Source: Owenia fusiformis
Taxonomy: Eukaryota; Annelida; Polychaeta; Sabellida; Oweniidae
Reading direction: 5' to 3'
DNA: 64,000 nt
Assembly: GCA_903813345.2 (NCBI GenBank)
Contig: CAIIXF020000007.1
Coordinates: forward strand, 8,871,730 to 8,935,729
Numbering within the stretch: the stretch's first letter is position 1; the number at the start of each line of letters is the position of its first letter. This document shows, piece after piece, positions 1 through 64,000 of this stretch. Under the pieces are notes generated by a model that searched no databases, was not told where the DNA came from, and was given only the letters and a program-made list of their open reading frames with translations. Position numbers and translations under genes: made by a program.

Positions 1-2040
1 TATATATAGTTGATTGAATATAGTTGTGAAGAAATTGCCTGTTCTACAGTAGTAAATATATACAATTTCATTGATATTTAAATATGTAAAATTTGCTTAA
101 CTGGCTAGATTGAACTAAAAATGTGAGACCAAGTTTCCATCTGATATTGATTTGAACACAAAATATGTCTTTGCTGTTTTACAATAAATAATACAGACAA
201 TGTAATTCTATAACCCTCAATCACCACAATTTTACAAGTAAAATACATTCATATGTTATATCTCAGGCGAGTGTGGCATAATATTGAAATAATTGGTCTA
301 AAGAGTGAAGGCAGTACTGCGATTGCCTATGGTTGAAATGTCACATATTGTATGCTTATTCTATCTCATTTCTCCCTAGGATTTGAAACTAGTGGCTTTT
401 CTTATTATCAAGACCAGTAGCAATTTCTACACACAGCATTGTTCAATTCATTCTAGAGATCTCTCAAGCATTAAACAGGGGTGGACCTGCAAATCAAGAG
501 GATTGGGGGGGGCAAAAATTTCCGCAAAAGGAATTTGAGCCCTAATTTTGGAATTTTGGGCCCCAAATCTGAAAATTTGGTGCCAAATCCAGTTAAAAAT
601 ATGTTTGCCCAATGCCCCCTTCTAAAATAATGAAATAATTTTTGATGCTACTTGACAAAAACATAAATTAATGATTTAGCACTCTGTCGCAAAAATCCTG
701 GGGAGATCACTGAATTCCTAATCATATTTTGCCCTAAGCTGTATTCATTATGTAGACGGACAATTTTGACATTTCACTTCTGGGCACTGCGAAGGTTTGT
801 TGATCTGAAGCACTTTCCAGAAATCATTTTACAGATGTGAAATATAAAATTATAATTCACATTTGTTATCTTTCAATGATGTGCCAGCGATAAAATTGGC
901 TAGTTCTAATACAAAAGGAATTGGAAAGTCTTTAGCTTTTTAGTACTTCATCCTAAATGAAAAAATGAAAAAAGGCAATCAAAGGAACATTAACTGAGCT
1001 GTGATCATTAGTGGTTCTCACTGATTCAGTCAGTGCTCATTCTGTTCTCCATCAAATTATTAGTTGAAGCTATATAATCTTCCATTTCAAACACACCTCT
1101 ATTAGAGAGAGGTTCTGTAAATTCAGCGTTAACACTTCAATCAAAGTTCAGTAAAAAAAACATATTGAATAAAATACTGTGTCAAACTCAAGCTCTCATA
1201 AAGAACTTGGAAATAAATTGTTTTTTTGCTCAGTGGTTGATCAGTGCTACACACTTATAGTTATATGTCCTTATAATAGATGTCACCGGAGGCTTAGCCA
1301 AGTCTCTAACGATATCTGCCTGAAAACATCACCTTGCTTTGTCAGAAAATGCATTTAATCAATATTTTAATATATATGTAAGAAAAGTCACCCAAATGAG
1401 AAAATTTATGTTTTAAATTATGTTGAAAAAGTCTTTAACTTGTGAAATGAAGATTGCTCTGCTTATATACAGGGTGTTTCATATGTATGCACCCCCTCTA
1501 AACTCATACATGTAGCATTGTCACCCTATCATGTTATATATCATTCTGTTCATTGTGGAAAGTTACATAAGATTGCAGAATCCAGGGGTGTCACTGACAA
1601 AAGATACAATCGAATGCATCAATGATTGTGAGTACGAGTCATTTAGATGGTGATTTCTGGACATTTTGAGGACAATTTAATGGACGAATTTAGTTTCCGT
1701 ATTGCACATTTGCTACTGTTGTTGCTATTGCACATTTACTACATGGTGGAGCTCAGTTCAAATGAAAATGATATATAACATGATAGGGTGGCAATGCTAC
1801 ATGTATGAGTTTAGAGGGGGTGCATACATATGAAACACCCTGTATATACGAATCTGACGAATGATACTAATTTTATACATCCCTGCGTGTGATAATGTTA
1901 ATTCAACTGACAGTTTCCCTGTGACAGAAAGAAGTGCCTGACTCAAGTGCAATTTCTGATTACATGTTTGATTATTTTATACCTTGATAATTCCTCATGG
2001 TATCTTCACTGTGCACATTATAAACTTGACCACAGGGATG
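1..2040. other. 3' flank of tra2, no gene recognised
   Basis: AT-rich sequence lying downstream (minus strand) of the last Tra2 exon I can place. It may hold the Tra2 3' UTR or a short final exon, but I could not identify either with confidence. Positions about 475-620 match in style a low-complexity repeat also seen near 9545 (a 'ggggtgg...aaaaatttc' segment). A MITE is annotated separately at 1470-1842. Confidence 0.5.
1470..1842. mobile_element. MITE with ~75-bp terminal inverted repeats, TA target
   Basis: The left end (CAGGGTGTTTCATATGTATG...) is repeated as its reverse complement at the right end (...CATACATATGAAACACCCTG). The match continues inward through the sequence around ACATGTAGCATTG and CCCTATCATGTTATATATCAT. 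Both ends are flanked by TA, as for Tc1/mariner-type integration. There is no coding capacity. A related half copy lies at 17262-17463. Confidence 0.85.
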
Positions 2041-2057
2041 TTATAATTTAAGAATAT

Positions 2058-5000
2058 TCACTTACGTGGGGACCATGAACGTGACCTGGATCGTCTATGA
2101 TATGGTGATGGGGACCTTCTCCTGTAGTAAGGTGATGGCGATCTTCTTCTGTAATAAGGTGAGGGAGACCTCCTCCTGCTGTAGTACCCTCGATCTCGAT
2201 CACGATCATATCCACGATCATAATAGCTGCTTCTGCTACTATATCCTCGATCACGCCTCTCATATCTGTCGTAATCGCGATCTCTTTCATCTCTACGACT
2301 AGGTCTACTTGACTTGCCTAAGTAGACTCCTGGTGTAGGGGTGTGCGCCCGCTCTGTTATTGAATAGTCAACGCGAATTGGCCTACCATCTATGTCCATC
2401 CCTGGTGCACGTTCTTTGGCCTAAAAATTTCAATTTTGGATATTTTTCTAAATAAAACCAGAACAACGGCAACGCCAAAGCGTAGCGAATCCCATCGAAC
2501 AGAAATGGCTGGCATTTTTACAAACAAAGCGCAAATATCATAAAACAGCACACCAGAAAGGCCACCATTTTCAAAATGGTTGCTCACTAGCCAAGTTGTC
2601 ATCAGAAGAAATAATATGCTTTTAAGTAGCCACCTCTAAAATTTTTTGAAAAATCGCACACGTACTTGTAAAATAACACACGTAAAAATGGTGGCCATTT
2701 TTTAAAATGGCCGACTACTCCCCAAAGTTTTATTAGACAATGTGCCATGCTTAAAGTATTAATATATCAAATATGAACAAAATCGCTCCACTACTTTTCG
2801 AGTTATAGTAAAATACGTGAAAATGGCGGCTATTTTTCAAAATGGCCACCTTCTACCAAAAGCGTCATTAGAAATAGACGGTGTTCCATGCTTATAGTAT
2901 TCACATACCAAATATGAACAAAATCGCTCCACTACTTTTCGAGTATTATACATTAAAATGGCGGCCATTTTTCAAAATCTTTTTCAAAATGGCCACCTTC
3001 TACCAAAAGTGTCATAGGACGGTGTGCCATGCTTATAGTATTCACATACCAAATATGAACAAAATCGCTCCACTACTTTTCGAGTTATAGTAAAATACAT
3101 TAAAATGGCGGCCATTTTTCAAAATTGTTTTCAAAATGGCCGCCTTCTACCAAAAGTGTCATAGGACAGTGTGCCATGCTTATAGTATTCACATACCAAA
3201 TATGAACAAAATCGCTCCACTACTTTTCGAGTTATAGTAAAATACGTTAAAATGGCGGCCATTTTTCAAAATGGCCACCTTCTACCAAAAGTGTCTTTAG
3301 ACAGTGTGCAATGCTTATAGTATTCACACACCAAATATGAACAAAATCGCTCCACTATTTTTTGAGTTACAGCAAAAATCGTAAAATGACGAGTAAAGGC
3401 CGCCATTTTTCAAGATGGCTGCCATGCGCTTTTTAGTATCTACATTTGTAGCATTATTAATGTCCTTTATAATTTTTTTACATTTAAAACATATTGCTAT
3501 TACAGTTTTACATATTGCACCTAAATTACTGTAAAATCGTCACTAAAATGGCCGCCATTTTGAAATGAGCAGCCATTTTGAAAATCGGCTTTCGAGCAGA
3601 ACTTCTACTCCCATAGGGTATATGTGTACGAAATATGAACAAAATCGGGCCAACGGTATTTGAGTTATTGCCCGGACGGACGGACGGACGGACGGACAGA
3701 CGGACGGACGGACGGACGGACGTACGTACGTACGGACGGACGGACGGACGGACGGAGGCGTTCCCTATATCCCTCCGAACTTCGTTCGATGGGATAATGA
3801 TGTATAATGGCTCTTTAGAAAGGTCTTCTTGTGTATTTTATGGAAGAAGCCATAATAATAATACATAATACTATTTCATATTTTTAATAACACTTTTTAG
3901 TGCCCTACCCCTGTAAAAATATAAGAAAGTGGGCGTCATCAATTTTATCTTTTTGCAGCATAAAGTTAGAAACATGTATCAATAGAAAGCAAATCAATGC
4001 ATTCAAAACATCTTCAAATGTCACTTGACATTGTAATTCATTTATTACTAGAATATAGGACTCTACCTATTTTATATGTCAGTTTTCAATTTAGTACATG
4101 TTTCATAATCGAATCTCATGAATTCATGCTAAATGTGTCAAATAAAGATGGCTTGAGGGGGTGGGGCAAATGATGTCCGATTTGGCTGAAATTTTTTTGT
4201 CCAGTCCCTACTGACCATAGATCATAATGTATGAATAGCAACTTGATCAGAAAAAAAATTCTAAAAATGAAACACCCTAACTAAAATTGCTCTTATTTTT
4301 TTGTTTTAAAATGTGTACAAATGATCTCTGCCATCTAATTTTACTAAGATGAGCACCTCACGTTGTATAGGTATGTAGTAAAATGTCAAAAGGTGGCAAA
4401 ATGAAACGTTCCCTGGTTTCAACTTATTTTAGAGCCCCACTGATTCAAGAGTTTAAATTACTCAAGGCATTCAAGTTGTTCAATATAAGTTAAGTACAAT
4501 ACCTCAATGGCATCTTCTTCTTTGCGATAGTAAATAAATGCAAACCCACGTGATCTGCCAGTCTGAAAGTATATAGAGAGTAGGAAAACATTAAAAGCTC
4601 ATTCAAGTAGTTTTAAGTGATATGTTATATAAGTGGTCAGTCCAGCTTTTAATGAAAAAACTTTTGATGTGTGTACTGTGTATATTATGAATACTGAACA
4701 CTTTTGGATTCTATATATATAAAACTTTGCATGTAAATTGATTTTATGCCATCTATACAATTGTATATATTACACTGCCCCCAGGATTCCGTGTTTGCAG
4801 AGCGCGGACGGAATTTGCCTCTGCCCGCGGAATTGCAGAATCAACTATTTTGGTCAATTTCCGCGAAATTTTCCGCAGAATCCATATATTTTCCAAAAGT
4901 TTAAAAAGTCAGTCTTACCTGTAACAATTTGACACGTTTTCAGTCAAATCCCTTGCAGAAATAACCCAAATTATGCGAAGTGAAAATTCTAAACGCCATC

Positions 5001-8000
5001 GTTTGATTTCTGCCGTTAGATGGCAGCATGTATCAGCATGTATGTAGTGACTGACTACCTGACTATCACGATATTTTCCCGTTTACTGGTTCGAAAACCA
5101 TTAGTTTTTCTTTCGGTTCTCGTCAGAAAGTTAAACAAAGACATAAATTAATAACAGTTATTTATATTATATAAAAAAATGCCGCGAATATCCGCGGAAT
5201 TTCTGCAGAATTAGCCCTTTCTTCTTGCAGAATTCACTAATTTCACTTGCAGAATTGAGCATTTTAACTTGCAGAAAACTGGGGGGAGTGATATTAGAAA
5301 TACACACCTGTTAAAATATATTCCTGTCACAATTACACTATTCCACTTTAATAGTTTCCTACAGCATTTTATGAGTAATATAAAGAATACCTTGTGATCA
5401 TAGACAATCTGTAAGTTTTCAATGTCACCATACTTAGAGAAAACATCTTTTAAATCCCTCTCTTGTGTGGTCAGACTCAGACCAAATACACCAACGCAGT
5501 TGCTGGTTTGAGGACGGTCCTAAGAATATTAAGCATACATAAAATTGAATAATAATTATGGTGTATGTTCAACTTCCAAGGTGCATGATTATAACACACC
5601 TTGGATGCATATGCTTATTTTTCTGTCATGAGGGTAGATTTTCACAGAACCAATCAAAAATGTCCAAATATTCAGGGCTCTTGCATTGCTTTCAGACTGT
5701 GGCACAGCACCACACTCTATTTAGCTCCCTCCACACCCTATTGGCAAATCATGACTGTTTCCACAGTCTAAACTTGACTGAATATGTACAATAATAGTAT
5801 GTAATAATCATAATCATATCAAGGTGTAAGACAAGATTGCTTTACCCCAAGAAGAAGCATTTTGTGAAATAGGGCAATTTGAATGATTTTAGGTATATAG
5901 TAAAATAGTGGAAATGGAACATTTTTGGTGCATCAAAATAGTGTTCCACTTGGGAGGAGTTCCAAGTAGAGGGTTCAATTAGCATCAAGTCAAATGGATC
6001 ACAGGACTTTATTAGTGTTGCATGTTACAGGTTTAACTGCATATCTATTTGAAAACAAACACTGCAATCAAATGAATCTGTATTTTGTGTATAATTCAAC
6101 GAAATGGCAAAAAGCTGCTGTTTTCAATAAATTGAAAGTATTTGCAATTTTTCACTTACTATACTTTAAAATACTCAAAATAATACTTTAAAATGATATG
6201 TTTATTGATTAGCCAAACTCTTTCAGACTAGGGGTTATCTTACTCGATTTCCAAGGTGTCTACGCCTACTGGACATTGGAGACCTGCTCCTTTCTCGACC
6301 TCTATGGCTGCGACTGCAACAGCATCAGCAATTTATCATATAAAACTACACGACCTTTGTTAATTTAAGAGACAATAGCAAAAAAGTAATTTTCTTTTGT
6401 TACAAAAATAAAGCTGAGAATCATGAGAAAATACAATGTTATTGTTTCAAATACATTTATTAGTGATACCATTTTGGGATATTGCAACTGCACCATTCTG
6501 TTGTGTTACACAGTGTATTGTATATAGCATTTTGTTGAAAAATGAATTGAAATATTTTTACAAAATGAATTATCAATTCATTTCCAATATCAAAAACTAC
6601 TATGCTTGTCTGTTTGACCAAGGGAAAAATCAATACCCGGTGATTTCAGCGGGAAGTGGCGTTTCGTTCAGTGGATGAGCTGCGCGCGCACGCATAAATG
6701 TGATTATCCAATATTATTTAGGGGAGGGTTATTTGAAAGTTTTTGGTCTCAGGCGCGACCCAGGGCTGTTGTCTTAAGGACATTTCGTTGAAAATGAGCC
6801 ATTCGGCTGATAATTGGTAAGAGTTTGCAATCTTATAATGTATAACTGTTACTCAGACACATATTTTGACACGATTCTGTTGGAAATAAGCTTTGAACCG
6901 AGAGATATTCACGATTGATATGCACATTTTTGATTGTGCCATTGCTTTTCCATTGCACAATCCATGTATTGACAGAAGTAACATTAATAATGCAGATTAT
7001 TTTACCTTCAATACATGGCAGACACTACATATCGGTCTATTAAATACCAGTTTGAACCTTAAATAGTTTTATATTTCCATCCACGGCCTGGAGCCTGGGT
7101 GTGTTTGTCTCTTATGTGTATGCTTGTGAATTGGTGGGGCTGGTAGGGCACCAATCCCCTGGCCCCGTCCATTCTTTATTCTTCTTCCCACTTACTCGAG
7201 TCTCTATAGCCAATTACCGAAATTTCCAGAGGGCTTGGAAGAAGATAACTGTCCCACCAGGTACCTCTGGGGGTCAAGATTGGATTCGACATTTGAAGTA
7301 AGACTGGTCTATGACTGTGGCACGAGCGGGGCACGAGCCCCCAACCCCCGGGCCCCAACCTAGCATACCTCCGGGCATACCTCACTTACGAATCAGCAAG
7401 GGGGTAAAGGTCGGGGGTAAAGTAAGTATCATGAGGGGGGGGGGGCGTTGTAGAATTTAACATGATGCAAACTCGACATTATAACTCATGCTGTAACATT
7501 TTGACTTCGCTGGAAAACAATAGGAATTATTTTTCTTGCCAATCAATCATGAATCACAATCAAAATTCCAGAATGATCAATCACTCAATGGTCAGGTCCA
7601 AATCAAGTCATAACATTTTATGATATTCAGCAAGAAGTCCGGTAGAAATATAGAATATTTAACATCAAAGCTGAAAGTTAAAAGCTAATCTGTCAATTTT
7701 CTGTCTGCAAAAAAAGCGTTTACATTTGACACATAACAGACCCAGGCTTTGAAATCTAGGATTCCCCAGGAAAATATGACGTCATACTAATTAGCATAAG
7801 GATTTCCCTATTGGTCTGGGTCGAGCCTTGTTCGAAAACACAATCCATAAATACATGCTAATTTTTGAGGAGATAGGAAGTGTATAACGTGTTTATCGAT
7901 TTTGTTTAAAGATTTAATCAATTATCAAATTGTTTAAGTGGATAAAGTGGTCACACTTGCTTCAATTCATAGCGTAATCCACGGATAGAAACTGACCGAA

Positions 8001-11000
8001 TTCCCGATATCCTACCCCATATTATTGTAGGCTTATTAAGCTCAGTGACCTACAGAGGGCGCTATCACAAACAAGTACTGCACGAACCGATAAATTCCCG
8101 GGTATTGTAACGCCCTTGGTTTGACACCTAGCAATGACTAGCCAATAGCTAGATACTTTGGGTTATATTTTAATACCACATACCTTCTGCTCCGGGAGCT
8201 GAAATGAGAAAGCAAATGTGACTGTTAGCACAATACAAGCATCAACAATTATTAAGTTAACCTTTAAAGTTGTAAATACCTGGAATCAAGTTCCAAGTAC
8301 AAAATGGCAACCATTTTTTGAAAACAGTTGTCATATTTAAAAAAAAAAACATTGTGAATTCAATGATTAGAGATTAACATGTGATTCATATTTATTTGTA
8401 GTAAAACCAACGTTTCTAAAAAAATGCAAAATACACTTACTTTTTCAATAATAGTAAAATTAAAAGCTTCTGAGCAGAGCAGAACTCCTATTTTAGAGCA
8501 AATGCATGTGGCATAAGCAAATCGGACCACTAGTATCTGAGTTATTACCAGAACAGATCATAAGCATACTGATATAAGGACTAAAGTAAAGTAGATAGAA
8601 GGAGACATTCTCTATATGCCCAAACCTTCATTCAAAAAAGATCTGATGACATACACTTCCCTCATGCAACATGTAGAGTGTCCAGATTGTACTTACTGTC
8701 TGGAAGATCTTCTACGTCTTGTGCTGCCTGATCTTGAACGACTCCTGGACCTGGAAAGATAAAACATGCCCAACTGCAGCATAATATTAACTAACATTAA
8801 CAATTGTTTAACACATTTTCTTAAATGAAATGATTTTACTATAACTTTATTTAAAAGAATGGATTTAGTTAAAAAAATTTAAATGTTAATTGTAGAAAAT
8901 CTAATAATTCTCTGTTTTATGCTATCAATCAACAGATTGGAAGCATACACACCTTGATCTACTGTCTGAGGCATAGCGTGTACGTGACTTAGATCTACTT
9001 CTGCTTTGGGATTTATAAGATCTTGACCTAGATCTGCTTCTTGATCGGTCTCCATTCAACGATCGATCCTGCAAATAAACAACACCAGGTTTTTATGACA
9101 AAATGGTACCAAAATACAATGAGGTATATTATATTGGCTTTGTTTAGAAAACCTTGAAAAATGAAATCTCAATTACGAAATCTCAGTATTTCTTTTAAGG
9201 AAAACTTGAAATTTAAACGCATATTTCTGACCAATTCATGTACATTATGAATATACTTTTCCATATATTATTGCACAATGGTCTCCCAATTTCTTATTTT
9301 TGCCGTTCTACTGACGAAATGAAGCAGTGAAATGGACTTTAATTATAAAATTCTGACCAATAATTCATATATTTTTTTTACTTCCAGTTTTCGAAATTTG
9401 AGGCGTTATAATCCTTCTCTCTATATATAAAGCATGCCCGTAGCCAGGTTTTGGTTAGGGGGGGCTCGAACCCCCCCCCCCATCCACACACAAAAATGTT
9501 TTCATGCTTAACCAACTTCGTATTGTGACCACAACGGTGTTATTAACAAGACACCAGGGGTGGCCACAAAAACAAGGGAGGGGACCAAAAAATTTCTGCG
9601 CTTGCACAGAAGAAAATAAGGGCCCAAATTTTGAAAAATCCCCGGTAATTCCCTCATGGTGTTAAAATGACTAGTTAGTTGATTCATGGGCTCTATCAGG
9701 AACAAAATACGCGCCAAATTATCATGGCCTGTAAAATAATAACTTGTGAGTGATCTAGCCAGAGGGCATGCTCCCTCGGAAAATTTAGGAACTTTGGGCT
9801 GATTTAGTGCGTTCCGAGCGATACTAGGATCAAAATATATGATTTACATATTTCAAAAAATTGAATTTTTATGGCTTAATTGGCGCATTCTGGGCAATTA
9901 CCCAAATGCGAGTAGGTAGTTACCAGTTTCACCACCAGGTGGCTGATTCGGGTCAATTAACATGGCAGGTATATTAGAAAGTTCCCTTTAACTTGAATAT
10001 TATCAATTTAAGTGGCTCAATTTTCATATAACCCTCATGGGTCTGATACTTATACTCATGAAAATATGTCAAGTAAAGCAAAATATTATCTGTCCACTAA
10101 AAGAAAAGATATTTCATTTTTTGTGATTTTATAGCATGGCCCGGTCTATGGGGAATCTCCCCGAGCTAGAAGTCACATTAATTAATTTTTCAAAGTTGAT
10201 AAACACTTTTTAAAACCACATTTCTAGATGTAATTTTACAGGTAGATTTCAAATATGATATTACTTTGACTGAATTTTGAATTTTTAATGACGTAAATCA
10301 AGATTATTTCTACTCGCACCTGGGTTATTCTGGTGCATTCTGAATTTTTTAGGCTTTTTAGCGCATTCTTGGCGATTCTGATGCGTTCTGATCGTTCTAA
10401 TGATCAAAATATATAATTTACGTATTTAAAAAAATCGAATTTTTAGGCTTATTTGACACGTTCTGAGCGATTCTAGGATCAAAATATATGATTGATTAAA
10501 AAATCAGTGGCATGCTCCCTTGAAAAAGTTAAGATTTTTGGGCTGATTTAGTGCGTTCTGGGCAATTCTACGATCAAAATATATGATTTATGTATTTACA
10601 TAAAAATTGAATATTTAGGTTATTTGGCACCTTCTGAGCAATATGATTAATTTCCGAATCATTTAGTTGCTATTCTACCTCGAAATGTCAGAAAATTCTT
10701 CGAAAGCAAAAAGGTAGGTCCACATTATTTTAGAAGATATCTGGGGGGGGGGGGCTTGTACGAGCCCCCCGAGCCCCCCCTGGCTACGGGCCTGTAAAGC
10801 CCCATATCAGGCAGCCCCATATCAGTCATCATAAACGTGCTACAATATCCTTAGTTCAACGTCGTTAAACTCAATAACGGCGTTATTTATTATTAAGAAT
10901 TTTCTTGGGGCCATTATTGAGTTTAACCTCTTTACTATTCTTTCCATTGATGCAAGTTTTGGATCCACCGAAACCATTTTTCCGCGATAACATGCAACTG

Positions 11001-12109
11001 ATACTTGACAACAATATAAAAACACATAACATCAAGCGATTCAACACAATATTATTGTATTAAATGGTCATTTATACAAGTAAAATGAGGTTAAACTTAC
11101 CAATCTCTAAAATGACATTTCCGCATGTCCTTCATTGTGTCTGTTCGTCCCGGGTTAAAATTTAAACTATTGAAACGAAATTGTTGTCAAATAGATTGAT
11201 AATTATCACGCGATTACTCGGGATAAAATAGCCATTTTTGAGGATAGCAGGTATCTTTGATTGATTTATATAGCGCTTGTATACACACAAAATCGTTATT
11301 AATTGCAAACCTACTGTTCGTTGATGCAGTGTCGCAATGACGGTTAATTCCTGATACGATTTGCAATTTCGATGTTACCGGAGCTGACCGATATTTTCGT
11401 AAAATTCCAAACCTGTCTCCAATATTTTCGTAATTATGCATCAATATGGTCTAAGGGGGGTACGGGATGGTGTGTATGTATTTATAAGGTATGTATGCAT
11501 GCTTGAATCACATTCTTTATGTAATATTACCATGTTTTCGGAGTTTAATTAGTTCCGCATGTCGAAACCTGCTGAACGATTAAATGATCGCAACAAGGGC
11601 AAAATCATCATGGAAGTTAGACCTAGCCGGGGCCACAAGACATGTCAGATAAGAAACGAGGCCCAGGCTAGGTCTAATGTTGTTGGACTACAATATCCTG
11701 TGCGTGAGATATGCACATCTACCTTCGGTCCCTCAGGTAGATATGCATATCTCCCTCTGGATAAACCCCATATCCAAAACCTCCCAGTACATAACCTTAT
11801 TTATTTTGAAAATATCAATATTTTTACTGAAATAAGAATCATCATGACCTCTCGATCCAAGGTAGACACGACCAATGAACACTGGGAACTGCTTCAAAGA
11901 GCTAAATCTAGTGATGTGCACGTTACAAGTTATGAGATGAAATGTTATAATGATCTATTGAGCATTTTGAAGTGTTGAACCGAAACAAAAACGAAAACTG
12001 AAACAAAAAATTCACGTGAATTTCTAAAAATATATCTATTTGACCATGAAGCCATATATACCGAAAAGGCATCTTAAAAATTTGAACTACTCACTTCTAC
12101 GTCACTCAT
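2058..12109 (-). CDS. tra2: Transformer-2 (Tra2) SR-like splicing factor
   Basis: Nuclear sequence-specific splicing regulator that binds exonic enhancers. Coding exons in transcript order: 12109-12095 (MSDVE), 9068-8953, 8750-8697, 8198-8184 (15-nt microexon), 6313-6244, 5519-5391, 4562-4503, 2420-2058. All junctions are GT/AG with compatible phases, giving about 273 aa. The order is an N-terminal RS domain (residues ~6-80), one RRM (~91-165; RNP2-like VGVFGLS at 99-105, RNP1-like [10 protein letters not shown] at 136-145), the Tra2 linker with RIRVDYSIT and HTPTPG, and a C-terminal RS/Tyr-rich domain with three RRRSPSPY repeats. The start MSDVE is the Tra2 family N-terminus. The last exon reads to a TGA at 2058-2060, but a strong donor (gtaagt) overlaps that end, so the final residues may come from a further exon. 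Introns are filled with repeats. Confidence 0.93.
2640..3430 (+). repeat. Tandem ~140-150 bp repeat array with ATGGCGGCCAT cores
   Basis: At least five diverged units, each with 'AAAATGGCGGCCATTTTTCAAAATGGCC', 'TTCTACCAAAAGTGTCAT', 'GTGCCATGCTTATAGTATTCACA' and 'ATATGAACAAAATCGCTCCACTA', spaced about 138-147 bp (cores near 2819, 2957, 3104, 3251). The block continues into diverged sequence and the (CGGA)n tail at 3665-3760, so it is probably one complex dispersed repeat. Diverged relatives are near 8455-8640, 16640-17010 and 33340-33545. Confidence 0.85.
3665..3760 (+). repeat. (CGGA)n microsatellite
   Basis: Tetranucleotide array of CGGA with CAGA and CGTA interruptions, immediately after 'TTTGAGTTATTGCC' and before 'GAGGCGTTCCCTATATCCC'. 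It appears to be the internal tail of the dispersed repeat to its left. The apparent reading frame across it (GRTDGRTD...) is a repeat artefact. Confidence 0.95.
4780..5295. repeat. Imperfect inverted-repeat element in Tra2 intron
   Basis: The left part (CACTGCCCCCAGGATTCC...TTTGCAGA...) and the right end (TGCAGAAAACTGGGGGGAGTG) are partly complementary, and 'CCGCGGAATTT/GCAGAATT' motifs recur inside. No coding capacity. Boundaries are approximate. It lies between Tra2 exons and looks like an old non-autonomous insertion. Confidence 0.5.
6314..8183 (-). other. Tra2 intron, nothing recognised
   Basis: Intron between the 70-nt exon and the 15-nt microexon. It is AT-rich with several G or C runs (for example 7433-7446) and a GC-richer patch around 7085-7385. 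I see no exon, RNA gene or clear transposon boundary. Confidence 0.5.
8455..8645 (+). repeat. Diverged copy of the 3' part of the (CGGA)n-bearing repeat
   Basis: Segments 'GAGCAGAACTCCTA', 'CAAATCGGACCACTAGTATCTGAGTTATT' and 'GACATTCTCTATATGCCCAAACCTTCATTC' parallel 3595-3790 (GAGCAGAACTTCTACTCC, AAATCGGGCCAACGGTATTTGAGTTATT, GCGTTCCCTATATCCCTCCGAACTTCGTTC). The microsatellite has decayed. Confidence 0.6.
9433..10797. mobile_element. Non-autonomous element with GCCCGTAGCCAGG inverted ends
   Basis: The left end reads GCCCGTAGCCAGG...GGGGGGCTCGAACCCCCC and the right end ...CGAGCCCCCCGAGCCCCCCCTGGCTACGGGC, its reverse complement. The interior is non-coding and carries several diverged copies of a module with 'GATCAAAATATATGATTTACGTATTT', 'GCGTTCTGAGCGATTCTAGG' and 'TTTAGGCTTATTTGGCAC' (near 9800, 10400, 10470, 10560). 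It sits in the first coding intron of Tra2 and has no transposase. Confidence 0.75.
11101..12094 (-). other. Tra2 intron 1, proximal part, possible extra exon
   Basis: Part of the intron directly after the MSDVE exon. On the minus strand a consensus donor (gtaagt, 11100-11095) follows sequence with no clear acceptor, which could mark an alternative first or non-coding exon. A plus-strand open frame at 11559-11978 (139 aa) has no recognisable domain and is probably chance. Confidence 0.3.
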
Positions 12110-12230
12110 GGCCGATTTTGCAGTTGTCGCTAATGACGGATTTTACCCTAAACACAGCAAAACATTAAAATAAGGATAATATTTATCAAACAAATATTTC
12201 GTTCAAAGATGGCGTCGTGTCGAGGTGCGC
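12110..12230 (-). promoter_or_regulatory. Putative tra2 5' UTR and promoter region
   Basis: Sequence immediately upstream of the Tra2 start codon. It includes an AAGATGGCGTC motif (near 12207 on the plus strand) resembling a YY1-type core-promoter element and GC-richer sequence than its surroundings. No TATA box is evident. This is inferred from position only. Confidence 0.35.
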
Positions 12231-12326
12231 GTTACACTGAACGAAATTTGATAACAAAACAGTGATAACACAGGAATAGTGAATACCGGGATTCATTTCT
12301 TTCTATCCATCTATCAAGCACTTTTA

Positions 12327-12584
12327 TGCCTGCACTACTGGTAAAGAGGGGTGATGTCAACGCGGTAGCCTGACAGTCGCCCCAGGGTATTTCAATATAA
12401 AGGGAGCTCCTAGTACAGGGGCCAACCAGGAAAGTTCCTTTCAATTTTAATGCGTTGCAAACCATAGATCTATTTTTAAATTAAGGTTTTAAATTATATT
12501 CTATTCAAATTCTATCACTGTTAAATAATATATCTGCTTTAAATGGGCTTATTAGCCTTTTGCAGATTATCGACATAGACATAG
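12327..12584 (+). mobile_element. 5'-truncated solo 3' end of the CR1-like LINE
   Basis: Plus-strand sequence from 'GCCTGCACTACTGGTAAAG' through 'GATGTCAACGCGGTAGCCTGACAGT', 'AAACCATAGATCTATTTTTAAAT', 'GGGCTTATTAGCCTTTTGCAGATTAT' to a CGACATAGACATAG tail. It matches, in reverse complement, the 3' UTR of the LINE at 21511-24892. Only the last ~260 bp are present, the usual outcome of incomplete target-primed reverse transcription. Confidence 0.88.
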
Positions 12585-14387
12585 TCCCTTTTGCTTTTTG
12601 TCACTGATTACTGACACATATGTACTTTTTCACGAATTTCTTAAACCCAGCGTTACACTGCATGTTATGCTCGGGTTTCAATGGCCAAGTAGCCATACCA
12701 TTTTCTCAAAAATATAGATCCATACCATTGCTAGATATGACCCAAAAACAAAGCTAAATCAAATCCAAAATTGAAATTTATTGTGAAAATAGGGTCATCC
12801 TCATACCAAATGGCAGAATAAGTGACAAAGCAATCATTCATAGGACTATATTCTTTTCACAAAAGATTTAATTTGCCAAGCACTGCCATAACTAAAAGTT
12901 GTGATAATTCTATGACCATTGCCAGATTGCCCATTGACATACCAAAATGAGAAAAAATGCAAAATGTAGGTCCATTGTCATACAAAAAGTGAAAAAGGTA
13001 CCCCACCTAAGCCAATGATACTGTTTGGTTTAAAATAGAATGAATCATCTCAGGGTTTTCTTTTTATTGAACTGAACTCGGAGTGGCTTGCTCTATTGAC
13101 TATGTAGTTGTAATTTATGCTATACTTTAGGAAATTGTCACAGAAATTGGATTATCCTAAAGGACAATATACAAGTAATATATTGACTATATCCGTAATA
13201 GTGGAAATTACAACTACACACAAGTAAAATGATCAAGCCACATTGCGTTCAATATTCAATATGGGATAATCCCAATATCTGAATATAGTGTATCGACTAC
13301 AGGAGGATCTGTTTACTGTTATTTGATAAATTAAACAAAACTTTTGAAATTAGTTTGCTTCAATTTATACTGACGTACAATTTGGTTTAAGTTATTCAAG
13401 TTGGGGATAAACTATTCAGGGGTTTCACTAGAATTTCTCACAACAGGCTAAATAAATGAAAACAGCAAGCAAAAGTTATGGAAATCATGAATTTAACATG
13501 GAAAAGTTGAAAAGTCCTTAAAAACAACAGGCGATTTTTTGAAAACCAGTGAAAATCTCCTGCTGCTAATGAAACCCGTGAACTTTGTCAACTTTAATGA
13601 GAACTGCTTGAAACATTCTAACTGCAAACTTTGTATCCTTTTCCATGAAATCTATACATATTTTATATCACAAACTTTAAAATCTAAAATAGTATTTTGG
13701 GTTCCATACCCTACATGTCATGGAATATGGGTAGTACGATGTGTTTGTAGCCCGGGGGTTCACTCCAAATAATTTGGGTAGGTATGTGCAGCACGGTCAA
13801 TTTTGGCTTTGAGCATAAAACAATTGGCCAATCTGAGAGGAAAAAAACATGGTAAATTGTCTAAGAAAGTACCCTTTTTAAGTCAAAATTCAGTCTTTCT
13901 ACAGAAAATTGTATTAAATTCATTAAATCAGTTGCCAAGGCCTTACACAAATCATTAGAAAAGTTGATCTTTAGTCATTTATTAGTCTCAGAGGAATTAA
14001 ACATGGAAACCTTCAATCTTGAGAGGACATTGACATGGAAAAAATGCTCAAAAAGGGGGTCTTTGGGGCGGCACATAGGTATTAAGAAGTATATTGAAGT
14101 GAACCCCCGGAGTTTAGAAGGGTTGACAATTTGGCAATAACATTTTTTGCTACCTCTCAAATGGCCTCAATATGTCAATGGGTAACTCAAGTTTGTGCTT
14201 AACACAAATCATTTCAAACACAATACATATATTGAGTATTTAATTATTTTATTGAACTCAACAGTTAATAATTAACGAATCATGTCATCTCAATGATTTT
14301 TCAAATCAACTAGCATTTCTTACAATTTTTCTGCATTATTGTTTTGACACAAAAATAGTAAAAATCAGATAGGAGCCTATATATATA
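12585..14387. other. Intergenic, nothing recognised
   Basis: AT-rich sequence between tra2 and the SAP-domain gene. Short open frames (for example 13539-13772 plus, 13975-14160 minus) show no family motif and no coding character. No RNA gene was recognised. Confidence 0.5.
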
Positions 14388-14931
14388 ATATTCACTGGTG
14401 ATCCACTCGATTAGCTGGTTACCAAAACGAACCGTTTTGGTAACAAAATGTCGGTACGTCGAAGGCACGATTTTTCTTTTTTCCTTATTTCACGCGTTGT
14501 AGGCAGAATCCCCACGACGTTTTTTCTCACAACGTGCATCAGTATCATATGTTTTAGAAAATGTACATGTTTGCGATAAAATAGCTCAGAGGACAACAGA
14601 ATCGTCGATTTACTTCCTCACTTAAGTTACATAAACAGTTTTTCGAAAAATAGTTAAGATCTGCACTTTTAACCCAAACCGTTTATGTAACTTAAGTGAG
14701 GAAGTAAATCGACGATTCTGTTGTCTTCTAAACTATTTGTTCGCAAATATGTACACTTTCTTAAACATATGATACTGATACACGTATGTGTTAAAAAATG
14801 TCGTGGGAATTCTGCCTACAAGTGTAAAATAAGGAAACAAGAAAAATCGTACCTTCCGGATGTTCGACATTTTGTTACCATAACGGCTCGTTTTGGTAAC
14901 CAGCGTAATCGAGTGGATCACCAGTGATATT
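14388..14931. mobile_element. ~0.54 kb foldback element (near-complete palindrome)
   Basis: The left arm begins AATATTCACTGGTGATCCAC and the right arm ends GTGGATCACCAGTGATATT. The arms match almost to the centre (GTTACATAAACAGTTTTTCG / CCGTTTATGTAACTTAAGTG around 14630-14700). The inward arm includes GGTTACCAAAACG...TTTTGTTACCAAAA-type sequence. The mirror-image short ORFs at 14411 and 14721 are a by-product of this symmetry. No transposase. Confidence 0.9.
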
Positions 14932-16043
14932 GGCTATACACTAACCTGCTAACAGTCATTAACAAAATGCAGAATAAAAATATACATTTGAGATTTAGCA
15001 GCAAATTGATTGTTTTGTTCAATTTGGTGAAAAGTGATTAGTTTACATGTGTACCCTAACACACATATTCTCAGACTTATGAGATTCCTTTAATACTAGT
15101 TAATGAGATACAGTGTACTTACAAGTAAACTCAATTTAAGAATTTAGAAAGAACAATAACACCCATAAGCATTACAAATGTCTTTGTAACTTTTTATATT
15201 AAATAACTGACATGGTCAAATAACATATAAACTGTAACATTTAAATCTTTTCCACTAAATACAGTGAGCAAATCACTCAGCTGTTAACATCTCATCTTCA
15301 ATGATCACTGCAAGATAATCCAACATCTTTTTTGGATGATTGCAAAATCAAAATCCATGATTTCAGAATTAGCACAATACAGTATACTTACTGTAATTGA
15401 GAAATTAGCACCAACTTAATCACATTTACTCCATTTTACATATATCTGGATGCATGTATAATATATCTGGAAACAAAGGAGAAATGACCTAAGACAGAAA
15501 ACACTTTTCATAGAAGTGCATAGTGCTTACTTATATTTTCATTTTTCTTTGACACATAAGAAAAAATGATCAGGAATTTTGAAATCTCTATTAAAGGGAG
15601 ATACTGCGTATTGACAGAAAAAAGGAACAAAAAATCATGGGAACACGTCCCTCATTCGATCAACTGAATACTGCACAAAGCTTCTTTAGTGCAATATCAT
15701 GCTGAGGAAATAACTCATGTAAAAACATTTAAAGATCGCTACTACAATATTTTTAAATTACTTTTGGCTGAATAGATGGCATATGTGGTTAACCAAAAAA
15801 GGCTAATATGAAGACCTATATCTTTGCCATCAACTGGTGTTGAAAATGATAAAAATTTGAAGGAGGTTTATGAAAATACCATGAGGGAATACACCTACAT
15901 GACTGTATTTGTGAAAAGTGTGTAGTTCTTAGTCTCTCAAATTTTTGGACTTTTCCTTATTCTATGGATTCTTCTAGCAGCTCCTTTTGTGAAGGTTTCA
16001 ATCTCAATGCAAGACTCGTCTCTAACATTTTGGGAATTTGCCA
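14932..16043. other. 3' flank of the SAP-domain gene, no gene seen
   Basis: AT-rich sequence downstream of the minus-strand gene ending at 16044. The segment nearest 16043 is likely its 3' UTR. Nothing else was recognised. Confidence 0.5.
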
Positions 16044-19000
16044 TCAACCATCAAACCCACAAGCACCAGAGCGAGGGGAGTTGAAATATCCCATCAACAT
16101 CTCCTCCTCTTCTCCTCTTCCACACTTCTTAGAGCAAAAGAACTGAGTTGGACTGGCATACTCCATACCTCCATTATTTAGGAGATACTTGGCAGGCTTC
16201 TTGCACTTTCCACATGGAATCTTTGGCTTTATATTTCTCATTATCAAGGCACTATTGTCAATCATCTTGGGCTTTCCCTTCACCCTGAAGCAGCCATGGA
16301 ACAGAATAAGGCACTCAGTTGTTGTGCCAATGTCATATTCATAGCGAATCAATTGATTTTTGGTTGTTAAAATCTTCTTAAGCTTTGTTGACATTAGCTT
16401 TGTTGGTGTATCACTGAATCCAAAATCATCTTTGAACTTCTGGATACAGGAGTCTTGGTAACTGGAAGGGGGTTGGAATGGTGCACTGTTTTTCTGAAAC
16501 AATAGAATACAATTACCTTCAGCTAAGTATAATCTTAAATGTAGATGAGTTTAAAATATGGAGTACTCCAACTGTTGATGCTGCAAACATTCTAGTAACT
16601 AGAAAAACAGCAACTACAAGTAGTAGCAAATCCCACCGAACATAACATGTTTTGAGAAAGAGCGACCATATAAAAATTGAATCAAATCCATCCACTGGTA
16701 TCTGAGTTATCAAAGATTATGTTTTTACGAAAAATGAAGGCCATTTTATAATTCAGCTGCCACCTTTAAAATTTCTTCTTTCATTTTAATGAAAAATGGC
16801 GGAGATTTTGATAAATAGCGGCCATCTTGAAAATTTCATCTCGAGCAATCTGTCGATTGGTATTTGAGTTGAGTACATTTTTTAACTAAAAATGGCCACC
16901 ATTTTGAAATTCTGCAGCCATTTTGAAAATGTCTTCTTGAGCAAGGCTTACATTCTATAATGAGAAATTTAGCTGCCATCTTGAAAATCCCTTCTCGAGC
17001 AGAGCTCCAGGTGTCCCTAGGCATCAGCATGTAAAATGTGGTGGTGACATAAAAATGGAACAGTAACATGTGTATTGTGTAATGTGCCTTACCCTGTACC
17101 AGAACTGAGAGAGATGTCCACAACATTCCATCCAGTACATTCTCAGAGCCTCATCCAGATCATCAAACGAAGCGTTCAAGGGTAGAATCAGATGAATATT
17201 CATCACCTAAACAAGTAAAAAGACAAATAATCGTTACTGAATTCATTTTATTTGATATATACAGGGTGTTTCATATGTATGCACCCCCCCATGAACTCAT
17301 ACATGTAGTATCCCTACCCTATCATGTTATGTTATACATCATTTTGTTCTTTATGGAAAGTTACATAGGATTGCAAAGTTTCAGAACCCAGGGGTGTCCA
17401 TGAAAAAAGATACAATGTATCAAAGTTTGTGGGTATGGGGTCATTTAGAGGGAAACTTCTGGTCATTTACCTGAAATGCCTGTGCTTCCAAGTAAAAGAC
17501 ATTAGCAGGTCCTTCCTCAAACCAACATTCCTTAAGATGATCTTCTGCCTGAGTAAGTTCCATCTTTTTTTCACACTTCTCGCACTTTTCAAGAGGCCTC
17601 ACAAACCATGTATCTGAAAGAAACAATTTGTATTGATATCCGGCATATTTTCTGATAAGCTTCATATAGATAGAAATGAAATATGTTTTGGGACCAAGGT
17701 ATGCATCACTACGCTTACAAATATAACAAGGAATAATAACATGCAAAATGACACCACCTACCATTTTTTGTTACATACATATGGGGGGTATAAGTCTGTT
17801 ACTTGTTGTTTAAGCATACATTTATTTCAGAGGGAAGCACTGTTCTTTAACTTGATGGGGCCATATCATGGGGGGGGGGCAAGTTAAAATATAACTGGAA
17901 AAAAACATCAACTTCCTGGAATAGCAATCCCAATGAAAAAACATATTGTATCAAAACACTCATCATTTTGAACATTTCATTATAAAAATAACTCGGCAGA
18001 CATGCAGAGTAAAGTAGAATTGTCTTTTATTTGGCAAAACCTGCATCCATGATGTTCCTTGATCCCATATTTTAAGTTCCTTCTTGAGGGAAGGTCATAT
18101 GGCAATAGGGCATAAGCCTATAGAAATTGCACAAAATATGATGACTCGTATTTGTGTTAACATAATTCAGTGGCAATCATGGGGTGGCAATATTTCTTTT
18201 TGAGCACAGAGGTCCTATAAAGGCACCAGCCTCTAAATTTGAACATAATCTGCCAATAGTATAATATGAGTAATTTGAACAGATGGATGGATTGATGGAG
18301 AGATAAACTGCCAGACAGCTTCTCTATATCCATCAAGAAGCTACATGATGAGATAATAATCCAACAATCTCATAAAGGACGTTTAATAACTTGGCTGGCT
18401 ACATAAATTAATTCAATGTTTTAAGTTAAAGACATGCTGACTTGTGACACTAGAAAAGAAATATTATAAACAGATAGCTGCGTATAACAAGGGATATTGT
18501 AATTTTTGAAACTGACTTGCCTACGTTGGTACTGTGCTCAGTCAATGATGTACATCTACATTTTCAATCTTTAGTTGATAAATGAAGCAACATTTTGTAT
18601 GGATTATTGTTATTTATTATACAAAATTGTACATGATCAAATTCCATTGGTTCGATTGTACATAATTGGAAAATAATAGATACACACAGTTCAAATGAAA
18701 TAATCTACCTACCTTTACCTCCCTTGTTTTGAGATGCAAAATCAGCAGATTCATCTTCACTCTCATCTTCACTCTCATCGGTTTCCCATTCATCATCATC
18801 ATCATTGCAGTCTTCTATCTCAACTTCAATTGGATGTCCTGGTTCATTTTCAGCTGAATAAATCATAACCATGGTTTATCAACTATATTATGTTTCACAT
18901 CTTGTAGATTTTGAAATTATATAATGAAAATGAATCCATTTCCTTCCATTTTGGTATGAGAATAGTCCTAGAATTTTTGCATTTCAGGTTTTGCGATGCT

Positions 19001-19546
19001 TTTGAGAATGATTCAAATCTTCTAAGGAATAGACATTTTCCCCTTATTGTGTTAGTGATTTAAAGTTGGTTCAATGTTGTTTAAGTTGACAAGAATTACC
19101 CAAAATGTAATAGATGATGATAAGTGAAAGTAACTTCTGACATCTAAGTAATTAAATAGAGACATCATAAACAAAAAACAATCCAATACATAAGAAAAGA
19201 AAATATCACTGAAGAATAAATTGCAGTTGAAATTGGCACTGAGTTGCAGGATTCAGTGTAAGCCCAACAAGAGGAATCAGTGTACTTAGATTCAAAAACT
19301 ACCTGTTTTTTCCTTCTCTTGGATGTCCCTCACCAATTCCCTTTTTCCTCCCTGATGACTGATCCCAAGGTCTTTGCATTTCTGGACCAGCTGTGGCATA
19401 TCTAATCTAGCAAGCTTGATTCGTGTGATCAGTTCACCTTTCTTGCCTCCAACAGGTACATCTAACTCTCGTAACATATCCTTAAGTTCTGGAATTGTCT
19501 TCTCTTCAAGGTTTTCATTAGAATCAGTCGCGCTTACAGAGGCCAT
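16044..19546 (-). CDS. SAP-domain, zinc-binding protein with pRiA4b ORF-3-like C-terminus
   Basis: Five exons in transcript order: 19546-19303, 18853-18713 (or 18719), 17613-17471, 17206-17093, 16493-16044. Phases agree and give about 363 aa. Domains seen: two SAP-like helix-hairpin modules (residues ~13-47 and ~48-80, each with the L..L...GG.K.EL pattern); an acidic linker (~83-125); a possible CCHC zinc site (C139, C142, H154, C158); then ILPLNASFDDLDEALR and ECCGHLS (183-209) and YEYDIGTTTE (265-274); finally a CxxC...CxxxC zinc site (C308, C311, C334, C338). The ECCGHLS and Y-D-x-G-T-T-T-E motifs recall prokaryotic proteins related to pRiA4b ORF-3. I infer a nuclear nucleic-acid-associated role from the SAP modules; the function is unknown. 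The start is supported by the ATG opening the SAP exon. Confidence 0.85.
16640..17010. repeat. Diverged ATGGCGGC/ATGGCC repeat in intron
   Basis: Intronic segment with 'GAATCAAATCCATCCACTGGTATCTGAGTTATCAAA', 'AAAATGGCGGAGATTTTG', 'AAAATGGCCACCATTTTG' and 'CTTGAAAATCCCTTCTCGAGCAGAGCTCC', paralleling 2640-3660 and 33340-33545. It is degenerate and non-coding. Confidence 0.65.
17262..17463. mobile_element. Half copy of the CAGGGTGTTTCATATG MITE
   Basis: CAGGGTGTTTCATATGTATGCACC, CATACATGTAGTATCC, CCCTATCATGTTAT and GGAAAGTTACATAGGATTGC match the left half of 1470-1842. The right terminal repeat is absent. The copy stops within about 10 bp of the donor site of the third coding exon of the SAP-domain gene. 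Confidence 0.8.
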
Positions 19547-21510
19547 GCTTTTACAAGGAAATACTCTAAAATAAGAATATTTACTTTCTTTAAAATGAGA
19601 CTGTTACTTGAGCCATTATCATATAATACCATTAAATCACCTTTATGCATGATCAAAAATTACTAAATTAACTAAACAGAAACAACCAATAAAACTTGGT
19701 TGGTATTATTTGATTTCATGCATCTTTTACGTATAGCAGCTATTATGGGCTGTCCTTCATAAAAAACAATAAATGGTAATAAACCTAAATAAAAAAAGAA
19801 CTTCAGAAACTACCAAGTTTTAATAGTGGACGTGTCTTACAAAGAAGAAATTGACTCTAGACTCTTTTGACAACCCTGCTCTGTGGGGTTGTTTGAATAA
19901 GCATGTCGATTATTGAAAGGATTCCATATATTTTTATTCACAACCTCTTTCAACCAATTTCAGGTAGCATCAACGGGTTTAGGTAAAAAGGCGTTGGGCA
20001 TGGGGTCTACGACTCTACAGGGTGTTCAAAAATGGTTTTGGTAAAAAGGCGTGGGGTGTTGTATTTAGCAGTATAGCGCGCCTTTGGCCATTTGGGTGTA
20101 TGATGGTGGTAAAGGCTACCATTATTTGGCCAATTCACACATAGCTAGGCTAGGTGTGTCCAATTCCAGCCAATCAGAACACGCTATTTAGGACAAATAT
20201 AATTGACGTATACTATATTTCACATCTCCAATTGCATCTCCTAACTCAAATCACATTTTAACGTACACCCTAATATACACCGACCCTACGCCTTTTTACC
20301 CAGACCCAGCATCAACATAGAACTCCCTTTACTATTTAAATCAGTACAGAGTCTGACTCAGACACATCAGAGGGCTTGTCCGACCCTCCAGCCAAGCCCC
20401 TGTCCTGGAATTGGATAAGATCCCGGGACCTATGCGTCTAAATCAGGATTTATATGAATATAGGCTACTGAAAAGAGGGAGGGATAGACTTACTTTACAA
20501 AGCTTACCATGAGATTGAAAAAAACTTGTGTTGTGGTCACAGATATTGGCCAGATCGTTTTGTAGTACAGTCAAAGAATAATACAGAAGATACGACACTA
20601 AATTGGAAAATTTCGAAAAAAAAGTGACCACCTTTCAAAACGTTCCTTATACAAAATGGTACCTGTTTCCCCATGACAGATTTTGCACTTATTTTATAGC
20701 TGAGATCTTCATCTTTCTATTTCTACTTGTTTGGTTCGAGTAAATAACCTATGGATGCAGTTATTTGACTTTCAATACGGCGAATATTTTTCACGAAATC
20801 CGGACTCTTGTGTGTCCAAATATCATTGTAATGATGACGTCACATTTCTGGAACCACGGGAGCAACATTCAGATTTGGACAGACAAGAGTCCGGCGATAA
20901 AATATCACTGTTTTGGCCTCTTATCAACGCAGTATTGCTTGAATAACGGCCATTGGTGATAAAAAAGGTAAAGAATAACAAGACCCTTCGAATGAGGTAT
21001 GATTTGTCTCATATTTTTCAGAAATGGCTCCAGAATCGTCATTTTAAAATTTGAAATTTTCTGAGGTGTCTCATCTTGAGGAAATATTATTGAGCTACTG
21101 ATTCTACTACAAAAGAATCTGGCCGGGATCTATGGTTGTGGTGGTCGAAGTTTTTTCAATTCATTCATTTATTTAGCTCTACCTTATTTTCTCAATATTT
21201 CTCTTACATTATGTTTCAAAATAATGTTCCTCTGTATTTGTATCCTCAGTTCACTCAATACCTTTTAATTGCTTGTATTTACGGTGATATTCATGCTTTT
21301 CGTGCAAGTTTTTTTTACTTCACATTTCAACTTTCACGCCATAAATTTTTATAAACGCTCTTTTCATTGGTTAATATGATTATTGTTACAAGAGCTGTGA
21401 TTGGCTTAATTAGTGGCGGCTAGTTTAAATGTCATTTAACTTGTTTAAAATTAAAATTAATAAACTGGTAAATTTTTGCCTTGTTAATCAACAGCAAACG
21501 GGGGGGGGGA
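19547..21510. other. Intergenic with small inverted repeats
   Basis: Upstream region of the SAP-domain gene. 19977-20308 has a partly inverted pair (GGTTTAGGTAAAAAGGCGTTGGG and CCTACGCCTTTTTACCCAGACCC), suggesting an old non-autonomous element. 20800-20894 is a separate palindrome. No convincing gene; the open frames here lack family motifs. Confidence 0.5.
20800..20894. repeat. 95-bp inverted repeat enclosing a TGACGTCA site
   Basis: CCGGACTCTTGTGTGTCCAAAT at the left is mirrored by ATTTGGACAGACAAGAGTCCGG at the right, a 22-bp stem with few mismatches. The loop holds a perfect CRE-type palindrome, TGACGTCA, at 20835-20842. It may be a tiny foldback element or a structured regulatory site. 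Two overlapping short ORFs across it are probably chance. Confidence 0.7.
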
Positions 21511-24500
21511 CTCTATGTCTATGTCTATGTCAATAATCTGCAAAAGGCTAATAAGCCCATATAAAGCAGATATATAATTTAACAGTGATAGAATTTGAAT
21601 AGAATATGATTTAAAACCTTAACATTTAAAAATAGATCTATGGTTTACAACTCATTTTACCTGGGGAGACTGTCAGGCTACCGCGTTGACATCACCCCCT
21701 TTTACCAGTAGTGCAGGCTTGTTGCTGTGCACTGGGGACCCTTTACATTAAAACATAGATCTATATTAAAAACACACCTATTTAATTGCAGTTATTGACA
21801 TAGGCATAGTATGATGATTTAAAACTACTTAGACTGTCACAGTCTAAGATGTCACCAGGTAGAGTGTTCCATTTAGCTATTGTCCTAGGGAAATAGCTAA
21901 ATTTGTATGCATCCGTTCTAGCTGATGGTTGTATGAACTTAGAAGGATGATACAACCTAGTGTTGGTATTGATCTGTTGGCGGAAGTATGGAGGCACGTC
22001 GATGGCTGCTAGGTTCTGCTTTCCTTTGTAGAAAAGGAAAACTCTAGCAGCCTCTCGACGCTCCTTCAGTGGCTCCCACTGTAGGTCTTGAAGAGCTTTG
22101 GTGACGCAGCCTGGTTCCCTTGAGTGACATTTGGTTACAAACCTGGCTGCTCTTCTCTGTACCTGTTCCAACATATCAATATCTTTTTGTCGGTATGGAT
22201 CCCATGCCGAGCTGGCATACTCTAAATTAGGCCGGACTAGTGACTTATACGCCTGAGCCTTCACTTTTTCAGGGCATTGATGGAGGTTGCGCCTGAGAAA
22301 TCCAAGCACCTTATTGGCTTTGGATACAATAGTTTGAATATGTGTAGTCCAGCGTAAGTTATTTGTGATGTCAATTCCTAGGTATGGGATGTGTGTTACC
22401 GACTTAAGGTTTTCCCCTAGCATGGTGTAATTGTGCATGATAGGGGATTTACCTTTGTGAATATTTAGCACATAGCATTTTGATGGATGGAATTTCATTT
22501 GCCATGTTGATGCCCAGGAGACCAGTTTATCAAGATTCTCCTGTAGTGTTAATGCATCTTGCTTGCTTTCGACTGTCATGAATAAAAGGCTGTCGTCGGC
22601 AAAAAGCTTAAGACTGGCTGAGGATGATAGGTTATTGCCCATATCATTGATATAAACAAGGAAACAGAGTGGTCCAAGAACTGTTCCTTGAGGAACTCCT
22701 GATTTTACTGGAGTTTTTGAACTTGATTCACCATCGAGCACTACCTGTTGTGATCTTCCTACAAGCCAGGATCTGAACCAGTTCAAGTTATTATTGCGAA
22801 TTCCATAGTAGTCGAGTTTGAGCAAGAGGCGTTCGTGAGCCACCGTGTCAAACGCTTTGGAAAAGTCTAATACCAACATGTCTGTTTGTTTATTGTTGTC
22901 GAGGGCCCGAGCTATATTCTCTATTGTATTGACAAGTTGTGTTTCACATGAGTGCTTTGACCTGAATCCATGTTGGAATTTTACTAGAATTTCATAGAGG
23001 TCAAAGTGGGCCATAACATGATGGAATATAATATGTTCCATTATTTTACATGGAACTGACGTCAGAGATACAGGCCTGTAATTCACAGCCTCATCTCTTC
23101 GTCCCTTTTTGTAGATAGCAGTAACATTGGCATGTTTCCAGTCCAAAGGCACTAAGCCTTCATCGATAGACTGTTGAAAAATTATTTGAAGGAATGGTGA
23201 TATGCTGTCACTGCATTCCTTCAGGACCCTAGTCGGAATAAGATCGGGTCCAGTGGCTTTTGATGGATTTAGGCCAGTTAGCAATTTGTGAATTCCTTTT
23301 GTCGAAATTTTGATATTTGGCATTTCAGGAATTTGACTAGGTACCATTGTCGGTAGAGTGGCATCCTCATCTGTGAATACAGAATTGTATTGGTCATTGA
23401 GGATGTTTGCTTTCTGGGCGGCGTCTGTTATTTCGTCGCCATCTTTGTTACGCAGCACGCTGATACCTGATGCATCTTTGCGTTTAGACTTTATGTAGCT
23501 CCAGAAGCGTTTGGTAATGCCTTTGTGCTGAACATTCTCATTTATGATTTCGCTTTCATCAATGTCAAGCAGATCGTTGATGTAGCGCTGATGTTCTTTA
23601 CGAATTTCACTATGGATTAATTTCCGTAGTGATTTGTATTTATGCCAATGATGAGGTTCATTTGAACGTTTGGCAACATTATATCGTCTTTGTTTCTGTC
23701 GGATCATTCTCAGTATCCTGGTGGTAATCCAGGGTACTTTGAATTTCCCACTTAGAGTTTTACTTGGAATATGCTCATTGATTGACGATATTAATGTAGA
23801 TTTGAAGGAGGACCAGTTGTCTTCAACTGATCTACTTTCACAGTTCTCTTTGAATTCGCTGAACTTAGATCGTAGAGTCTCTTTAAGTCCAGTCCATTCT
23901 GCCCGCTTGTATATGTGGACCTTACGAGGCTTCTTTTTCTGAATTTTCATTTTTAGGTTTATATCACATAGGACTGCCTCGTGATCACTCATGCCCGGAA
24001 CCACCGAGATTCTTTCTGCGAGGTTTGGGCATGTAGTGAATACTAAGTCAAGGATGTTATTTTGTCTAGTTGGTTCCTTGACTAGTTGGGTTAGGCCATG
24101 ATCATCAGTTATTGTAATCATCTTCTCATTAAGATCATTAGAATATTGAGAATTAGGCCTTATAGTTCCATTCTCCCAATCGATGTCTGGTAAGTTGAAG
24201 TCACCACATAGGAAGATGTTTTTCATATGTGTATTACCATTAGCATAAAGTTTATCGAGGGATGTTTGGAGCGAGTCCAAAGCACCAGTATCGTTGTTTG
24301 GTTGACGATAGAAGGATCCAAACAGTATGTCCCCATTTGATAGAGATGCTTTGGACCATATGATTTCGCAATCAGCTGTCGCTTCATATTCGACTGATAT
24401 GAAGTCACTTTTGACTGCGATTAGGACACCGCCAGCACCTTTCTTTCGGTCTTTCCTGTATGGAGGTGGGCTAAGGTAGTCTTGACCGAATATCCATTTG

Positions 24501-24892
24501 CTGTCGATGGTGTTGTCCAGGTGAGTCTCACAGCCTATGATGACATCTGGCTTGTGAGTTTCAATTAGTTGTTGAAGGTGTAGTTGCTTCTCATGACTAA
24601 TTAGACTGCGGAAGTTGATAGACATGAGGCGAACCTGGTTTCGCCTCTTTCGTGCAGTCGGCCTCGGTGGTTCTGATTCGGTAGAATCAGATGATGATGA
24701 CGAATTGTCAAGATCAGAGAGAGCGCTGAAGGAGTTTGTTACCGAGGAATGAGAAAGAGTGGAGTCATTGAAGAAGCTGTTGGAAAAATTAGGTAGGGCA
24801 CATCCAGGACAGATCCAAGTGAAACTGCCCGCTTCAAGAAAAATACTCGCCCTTATCCTCCAAAATAAGCCCAGTTCATTGTTTTCCGGCAT
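21511..24892 (-). mobile_element. CR1/Jockey-type non-LTR retrotransposon, ORF2 intact, 5' end truncated or degraded
   Basis: The element runs on the minus strand. The ORF occupies 24892-21782 and the 3' UTR 21781-21511, ending in GACATAGACATAGACATAG repeats. Such short tandem 3' tails, rather than poly(A), are typical of CR1-like LINEs. Upstream of 24892 a G run (24930-24947) precludes following the 5' end. A solo copy of its 3' end lies at 12327-12584, showing the family is dispersed. Confidence 0.92.
21782..24892 (-). CDS. LINE ORF2: endonuclease plus reverse transcriptase, 1036 aa
   Basis: Uninterrupted ORF. The N-terminal ~90 residues are low complexity with a WICPGCALPNFS remnant resembling the cysteine-rich segment that precedes the endonuclease in some CR1-like elements. 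An apurinic/apyrimidinic-type endonuclease follows (CETHLD, GDFNLPDIDW, SDHEAVL). Next comes the reverse transcriptase, with NYRPVSLTS, LDFSKAFDTVAHERL, SGVPQGTVLGP and the catalytic FADD at about residues 764-767. The C-terminal part has SLVRPNLEYASSAWDPY and QRRAARFV, as in CR1/Jockey-clade elements. No stop or frameshift was seen, so insertion may be recent. Confidence 0.93.
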   Translation of the reverse strand: MPENNELGLFWRIRASIFLEAGSFTWICPGCALPNFSNSFFNDSTLSHSSVTNSFSALSDLDNSSSSSDSTESEPPRPTARKRRNQVRLMSINFRSLISHEKQLHLQQLIETHKPDVIIGCETHLDNTIDSKWIFGQDYLSPPPYRKDRKKGAGGVLIAVKSDFISVEYEATADCEIIWSKASLSNGDILFGSFYRQPNNDTGALDSLQTSLDKLYANGNTHMKNIFLCGDFNLPDIDWENGTIRPNSQYSNDLNEKMITITDDHGLTQLVKEPTRQNNILDLVFTTCPNLAERISVVPGMSDHEAVLCDINLKMKIQKKKPRKVHIYKRAEWTGLKETLRSKFSEFKENCESRSVEDNWSSFKSTLISSINEHIPSKTLSGKFKVPWITTRILRMIRQKQRRYNVAKRSNEPHHWHKYKSLRKLIHSEIRKEHQRYINDLLDIDESEIINENVQHKGITKRFWSYIKSKRKDASGISVLRNKDGDEITDAAQKANILNDQYNSVFTDEDATLPTMVPSQIPEMPNIKISTKGIHKLLTGLNPSKATGPDLIPTRVLKECSDSISPFLQIIFQQSIDEGLVPLDWKHANVTAIYKKGRRDEAVNYRPVSLTSVPCKIMEHIIFHHVMAHFDLYEILVKFQHGFRSKHSCETQLVNTIENIARALDNNKQTDMLVLDFSKAFDTVAHERLLLKLDYYGIRNNNLNWFRSWLVGRSQQVVLDGESSSKTPVKSGVPQGTVLGPLCFLVYINDMGNNLSSSASLKLFADDSLLFMTVESKQDALTLQENLDKLVSWASTWQMKFHPSKCYVLNIHKGKSPIMHNYTMLGENLKSVTHIPYLGIDITNNLRWTTHIQTIVSKANKVLGFLRRNLHQCPEKVKAQAYKSLVRPNLEYASSAWDPYRQKDIDMLEQVQRRAARFVTKCHSREPGCVTKALQDLQWEPLKERREAARVFLFYKGKQNLAAIDVPPYFRQQINTNTRLYHPSKFIQPSARTDAYKFSYFPRTIAKWNTLPGDILDCDSLSSFKSSYYAYVNNCN

Positions 24893-25510
24893 AGCAGCTC
24901 ACTGGCCGATCCACTGGAGCTTTCAAAGGAGCGGGGGGGGGGGGGGGGTTGCAGATTTCAAAGCTAAGTAATGCCCAAAAAGGCCTACTTATGAAGGACC
25001 TACACAAGACCCCCCCCCCTCACGTCATCGGAAAAAATGCCAGAGGCGGGGGTGGGAAGTAGCTGATTTTTGGTAGAAAATTCAACAAATCTGGAAGATT
25101 TATTTTTTCAAGAGAAAGTTTACAACTGAATTGTTAAATGAATAGGCACAGTACACGGAGAAATATATAAGTAGTAGAGTTTTGAACTGATGGACTTCTA
25201 AGATACAAGATCTAGCCTATTAAAAAAGGCGCAACGTCACCTGTGCAAATGTATCATACAAATGTCAATGTATAGCTATAAATCAAATGCAACAATGGTC
25301 TGCACGACCTGGAATAAATATAAGCCTAATATAAGCGACTATATAATATCAGAGATATTGAACTAATCAGGAAACCAATCTCAGTTAAGGACCCAGATGG
25401 ACAAAATAAACCTTTACTTATTTGCTCACCCTTCACTTACTCAGGAACAAATTGACAATCTTTTATCAATGGTGAGCCTTTTTCTTATTGAGCACGCATA
25501 GATACATGTA
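24893..25510. other. Intergenic, nothing recognised
   Basis: Contains a G run at ~24930 and a C run at ~25010 beside the LINE 5' end, then AT-rich sequence. No gene or RNA recognised. Confidence 0.5.
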
Positions 25511-26574
25511 CAGGGTGTTCCATATGTTTCAGGAATGATACTGTATTTTATTGGTTTTCTTTTCAATCTAGCTGATTTTTTAACAAAATGTGTCCAAATA
25601 TGTTGTGAATAAGTTGTAAAAGTTTCATATCATGAAACTCGGTAGACTGAATAATATGGTTGATATAGTAACCTAGGGGTAGGGTAGGTGGAGCAGGTGT
25701 AACAACGCGCAAAACATGACATTTTTGTAAAAAATAGTAGTTTTTGTATAAAGTGTTCAAAGTATTAATTTGTCATAGTCGCATCAAACTTGTTGGAAAT
25801 TAAAAAGAATAAAGGTGGATTCCTGGGAATTAATAATGTTATCACACCCTTTATTAGCCATCATCATTATTTCAGCATATATCCCTTCCGCATTAGTTAG
25901 CGCTCTCACTGTTCTCGGATGTCCACATTTTGGATAATCGGTCTCAGTTTCCCTTCCAGATTTGTACCACTTGTCCCACTCATACTAGAGGTTACCATCA
26001 TTGAGTCCCCATGCGGTTTTGTTAGGAGTTTAATTGTGTCTGCTGCAGAAAACTGTTATTCACATATGTCATGTCTTGTCACAGATTGTTGTGTGTTGCC
26101 TAAGTCGAAGGTTTTCCTTTGCCAATGACTTTTTCACTTTTCAAGATGACCGCTCGTCCAAAAGTACCTGTGTTTATTCTCCTTCGTGACTTATGACATG
26201 ACAGGTGTTTTAATTGTGATGTGATCAAGGGTGGTGACATTTTTTTTTACTTTCTTGGAATCCACCTTCATTTTTGTTTAATTACTGACAAGTTTGATCC
26301 AACTCTGACAACCTAATACTTAGTCACACTTCGTACAAAAAAACTTTTTTTTGCCAATTTTTCATATATTTTGCACGTTGTTACACCTGCTCCACCTACC
26401 CTACCACTAGGTTACTATAGCAACCATATAATTGAGACTACTTAACTTCACGATATGAAACTTTCCCAACTTATTCAAAACATGTGTTTAGACAAATTGT
26501 GTCAAAAATTCAGTTAGATTGAAAAGAAAACCAATAAAACACAGCATCATTCCTGAAACATATGGAACACCCTG
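25511..26574. mobile_element. 1.06 kb non-autonomous element with ~300-bp terminal inverted repeats
   Basis: The left end CAGGGTGTTCCATATGTTTC is mirrored by GAAACATATGGAACACCCTG at the right, with TA on both flanks. Inward the arms also match (TTGGTTTTCTTTTCAATCTA / TAGATTGAAAAGAAAACCAA; GGTAGGTGGAGCAGGTGTAAC / GTTACACCTGCTCCACCTACC; the mirrored GGTGGATTCC / GGAATCCACC). The ~400-bp centre has no transposase. The ends resemble the smaller CAGGGTGTTTCATATG family but are distinct. Confidence 0.88.
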
Positions 26575-27549
26575 TATTTGGAAGCTCGTTTACTTTGGTT
26601 CTCAGCCCTACCACTCCTTATAATTATCTCTTCTGCTTTTCTCCTCTTGTTTCATTCTCTTACATTATACTGTAGCACCTTGAAGTATTCTTTGTGCCAC
26701 ATAGGAGGTACAGATCAGTCACATGCTTTAGTCATGGGAGACTATGGCGCGAACCTCTTTTCCCTACTCATACTACTATATCTTTGTTTCCGGGATATTT
26801 GCAATTTCACGTTGGTGTCAACGGGAATCATTATACAGTTATACGCACGTCTTTTGAATACCATGCTGGCAATTTTCATTTCGATGCACAGTTTAATGAT
26901 GTTTAATATTGTATGTCATACATGTTTTATCTTACAAAACGAGCTTGTAAGTAACGGACTAATTACACCAGTGTACCCGAACGATTGTTAATGTGAGAAA
27001 ACTAAATGCATTTGTATAGGGCGATTTTCACGTACAGGTTGCTGTTTCGATTTTATATCCATTGCTTGAAGTCTCCAGTATCATACCATCATCATTTTAT
27101 TTGAGTTAGTTTCATCCTCGTTCCATCTGCCAAAAATAAGGGAAGCTGTTTCCTTTACCGAAATTTCTCCGATTTCAGAAATGTTTGAGCAATCGAAAGT
27201 TTCCAAGATGAGCTATATTGGAATCCAGATTTTCCTTGGTTTAGTTGAAGTCGAAGGTTTATCGATATCAAACGAATTTATTCTACCATCTTGGGTGATA
27301 TTAACTCACTGACAAGATAGTATCATTATAGTGATTCAGTCAAATGTTAGGGAATCTGCATATAGATCTAGATCTGCAGTATGGATTCTATGACAACTTC
27401 TGTACGTATCACGCGTGAGTATAACTCAAGGAAAACATATTTTTAAAATACATATTTATTGAATATATAAAAGCAAAATAAAAGGTATGTGCCTTTTTGG
27501 CCCATCTTTTATTTACAATACCATATGTTTGGAATGAAATGAAACATCT
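26575..27549. other. Intergenic, no confident gene
   Basis: A hydrophobic open frame at 26578-26991 (+, 137 aa) overlaps a second frame at 26694-26906 (+). Neither shows a family motif I can defend. It begins at the very edge of the preceding transposon, which argues for a chance frame. Confidence 0.4.
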
Positions 27550-27803
27550 CTCAGAACCTCGTTGGAACAAAGTGACATATATACAACGTTTTAAGGTCTC
27601 TCAATATTGCAATTGTACAAAGGAAAGTTTGGCTCCTTTAAAATAAGTATCTTATTAATAAATAAAAGGTATACTTTATATTTATTTTATTTATTTTTTA
27701 TTTTGGATACTTTTGTAAATGAATAAAACTTTCCTTTGTATAACTAGGATATTGAGAGGTCTAAGAAAATATTGTACATGCATTTTGTTCCAACAAGGTT
27801 CGG
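27550..27803. mobile_element. ~250-bp foldback element
   Basis: The left arm (CTCAGAACCTCGTTGGAACAAAGTG ... GGTCTCTCAATATTG ... CAAAGGAAAGTTT) is mirrored by AAACTTTCCTTTGTA ... ATATTGAGAGGTCT ... TTTTGTTCCAACAAGGTTC. The centre is an AT-rich TTTATTTATTTT stretch. Boundaries are approximate. Confidence 0.7.
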
Positions 27804-28219
27804 ATAGAAGTTGGTAGGAAAGAACAAAGAACCAACTGCACTAAAAAACAAAAATTGTTCACAAAAACAATTATAATATAAAATAGATATAAATAGTATT
27901 CACATTAAACTGTTCAACTGTCAATCAGTGACCATTACAAAATGGATCGGGTTTTTACAGAATGTTTTAAATAATAGGTTCAAGCGAAAAATATTGAATG
28001 GAGTTCAACATATCGATACCAAACCTTTGTGGATAGGCGAGGCACACGAGACGAAGTAAAGATAAGAGGATTAATATGATGCTAGCGTTCTAGTTGGATA
28101 TCGTTTCACCAAAATAGTCAGCATATATTTTTCTGTAAAATGCTGGTGAGGCCATTGTCTCTAATACCTCATTCATGGGCACGCCACTTGCAGATCTTCA
28201 ATGTGAAATGCCATGTCCA

Positions 28220-29234
28220 TTAAGGCGACGCTATATTAAATAAAAAGTACAAAAAATGACTGCCATATTTTTTTGATAAAGACACATGTTTTTAAAATCT
28301 GTTTACCTTGTATATGAATTGTGTATCTTGACTAATGAAACATGTCAAAGTTAACATCACACATAAACGCATTTTTCCAAACTATGAATTGGAGGTGCAT
28401 GGATCCCCAAAGCTAGCATGAAGAGTGCGAAGTGAGGCTAATTTTTGAAAGTTTCAAGGAGTAGCCTTGCAACAGTCACACATTTGCAAGAGTCTAAAAT
28501 TTCCACAAATCATCTTACCTTACCAAGGAACAACGAAGGAGCACGAAAATGTGTACTTCTTGCATTGTTAGAGTATAATAAATCTCAAACCATTGTGAAT
28601 TCTAAATATTTCATGTCCACCATTTTGTTTCCTGGAACTATTTTTTAGTCCAGAGTTATCTTCATTCATGTTTCCATTGTTTATCATTCATAAAGCCTCT
28701 ATCATGTATCTATCATGATAATTACACTGTAATAGATAAAACATACAAGTGATAATCCATGCCACTTGGTGTAGTCACAAAACTTGCATGAGGATTAATC
28801 AGGAAGTCTAGAAGTAGTTCCGGCAAACAAAATGTGGACATGAAATATTTGGAATTTACAATGGTTTGAGGTTTATTATACTCTAACAATGCAAGAAGTG
28901 CACATTTTCATGCTCCTTCATTGTTCCTGGGAAAGGTAAGATGATTTGTGGAAATTTTAGACTCTTGCAAATGTGTGACTGTTGCAAGGCTACTCCTTGA
29001 AACTTTCAAAAATTAGCCTCACTTCGCACTCTTCATGCTAGCTTTGGGGATCCATGCACCTCCAATTCATAGTTTGGAAAAATGCGTTTATGTGTGATGT
29101 TAACTTTGACATGTTTCATTAGTCAAGATACACAATTCATATACAAGGTAAACAGATTTTAAAAACATGTGTCTTTATCAAAAAAATATGGCAGTCATTT
29201 TTTGGACTTATTATTTAATATAGCGTCGCCTTAA
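28220..29234. mobile_element. Palindromic TTAA-flanked element, copy 1
   Basis: Starts TTAAGGCGACGCTATATTAAATA and ends TATTTAATATAGCGTCGCCTTAA. The arms are nearly identical inverted copies of about 430 bp (for example TGACTGCCATATTTTTTTGA, GGATCCCCAAAGCTAGCATG, AAATTTCCACAAATCATCTTACC). The TTAA at each end is what a TTAA-targeting (piggyBac-like) non-autonomous element would leave. A near-identical copy in reverse orientation lies at 35812-36826. It ends about 20 bp downstream of the P450 stop codon. Confidence 0.9.
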
Positions 29235-29256
29235 TCAGTAATATCTCCTTTATGAT

Positions 29257-32200
29257 TCACTTTCTTGGGACAGCTCTGAGTTTGTAGTCCTCGGCTCTGA
29301 GCGCGATTCCGAGTATGTAGTTGCTAGGATGGTAACTAGGGGGGCCACTGGTGTCATCCTCTGGTAAGAAGGTGAATCTCTGCACCCATGAGGTGAATAG
29401 GAGGAAGAGTCTTGCCCGCGCTAGTTGCTCACCGAAGCACACACGTCTACCAGCACTGAATGGCATTAACCTGAAGCAGATTAAAATGAAAAGCTTTTTA
29501 GATATATAAGATGAGCATTTAGGATAACTTGCTGGGCTATTTTTAATTAAAATCTTAGTATGTTCGATTTCCCTCGATCACTCTAAATGGGGCGTTATAT
29601 TCGAATGTCAGGACACGAGGGCTCAATATCATCTTTAGATACCCTGCGTGCAGAGTCTAGTTAAACTAGAAGACGAAGCTCTCTTTTAAGAAGTGAAGTC
29701 AAACAAATGCAAAGAGTAATCTTTAGACGTTTTTACTAATCCATTAAAATTGAGCAGAAGAAGACCCCGGTGAAGGCCTACGTACATTTTGCGCTCAAAG
29801 GGAGATATAACTTGACCATCCTTATCTATGAACCTGTCAGGGTTGAACGTCCACGGATCGGGGAAGAACCTCTCATCGTGATGCAATCCAAACAGGTTCA
29901 CCCAAATCTGCAAAATATTTCCATGGCACGATCAAAAATTAATTCACATCTTCAAGTGACTTACAGGTACACTAAAAAGACGTCCACGATTTCGTTTTAC
30001 TTTAACCCCCTGAACGCTGCATTATATTATGTTTCACACCCTCTCAGAATTTAACACCTACCTGTGTACCTGCTGGTATACTATACCCCCTCAGAGTTGT
30101 ATCGCTCATGGCCTTATGTGGGACGGCAAATGGTAAAATGGTCACATATCGCATCAGCTCAAGAAGAAAGGCATCAACATACGGGAGATTGGCACGATCA
30201 TCAAGGCAGGGCAGCCTAGTGATATATATGAACCATGAAATTAGAAATTACCATGAGTATGATAAAGGATAAGTTCATGGCCGGATAAAGTGTTCAATAT
30301 CCAAATGGACTTCAGGCCTGTCAACTGTCCCGCAATTTGGGTATTTGTCACGCATTTGCTGAAGAATTTGAAGTCACGCCATTTTTTTTTGCGTGACAGA
30401 AAATGTCACGCAAATACGCATTTTACCTGGTAATTGTCACGCAAAAATATTTCTGTAGAAAATTTTTCAAAATATGTTGACGATACGGTAAAAATACGAA
30501 CGTCGGAAAAAACCGAACGCAATTTGTTCGGATTTGTCACGCGAAGAAAAATTTGAGGTGTTCAAAGTTTGGCAAAGGTGCTCAAACTTTGGCCAAAGGT
30601 GTTTAAAAGTTGGCCAAAGGTGTTCAAAATTTGGACAAAAGTGTTCAGATTTTGACTTAGGTGTCCAACATTTTGAAGTCACTCATATTAGGTGGTCCCA
30701 AGTTGACAGCCCTGCAGCTCTCTCACCCTTTGCATGATAATGTGCGTTACCAACGTTTTTTCTTCTACCTAAGTAACATATATATTTATTATCCATTTTG
30801 AATTTATTTCCAATTATATTTGGCACCTGCTCACCTCTCTTTCCCAACTGCTTTGATTATCTGCTCGTATATCTTGCTTTGAATCTCGGGGTGATTGATC
30901 AGGATCAACAGACCGAAATAGCAGGAGTTAAATGTTGTCAACGATCCTGGCAAAAATGAGTCAAACGAGAAGTTAGGTCATCTTCAACTACGCGATTTCT
31001 TTCGCTTATATATTGCACCACAAATCATAAAATCTCGGTCTTTATTCCTAAATTTCTAAATATAAAATAATAAAAAATGATGCTTTACCTCCAAACCATA
31101 TGTTCTGGGTGATCATTTTTAGGTTGACTTCTGACAAGGCACCTACTTTCCCAACATGTTCTTCTTGACAGATCAGTAGCCAGTCCATCATACATGAGAC
31201 GTTGTCTGGATCAGTTTCTTCCTGTAATAAATTGATAATCAAGACCAGTAGTCAAACTTTACAAAAGACTTCCATGGCCTTCTCGAAGCTAAACAGAGCA
31301 TTGCTCTAGTTGGAGGCAGAAAGATGTGATGAGTATCAGAATCGGAGTTCCTCCGGGGAATTCTCCATTGTGGGATACACAGCAAGTCTCACCAAAGCGT
31401 TAGATAAAGTGAGTATCTGATATATCAGAATGGGAATTCCTCCGGGAATTCTCTAATGTGGGATCCATATCAAGTCTCACCAAAGCGTTAGATAAAGTGA
31501 GTATCTGATATACCTGAATGGGAATTCCCATATCGTTTAATCAACTGACATAGTATTTACATAGACCGTATCCGTCTCATGCAGTTTTAGGCCTGTACCT
31601 CTTACAGCCAACATGATCTTATCATATACTCACCCTCTTCATCTTTATCCAATGGTTGATCACTTCATCCCGTAGATTGTTAAACCCGATCAGTTTCTTA
31701 TAACTTGGTATATTGAAGTAACGTAGCCATGGCATCATATCCAGTTCCACCCCAGCACCAGGCCCACAGGACTCTGAAAGCGCCCTTTCTGCTTTCTTCA
31801 TCGTATCAATGAACGGATCGTCTTTCGGTAAACGCTTACCCATTATCTGTCAGAAAATGTTTTCTTTACACTGCATAACAATGGACATGGAGACACAGAT
31901 GAGAATATTTTGGGAAAATGGACTCGACCATTTTTAATCAAACAAGTAAACAAGCAAAATTCTCAATTCAAAGCGATCTGTCATGTACTTTAACTAACCA
32001 TCAGATCTGTACCACTCTAATCCATACTTACAAATATAAGAATGATGTTCAAAACAGTTCCATGTATAATGTTCTGTGGATCAAAGGGTTCTCCCTGTTG
32101 GTCCTCTACTGTTGCAAGACATTCTTTAATCTCTTCTTGTACAACAGATTCTATTCGCTTCATACCAGATCCATACTGCCTTAAACCTACATAAAAGCAC

Positions 32201-34380
32201 ATAGAAACATTGACCATACCATGCAGATATACCTCAAATTCGGGACAATGAATACTGACAGCTTACGAAAGACCTCCCCTCCATAAGTTTGGCAACCTTA
32301 GCTCCCCCATTGAACTACATGTACGTGTTAAAGCCTCTTTACGTTTGGTTTTTTATTTACTTAACCTGCGATGAAATGACTTATAATATTGATGGAAACG
32401 TAACTTGACTTTATTTCCAATACCTCCTTTTCCCAATTTTTCCTGAATTACAAAAGGTCGAAAATTTATGATAAATTTTTGAAAATCGTCATTCCTATGT
32501 AAACCAATGGAAAATGATGGGCTCGGGGCAAATCAAAAATCAGGATATCTATTCAGTAAAAGATTCAGCAAAAAATATTTTTATGTAGAAAATTGTCTAA
32601 CCTTTTCGTACAGCAAGTGTTTAGTTTACTTGATGAATACTAAAGTTACAGAGCTTCAAAGTCATTTTCACCTCGTGTGTTATTTCAATGGGAGAGGTTT
32701 TTTGAAAAACAATTTTGACTTTAAAGCCCTATAACTTTATTGAACCTGAAGAAACGTATCAATTTTTTGTTAAATAAAGTTAGCAAATTCAATTTCCTAC
32801 CTAACTTGTATTTTTGCAAAGACTCGGATGGATTGATTGTCATATGATTTGCAGCAAACCTGCCATTTCCAATTGGTTACCATGGGAATGTCGATTTTCA
32901 AAGATTTATCAAATTTCGACCTATTGTAATTGAGGAAAAAAATTGAGAAAATGTGGAGGTATTGGAAATAAAGTCAAGTTACGTTTCCATCAATATTTTT
33001 CATTGCAGGTTATGTAAATAAAAATTCAAAGTAAAGAGGCTTTAACACGTAGTTCAATGGGAGAACTAAGGTTGCCAAACTTATGGAGGGGATCGAGTGT
33101 ACTAGATGTAAACTTATACTAATCATCAGACTCGAATGTGAACATTGAAATATATTTTTCAATATTTTGTTTTTTCCTCAATCGGGAAGGTCTTTCGTAA
33201 GCTGTCAGTATTCATTGTCCCGAATTTGGCATATACCAGTCCTCCTTTGTGTGCGTGTGTAATGTATCACCTACTTAGACTTGCAAGGACAATTTATTGC
33301 GATGCTCTCCTAAAAGTGCACAAAAAACAACTTAAAACAGCAACTACACGGACTAGCAAATAAAATTTGAATCAAATCCGTTCACTGATAACTTGAGTTA
33401 ACAAATATTTCATTTTGACGAAAAATGGCGGCCATTTTGCAAGTCAGCTGCCAGCTTAAAAAATCCCTACTGGCATCAACATGTACAATTTGAACCAAAT
33501 CCGTCCACTGGAATTTGAGTAATCAAATATTAAATTTTACTCTGGCCAATATTATTAGGCTATTCTATTTTTTTGTTTTATGACATTGACATTGTGTATA
33601 GAATGATAGAAAGTATAAGCATTATGGTAATGTTAAGTCAAGTAGGTACTTAATATGCAGTAAACAGGTTAAAATGTGGACCTTGTGAAAATCCTCCCAA
33701 AATGTTTTCTATGCCTGAAAAGAATTGAAACACATGACACAATGAACTATGGATCGTTTTATAGTGCACGTGTCTCTGCTGGTGGTCTCGGTAAGAGGAT
33801 CATTTACAAAACGTAGTTGAAAAACTGTATCATCCAACTATTCGGGAGGCATAGCTATTAAATCTAAAATTGTAATAAGAGAACGTATTCAAAAACAATA
33901 ATCATTTTAACAATGAACAGAATAAAATTTTCGGTCATATATCACGCCTTAAATAATAAAATTTCCGTCTTCATTCCTTAAATAAAGAGGCAGTATACCA
34001 TGATGAAGAAACTTTCTCCAGGCTTTAAAGTTCTCATCTGGATCTCTAAACACTAAATCTCCATGGAATATCCAATCAAATCTTGGTGTATGAGGACGTC
34101 CTGCAAACTCATCACTTCTATTCACCAAAACCTCATAACATACGTCACCGTTGACAACTACCACCTCTTCACCCATAAGGTTGATCTTATAGACGTCTCC
34201 ATGTTCTTTGTTCCATTTCTCCAGAATTGCCATTGGCCGTGTAATATCAAAATTCAAGGCATTTCCCAAAAGTGGCAAACCAGGCACGCTTGGACAACTG
34301 GCACTCTTCTTGGTCAGTCGTTTATAAAGCCATTGTGCTAACCAAGTAGATACAACCAATAGTACGATGGTGCCGAACAT
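29257..34380 (-). CDS. Cytochrome P450, clan 2 (CYP1/CYP2/CYP17-like)
   Basis: Microsomal heme-thiolate monooxygenase. Eight exons in transcript order: 34380-33999, 32186-32032, 31846-31634, 31221-31089, 30946-30835, 30215-30062, 29907-29786, 29470-29257. Lengths sum to 1485 nt with all phases compatible, giving 494 aa, the usual P450 length. Seen: an N-terminal membrane anchor (~3-17), proline-rich hinge [13 protein letters not shown] (~30-42), I-helix segment FGGSLTTF (~293-300), K-helix ELMR (E351, R354), a P-x-x-F-x-P-x-RF segment (FNPDRF), and heme ligand loop [11 protein letters not shown] with Cys435. The acidic I-helix residue usually in AGxDT is Leu297 here. The HhDE and IPAGT motifs fit clan 2, but the substrate is unknown. 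The ATG opens a membrane-anchor exon. Palindromic elements flank the gene on both sides. Confidence 0.95.
30555..30665. repeat. Short tandem repeat in P450 intron (GGTGTTCAAA..TTGG)
   Basis: About five ~20-22 bp units of the type GGTGTTCAAAGTTTGGCCAAA between 30555 and 30665, preceded by several TGTCACGCAAA motifs (30350-30550). Intronic, between exons 5 and 6. No coding signal. Confidence 0.7.
31330..31535. repeat. Tandem ~90-bp duplication in P450 intron
   Basis: GAGTATCAGAATCGGAGTTCC ... CAAGTCTCACCAAAGCGTTAGATAAAGTGAGTATCTGATAT occurs twice in tandem and is followed by the start of a third unit (GAATGGGAATTCC). Non-coding, in the intron between P450 exons 3 and 4. Confidence 0.8.
32227..33237. 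mobile_element. ~1 kb foldback element in P450 intron 1
   Basis: Left arm ATACCTCAAATTCGGGACAATGAATACTGACAGCTTACGAAAGACC ... CATAAGTTTGGCAACCTTAG ... GTGTTAAAGCCTCTTTAC; the right arm carries GTAAAGAGGCTTTAACACG ... CTAAGGTTGCCAAACTTATG ... GGTCTTTCGTAAGCTGTCAGTATTCATTGTCCCGAATTTGGCATAT. No transposase. The element begins about 40 bp upstream (transcript sense) of exon 2's acceptor. Confidence 0.88.
33340..33545. repeat. Diverged ATGGCGGCCAT repeat in P450 intron 1
   Basis: TTGAATCAAATCCGTTCACTG, AAAAATGGCGGCCATTTTGCAAG and GAACCAAATCCGTCCACTGGAATTTGAGT recall the repeat family at 2640-3660 and 16640-17010. Confidence 0.65.
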
Positions 34381-34500
34381 TTTGTTGTTACTTCTGTTCT
34401 TTACCTTCCAGTTGCGACTTCACTGCACCAACTCAATCTGCTTCAAATTGTTAACACTTTTTTGTACATGCAAGGACGAAATGTTACTCGCTACATCCCA

Positions 34501-35021
34501 CACCGGAATAGCCTGACAACGGTAAAGTCAGATAGCGTTGTCACAAATGGCGGACATAAAAAAGGTCGCTTCAACTGTTTAATCACTGGGTCCTCATTTC
34601 ATGGGATTTTATCGTCGCTAATTCTGTGCATGTATTAAGCTCTTGTGATGATGTTTCATATGAAATCCCAATTTCGATCAAATTGGGTCGTGAATCGCCA
34701 CGATATAGCGTCTTCGATATCGTCAATGACAACGGAATCTGAATTTGAGTAATTTAGAAAGACAACGGCATATGGTAATTACAGTATCCGTTGTCCCGTA
34801 TCTCATTTTGATCGGTTAAATTAAAGACTTTATTTCGATGGTAGGACATTATTAACTGTACAATAAGTATTAAGACACTTTGATTGATTGTTGTTCCAAA
34901 GGAATTTAGTCTAGGTGCTCTATTAAACATACAGTTCATGAAAATCTAATTGAAGCGACGGTTATGTCCGCCATTTGTGATAACGGTATCTGACTTAACC
35001 GTTGTCAGGCTATTCCGGGGT
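34501..35021. mobile_element. ~0.52 kb foldback element upstream of the P450
   Basis: Left end CACCGGAATAGCCTGACAACGGTAAAGTCAGATAGCGTTGTCACAAATGGCGGAC; the right end is its inverse (GTCCGCCATTTGTGATAACGGTATCTGACTTAACCGTTGTCAGGCTATTCCGGGG). It starts about 120 bp upstream of the P450 start codon, so it lies in the probable promoter. A longer relative is at 40111-40752. Confidence 0.9.
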
Positions 35022-35811
35022 GATCTACTGTTATCAAGACACAAGGACAACGTTTTAAATACAGCTTTACAATAATATACAATGTAGTTATACACATCGA
35101 TACTTTTATTAATATTTAACTTTGTTATTAATTCAATGACAACTTCAAAACCAGCATAAAAAGTTTATTGAAAAACTCAAATCTACAGGGAGTTTCATAA
35201 ACGATTGTCTCCCACCAACCGCCAAAGCGAGAGATTATGAGGACGTTGCACCAATGCTGATATCCTTGTACAATATGAGAAAACCGTTTTTCCCGTATCC
35301 CATCGTAAATAAATAACATAAACATGATAAATGAGGGCGGCTCGGGTGTTACAGCAAGCTTTGGTATACCCCGCTCCAAACACCTCATAAAAGCTCAACA
35401 TAAATTATATAGCTCTGTATCATAAAAGTTAGCTACTTAAAGAGAGAATCAGAGATAGCGAGCAGGCTAAACGAAAAATTGTTTCAATTTTAAATATTTT
35501 TGGCTCATGTCATTCCTTGTCATGTCTATTTTCTAAAAATCACAAAAGTGCATACTTTATTCAAGGAAAACGAAAGATTTTTACAATAATGTATTAGTTT
35601 TCTATAAGAATGGTTACCATTCTTATTATTTGGGAGAATTTAAACATTTTCATCCATTTTTGCACTTTGAATCATTAATAACTTCACCAATTTATAACAT
35701 ATTGTTAATCTTTTGGGAGATATTGTATTTGATATTGTAAGCAATAGATTGGTAGGTCAATTATGCACATTGCTTGTAATTTTGTCACCCCCTATAGATC
35801 TGATTCTGCCT
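35022..35811. other. Intergenic, nothing recognised
   Basis: AT-rich sequence between the P450-upstream foldback and the second TTAA palindrome. No gene, RNA or clear repeat structure seen. Confidence 0.5.
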
Positions 35812-36826
35812 TTAAGGCGACGCTATATTAAATAATAAGTACAAAAAATGACTGCCATATTTTTTTGATAAAGACACATGTTTTTAAAATCTGTTTACCT
35901 TGTATATGAATTGTGTATCTTGACTAATGAAACATGTCAAAGTTAACATCACACATAAACGCATTTTTCCAAACTATGAATTGGAGGTGCATGGATCCCC
36001 AAAGCTAGCATGAAGAGTGCGAAGTGAGGCTAATTTTTGAAAGTTTCAAGGAGTAGCCTTGCAACAGTCACACATTTGCAAGAGTCTAAAATTTCCACAA
36101 ATCATCTTACCTTTCCCAGGAACAACGAAGGAGCATGAAAATGTGCATTTCTTGCATTGTTAGAGTATAATAAACCTCAAACCATTGTAAATTCCAAATA
36201 TTTCATGTCCACATTTTGTTTGCCGGAACTACTTCTAGACTTCCTGATTAATCCTCATGCAAGTTTTGTGACTACACCAAGTGGCATGGATTATCACTTG
36301 TATGTTTTATCTATTACAGTGTAATTATCATGATAGATACATGATAGAGGCTTTATGAATGATAAACAATGGAAACATGAATGAAGATAACTCTGGACTA
36401 AAAAATAGTTCCAGGAAACAAAATGGTGGACATGAAATATTTAGAATTCACAATGGTTTGAGCTTTATTATACTCTAACAATGCAAGAAGTACACATTTT
36501 CGTGCTCCTTCGTTGTTCCTTGGTAAGGTAAGATGATTTGTGGAAATTTTAGACTCTTGCAAATGTGTGACTGTTGCAAGGCTACTCCTTGAAACTTTCA
36601 AAAATTAGCCTCACTTCGCACTCTTCATGCTAGCTTTGGGGATCCATGCACCTCCAATTCATAGTTTGGAAAAATGCGTTTATGTGTGATGTTAACTTTG
36701 ACATGTTTCATTAGTCAAGATACACAATTCATATACAAGGTAAACAGATTTTAAAAACATGTGTCTTTATCAAAAAAATATGGCAGTCATTTTTTGTACT
36801 TTTTATTTAATATAGCGTCGCCTTAA
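35812..36826. mobile_element. Palindromic TTAA-flanked element, copy 2 (inverted relative to copy 1)
   Basis: The same termini and arms as 28220-29234, but the asymmetric centre is reversed. Here CAATGGAAACATGAATGAAG and CTGGACTAAAAAATAGTTCC follow the ACTTCCTGATTAATCC segment, the mirror of copy 1. Differences are few and mostly single bases. TTAA at both ends. Confidence 0.9.
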
Positions 36827-38133
36827 GTCTTGTTAAAACGTGATTACCGTCATGAACATGAGAAAACGTTTATTTACAAAAAGGAGGATATTAACCTACA
36901 GAGAATCACCACATAGAAAATGCATTAACAAGTTTTCTATAAATTATCTCCCAAAACCATAACCCCTATTGTCTATCTGTTCCGAGCTGTTCAATGCTGC
37001 CCTGGGTCTCGCCTTGAATTTTGACACTGTTGTGTAATGTATAGAAAATAAACTACTACTCACGGCAGAGTAAAGAAGACACAGGGTGAACGATATCGCA
37101 CCATTGAATGAAATACCAAGAATGATAAACAAACCTAAGTTTGGCAATGATGATGAACGGATTCATGCAATCATTTTCAGTTTTCAGTCGAAAGTTTACA
37201 TGGAATACGTATAGACATTTTAAAGACACATTCTTAGGACAGAAAAGACAAAACGGCCAAATAAGAATTTACCCAGCATGTCCAAAAACCAATCAGTTCT
37301 AAACATTCATGCCAAACATCCGTTCAATCCTTACGAGACTTTACAGACAAAACCCTAGGACGTTAAATCCAAAACGGCTGCCATAAAATTTACCAAGAAT
37401 GCCCAAAATCAATTCAGTTTTACAGTGCTCACCATAAATAAATGATACCTGGATTTGCTGAAGTGAGGATTTCCCATGTTGAAAAGAAGAGAATTTTCAA
37501 GAGGCTGTACATCAGTGAATGAGAGTATATACAAAATGTAAAATATACAAAACTTAAGGGATGTGTATCTAGACATTATTGGAAAGTATGAAGTCTCAAA
37601 TCACCATGGTCTGGAAATGGTGATAGAAAATCCATGTATCATTTATTTATGGTGAGCACTTTAGATTTTAATACAAAAAAACATTCCTGGAAATTTGGCT
37701 TAAATTTAAATTCCTCAAATGGTTGCCTGGAAACGAGTAAACAAGAGTCATCCGCCCGGCCAGCAAACTGATCGGAATATAGCACCCTTGGGTGAGATGA
37801 AAAGTCAAAATGCTTTTTCAAAATCATACATCAAGCAGGAATACAACTTTCTTTTCCTCTCACTCACTTATTTCAGGAAATCAACCCAAGTGTTGAAAGA
37901 ACCGTTTAGCCAATAGAAATTATTGAAATTCTAAATTGGTACGTTCCACCGAACATAGACAATACATTGAATTGTGATATCAGCGCACTATCTCAGTTGA
38001 TAACGTTGATAAATACGGGGATGGTTGTCTTGATATTAGAAATATAACTTCATCACTTTCATAAGTTATACACGACGCAATAAGTAGCTACACAATCGAA
38101 GAGCAACAGTAGGCACACGATATATAGACAGCC
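36827..38133. other. Intergenic and 5' region of the glucan-binding gene
   Basis: Contains a small foldback at 37428-37663 (GTGCTCACCATAAATAAATGATAC / GTATCATTTATTTATGGTGAGCAC). The last ~150 bp before 38134 should hold the promoter and 5' UTR of the glucan-binding gene. A TATATAG at about 38120 lies too close to the ATG to be a safe TATA box. Confidence 0.5.
37428..37663. mobile_element. ~235-bp foldback element
   Basis: AGTGCTCACCATAAATAAATGATAC at the left and GTATCATTTATTTATGGTGAGCACT at the right are reverse complements. Non-coding centre. It lies about 470 bp upstream of the glucan-binding gene start. Confidence 0.75.
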
Positions 38134-41100
38134 ATGTTGTCTTTAAAATTCATCGTGCTTTTACTTGTTTGTGCTAGATTTGGCCTGTGCAATGTATCAA
38201 TCGAGCTCCCGGAGATAACACTATTACAACCTAAAGGAATCCGTATGGCCGTCAAAGGTATGTATGGCAATAACATATATATAAGCATTGGAACGAAAGC
38301 ATTGTCACGAGGCCCGGTCTCTTGCTGGGATTCTAAATTATACCAAATTAAGGACAGGGTGCATGTTGGGAAATTTTCTGCATTCCTCAATTGAGTCACA
38401 TGTTATTTTTCAAACAAGAATAACTCCTTCCCCACATTGTCTACATCTTCCAAGTTTGCACAAAGAGTGCACTTATGTGCCTAGAAAAGCCTTGTGAGAA
38501 GGTTTGTTTTGTAAAATGTAGAAAAAATGAGAAAATTCAGTGAAAAAAAATTCTGAAAATTTTCTGATTTTTTTCACTGAATTTTCTTGTTTTTTATACA
38601 CTTTATCAAAACATTCTTCTCACAAGTCTTTTCTAGGCACATAAGTGCACTCTTTGTGCAAAACTGGAAGATGTAGACAATGTGGGGAAGGAGTGATTCT
38701 TGTTTGAAAAATAACAAGTGACGCAATTGAGGAATGCAGAAAATTTCCCATCATGCACCCTGACCTTAATAAAACAAAACATATATGCACTGCATTGGTT
38801 TTGAATCGCACATAGCTGGGCAAGATGTGTCAATTTCAGCCAGTCCGAACACAGTATCTCATATAACTGCAGTGCATTATAACCAATCACTGCAGGGCAT
38901 TATATCACCAATCACTGCATTCAATGTCACTTTTTAAGGTAAGGGTGCATGATGGGAAATTTTCTGCATCGCTCAATTGAGTCACGTGTTATTTTTAAAC
39001 AAGAATCACTTTTCCCCACATTGTCTATATCTTCCATTTTTGCACAAATAGTGCACTTATGTCCCTAGAAAAGACTTGTGAGAAGAATGTTTTGATAAAT
39101 TGTATAAAAAACAAGAAAATTCAGTGAAAAAAATCAGAAAATGTTCAGAATTTTTTTTCACTGAATTTCCTCATTTTTTATACATTTTACAAAACAAATC
39201 TTCTCACAAGTCTTCTCTAGGTACATAAGTGCACTCTTTGTGCAAACCTGGAAGATGTAAACAATGTGGGGAAGGAGTAATAATTGTTTGAAAAAAACTT
39301 GTGACTCAATTGAGGAATGAAGAAAATTTCCCAACATGCACCCTGGCCTTAAACACTTGTCAGGGTGACAACTTGACTCTCCAGATAGAAATTGATACCT
39401 TTGCCAACTTGACCCTTGCAGTTTCAGTTTCAGTGAAAATATGTTTTTTCAAAAGCAGACCACTGCATCTTTTGAGTTTTTGCATGATATTTTTCTGTAC
39501 TCCCGTACTGGAATATGAACGAATATATTGATTGAAAAATAGGTGTGAAAATCCCCATGTTAAACCTATGGGGGAAAACAAGGAAGTATGAATTTGTTCC
39601 TCCGCGAACTGCACCCTGGGAAATATTTTGACCTTGTAAGGAAAATCGTGCGTGTCTCCTCTTTTGAAGAAGGAACAACGAATACGACTATTTAAAAAAT
39701 TATTTGCCACCAAGCCTTTAAATTTCCAAACTTGCCGGTACATAATTACCTTAGTTTTGAGAAAATGTTCTAAAATGACATCTTCAGGTTTTCAGGTAGC
39801 TTCAAGGAGGATTGGCTCCCAGAGTGCAACATCGATATTTTTGTCATATATGGGCATGTCGTGATTACAAAATTCTAAATCAAACAGTCGCCATTTTGTT
39901 AGCCTCAACATGTGAATTTTGGTCTTATTTCTAAACGACATTTCGACGTTTTCATTGTTGGAAAATATCGAGTTTCGACTTCTGGGAGCCATTCCTCCTT
40001 GGGTAGCTTCGTATATCCAGAAATGTAATAGCTTCCTTTTTGGAGTCTCATGTTATTTCCAGGTATATATTATAAATTACTGTATTCTAAAAATGGTAGA
40101 GTGCATCTTTACACCGGAACACCCTGACAACTGTAAAGTCAGATACCGTTGTCACAAAATGGCGGACGTAACCGTCGCTTCAACTTGTTTCACATTTCAT
40201 TGTTGTCGTCGCTAATTCTGTGCATGTAAGCTTTGGTGAAAGTGTAATGTATGAAATCCCAATTTCGATCAAATGTGGTCGTGAATCACCACAACACACC
40301 GTCTTCCATATCATCAACGACAACGGAAATCTGAATTTGAAATAATCAACAGAGACAACGGGCCATGGTAAGATATGACAACGGACAACGGATGCATTAT
40401 ATTGGAACATAAGAAAATGACGACATGAACTATACACTTTACCGTTGTCTTTATAAATACCGTTGTCATCCCAATTTTACAGCACATTTGACCCACATTT
40501 ACCGTTGTCATTTATATAGCATCAGTTGTCCTGTGTCATATTTTGATCGGTAAAATTGAAGCCTTTATTTCGATGATAGAACATATTCAACTATACGATG
40601 AACAGAAAGACACTTTAATTGAGTGTTGTACAAAAGGAATTTAATTTAGGTGCTCTATTAAACGTGCAGTTTATAGAAATCGAATGCGAACCTATGGCCG
40701 TCATTTGTGACAACGGTATCTGACTTTACCGCTGTCCGGGTGTTCCGGTGTGATCTTTTAGTATCGCACAAAGAGTACATTAATGTACCCCGATTACTAG
40801 CATTTAATTATTTTCTTATTAGACCCAGGGCCAGGGACAACGACCCTTGTTGCATTCCACTACAGCATCAATACTCGCCTGGCAGGAGTAGATCCAGGGG
40901 ATTGGAACTACGATGTCAGGAGTAAAACAGGTATTCGCGAAAATTAATATTAATCTCATCGGGAAGTTAAAAATGAGTTTTTCCTCTATAATTATGTAGA
41001 ATCTTTCTTCCTTCTTTCTGTAGAATAACATTGTTGATTTGTAAAAAAAGATTTCAGAAGTGTTATATGATTTTCTTGCAAGTAAGGCATATTTGTACAA

Positions 41101-41608
41101 ATCAGGCTCAAAATAAAAAGCATGGGGCTCATTTTAAAAACGAGGCATATTTTTAAGAAGAGGGCTTTACAAATTGATTGAGGCATTGTTCACCCCCAAA
41201 ATAAAACCAGAAATTCGACACCATTTCGATAGCGATAATTAAATGTCAGAAATATAACATCTTAAAATTCAAACTATATATACGTGTTTACGTATTTACT
41301 ATTTTCACAACCTAAACATGTACGAAAGTTGTTTAAGCGATGCATTTGTATGGGCGATTGGTCAAACGTACAGGTTGGCGTTTCGATTTATATGCAAGCT
41401 TAAACTTCCTAATATCCTAAATATTTACCTTTGTCAAATTATATTTGCATGACGTATGCTGTAAAACATGTAATTGCAGGCGGACTTTGGGTACACGAAA
41501 ATCGACTGGTGGATGTTCAACCAGGAGATACAGTTTATTACTGGATATACGCAGTTGTTAATGGCTTGGGGTGGCAGGTCACAGACAAATCGTATACAAT
41601 TCCAAATG
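38134..41608 (+). CDS. Beta-1,3-glucan-binding protein, N-terminal exons: signal peptide plus CBM39
   Basis: Exons 38134-38257, 40823-40930 and 41480-41608 join in phase 1. They encode a secretion signal (MLSLKFIVLLLVCARFGLC, hydrophobic core ~5-15) followed by a CBM39-type glucan-recognition domain. Motifs seen: LLQPKGIRMAV, LVAFHYSIN, DPGDWNYDV, GGLWVHENRL, QPGDTVYYWIYAVVNG. These match the P-x-G...AFH..IN...G.W..D...G.W....L..GD.iyYW pattern of GNBP/beta-GRP N-terminal domains. A linker exon probably follows at 42985-43035 (phase 1, VNLHTVPTLTLTPTGYR), and a less certain one at 43121-43210. Downstream GH16 exons on the same strand suggest one secreted multidomain protein recognising fungal or algal beta-1,3-glucan. 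Intron 1 is crowded with foldback elements. Confidence 0.88.
38348..38769. mobile_element. Palindromic TTAA-flanked MITE, copy A
   Basis: TTAAGGACAGGGTGCATG at the left and CATGCACCCTGACCTTAA at the right. The arms meet near 38560 at AGTGAAAAAAAATTCTGAAAATTTTCTGATTTTTTTCACT. Lies in intron 1 of the glucan-binding gene. A second copy is at 38934-39352. Confidence 0.9.
38934..39352. mobile_element. Palindromic TTAA-flanked MITE, copy B
   Basis: TTAAGGTAAGGGTGCATGATGGG at the left and CCCAACATGCACCCTGGCCTTAA at the right. The arms contain the same GCACTTATGT...CTAGAAAAGACTTGTGAGAAG and CCCACATTGTCTA segments as copy A, ~165 bp away. Confidence 0.9.
39793..40014. mobile_element. ~220-bp foldback in intron 1
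   Basis: GTAGCTTCAAGGAGGATTGGCTCCCAGAGT at the left is mirrored by ACTTCTGGGAGCCATTCCTCCTTGGGTAGCTTC at the right; the arms continue inward through ATCGATATTTTT/GAAAATATCGA. Non-coding. Confidence 0.75.
40111..40752. mobile_element. ~0.64 kb foldback, relative of 34501-35021
   Basis: ACACCGGAACACCCTGACAACTGTAAAGTCAGATACCGTTGTCACAAAATGGCGGAC at the left and CGTCATTTGTGACAACGGTATCTGACTTTACC...GGTGTTCCGGTGT at the right. It shares ends with the element upstream of the P450. It ends about 70 bp before the acceptor of exon 2 of the glucan-binding gene. Confidence 0.88.
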
Positions 41609-42164
41609 GTAAGTTAAATGTTATATCGAGGGGGTTTGATACTACCTGTTACAAAGCAGGGGGAAATTGCTCCATCTTTACTAACCTGACAAAAAAGTTA
41701 GTAAAGATGGATTTCTTACTAACCCGATATGTTACAAAGGCATAGAAACAGGAACGGTACAATTATTAAATAAACTTGTTGACCTTGACCGTATTGTTCC
41801 TTTTTTGTTCTTTTGTCGTCCATTTCTAAATCGACTTGCATGAGAGGTCACTAGTATGGTAAAAATGATCACCCAAGCAGTAGGAGTCATTTGTAACCCA
41901 ATAATTAGTGAGTAAGTCCAATGATTGGCAAATTATTTGAAGTACAACCGCACCTTCTCTGCATGTGTATGTAAATTGTGGACATGCTCAAAATGATAAG
42001 TTCTGAGAATGCTCTATCGTGAGATATTACAGCCTTCTCTCAGTATCCTTCTAGTTGTGCATAGCAGAGATGGTCTGAGTATCAGAATGAGAATGCTCAG
42101 CTCAGAATTCAACTAAGGTTTATTTAATTAGTAACCAGAGACATTGCTGTAATATTTTTGTCTG

Positions 42165-42456
42165 ACACTGCCACATATATGTAGATGTGTCCACATTGCT
42201 ACAGAGATGTAGATGTGTCCACAACCACACTGCTACAGAGATGTAGATGTGTCCACACTGCCATATATATGTAGATGTGTCCAGACTGCTATAGAGATGT
42301 AGATGTGTCCACACTGCCATATATATGTAGATGTGTCCACATTACTCCAGAGATGTAGATGTGTCCACATTGCTACAGAGATGTAGATGTGTCCACACTG
42401 CCACATATATGTAGATGTGTCCACACTGCTCCAGAGATGTGGATGTGTCCACTGCT
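42165..42456. repeat. 28-bp minisatellite, about ten units
   Basis: GTAGATGTGTCCACA alternates with CTGCCATATATAT or TTGCTACAGAGAT variants, giving ~28-bp monomers arranged partly as 56-bp dimers (one unit lengthened to 34 bp near 42210). It lies in the intron between the CBM39 exons and the next linker exon. Minus-strand ORFs with DTSTYIWQCGHIYIS repeats are translations of this array and not genes. Confidence 0.92.
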
Positions 42457-42984
42457 ACTTTCATCTATGAAATGTGGCTCAAAACACTGATTAGTAGGCC
42501 TAAATAATGGGACTTTTGTGCTTTCTTCAACATAAATGTTGAGTCCGGACTCCGGACTTCGGACTTCAGCGATTTATTACTTAGTTTATTTATTTAAAAT
42601 AAAAATGATGAAAAATAGAAAGATATCTTTATAAAGATGTATTGCAAATAGATCAATACATTTACATCTTTACGTTATCAAAAACGTCAACAATTTTATT
42701 GATAAATTACTTCATATTATAAAACAAGATCGATTAATTTCATAACTTACTGTTAAAGCCATGCTCTTCCTTTTTGTAACTTGCAAGGTAGACGCCTTTA
42801 ATATATAAATAAGAATGGCCCATGGATTAGTTCTTTGTTTTGTATCAAAAGAAGATTATAAGTTAGAGTCTAGCACCATTGGTCAATTACTGTGTCACAA
42901 CGTAAAATCACACTTTTAAACGTAAAAATATAAACATGAATAATATAAATAATACATGTACATACAATATATTTCCCTACACAG

Positions 42985-43035
42985 TCAATCTCCACACGGT
43001 ACCGACGCTGACGCTGACTCCCACCGGCTATAGGA
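42985..43035 (+). CDS. Probable linker exon of glucan-binding gene
   Basis: 51 nt between a CACAG acceptor and a GTATGT donor. It continues the phase-1 frame from the CBM39 exon ending at 41608 and encodes VNLHTVPTLTLTPTGYR, a Thr/Pro-rich linker of the type found between glucan-binding and catalytic domains. Supported by splice sites and phase only. Confidence 0.65.
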
Positions 43036-43120
43036 GTATGTCACCAATCTTTTGTCATTTAACCTAAATGGGAGTATGTGTTTGTATTTTCTCAATGGAA
43101 ATCTTAATTTGAGAAATTAG

Positions 43121-43210
43121 ATAACTGTGAAAAAGAAGGAAAGAAGTGTAAGCGCATTTATGATATAACAACGATTTTCATTATCTTCAATCCCGAGGAA
43201 GTTCCAAAAG
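43121..43210 (+). CDS. Possible second linker exon of glucan-binding gene
   Basis: A 90-nt open segment between ATTAG and GTAAAG sites, in phase with the exon ending at 43035. It encodes NNCEKEGKKCKRIYD... and ends ...NPEEVPKG. The phase match on both sides is suggestive, but the sequence has no family motif, so it could be chance. Confidence 0.35.
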
Positions 43211-43377
43211 GTAAAGCATGTCTTTAAATCATGTAGTGAAATCGAAAATATCAGCTTGAAGCAGTGATATTAAATTAATGATGTATATTGAAATAGAAAA
43301 TATGTTTTTTGGTCTCAAGCAAATTGAGTTTTACTGAGTATTCTTTGCATCTGATTAGTACAAATCTTAATTGAATC

Positions 43378-43492
43378 ATGTATCTGAAAGTGCTATTAAT
43401 TGCATTCCTTATCGGACATGTTCATTTGGAGGAAAAAACTGAGAAGCCCATTAAATGTAAGAGAAGGCTTATTGACAAACTTGATGAACGAC
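43378..43492 (+). CDS. Putative signal-peptide exon abutting the assembly gap
   Basis: ATG-initiated open frame MYLKVLLIAFLIGHVHL... with a clear hydrophobic core, continuing into EEKTEKPIKCKRRL before the run of N begins. It could be an alternative first exon that makes a secreted GH16 protein without CBM39, or the first exon of a separate gene. It cannot be resolved because the following exon (expected to match the 46552-46670 module) must lie inside the gap. Confidence 0.4.
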
Positions 43493-43992
43493 NNNNNNNN
43501 NNNNNNNNNNNNNNNNNNNNNNNNNNNNNNNNNNNNNNNNNNNNNNNNNNNNNNNNNNNNNNNNNNNNNNNNNNNNNNNNNNNNNNNNNNNNNNNNNNNN
43601 NNNNNNNNNNNNNNNNNNNNNNNNNNNNNNNNNNNNNNNNNNNNNNNNNNNNNNNNNNNNNNNNNNNNNNNNNNNNNNNNNNNNNNNNNNNNNNNNNNNN
43701 NNNNNNNNNNNNNNNNNNNNNNNNNNNNNNNNNNNNNNNNNNNNNNNNNNNNNNNNNNNNNNNNNNNNNNNNNNNNNNNNNNNNNNNNNNNNNNNNNNNN
43801 NNNNNNNNNNNNNNNNNNNNNNNNNNNNNNNNNNNNNNNNNNNNNNNNNNNNNNNNNNNNNNNNNNNNNNNNNNNNNNNNNNNNNNNNNNNNNNNNNNNN
43901 NNNNNNNNNNNNNNNNNNNNNNNNNNNNNNNNNNNNNNNNNNNNNNNNNNNNNNNNNNNNNNNNNNNNNNNNNNNNNNNNNNNNNNNNNNNN
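43493..43992. other. Assembly gap (500 N)
   Basis: A run of exactly 500 ambiguous bases, the usual placeholder for a gap of unknown length. It probably hides the first exon of the first GH16 domain, equivalent to 46552-46670. ORFs reported across it are meaningless. Confidence 0.98.
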
Positions 43993-44015
43993 ATGATCCC
44001 ATATTTATTTTTCAG

Positions 44016-46293
44016 AACTGGGAATTCCAAGTTTATACTCCTGAGGAACGCAATGTATACGTGAAAGACAACACTCTCTTCATACGTCCTGTAAGTTAAA
44101 AGAGGAGTACACGCAATTTGTCACTAGATTTGTTGGAAATGATAGCCCCAGTCGGTATTTCGTAGTAACTTTTAGAAGTGGGTTATGTTGCCATTTAAGA
44201 CCATGCATCTTCTATTTTTTTCAAAAGGTGCCTTCTTTGGAACACAACACGGTGAAATTTCAATTTGTAAATCTTGTTTTCAAAATTCTCCTAATCATAA
44301 AAAAAAAGTTGTATGGCAATATGAATATTTTGTTTGCATATGTCCTTCGAGAGCTTAAGCTAATTTTTTGGTTGTAGACACTCACCGCAGATAGATTTGA
44401 CGAGAATTTTGTAAGATATGGGACAATGGATGTGAACAGTAAGTGAGCAACTTGTACGACATAAATACAAGCGAAGGCAGGGTAGATGGAAATGTAAATC
44501 TTATATGATATGTGACCCGCAAGGTTCACTTTATGTGTAACGGATGCATGTTTGGTAAAACACAGTGCTGCGTCAAAATCAAGGTATCCTTAATGGTCGT
44601 TGTCAAGTCGTAAATTCTAAATACAATTGAATGTAAACTTTTGCAGAATTGTGGGGACAATGTACCGATGACCAGTGGTGGGGATGTTTACGATCGGCCA
44701 ATGGAGGAGTAGTAAATCCGATAATGTCCGGAAAGATACGAACAAAAATGTCCTTTAAATACGGACGTGTCGAGGTAATCTAAATAGTTGTAGATTTAGA
44801 ATTCTATACTTCTGTCTGGCCTACGTCTGTTTTCTTCAAAGATGAGGACGGAAGACAAATATTCACGGTTTGTTTTTATCACCAAGTGTGGATGACAAAT
44901 GTGGAATCGTTTACATTCAGGTTGTTGCGAAGATGCCAAGGGGAGACTGGATATGGCCAGCTATATGGCTCATGCCCCAGCATAGCGAATATGGAGGTTG
45001 GCCAAGGTCAGGCGAGATTGATGTGTGCGAGAGTAGAGGTAAAGATGTATTGTCTTCTTGCAATTAATGCAAGACTAGACGTGCAGGTCTTTTTTATTTC
45101 TGTTACTGTGTGAGAGTCGGTGTAACTGTCTGTTGTCAATTTTTTGTTGATGTGTTAGAGTGTTTTTTGTTCATTTGCCAAGTGCTTTGATTTATGCGAG
45201 ATGAGACGGCAGATCTTTTTCCTGTTGATGTGGGACAGTAATTGTATTTAGATCTTATGTAAACTGTATTAATGGGGGTTGAGAAGTGAATATCCTCTAA
45301 GTCTGGTGGGTTGTCTATGTATAGAGCATTTACATTTTCCTACATGCTACCTTGTAATTCCTTGTAGGTAACGAAGATTATGGAAATATCGGTGTTCAGG
45401 AGGCTGGCGTGGCACTTCACTGGGGAACACCAGGGAATGACAGATACCTTATGACAAACGGCCAGAAGTAATTATAAATACGCTTTGATATAGAACCGTT
45501 TCTGATCCAATATGTATTTGCATACATCAAACTAAACCCACGACAATGTTCCAATATCAAATCCATGTAGCAGAGTCTTTATTGAACAATTGTGTCTGCA
45601 CTTTGATAACAGCAAGCTATGTTAAATGTTCGTTTGGTCCAAGGGCATCAGTTCAGTATCTAATTAAATGATACTCAGATTTGATCGTTTGAATTGATTT
45701 TCAGGCGTTTGTCGGGGAAAAACTTTGGTGAAAAGTTTGTGAAATACACATTAGACTGGGACGAATCCGGCATCAAGGTTTACTACGATGATGAACTCAT
45801 TATGAATGCACCAACACCAAGTGAGGGTTATTACAGATATGGAAATCTCCCTGAGAATCCTTGGCAAAATGGAGGAAAAGCTGCGCCATTTGACAAAGAG
45901 GTACCCCATCCATAGATGGACTACATGTTTCCAAAAGTTTAAATTTGCACTTTGAAAGAGAGCTTCATATACCCATTTGTACTGACCCTCGAGCATATAG
46001 GGCCATACAATATTCGGTGTACGTCAATTTTCCACTTCCAATGATTTCTTCAAATAAGTATACCTTTAATCAATTTCAGTTTTACTTGATCCTGAATGTG
46101 GCTGTCGGAGGCACCAACGGTTACTTCCCCGACAGTGTTCTGAACAGACCCAACCCCAAACCATGGAGTAACACATCTCCACGCGCATCGGCTGAGTTCT
46201 GGGATCGCAAGAACGACTGGTATTCAACATGGAATGGCGAGAACACGGCAATGCAAATAAAATCTGTGAAAATATGGAAAGAGGTATCTGGAG
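44016..46293 (+). CDS. First GH16 (laminarinase-type) domain exons
   Basis: Exons 44016-44090, 44378-44438, 44647-44774, 44921-45038, 45368-45467, 45705-45900, 46080-46293, all GT/AG with compatible phases. They encode a GH16 beta-glucanase-like domain: NWEFQVYTPEERNVYV, TLTADRFDENFV, MSGKIRTKMSFKYGRVE, DWIWPAIWLMP, GEIDVCES, LHWGTPGNDRY, FYLILNVAVGGTNGYFPD. The ExDxxE catalytic motif is intact (E at 45014-45016, D at 45020-45022, E at 45029-45031), unlike insect GNBPs that have lost it, so hydrolysis of beta-1,3-glucan is likely. The frame ends at a phase-1 donor (46293) that joins 46552. If that donor is not used, the frame stops four bases later at TGG TAG. The first exon of this domain is lost in the gap. 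Confidence 0.92.
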
Positions 46294-46551
46294 GTTGGTA
46301 GATTTTGATATTTACATTTTGGATGTTTTGATTTTATGAAAGGTATTTTGGAGAAGAATTAATCTCACGCGTTTTATCATTGGAAAGTGACGACAAATCA
46401 AATCTATTAGTAACATTGAATAGATGGGAAAAGGGTCATGCCAATAATGCCGTTTCAGCTAGCTACGGCTTATAGAAAGTCCATTTTGAATAAAAACTTA
46501 ATTGGACAGCAGCCCCTACGGTAGTCACATGCATTTATATATATAATTTAG

Positions 46552-49500
46552 GGGAAGGAGTAGTTCCAACCTCTACACCCTCCAATGGTATGCAATTGAT
46601 ACTAGATGACAACTTCTCTACTCTTGATCTGAACAAGTGGCGTCATGAAGTAACGGCAAGTGGAGGAGGGGTATGGTAAAGTTTTGATATATTTCTAGAT
46701 GACATTTTGTCTAACACTATGTCTTATTTGACCTCAGTACACTCATTTTCGTCTACTTTTAGATATACTGCTACTTTTGGAGTTCACTTACACGCTTAGT
46801 CTTATCATTATACAATCAGATTACACCTATGAAAGTGCAATTAAATGCACCCTGTTGAGCCTATGTATTGTCGTACAAACTATAAGCTTACATCATACAC
46901 GTTTAATAAGATAATTAACACTGTACGTTCAGTAATTAATATACCTTAAGATACACAATGTGTCAACGTGAAGCTGTAGCTATATTTTCACGTTCGCGTT
47001 GATGACAACGTATACGTGAACTGAAATGCGAAGCTGTAGCTATATTTTCACGTTCGCGTTGATGACAACGTATATATACGTGAACTGAAATGCGTTTCAC
47101 GAAAAGGGGTTCCTTTTGAAATCATAAGGTCTCTATTGGCAGGTGAATTCGTACCTGTATCTATTTGCCAAATAGTTATTCGTATTTATCTTTTTATTAT
47201 TTGCCCCAGAACTGGGAATTCCAAGTCTACACCCCAGAGGAACGAAACGTGTACGTCAGAGACAACACGCTGTTCATTAAGCCCGTGAGTACTAATAGAG
47301 TTCAATCAAAATTATAGAATCCTCCTTAATGCCTTTTCTTTCTTTAGTTTTGTATACATATTCATTCAATCTTAAGATTGGCATCTGCACACACTCTACC
47401 AATTTTTTTTGCAGACATTGACAGCAGATAGATTCGATGAAAATTTTGTGAAGTATGGCAAGATGGATGTTGAGAGTGAGTATATGATGAAAATAAAGTA
47501 TTAGATTCAGCTTAATGATGAAGATTTAAACAACATTAGTAACTCAACTACAAAAAAACATCAAAGATACAATTCGAATACTTCATAAGATTATCTAATT
47601 ATTATAATATCGATCAGTTGAGCATGTCACGACGATATATTCCAGAACTGTGGGGTAAATGCACGGACAGTCAATGGTTCGGTTGTAACAGACAAGGAGA
47701 CGGATCTAATATCCTTAACCCAATCATGTCTGGCAAGATTAGGACCAAAGTATCTCTGAAATACGGCAGAGTTGAGGTACGTTGATATGATGCATGTAGC
47801 TGCCACATACGGAAGAATACTGATTATTTACCTTTCGTGCACGTTTAACGATGTAGTTATGGATAATATCCAGCATACATGCATGTGTACATCTCCTGTA
47901 AAGTGTAGTATTTTTGCATCTAGACAAAACTGATCTTCCATAATTTGACTAAAATGCATGACATTGCATACTTTTTATTTATCTTTTATTAATTATGAGA
48001 AAACATAATAAAAAGGTAAAAGAAAAATATGTACATATTCTCTGAAGATAACACTTGATTTCGATGTGACCTGGCGACCATCATCCATTTTTCAATTTAG
48101 ATATGAGGTCTTATTTCGTTTAGGGCAAATGTTAAAAACTAGTAGAAACCCGGGTAAGGCGTCTTACAAAAACCGATCGGTATTGTAATACACTGCACAC
48201 TTAAAGCGCCTAACGACTTAATATGCCCTTTACTAGTGACAAGGGTTCTTGGAGTTTTAGAAAAGCGCTATGTAAAACCGCAATCGTGATTACACTTAAT
48301 TCTTAAACCTGGTTAAAACCGAAGAAGCTTTTGTAAAACGCCATGTGTAATTCCAGCAATTGTTGTAAAATGTATTTGCCGTTAACTTCTCATTAGGTGG
48401 TAGCAAAAATGCCCAAAGGTGATTGGATCTGGCCGGCAATCTGGATGCTGCCGGAGTGGAGCCACTATGGCGGATGGCCGCGTTCTGGAGAAATAGACAT
48501 TTGCGAAAGCAGGGGTAAATTTCAGTTAGACATATTTCTCGGTTTCTCATGAGATTCACTTGTTCATGTAAGTTTTTTATTGCATTGGTGCCCCTGCATA
48601 TATTTAAAATTAGTTCGCTGAAATGAAAATCCCATTGGTATTCAAGACAACAAAGGCTTAGGGCATGATCCACTCTGTTGTCTATGTTTCATGATGTATG
48701 GGAAACCCAGTATTCTAGTTTCCGGATTTATGTGTAGGCTTAATCTGTTAATACGAGGGGTTATCAATAAGTAATGGACGCATTTTTACACAGATGCTTT
48801 TTATAGACCAATCCCTTCGATTTTCTTACCAGTGATACATCATTCAATTATCCATCAACTCTGAAGATTTGGAAACAAAACATGTAATATCTTTTGATAT
48901 AGCTTTATTTCCGTGAAGGATGTATAGGTACCCCGGGACCGACATTTACGTCAAACATTCTGAAGCTATTTTAGCTTGTTTAACATGCAATGCAGTTGAA
49001 TGCAGGCTGAACAAAACAAACCATTATGGTCATGAATTACCCAATTTCGTTATGCCATAGTTGATTTTGAATATTTCATCATCACTATGTGGTATTCATG
49101 CCACATTCATTCCACAGGGCCCTCTACATAGGTTCCATCAAGTGCTACATGTACACAATTCCTCATCCTCTTAATTCAAGATTGTGAGACAAGGCTGAAT
49201 CCATTCTCTGACATGGTAGCAAGAAGCAGTTGCACGGGTTGTTTTATTTCATCAATATCAATAAACATGCATCCTTTTTCTATAGAAATAAGTAGTATAG
49301 AAATAAATAAGTCACACGTGAGCAGATCTGGACAAAATGGTGCATTGGCTAAGGGCTCAATTTTGAGGTCCAGGGATATTGTTTTCTGAACATTTTGAGA
49401 TCTGTGGGCAGGTGCATTGTCCATATGGAGCAGGGTGTTCCCTTCTCTCACCACCCCTTTCTTCAACAATGCTTTCTCAAATTGACCTGCAAACCCCTTC

Positions 49501-51170
49501 CATACAACACTCTGACATAACAATACTTTCTGTTTATGTGTTGACCAGTCAGCAAAGTATTTCAAACAACACAACACATGTTGCATATGAAAAGTTTAAA
49601 TCTAACTGAAATTTTCCAAACTGGCTGAAAACTGAATATGTGACGTAAATGTCGGTCTCGGGGTACCTGTACCTCCTTCACGGAAATAAAGATATATCAA
49701 CATGTATTTTATATTTTGTCTTCAAATCCTCAGAAATGATAGATAATTGAATGATGTATCACTGGTAGGAAAACCAAAGGGATTGGTCTATAAAAAGTAT
49801 CAGTGTAAAAAAGCGTCCATTACTTATTGATCACCCCTCGTAAGTGTTCAAAACATACATCGAAAATTCGTAAATCTCAACATTTTGTTTTGGATTGATG
49901 TGTAATATTAGCTTAATCGATTTGTAAGGCTGTGTTTTAGTCACCACCACCAGTGTGACATGTTGCAGTCTCCAACTTTTTTGTGAACCGTGTTCGGCGT
50001 CTGTAACAAATGGTAGGTGGCGACATTTTGTATGTTAATGCCTTGTTTTGTACTGCGTTTCACTCTCTGAATTCAGGTAATAATGACTATGGGAGCATAG
50101 GTGTCCAAGAGGCAGGGGCAACACTTCACTGGGGAACACCTGATAACGACCGATACACCATGACGCAGGGACTCAAGTAAATATAGAGAACCAGTCAGAG
50201 TTCCCTGTTCACATTGACGGATAATTGAATTTGGCACATTTCAGTTTTTCTTTATCTGACTTGCTTCACTGCATCTGTAAAGAGCACACCTCGCAAAGTT
50301 TGCTCGGCCTTTGACAAAAATATGGATAATTAGTTTAGCAATGCTTCTTTATGTTTCTCTTTTGGGTTTCTTATTAAATCGGTTCTTTCCGCAATTCAAA
50401 GTTGCTAAAGCTTTGAAATACATAGTCGCCATTTTCACATGTATGCAAACTATTGCAGAAAACTGTCAGGACAGAACTTCGGTGATAAATTCATTAAATA
50501 CACTACTGATTGGGATGCAACTGGTATCAGAGTCTACTTTGATGATGAACTTGTTCTCAATGCGCCAACACCCAATAATGGCTACTACAGATACGGAAAC
50601 CTACCTTATAATCCCTGGACGCAAGGGGGAAAAGATGCTCCATTTGATAAGGAGGTATTTTTTACAGATTTTAACAATGTGCGCAAAAAGATCTATGAAT
50701 TTAGCAACCTGAGATTTATATTCATACCAAGATGTAATAAGACAACAAAGAAGATACTTTCTTTTTTCTTTGATTTTGACCTCAGATTTTTACCATCCTT
50801 GGTAATTGCTATGTTAACAGTAACACATTTTGTCTTGTCTACTATATATATGTATGTGATTTGTCTAGACCCGATCATTGTTTACTCTCCGGAATGTATG
50901 TTTACATCCGTTGCTTTCGTTAATTGCCTGCTTTATATGAACATAGTTTTACTTTTTCAGTTTTACTTGATCTTGAATGTGGCCGTTGGTGGAACTAACG
51001 GGTATTTCCCTGACAGTGTACCGAATATTCCCAGGCCAAAGCCATGGAAGAATAACTCACGATTTGGCCCAAGGGACTTCTGGAACAAGAAGAACGATTG
51101 GTACCAAACTTGGAGAGGCGAAGAGGCAGCCATGCAAATTAAATCTGTTAAAATATGGAAAAAAGTTTAA
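46552..51170 (+). CDS. Linker plus second GH16 domain exons, gene 3' end
   Basis: Exons 46552-46670, 47210-47284, 47415-47475, 47646-47776, 48397-48514, 50077-50176, 50459-50654, 50961-51170 (TAA at 51168-51170). The first exon supplies a P/T/S linker (GVVPTSTPSNG) and the start of a GH16 domain (LILDDNFSTLDLNKWR). The rest parallels the first GH16 domain exon by exon (75, 61, 131 vs 128, 118, 100, 196 nt), so the domain arose by tandem duplication with its introns. The catalytic motif GEIDICE is intact (E at 48490-48492 and 48505-48507). The protein is expected to be secreted and to bind or cleave beta-1,3-glucan in immunity or digestion. An exon-level phase match to 46293 argues for a single CBM39-GH16-GH16 polypeptide. 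Confidence 0.9.
46966..47095. repeat. Tandem duplication of a ~63-66 bp unit
   Basis: GAAGCTGTAGCTATATTTTCACGTTCGCGTTGATGACAACGTATA...CGTGAACTGAAATGCG occurs twice head to tail, the second copy with an extra TATA. Intronic, between the linker exon and the next GH16 exon. Confidence 0.9.
48754..49840 (-). mobile_element. Mariner-like (Tc1/mariner superfamily) transposon, decayed
   Basis: Terminal inverted repeats of about 100 bp start CGAGGGGTTATCAATAAGTAATGGACGC and end GCGTCCATTACTTATTGATCACCCCTCG, flanked by TA duplications. Internally the minus strand keeps part of a transposase (49586-49176) with the HMDNAPAH motif and a downstream CPDLLTCDLF, fitting the second and third catalytic Asp of a mariner DD(34-35)D triad. 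The N-terminal DNA-binding part is missing or frameshifted, so it is inactive. Inserted in the GH16-2 intron 48515-50076. Confidence 0.9.
49176..49586 (-). pseudogene. Mariner-like transposase fragment
   Basis: A 136-aa open remnant carrying the LLHMDNAPAHRS and NAPFCPDLLTCDLF motifs. The conserved first Asp and helix-turn-helix region are not in frame here. Flanked by its own inverted repeats. Confidence 0.85.
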
Positions 51171-52628
51171 TTTTGCATTTGATATTTACCATATGAGAAT
51201 TGGTTTGAAAATAGAGAATGCATATTATAATTTACATTCTTGTCTTGTTACAATCTCACACTGATAGTAGTCATGCCTCAAATTAAGTACCCAGCAATTG
51301 ACATATAGTCAGTCTGACAGAAAAACAAATGGGGTAGGATGTTCAGTATATTCTGAAAAAAATTCCAGAAAAATGGAAGTATCTTAAGACAAATAAGTAA
51401 GACGAAGAAAAACTAATTCAGCATCAAAACTAAGAGAAAACAATGATTTTGGAAAATCCGTCTTCACAGTGAAAACTATTCTGATATCTTATTTTGGCAA
51501 GAAAGATCAGCATTATGGTGCTCAACTTATGGTGCTTGATTTAGCCCAAGCAATAAAGAACCGGTTTCTTCATTGACCTTAAATAATTGGATTAATACTG
51601 AATATAAATTACAAGTCAACGAGGAAACATCATTTTTCATCCAGACTTCCGTCTGCCAATTCCGTTTTTCTTGATTTTGAACCAGTCCATCTAATCTTCC
51701 TCATTGGCCTTGGTACACTTCCAATGCTTTTGTTTTTCAGAAATAGAATGTCAATCTGGAAATGTATATGAGGCATGCCTATTATCATTTAAATTTTTTG
51801 CTTTGAATTTCATCCTGAAATCTGTAATTTTTCACATAGACACCTAGTGTCTGTTTACCTTCTTTATTCAAAACCCCTTAATATTTATCTATCACACTTT
51901 TGGAACATTTGTAAAATTGATTTCCCCATATCCTGCCGACATTGTATAGAAATCCATGCATTTTCAAAAAAAATTATATCGAAATATAAAATATGGATTT
52001 TTGGCCCATCATGTATAATATCATCTTTAGAAACGACAGCCTTAAAATAAGGTTATCATTTTTCCTGAAAAGATATCCATATTACGTGCTGTAAACAATA
52101 ATCTAGTACAGCATGGTTCAATAAGGTAAGGTGAACTAGATTATGAAAAACTTGAATAATTAATGAAAGTCTATTGGGCAGCATGAACTCCCCACTAAGC
52201 CGGATGAAAGAAGTAATCGATAAATACTCTCGGGTAAAGCAATTCAAAAAACGCGCTACTCGTTTATCGCTGGGGAGATACGCTATCGGCATTGTTGACA
52301 CATCCTTTGCACAGCGAGTTAATGTTTAATAGAAATATAAAAACGAGGCTGGTTGCTATTTACACTAAATGTCATGTGTATGGGGAGTATTCACATATCG
52401 GTTAATTGTACACAAATGTCTAAATAGAATATTGGTCGATGAGAAATATTACTACTATGCGTAGCTAGTGGAGCAAAATTCAGCAAACAGAAGGATTACG
52501 AGTAGCAGTGAAGGGATTGTATAATATTGCCGGCGTTCATGTATATGTTATTGTTATCAGTATCAATTTCATTGTGTAGCAACGTGTAAACAACTGATAG
52601 AGGATTATACATTGATTTTGAGTACGAC
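51171..52628. other. Intergenic, nothing recognised
   Basis: AT-rich sequence between the glucan-binding gene stop and the next ATG at 52629. The 3' UTR of the former and promoter of the latter must be here. No gene, RNA or inverted repeat was recognised. Confidence 0.5.
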
Positions 52629-55600
52629 ATGTCGGCAGACAAAGACGGCCAGGATACTGATCCTGAGACAAAATCACAGACCCCAGGTTCTGCCAAAAGT
52701 AGGCAAAGTGACCAAGGAGAGGCGGAAGGAACCAGTTCAAGACCCAACAGCTCGGATAAGAGAGACGACACGTCTTCGCAGAAAGGATCACGGACTAATA
52801 GCGCATCTAGTAAAGGCAGATCATCCCCCACTGGAAGTGTGCAAAACGAGACTAAATCAGATCATGGTGACGAAGATAATGTAACTGTTAAAGATGACAA
52901 TGAGAAAAACGATAATGAGGCAGCTGAAAGTGAAGACGTTCATAATGAACAAACAATGTCAAACGAGGAGGATAATGAAAAAGCGATTGAAAAGACTGAA
53001 GAAGAGATGTCTGAAATTACAGAGACCCCTCCGGAAGAGTTTGATAGCCAGAAATTCATCAAAAGTATGCAAGAGTACATGGACTTGTTTCGAGATCCAA
53101 AATGGAAAGGTGAAAACATAGACGAATACCCTCTAATGGATTTGAAACGTCTAATTGCCAAGTTCACCGCGACTGTGGATGACTATAAACGTTATACAAA
53201 TCATTGTATGACACACGTGGATGAAATGAAGGAACAGCTCACGGATCTAAAGGATACAATCCATGAGAATATAAAAAAGGAAGGAGGAAACTCTAAATCG
53301 GGTAAGTAATCATATATTATCACTATATTGCTGAAAACATGGTTATGATAGGACTACAAATCCTCAATCACTTGACAGAATAATATGAAAACTCGAGAGA
53401 TTGTTTTGGTAATAGAACTGACCATAATTCTAAACTGGTATTTGTCTGGAGTGTTTACGGTACCTTCGAACTGTTTACTTTAGACTTATCAAATAACTCT
53501 TGAAAGGATCTATATTTTCATATTCAACAGGCTAATGCAATTCTTTTCTTCGTGTAATTGTGCTATAAACGTTATTCCTAGATCGATCGTCATCTAATCC
53601 TGAATGTTATTGAATATCCTGCAGTGGATTGTCAGTAGTCCGGATTATGCCATACAATGCAAACATCTTATCTAATTTCCATTAACTAATATGGTATTAA
53701 CTATTTAGAGCCTGTTAAGGTAGTTAGATTTAGTCTAATGATAGTAATCCAATGACCGGATCTTGTCATAACTGGCTGGACCTGCACGGAAACTGTATAG
53801 CACCATTTGAAAAATACAAAATATCAATCAACATACAACATGACTTTAAAGAGTTTATCCAGAAAAATTAGTGGTAAACACCTCCAGCTTATGTTTAATT
53901 CATATATTTTACCACATTTCGATTTCTATGATATCTTATATGGCTGCGCAAACTCCATGGTTCTAAAATGTCTCGATCGTTTATATTATAAAGCAGCAAC
54001 TATTTGTTCAGGTGTCATACATGGCTCTTCCACAATTAAAACACTCCAAACATTAAATTGGCCAACTCTCGAAATTCGTAGAAAACTACATAGGATGCTC
54101 CTAGTCTTCAAAGTCAACAAGGGGAAGGCACCTCATTATGTTATTTCCATTTTTGACAAATTTAAAAGACCCCTCACAAGAGGCCTAAGGTCAAACCTAC
54201 CGTATCTAACTCCACTGAAAAAGTCTTCTATCAAATCCAGATCATGTATTTATAATTGTTTATCTGAATGGAACTCAATAAATCCGTCCTTCAGGGAATA
54301 CACTAATGTTGATACTTTTAAGAGAGCATTAACAAAGAGTTTGGTTAGCACTGATGTAGTTTTGGCATCTGACTTAAACATGAATAGATCACTTGAAATT
54401 TATCTAAATAGAATTAGAGTAGATCTAATATTTAAAGCTCACCTACATGCACACAATTTTGTAAATGTTCTTTCACCTGATTGTGCTTGTGGCCACATTA
54501 ATGAAACCACAACTCACGTATTCTTCTCATGTCCTCTTCGACAAAATTATCTAATTACTTTGGAACAGCAGCTTTGTGATCTTGATCTTGGGTATAGGAA
54601 TTTATGTAAAAATAGGCAGGAGAAATTACACTTCATTTTATATGGCCATGAAACACTCTCTTATGAGCAAAATATTGATGTTTTGAGGTTAAGTGCAATG
54701 TTTATCAGGAACTGTGTTGAGGGACCCCAGGCAGACTAGTGACCCACTATAGTGTTTTTATCAGATCACTTAAGCCCTTGTCATTTTCTTATTTTTACTA
54801 TTGTCAAAGTGGCTTATAATGTTTTTTAACAAAGCCGCTCATATGTATGTATTATTAGGAGGCCCCAACGGGGGGCCTCCTATTAATTTTATAGATATTA
54901 TTATTATTATTAGACTCCAGATTGAAAATCTGGAGTCTATTGCTTTTGCCAGTTTTCTTCTTATTATTATTCTTTCTTTCCGCGTTTTCTCAGCAACTAG
55001 AGGGACTTTCTGAAATCTGCTTACATGGTTAAATAGGTAATGAGACCTAGTTTCTGGGAAATTAGGTCAAATTTTTATCTAGGTCAAAGGTCAAAATCTA
55101 GGTCAAATTATCATTTTGTCAATTATCTCTGTCATTTTTCAATATTTTTTCAAAATTTTTTTTTCAACGTGTAGCCAAGAAAAAGACGATTCGACGGTGA
55201 TTAATCAATTTTTTGATTACTTTTACCGATTTTGAGATATTGCGTCCGGAAAGTAGGTCAAACGAAAAAGTTCTCCAAATTCAACGTATGAGTTATGAAA
55301 TAAGTGTAAAATTTCCTCAGGAATCCAAATCTGCAAACCAAATTTCGATCTGACTTCCGGTTCGGAAGCTATAGCGTTTTGAAATTGCTAAATTTGGTGC
55401 CCATGTAAAGCCAATGGGAAAAAAAGACTTTTTCGAAGTGTAAAATACAAGATATAGACTGAGCACAGCTTAACATAATGAATGCCCATAAAAGAAGGGG
55501 ACCTCAAAAGCTACCTAGCTTCAAAATTTGGACACCAAAATGCCTAGGTCAAAATCTAGGTCAAATTCATAGTTTTTCCTTATTTTTGCGATTCTGGCAC

Positions 55601-58600
55601 TACACTTTTAGGATTTGCTTCAAAATTTTGTATACAGGTAGCAAAGAGTGTGCTAATAGTGAGAGCCTTTTGCCGTCAGAAAGTATTTTGACCCACTTTT
55701 GAGATATGGTGTCCGTAAAGTAGGTCAAAATAAAAATTTCTCATAATTTAACTTATGAGTTATGAATTAAGGGTAGAATTTTCTCAGGAATCCGAATCTG
55801 CAAACCAAATTTCAATCCGACTTTCCGTTGGGAAGTTATGGCGTTTTGAAAGCTCAAAAATCGCTAATTTTGGTGCCCCATGTTATGTCAATGAGAAAAA
55901 AGATTTTTTTGAAGTGTAAAATACCAGATAAAGACTGAGTACAGCTTAAGATTCTGAAAATCTATAAAAGAAGGGGACCTCGAAGGCTATCTAGCTTTAA
56001 TATTTGGACACCAAAATCCCTAGGTCAAAATCTAGGTCAAATACATAGTTTTTCCTTATTTTTGCGATTCTGGTACTACACTTTTGGGATTTGCTTCAAA
56101 ATTTTGTATACAGGTAGCAAAGAGTGGGCTAATAGTGTTAGCCTTTTGCCGTCAGAGAGTATTTTGACCCACTTTTGAGATATGGTGTCCGAAAAGTAGG
56201 TCAAAGTAAAAAATTATCCAAATTTTACATATGAGTTATGAATTAAGAGAAGAATTTTCTCAGGAATCTGAATCTGCAAACCAAATTTCGATCTGACTTC
56301 CCCGGTTCCAAAGTTATGGCGTGTCCGAAAAGTAGGTCAAAATAAAAATTCGCCAAATTTAACGTATGAGTTATGAATAAGGGGTAGAATTTTGTCAGGA
56401 ATCCGAATCTTTAAATCAAATTTCGATCCGACTTCTGGTTTGAAAGTTATGGCGTTTTGAAATTTCGAGAAAAATCGATCTGATGTTATCCTGATAGAAA
56501 GTCAAGGAAAAAAGATTTTTTTGAAGTGTAAAATACGAGATATAGATTGAGTACAGCTTAAGATAATGAATTCCTGTAAAAGAAGGGGACCTCAAAAGCT
56601 ACCTAGTTTCAATATTTGGACACCAAAATGCCTAGGTCAAAATCTAGGTCAAATTCATAGTTTTTCCTTATTTTTGCGATTCTGGCACTACACTTTTAGG
56701 ATTTGCTTCAAAATTTTGTAAACAGGTAGCAAAGAGTGTGCTAATAGTGTTAGCCGTTTGCCGTCAGAGAGTATTTTGACCCACTTTTGAGATATGGTGT
56801 CCGTAAAGTAGGTCAAAATAAAAAAATCTCCAAATTTAATGTATGAGTTATGAATTAAGGGTAGAATTTTCTCAGGAGTCCGAATCTTTAAACCAAAATA
56901 CAATCTAACTTCTGGTTAGATAGTTATAGCGGTTTGAAGTCTCGAAAAGTCGATATGATGATATCCCCATGTTAAGCCAATGGAGTCGAAGATAAAAAAT
57001 GGAGAGTTATCTAAATGTCTAAATTCTAGCTGACTCGATCAGCTTATTCTGGATGACTCAGCTTACAAGTATTCTGGATGACTCAGCTTAAAAAAAGTAT
57101 TAAATCTGGAGTCTTAAATTGAACTTGTTCAATTTACATGTCTAGTTATTATTATTCTTTATTCTTCCTAAACCCTTTTCTCCTACTTCCAACTACCTTT
57201 CAACCATCTCCTTCATGCACCTACCAGGGACCTTGGCTGAACTTGGGGGGAAAGGAATTTTTATCTAGGTCAAGGTCAAAGGTTAAAATCTAGGTCAAAT
57301 CAAAGTTTTTTTTAAGTTTCTCAGATTTCATCCTCATACTTCATTATTTCTTGCGATGAATTAAAATGTAACTAGATATAAGCATTCCCTACGAATTGCT
57401 CACTATATGTTCGCGTTAATTTTTTACCGTTTTTGAGATAATTGACGTCAAAAAACGGTAAAAATTGGTCATTTTTTAACTTGGTTCAAATTGACCAATT
57501 TTTTTTTTAAAAATCATCTACAAGTTGTCAGGATTCCAAATCTGACCTTACTTTTGACCTTTGACCTTTAGTTGACCTTCAGTGACCTCGGAAAGGTAAA
57601 AAAAGTTGATTTTTTAAATCGATTTTCTGGATTCAAATTTAGGTGCATTTAATCAAAAAAAAACTTAAGAGGCCTAAAAAAGTAAAATTTGCAAGGTCAA
57701 AGGTCAAGGTCATATAACTAAATCACAAACTGTGTTTTCTAAGTTTCTCAAAATTGGTAACTACAAATCAATATTTTTTCATGAAAGTCAGGATATATAT
57801 TCCTCTATAGGTTCTACACATATTAGCAATTGACTATTTATTAAAATTGTGTACCAGTTTTGAGTTATTAGAACTCAAAAACTGAAAAAAGGTCAAATTT
57901 CGAAACTTTTAAAGGCTAAATTTCAGCTTGCTTCAAATTGACTAAATTTTTTTTTTAAACTCATCTACAAGTTCTCAGGATTCCAAATCTGATCTTACTT
58001 TTGACCTTTGACCTTTAGTTGACCTTCAGTGACCTCCGAAATGTCAAAAAAGTTGATTTTTCAAATCGATTTTCTGGATTCAAAAGGTATATTCATTCAC
58101 AAAAGACCTTCTGAGGTCTAAAAAAGTAAAATTTGCAAGGTCAAAGGTCAAGGTCATCAAACGAAATCACAAACTGTGTTTTCTAAGTTTCTCAAAATTG
58201 GAGACTACAAATCAATTTTTTTTACTGAAAGTCAGAATATATATTCCTCTAAAGGCTCTACACATATTAGCAATTGACTATTTATTAAAATTTTGCTCCA
58301 GTTTTGAGATATTAGAACTCAAAAACTGAAAAAAGGTCAAATTTCAGATTTTTCAAGGTCAAATTTCACATTGCTTCAAATTGAACAAACTTTTTTTAAA
58401 AATCATCTACAAGATGCCTGGAGTTCATATATGACCTTGTATTTAAGATTTGTGCTTTGGCTGACCTTTACATATTCAAAAAAGCCTACGGGGCCTCCTT
58501 AAGATTGCTTGCAATCTTAAACCTCTAGTTATTATTTGATTTATGGAAATAAAGTTATGATAAAAAAAAAAAATGACTTTTATGTCATACATTCCTTACA

Positions 58601-61600
58601 TCTTATTAGACTCCAGATGTCAATCTGGAGTCTATTGTTTTTGCCATAACTATAAGGTATCCAGTAAAGACCATTATACAGTTAATTTAGGTTCAGTATC
58701 TAGTTGGTGGGAAATTGGGTCAAATTTTTATCTAGGTCAAAGGTCAAGAACTAGGTCAAATCCAGTACTTTGTCAATTTTTTCGATTTTCTCGGTCGTCC
58801 TTCAATATTTTTGATCCGGGTTTTTTTCATTGTGTTCTTATAAAAAAGTAGGTTAGGACATTGTCGATTTTATTTTTTGATATCTCTTTCCGATTTTGAG
58901 ATATGGCGTCCGGAACGTAGGTCAGAACAAAAAGTTCTCCAAATTCAACATGTGAGTTATGGAATAAGTGTAGAATGATCTCAGAAATCCGAATCTGCAA
59001 ACTAAATTTCGATCCGACTTCCGGTTCGGAAGTTATGGCGTTTTGAAAACTCAAAAATCGCTAAATTTGGTGCCCATGTTAAGTCAATGGGAAAAAAGAT
59101 TTTTTTGAAGTGAAAAATACGAAATATAGACTGAGTTCAGCTTCATATAATCAAAGCCTTTAAAAGAAGGGGACCTTAAAAGCCACATAGCTTCAAAATT
59201 TGGACACCAAAATGCCTAGGTCAAAATCTAGGTCAATTTCGAAGTTTTTTCTTATTTTTGCGATTCTGACACTACACTTTAATTATATTCTTCAAAATTG
59301 TGTATACATGTAGCCAAGAGTGTGCTAATAGCGTTAGCCTTTTGCCGTCAGAAAGTATTTTGACCCACTTTTGAGATATGGTGTCCGAAAAGTAGGTCAA
59401 AATAAAAAGTTCTCCAAATTTAACGTTTGAGTTATGAATTAAGAATAGAATTTTCTCAGAAATCCGAATCTGCAAACTAAATTTCGATCCGACTTCCGGT
59501 TCCGAAGTTATGGCGTGTCCAAAAAGTAGGTCAAAATAAAAATTCGCCAAATTTAACGTATGAGTTATGAATTAGGGGTAGAATTTTGTCAGGAATCCGG
59601 ATCTTTAAATTAAATTTAGATCTGACTTCCGGTTCGGAAGTTATGGCGTTTTGAAATTTCGGAAAATCGATCTGATGGTATCCTGATAGAAAGTCAAGAG
59701 TAGAAAAGAAAATATTGAAAAATTCATCCATCCTTCCTATCTGATCCTATCCTATCCTTCCTATCTATCCTTCCTTCCTTCGTATCCTTTACTTGCTATC
59801 CTCTCCTATCATATCCTTTCTTCCTATTCTGTTCTATCCTATCCTTCTTTCTTATTCTATCCTATCGTTCCTTCCCATTCTATCCTATCCTACCTTCCTA
59901 TTTTATCCATCCATCTTATTCTGGATGACTCAGCTTATTCTGGATGACTCGGCTTATTTTAGATGACTGGGCTTAAAAAAGTCTAGATCTGGAGTCTGAA
60001 ATTGAACTTCGTTCAATTTCCAAAGTCTAGTTACATTTTCCTTTTGATTTATTGTTTCAATCGGACAGACTCGATAAAGGGTTACTTAACAACAAAATAC
60101 ATATGTACAAATAATTGTTCTTTTGGTTTATCGTAAACATTCTTTTTTGGATATCTCATCAATATATCACTTCAACGAATTATGTGAAAGAAAACCTTTA
60201 GATTCGACCATTAATGACTCCGGATTGAAAGCTATGAATTAATACGCAGAACATATTTTGGAGCATGGAATCCGCCACTCCGATCCTCCGTCCGTCTGTC
60301 CGTTCGTCCGTTTCATGTTTGAAGAACAAGTTCTTAAAATTGGATTTTATCTCTTACTGCTTTGGTCAAGTTCTCTTATAATTGCTGGTGCATTAGTATC
60401 ATAAATAGACGGTGTTTGAGTGGGTCATTTGGCATTGCTTCAGTGCAAGTTTGATCAGTGAATGGGATACTTGGGTTTGCTTCCTTTTGACCAATTGTAC
60501 GATTCAATATGATTTTTTCATTTACCTTTCTTGTAATAGATTATGATTTTTCTTCCTTGATCATCATGTTTTCATATTGATATCTCATTTGTTCCTGAAA
60601 ATACATGTTCTGCGAAATATAATACGAAAATATATAGTCTAGTGTTTAGTATAACCTTGTAGGGCTATGTGTACTTTTCAATATCAAAACTTATCGATAT
60701 TTAGCCTGTCACTCTACTTTGTGCAGTCTGCATTTAATCAATTCTTCAACAGGACTTTACTTCCAAGTTATTCTATCCAAGACTCTCAAGTATAGTGTTG
60801 ATCTTTTTATTGTCGTATCTTATAAACACAAGATATACTGCTTTGAGTATCAAATCAATAAAAACGTGTGGTAATCTATGCTAAAAAGGTTGTTTATATT
60901 CTTTGTTTTAGATGGTAATCCCAATGCTGAGGAGAAAGAGCTCAAAGCAAAGGTGACTCAACTACAGGCTGAGATGGCCAAAGCAGCTGAAGTCGTAAGC
61001 CGGTCTGTTCAAATTGCAACAGAGACAGAGTCGTCTGCTGCTGAGGCTCAACTCGAGGCTGAAAAAGCGCGGGAAGAAGCTGTCCGAATGCAAGAAGAAT
61101 TTGAAGCCAGGGAACGAGAAAAAGAATCGAAGAAAAGGGAAGAACAACAGAAAAAGAAAGACGAAGAAGAGAGGAAAAGAGCAGAAGAGGAAAGACAAAA
61201 AGAAGAAAAAGAAAAGAAAGAAAAGGAAGAAAGGCTGAAGCGCCAGAAATCCCAAATGGAGAAAAAAGCCCCTGAATGGGAAAAGTGGGACCCAAGCACG
61301 TATGTTCGATATTAATATAATTTTATATTTCAACAATAGTGATATGAAAAGAAATTCAGTTTATCCAAACAGCATCAGATTTGGCGTGCACCTAGTAATT
61401 TTCAAAATGGTGATTCAAATTTTAATATAGAGTCTTGATAGGTAAACTGATAAAACCTGAAATACACTTCGCGATTGCAGATTCAATGTTGAAGAAGGGG
61501 AATTTGACCAAGGTATAGGATGCTTGATTCGGGGTCGGCCTGGAGAATTCAACCCGGATGACTTGGAAGTAAAGGTGGTAAAGCAACTTGATGCAACGTT

Positions 61601-64000
61601 CACGTATAATGAAAATGAAGAACTGATTGGAAACATCGTCAGTATTAAACCTAAGGATGAAGATGCTAAACTAAAGGTAAGCATAGAACAGAAGCCACAT
61701 CAGAAAGTTTGCACTGTATACATGAATATGTAAGAATCAAAATTTGTTGTATAATGGAATCATTTACAAAGATATTTCAGGGGCCACCGCCACTCCGTCA
61801 AGCGTTCATCTACATGTACCATGCATATGCAGAATCACAAAAAGTGGTCTTGATCATGAAAAAAGTGCATCTGGTTTTTATCCGAAAATACCTCATTAAA
61901 GATTTTTCTCAAAATCAGTATCTATATATCAATTGTGATCAAGTTAATAAATATTCCCAATTACGTGACCTTCGATAAACTAATTGATGAGCATACACTA
62001 AAATGGACATTATCATGTAATAATCAAACATTCATTTTATTTTAGAGCTCAATCTATGTGTCCTTGCCTCACTGCATATCGCGTCAGAGTGCATTGTGGA
62101 GAGAACCAGTTGTCAAGGCTGAGATTGACGGCAAGTGGATAGAAGTGCCTTCACAGGAAGTCACCATGGATGAGTATAAGGTACTAATAATGTACTCAAC
62201 CACGAACTGTTGGTACTAATTGTGTACTCAACCACGAATTTTCGGTACTAATAGTGTACTCAATTTTTGGGACTCATTGTGTACTCAACCTCGAATTTTT
62301 AAAACAAAGCATGTCCCGAGCAAAGCAATTTTTGTCAATGATGTTGTGAACCAATCATTCCCTAGGACACAGATAAAACAATATGACGGTATGTAAATCA
62401 AAATTTACATGTGGACAATTATAAATGAGATATTTCACTACTACATAGCGGGCCTCTCCCACTTCCAGCGAAAAGTGCCATTTGATATGTACACGTACCA
62501 GTTATGATGAGTCAGATTTCAAGAAATATAAGTATGAATATTATGATTTCAAACTTCACATCGATCAACTCTATGTAACCAGACCAGGCTCGTTGTTATT
62601 GATGTATAGGATGCCAGTATCATCAAAAATCTCAATCCATTTTCAGGATCTGAAGTTCGTACAAGGTGAAGTGACACAATACACAAATGTTGCAGTCATA
62701 TCAAGGTTTAAAAAAGAAGCACTGCTCCTACCAAAGAAAGGTGGTAAATCCCTATCAAGTATAGATGCCAGAATATGTGTCACTACCCCTAAAAATACAT
62801 TTAAGTATGTAGAACAAGTGACAATACAGATTCAGCCTGTAGATTCGGCCTCCCAGAAAGAACTAACGCAGAAGAAATTAGAATGCAAAGATATGCTGAC
62901 TTCTAGCTCTATATTAAGGACAACATGGAGCAACGAGAAGGACTGGAAGAATCCATTATACGTAAGCTGTAAAACTTGGTTAAATTGTTGCAATACTCGA
63001 GAAACTGGATTAAAGGACATTTATATTGGTTATCATTGGTTACACATAGGTTGGCCAATTATTTAAGGGCGTTTTGTGTCCGCCTGATGAATTTTTCTTT
63101 AAATGTTCCGTCTCACCATCTCATCTTCAGATATTGTAAGATACACTACTCACCGATTTGTTAGTCACCGTAACTACCCCATATGACATTTTCTTCATCC
63201 AAAATGGCAATGTATATTTCTCCGATTCCAGTTAAGTCTGCCAGTCCCTCCTAACCCAGTGCGAGCCAGGAAGGCAGCTGCTGCTAAAGCTGCCAAGGAG
63301 GCCAAGATGCAGATGGGAGAGAAGAAAGCCGCTATGATGGATTCGGAGAGCGATGAATCAAAGAGGAGGAAAGTTCAAGCGAGTGGAAATCAAAACAAAT
63401 GGTATAACTTCTGAATACTTTTCAACATTGTGTGTTTAATGCATATTGATTCACAAAGTTTCAGTTCTATAATTTTATAACACCTCAAAGATCAAGGATG
63501 TATTAAATATTGAGATTTACAGGGTTGCTACTCCAGAAGCTGAGTAGATTCACCTTGATTTTGGGAAATGTATTATTAGTACAGTACAACATTCCCATGG
63601 TTTGAATATTTTCCATTTACCATCGATTTCAATGTGCTTAATGTTGATGTATTGAGATTTTCCAAATATTTGTTCATAGTCTGGTCAGGAAAAGTAGAGT
63701 ATCCATACAATTACAATATCTATATGTGTACAGTGTAAATAACGCGAGAGATCACAGCCTCCAATTCAGTTTCCTTTGCAAGACAGAGATGGCCTGCGTT
63801 TTCAGAATGAGTATAAAGATACGTTATGGACACTCTGTATATCTTATTTGTTGGAATCTTTGCCATTAGAGTGATCGTTCGAGTCTACTTTACAGGTACA
63901 TGGGTGAATATGGCAGCAACGATTGTTGGAATCTTTGCCATTAGAGTGATCGTTCGAGTCTACTTTACAGGTACATGGGTGAATATGGCAGCAACGACGA
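52629..64000 (+). CDS. Acidic coiled-coil protein with possible ZU5-like region (partial, runs off window)
   Basis: Exons 52629-53301, 60912-61299, 61481-61676, 62046-62180, 62647-62961, 63232-63401, then probably 63971 onward. All phases agree, giving >625 residues. Order: a disordered Ser/Asp/Glu-rich N-terminus (1-135), a helical segment (140-224), a strong Lys/Glu coiled coil (~230-350), then beta-rich sequence (355-560) with GEFNPDDLEVKVVKQL, IYVSLPHCISRQSALW and SSIDARICVTTPKNTF, and a basic Ala/Lys segment (KRRKV at ~615, a possible nuclear signal). The beta-rich part reminds me of ZU5-containing proteins such as death-domain protein DTHD1, but that assignment is weak and I give no symbol. 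Function unknown. The 3' end lies beyond the window. Confidence 0.85.
53807..54739 (+). pseudogene. C-terminal fragment of LINE reverse transcriptase
   Basis: A 310-aa frame with SYILPHFDFYDILYG, RRKLHRMLLVFKVNKG and a C-terminal zinc knuckle (C-x-C ... H-x4-C; CACGHINETTTHVFFSCP), as in non-LTR reverse transcriptases. The catalytic FADD block and endonuclease are absent (5' truncation). Different family from the 21782-24892 LINE, as it has a poly(A) tail and a zinc knuckle. Confidence 0.85.
54857..58528 (+). mobile_element. Outer Helentron-like element (AGGAGGCCCC ... CTAG)
   Basis: The 5' terminus is a hairpin, AGGAGGCCCCAACGGGGGGCCTCCT. The subterminal 3' part carries GGGGCCTCCT, the inverse of the 5' end, then a hairpin TTAAGATTGCTTGCAATCTTAA and terminal CTAG. 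The flanks are T and T. These asymmetric terminal inverted repeats with a 3' hairpin fit Helitron2/Helentron-type rolling-circle elements. No Rep/helicase gene is visible, so it is non-autonomous. The interior (57146-58490) has two diverged ~440-bp tandem units with AGGTCA repeats. Confidence 0.75.
54912..57145 (+). mobile_element. Inner Helentron-like element (AGACTCCAG ... CTAG)
   Basis: Starts with the perfect hairpin AGACTCCAGATTGAAAATCTGGAGTCT. Ends with subterminal GGAGTCT, hairpin AAATTGAACTTGTTCAATTT and CTAG, with T on both flanks. Inserted inside the outer element near its 5' end. The interior has about three diverged copies of a ~480-620 bp module (TAGGTCAAAATCTAGGTCAAA..., TTTGCGATTCTGGCACTACAC, AGCCTTTTGCCGTCAGA, TTTTGACCCACTTTTGAGATATGGTGTCCG). 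Confidence 0.78.
58608..60030 (+). mobile_element. Second copy of the AGACTCCAG ... CTAG Helentron-like family
   Basis: 5' hairpin AGACTCCAGATGTCAATCTGGAGTCT; 3' subterminal GGAGTCT, hairpin GAAATTGAACTTCGTTCAATTTC, then CTAG. T flanks. It shares the AGCCTTTTGCCGTCAGAAAGTATTTTGACCC interior module with 54912-57145 but has fewer units and a pyrimidine-rich microsatellite (59727-59920). It inserted just beyond the LINE poly(A) tail. Confidence 0.78.
59727..59920. repeat. Polypyrimidine microsatellite (CCTTCCTATC)n
   Basis: An imperfect array of CCTATCCTTCCTATC-type units, almost entirely C and T on the plus strand except for regular A, inside the Helentron-like element at 58608-60030. Confidence 0.9.
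60031..60911. other. Intron 1 remainder, nothing recognised
   Basis: AT-rich. A short (CCGT)n remnant lies at 60288-60312. No gene or RNA was recognised before the acceptor at 60911. Confidence 0.5.
62181..62300. repeat. ~33-bp tandem repeat (GTACTAAT..TGTACTCAACCACGAA)
   Basis: Four imperfect units directly after the donor of the exon ending at 62180. The first unit begins at the splice donor itself (GTACTAATAATGTACTCAACC), so the array may have expanded from the exon-intron boundary. Confidence 0.8.
63850..63999 (+). repeat. 75-bp direct duplication spanning an acceptor site and exon start
   Basis: GTTGGAATCTTTGCCATTAGAGTGATCG...CTACTTTACAGGTACATGGGTGAATATGGCAGCAACGA occurs twice in tandem (second unit from 63925). 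Each unit has a usable TTTACAG acceptor (exon starts 63896 and 63971). Using the first leads to a TAG after about 16 codons; the second stays open to the window edge. Confidence 0.9.

What the first reader, a model, noticed from the sequence alone, without database searches (positions are those of the whole stretch)
38134..51170. Secreted CBM39-GH16-GH16 protein with both catalytic sites intact
Exon phases link a signal peptide and CBM39 glucan-recognition domain to two consecutive GH16 domains. The phase-1 donor at 46293 joins exactly in frame to the linker exon at 46552. Both GH16 domains keep ExDxxE, while many arthropod GNBPs have lost it. Known GNBP/laminarinase proteins usually carry a single GH16, so a double catalytic unit with one binding module would be unusual. 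Six internal GH16 exons match in length (75/75, 61/61, 128/131, 118/118, 100/100, 196/196 nt), showing intra-gene domain duplication with introns.
Basis: partly seen in the sequence, partly recalled or inferred. Interest (0 to 1): 0.75.

Follow-up and report, generated by a model that had tools for sequence, protein, structure and literature searches.

The report
Tandem GH16 glucanase domains near CBM39
An invertebrate locus carries two intact beta-glucan-cutting enzyme domains in tandem that are probably spliced into one protein, but the claimed link to the upstream glucan-binding domain runs through an assembly gap in which another immune-type gene begins, so that part is unproven.

Summary
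Three exons (38134-41608) encode a signal-like segment and a CBM39 domain (Pfam E 9.5e-20). Two GH16 units follow, A (44016-46293) and B (46552-51170), both with ExDxxE. The stated exon lengths and phases hold. The phase-1 A-to-B splice is well supported: its donor is as strong as typical family donors, and 0 of 10 paralogous last exons carry one like it. No signal-bearing start was found for B. The CBM39-to-GH16 link is not shown. The gap is exactly 500 N (43493-43992), probably a placeholder; GH16-A's first exon is missing; and the sequence left of the gap is the head of a fibrinogen-related-protein gene. CBM39-GH16 is nevertheless the commonest architecture here (6 of 10 modelled GH16 paralogues), usually joined in the same phase, so linkage is plausible. 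Intact catalytic residues are ordinary. The doubling is old: 77% identity, synonymous sites saturated. Verdict: A-B fusion about 0.75 likely; full CBM39-GH16-GH16 about 0.45. A modest new domain arrangement in the GNBP/beta-1,3-glucanase family, pending cDNA.

The parts
38134..38257 (+). exon C1: start codon, hydrophobic signal-like segment, start of CBM39; ends phase 1
   Evidence: signal judged by eye only
40823..40930 (+). exon C2: CBM39 (phase 1 to 1)
   Evidence: similar splits in paralogues
41480..41608 (+). exon C3: CBM39 end; phase-1 donor
   Evidence: in 5 of 6 CBM39-GH16 paralogue models a phase-1 intron at or within a few residues of this place leads to GH16 exon 1
42985..43035 (+). 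doubtful linker exon L0 (or a terminal exon running to a stop at about 43067)
   Evidence: acceptor at the 4th percentile of family acceptors, 418 of 817 AGs in 36-52 kb score as high; one search shows no paralogue match over these residues
43208..43492 (+). head of a fibrinogen-related-protein (FReD) gene: 5' flank and first exon (ATG 43381), cut by the gap
   Evidence: 13 other genome matches to the exon; 68-72% DNA identity to 5 of 5 fetched members, 5' flank included; FReD exon downstream, PF00147 E 2.5e-47 for L016
43493..43992 (.). run of exactly 500 N, the only one in the window; GH16-A exon 1 is missing here
44016..46293 (+). GH16 unit A, exons A2-A8 (44016-44090, 44378-44438, 44647-44774, 44921-45038, 45368-45467, 45705-45900, 46080-46293); GEIDVCE
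46294..46301 (+). in-frame read-through of A8 to a TAG stop (alternative end ...SGGW*), with AATAAA at 46489
46552..51170 (+). GH16 unit B, exons B1-B8 (46552-46670, 47210-47284, 47415-47475, 47646-47776, 48397-48514, 50077-50176, 50459-50654, 50961-51170); GEIDICE; stop TAA

Best explanation
This is an old member of the animal GNBP / beta-1,3-glucanase family in which a phase-1-bounded linker-plus-GH16 block stands twice. The two GH16 units are spliced into one secreted polypeptide through the A8-B1 phase-1 junction, giving a Thr/Ser/Pro linker (...KEVSGGEGVVPTSTPSNG...) between two laminarinase-type domains that keep their catalytic residues. The upstream CBM39 exons are probably its 5' end, supplying secretion and beta-1,3-glucan anchoring, so that two catalytic domains would act on one bound glucan (food laminarin or microbial wall). 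Shown: domains, open exon chains, catalytic residues, phases, splice-site scores. Inferred: transcription, the A-B splice, the CBM39 link, secretion, activity.
For: A8 donor GAG|GTTGGT scores 8.43, above the family median of 8.29; 7 of 894 GTs in 36-52 kb score as high, four of them donors of this locus's own exons (C1, A2, B4 and A8 itself). 0 of 10 paralogous GH16 last exons, and not B8, have a phase-1 donor of that score in the 66 nt up to the stop; chance expectation 0.033 per exon. B1 is homologous to the family's internal linker/GH16 exon, which follows CBM39 after a phase-1 intron in 5 of 6 paralogue models. Both units are under constraint: 77.3% aa identity over 295 codons, pS 0.876 (saturated), dN 0.166, no stops in the joined exons. 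ExDxxE is kept in both, and the K/W/W/W/D spacing of scallop Lcf is kept in both (residue list from PMC7551256 passage). CBM39 accompanies GH16 in 6 of 10 modelled GH16 paralogues.
Against: No transcript data. A stop lies within 8 nt after the donor and an AATAAA at 46489, so A8 could be terminal. A second donor-like GT in A8 (after 46283, score 7.59, phase 0) joined to B1 hits a stop after three codons, so a splice there would not give the fusion. In the 11 paralogue loci 117 of 4323 GTs, true donors included, reach the A8 score. The donor matrix rests on 89 automatically placed introns, some surely wrong. The CBM39-GH16-A junction is not in the assembly, and a fibrinogen-related gene head lies between them on the same strand. 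The window's CBM39 has no supported nearest relative (56% to C2b over 80 columns). Among one search's 91 matches no other locus shows two GH16 units.
Confidence: 0.55

Rival explanations
1. Three or more genes: a CBM39-only (or otherwise completed) gene at 38134-43.1 kb, a fibrinogen-related-protein gene starting at 43381, and a GH16-A/GH16-B gene whose start (perhaps with its own CBM39) lies in the gap or elsewhere because the scaffold join is inexact.
For: 500-N gap; FReD-family first exon with homologous 5' flank at its left edge; no FReD match on C7:8.87-8.94 Mb in the capped list; CBM39 occurs without a nearby GH16 match at C12:6.58 Mb; CBM39-only GNBPs are described, TcGNBP2 (PMC12645860, passage) and RfGNBP8 (PMC13414360, passage).
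Against: The one terminal exon I looked at for a CBM39-only gene, L0, has a poor acceptor; others were not scanned. Genes nested in introns are known (recalled). CBM39-GH16 is the commoner state among the modelled paralogues, 6 of 10.
Confidence: 0.3
2. Alternative GH16 cassettes: the CBM39 phase-1 donor splices either to GH16-A (ending at the 46301 stop, poly(A) near 46489) or past it to B1, giving two CBM39-GH16 isoforms with different catalytic domains, with or without a double form.
For: C3 donor, A8 donor and B1 acceptor are all phase 1; stop and AATAAA after A8; A and B differ at 23% of residues under constraint.
Against: Does not explain the strong phase-1 donor in A8 unless the double form is also made; an AATAAA in AT-rich sequence is weak evidence.
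Confidence: 0.15
3. B is a separate, 5'-incomplete duplicate gene with its own start, for example the 7-nt exon ATGAAAG at 46336-46342 joining B1 in phase 1, making a signal-less GH16, or an unexpressed relic.
For: Such a start exon exists and joins in frame (donor 5.97).
Against: It was the only ATG with a phase-1 donor in the 250 bp between A's stop and B1, and it brings no signal peptide. B is constrained: dN 0.166 and 0.170 against A and C2b with saturated synonymous sites.
Confidence: 0.1

Closest known systems
GNBP / beta-GRP proteins with CBM39 + GH16 (e.g. TcGNBP3, RfGNBP1/2)
   Same: Signal, N-terminal CBM39, C-terminal GH16 (typical architecture per PMC12645860 and PMC13414360 passages)
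   Different: Two GH16 units here; both keep the catalytic residues, reported absent from most insect GNBPs (PMC5437397 passage); CBM39 link untested here
Invertebrate GH16 endo-1,3-beta-glucanases (scallop Lcf; GH16_4 subfamily)
   Same: ExDxxE and the same K/W/W/W/D spacing as Lcf
   Different: Lcf is about 37 kDa, the size of one domain; no GH16_4 subfamily assignment was computed here
Paralogue C2b (G000:C2:15.502-15.513 Mb)
   Same: Nearly the same exon lengths and the same phases; GH16 70% identical to A and 74% to B
   Different: One GH16 only; CBM39 and GH16 exon 1 separated by a phase-1 intron of about 260 bp

Membership tests
GH16 laminarinase / beta-1,3-glucanase | GH16 profile match | tested here: met
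   PF00722 E 3.4e-13 (A), 6e-11 (B), above cut-off
GH16 laminarinase / beta-1,3-glucanase | catalytic ExDxxE | tested here: met
   GEIDVCE, GEIDICE; B aligned there to glucanase structures 7wwc and 7ww4 (A was not run)
GH16 laminarinase / beta-1,3-glucanase | hydrolysis of beta-1,3-glucan | not testable with these tools
   needs enzyme assay
GNBP / beta-GRP (CBM39-GH16) | CBM39 domain at the locus | tested here: met
   PF15886 E 9.5e-20; 3ie4 E 1.3e-18
GNBP / beta-GRP (CBM39-GH16) | CBM39 and GH16 in one transcript | tested here: inconclusive
   phases agree with paralogues but the joining exon is missing and another gene head intervenes
GNBP / beta-GRP (CBM39-GH16) | signal peptide | tested here: inconclusive
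   hydrophobic N-terminus by eye; no predictor on hand
CBM39-GH16-GH16 arrangement | both GH16 in one transcript | tested here: inconclusive
   strong phase-1 donor, ordinary acceptor, no RNA data

The most novel reading that the evidence does not exclude
One gene makes a CBM39-GH16-GH16 protein with two active, anciently diverged catalytic domains. By using its phase-1 junctions and the stop/poly(A) after GH16-A, it can also make CBM39-GH16-A or CBM39-GH16-B alone, while housing a fibrinogen-related immune lectin gene in its CBM39-GH16 intron.
Probability: 0.12. Interest if true: 0.5.

Novelty: new variant of a known kind. Interest (0 to 1): 0.32.

Why it matters
GNBP-type proteins are the textbook case of an enzyme turned into an immune sensor. 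A double-catalytic form would show that one animal lineage moved the other way, adding catalytic power, and would be a natural test of avidity or processivity on laminarin. The locus also shows how a scaffold gap beside a neighbouring gene can create an apparent multidomain protein.

Tried and rejected
Rejected: exon-length identity as proof of intragenic duplication (nearly the same lengths in C2b); recent duplication (synonymous sites saturated; the tree groups B with C2b at 87/85, below the tool's starred level, and leaves A open); linker exon L0 (weak acceptor, no paralogue match); the other A8 donor after 46283 (out of frame with B1); filling the gap from another copy in the assembly (the right-edge DNA matches only itself, unit B and the C2b-type loci on C2 and C6 at 76-85%; one search lists no further close match to B1). 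The Pfam model search of the genome gave 0 matches; I take it that single exons are too short for it, since protein queries worked. CBM39 tree: no support for the window's nearest relative. C2c (model broken at a joint of two fetched pieces) was dropped from the tree and donor training but kept in the last-exon control; C12a, which has no GH16, was scanned but not counted in the 10. Papers: searches listed no animal two-GH16 protein in the titles and abstract starts seen (20 of 56, 7 of 7, 30 of 32 papers shown). One animal paper whose text holds 'two GH16' (PMC11258130) speaks of two genes, not two domains (passage); the others were not opened for this question, so this is no proof of absence. 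Passages of PMC6403176 and PMC4346834 were seen and not needed. Searches added little.

Full report
What was checked. The window lies on contig C7 (8,871,730-8,935,729) of an unnamed 498-Mb genome, plainly an animal's from its genes. All 19 candidate exons have AG and GT borders, apart from the start and stop, and were translated. A spliced aligner fed the B protein returned the same B exons; this tests the aligner and is not independent evidence. Pfam finds CBM39 in exons C1-C3 (E 9.5e-20) and GH16 in both units. [quoted passage not shown] A was not run).

The gap. The window's only N run is 43493-43992, exactly 500 bases; such round numbers are usually placeholders for scaffold joins of unknown length (recalled, not tested). 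GH16-A lacks its first exon, the counterpart of B1. The 112 coding bases left of the gap (ATG 43381) are not part of a glucanase. The exon has 13 other matches in the genome at 53-65% identity, and DNA homology (68-72% to 5 of 5 fetched members) reaches back to about 43208 in the 5' flank (one search agrees). Two of the five fetched members show a fibrinogen C-terminal exon downstream within the stretch fetched (PF00147 E 2.5e-47 for one), and the genome-wide list places one within 5 kb downstream of each of the five. That list holds 151 matches (150 of 317 candidates scored, list cut), none near this window. So a fibrinogen-related-protein gene begins, on the same strand, between the CBM39 exons and the GH16 exons. 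Either it is nested in the intron, or the CBM39 exons belong to another gene, or the join is inexact.

The family in this genome. Eleven other loci were modelled, of which ten hold GH16. Six of those ten also hold CBM39 (C2a, C2b, C12b, C12c, C6a, C6b); in four (C9, C7b, C4, C2c) none was matched in the model or by the genome-wide CBM39 search. In five of the six the CBM39-to-GH16 intron is phase 1, at or within a few residues of where the window's C3 ends and B1 begins; C2a has no intron there. Two further loci on C6 (about 21.01-21.04 Mb), with hits nearly equal to those of C2a and C2b, and a lone last exon at C12:26.168 Mb were not modelled. Among one search's 91 matches, no locus other than the window shows two GH16 units. 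ExDxxE is kept in 8 of 9 paralogues scored; C9 has lost it, and C2c, unscored, reads GEIDLVE. In print, about 9% of GH16_4 members lack one or both catalytic residues (PMC6827312, passage), and 109 of 150 malacostracan GNBPs keep both glutamates (PMC5437397, passage). Intact sites are therefore ordinary.

The A-B junction. A donor matrix was built from 89 introns of the paralogue models. The A8 donor scores 8.43 (median 8.29); 7 of 894 GTs in 36-52 kb score as high, four of them donors of this locus's own exons. As a control, 0 of 10 paralogous GH16 last exons and not B8 have a phase-1 donor of that score in the 66 nt up to the stop; the best is 4.29 (C2a), and chance expectation is 0.033 per exon. 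The B1 acceptor lies at the 37th percentile of family acceptors; 35 of 817 AGs score as high. B1 is homologous to an internal exon; in the 250 bp before it the script found one ATG with a phase-1 donor, a 7-nt exon that would give a signal-less protein. Against the fusion stand the TAG just past the donor, an AATAAA at 46489, and a rival GT after 46283 whose product with B1 stops at once. A8 may thus be terminal in some transcripts. I put the A-B splice at about 0.75.

Age and constraint. A and B share 77.3% of 295 aligned residues, synonymous sites are saturated (pS 0.876) and dN is 0.166; B against C2b gives dN 0.170, A against C2b 0.228. The tree groups B with C2b (87/85, not starred) and leaves A open, so it does not settle whether A and B are sisters. 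The doubling is old, and both copies have been kept in frame under constraint.

How it likely works. If the chain is one protein, CBM39 would hold it on beta-1,3-glucan while two retaining laminarinase domains, joined by a Thr/Ser/Pro linker, cut or transglycosylate the chain. Both domains keep the K/W/W/W/D spacing that PMC7551256 lists for scallop Lcf (passage); of 9 paralogues only C2a and C2b keep the full pattern. Digestion or defence cannot be told apart from sequence.

Novelty. Typical GNBPs are described as CBM39 plus one GH16 (PMC12645860 and PMC13414360, passages). I found no animal two-GH16 protein in the listings, but eukaryotic protein databases were not on hand and most papers were not opened. 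If the cDNA agrees, this is a new variant of a known kind.

Noticed in passing
L007 (G000:C12:6583300-6588300): A CBM39 gene whose exon 3 ends in a Pro/Thr linker with a phase-1 donor (L007:1185); a fitting phase-1 acceptor (exon from L007:1831) opens a series with G8 (first piece E 0.011, below cut-off; second PF10162 E 2e-26) and CEMIP beta-helix (PF24606 E 5.2e-29): a candidate CBM39-G8-CEMIP (hyaluronidase-like) fusion, untested by RNA. The 10 papers shown of 260 hold no CBM39.
   Followed up: partly
window 43208-43492: Head of a fibrinogen-related-protein gene cut by the 500-N gap; 151 FReD matches in a capped list, with an array at C12:33.5-33.7 Mb.
   Followed up: yes
G000:C2:15.48-15.51 Mb and C6:21.01-21.04 Mb: Two CBM39-GH16 genes seem to stand on both contigs with near-equal hits and spacing: recent segmental duplication or a misplaced haplotype; the two stretches were not aligned.
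   Followed up: no
L003 (G000:C9:23026600-23034800): A GH16 paralogue without a CBM39 match whose active site reads GQMTLVE, so probably catalytically dead.
   Followed up: no
G000:C4:3338257-3338847: Five short matches to the start of the last GH16 exon, about 130 bp apart, ahead of the full one: a small tandem array of an exon edge. A FReD match lies nearby at C4:3333677.
   Followed up: no
window 48752-49842: Inverted arms of 209 nt (88%) inside the B5-B6 intron around a transposase-like ORF (weak DDE_3, E 0.028, below cut-off): probably a decayed DNA transposon.
   Followed up: partly
window 35812-36826 and 38347-39353: Large palindromes: arms of 413 nt at 97%, and nested arms of 284 and 203 nt at 94 and 91%, upstream of and in the first intron of the CBM39 gene.
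   Followed up: no
window 42165-42452: 28-bp minisatellite, 10 copies, in the stretch after CBM39 exon C3.
   Followed up: no
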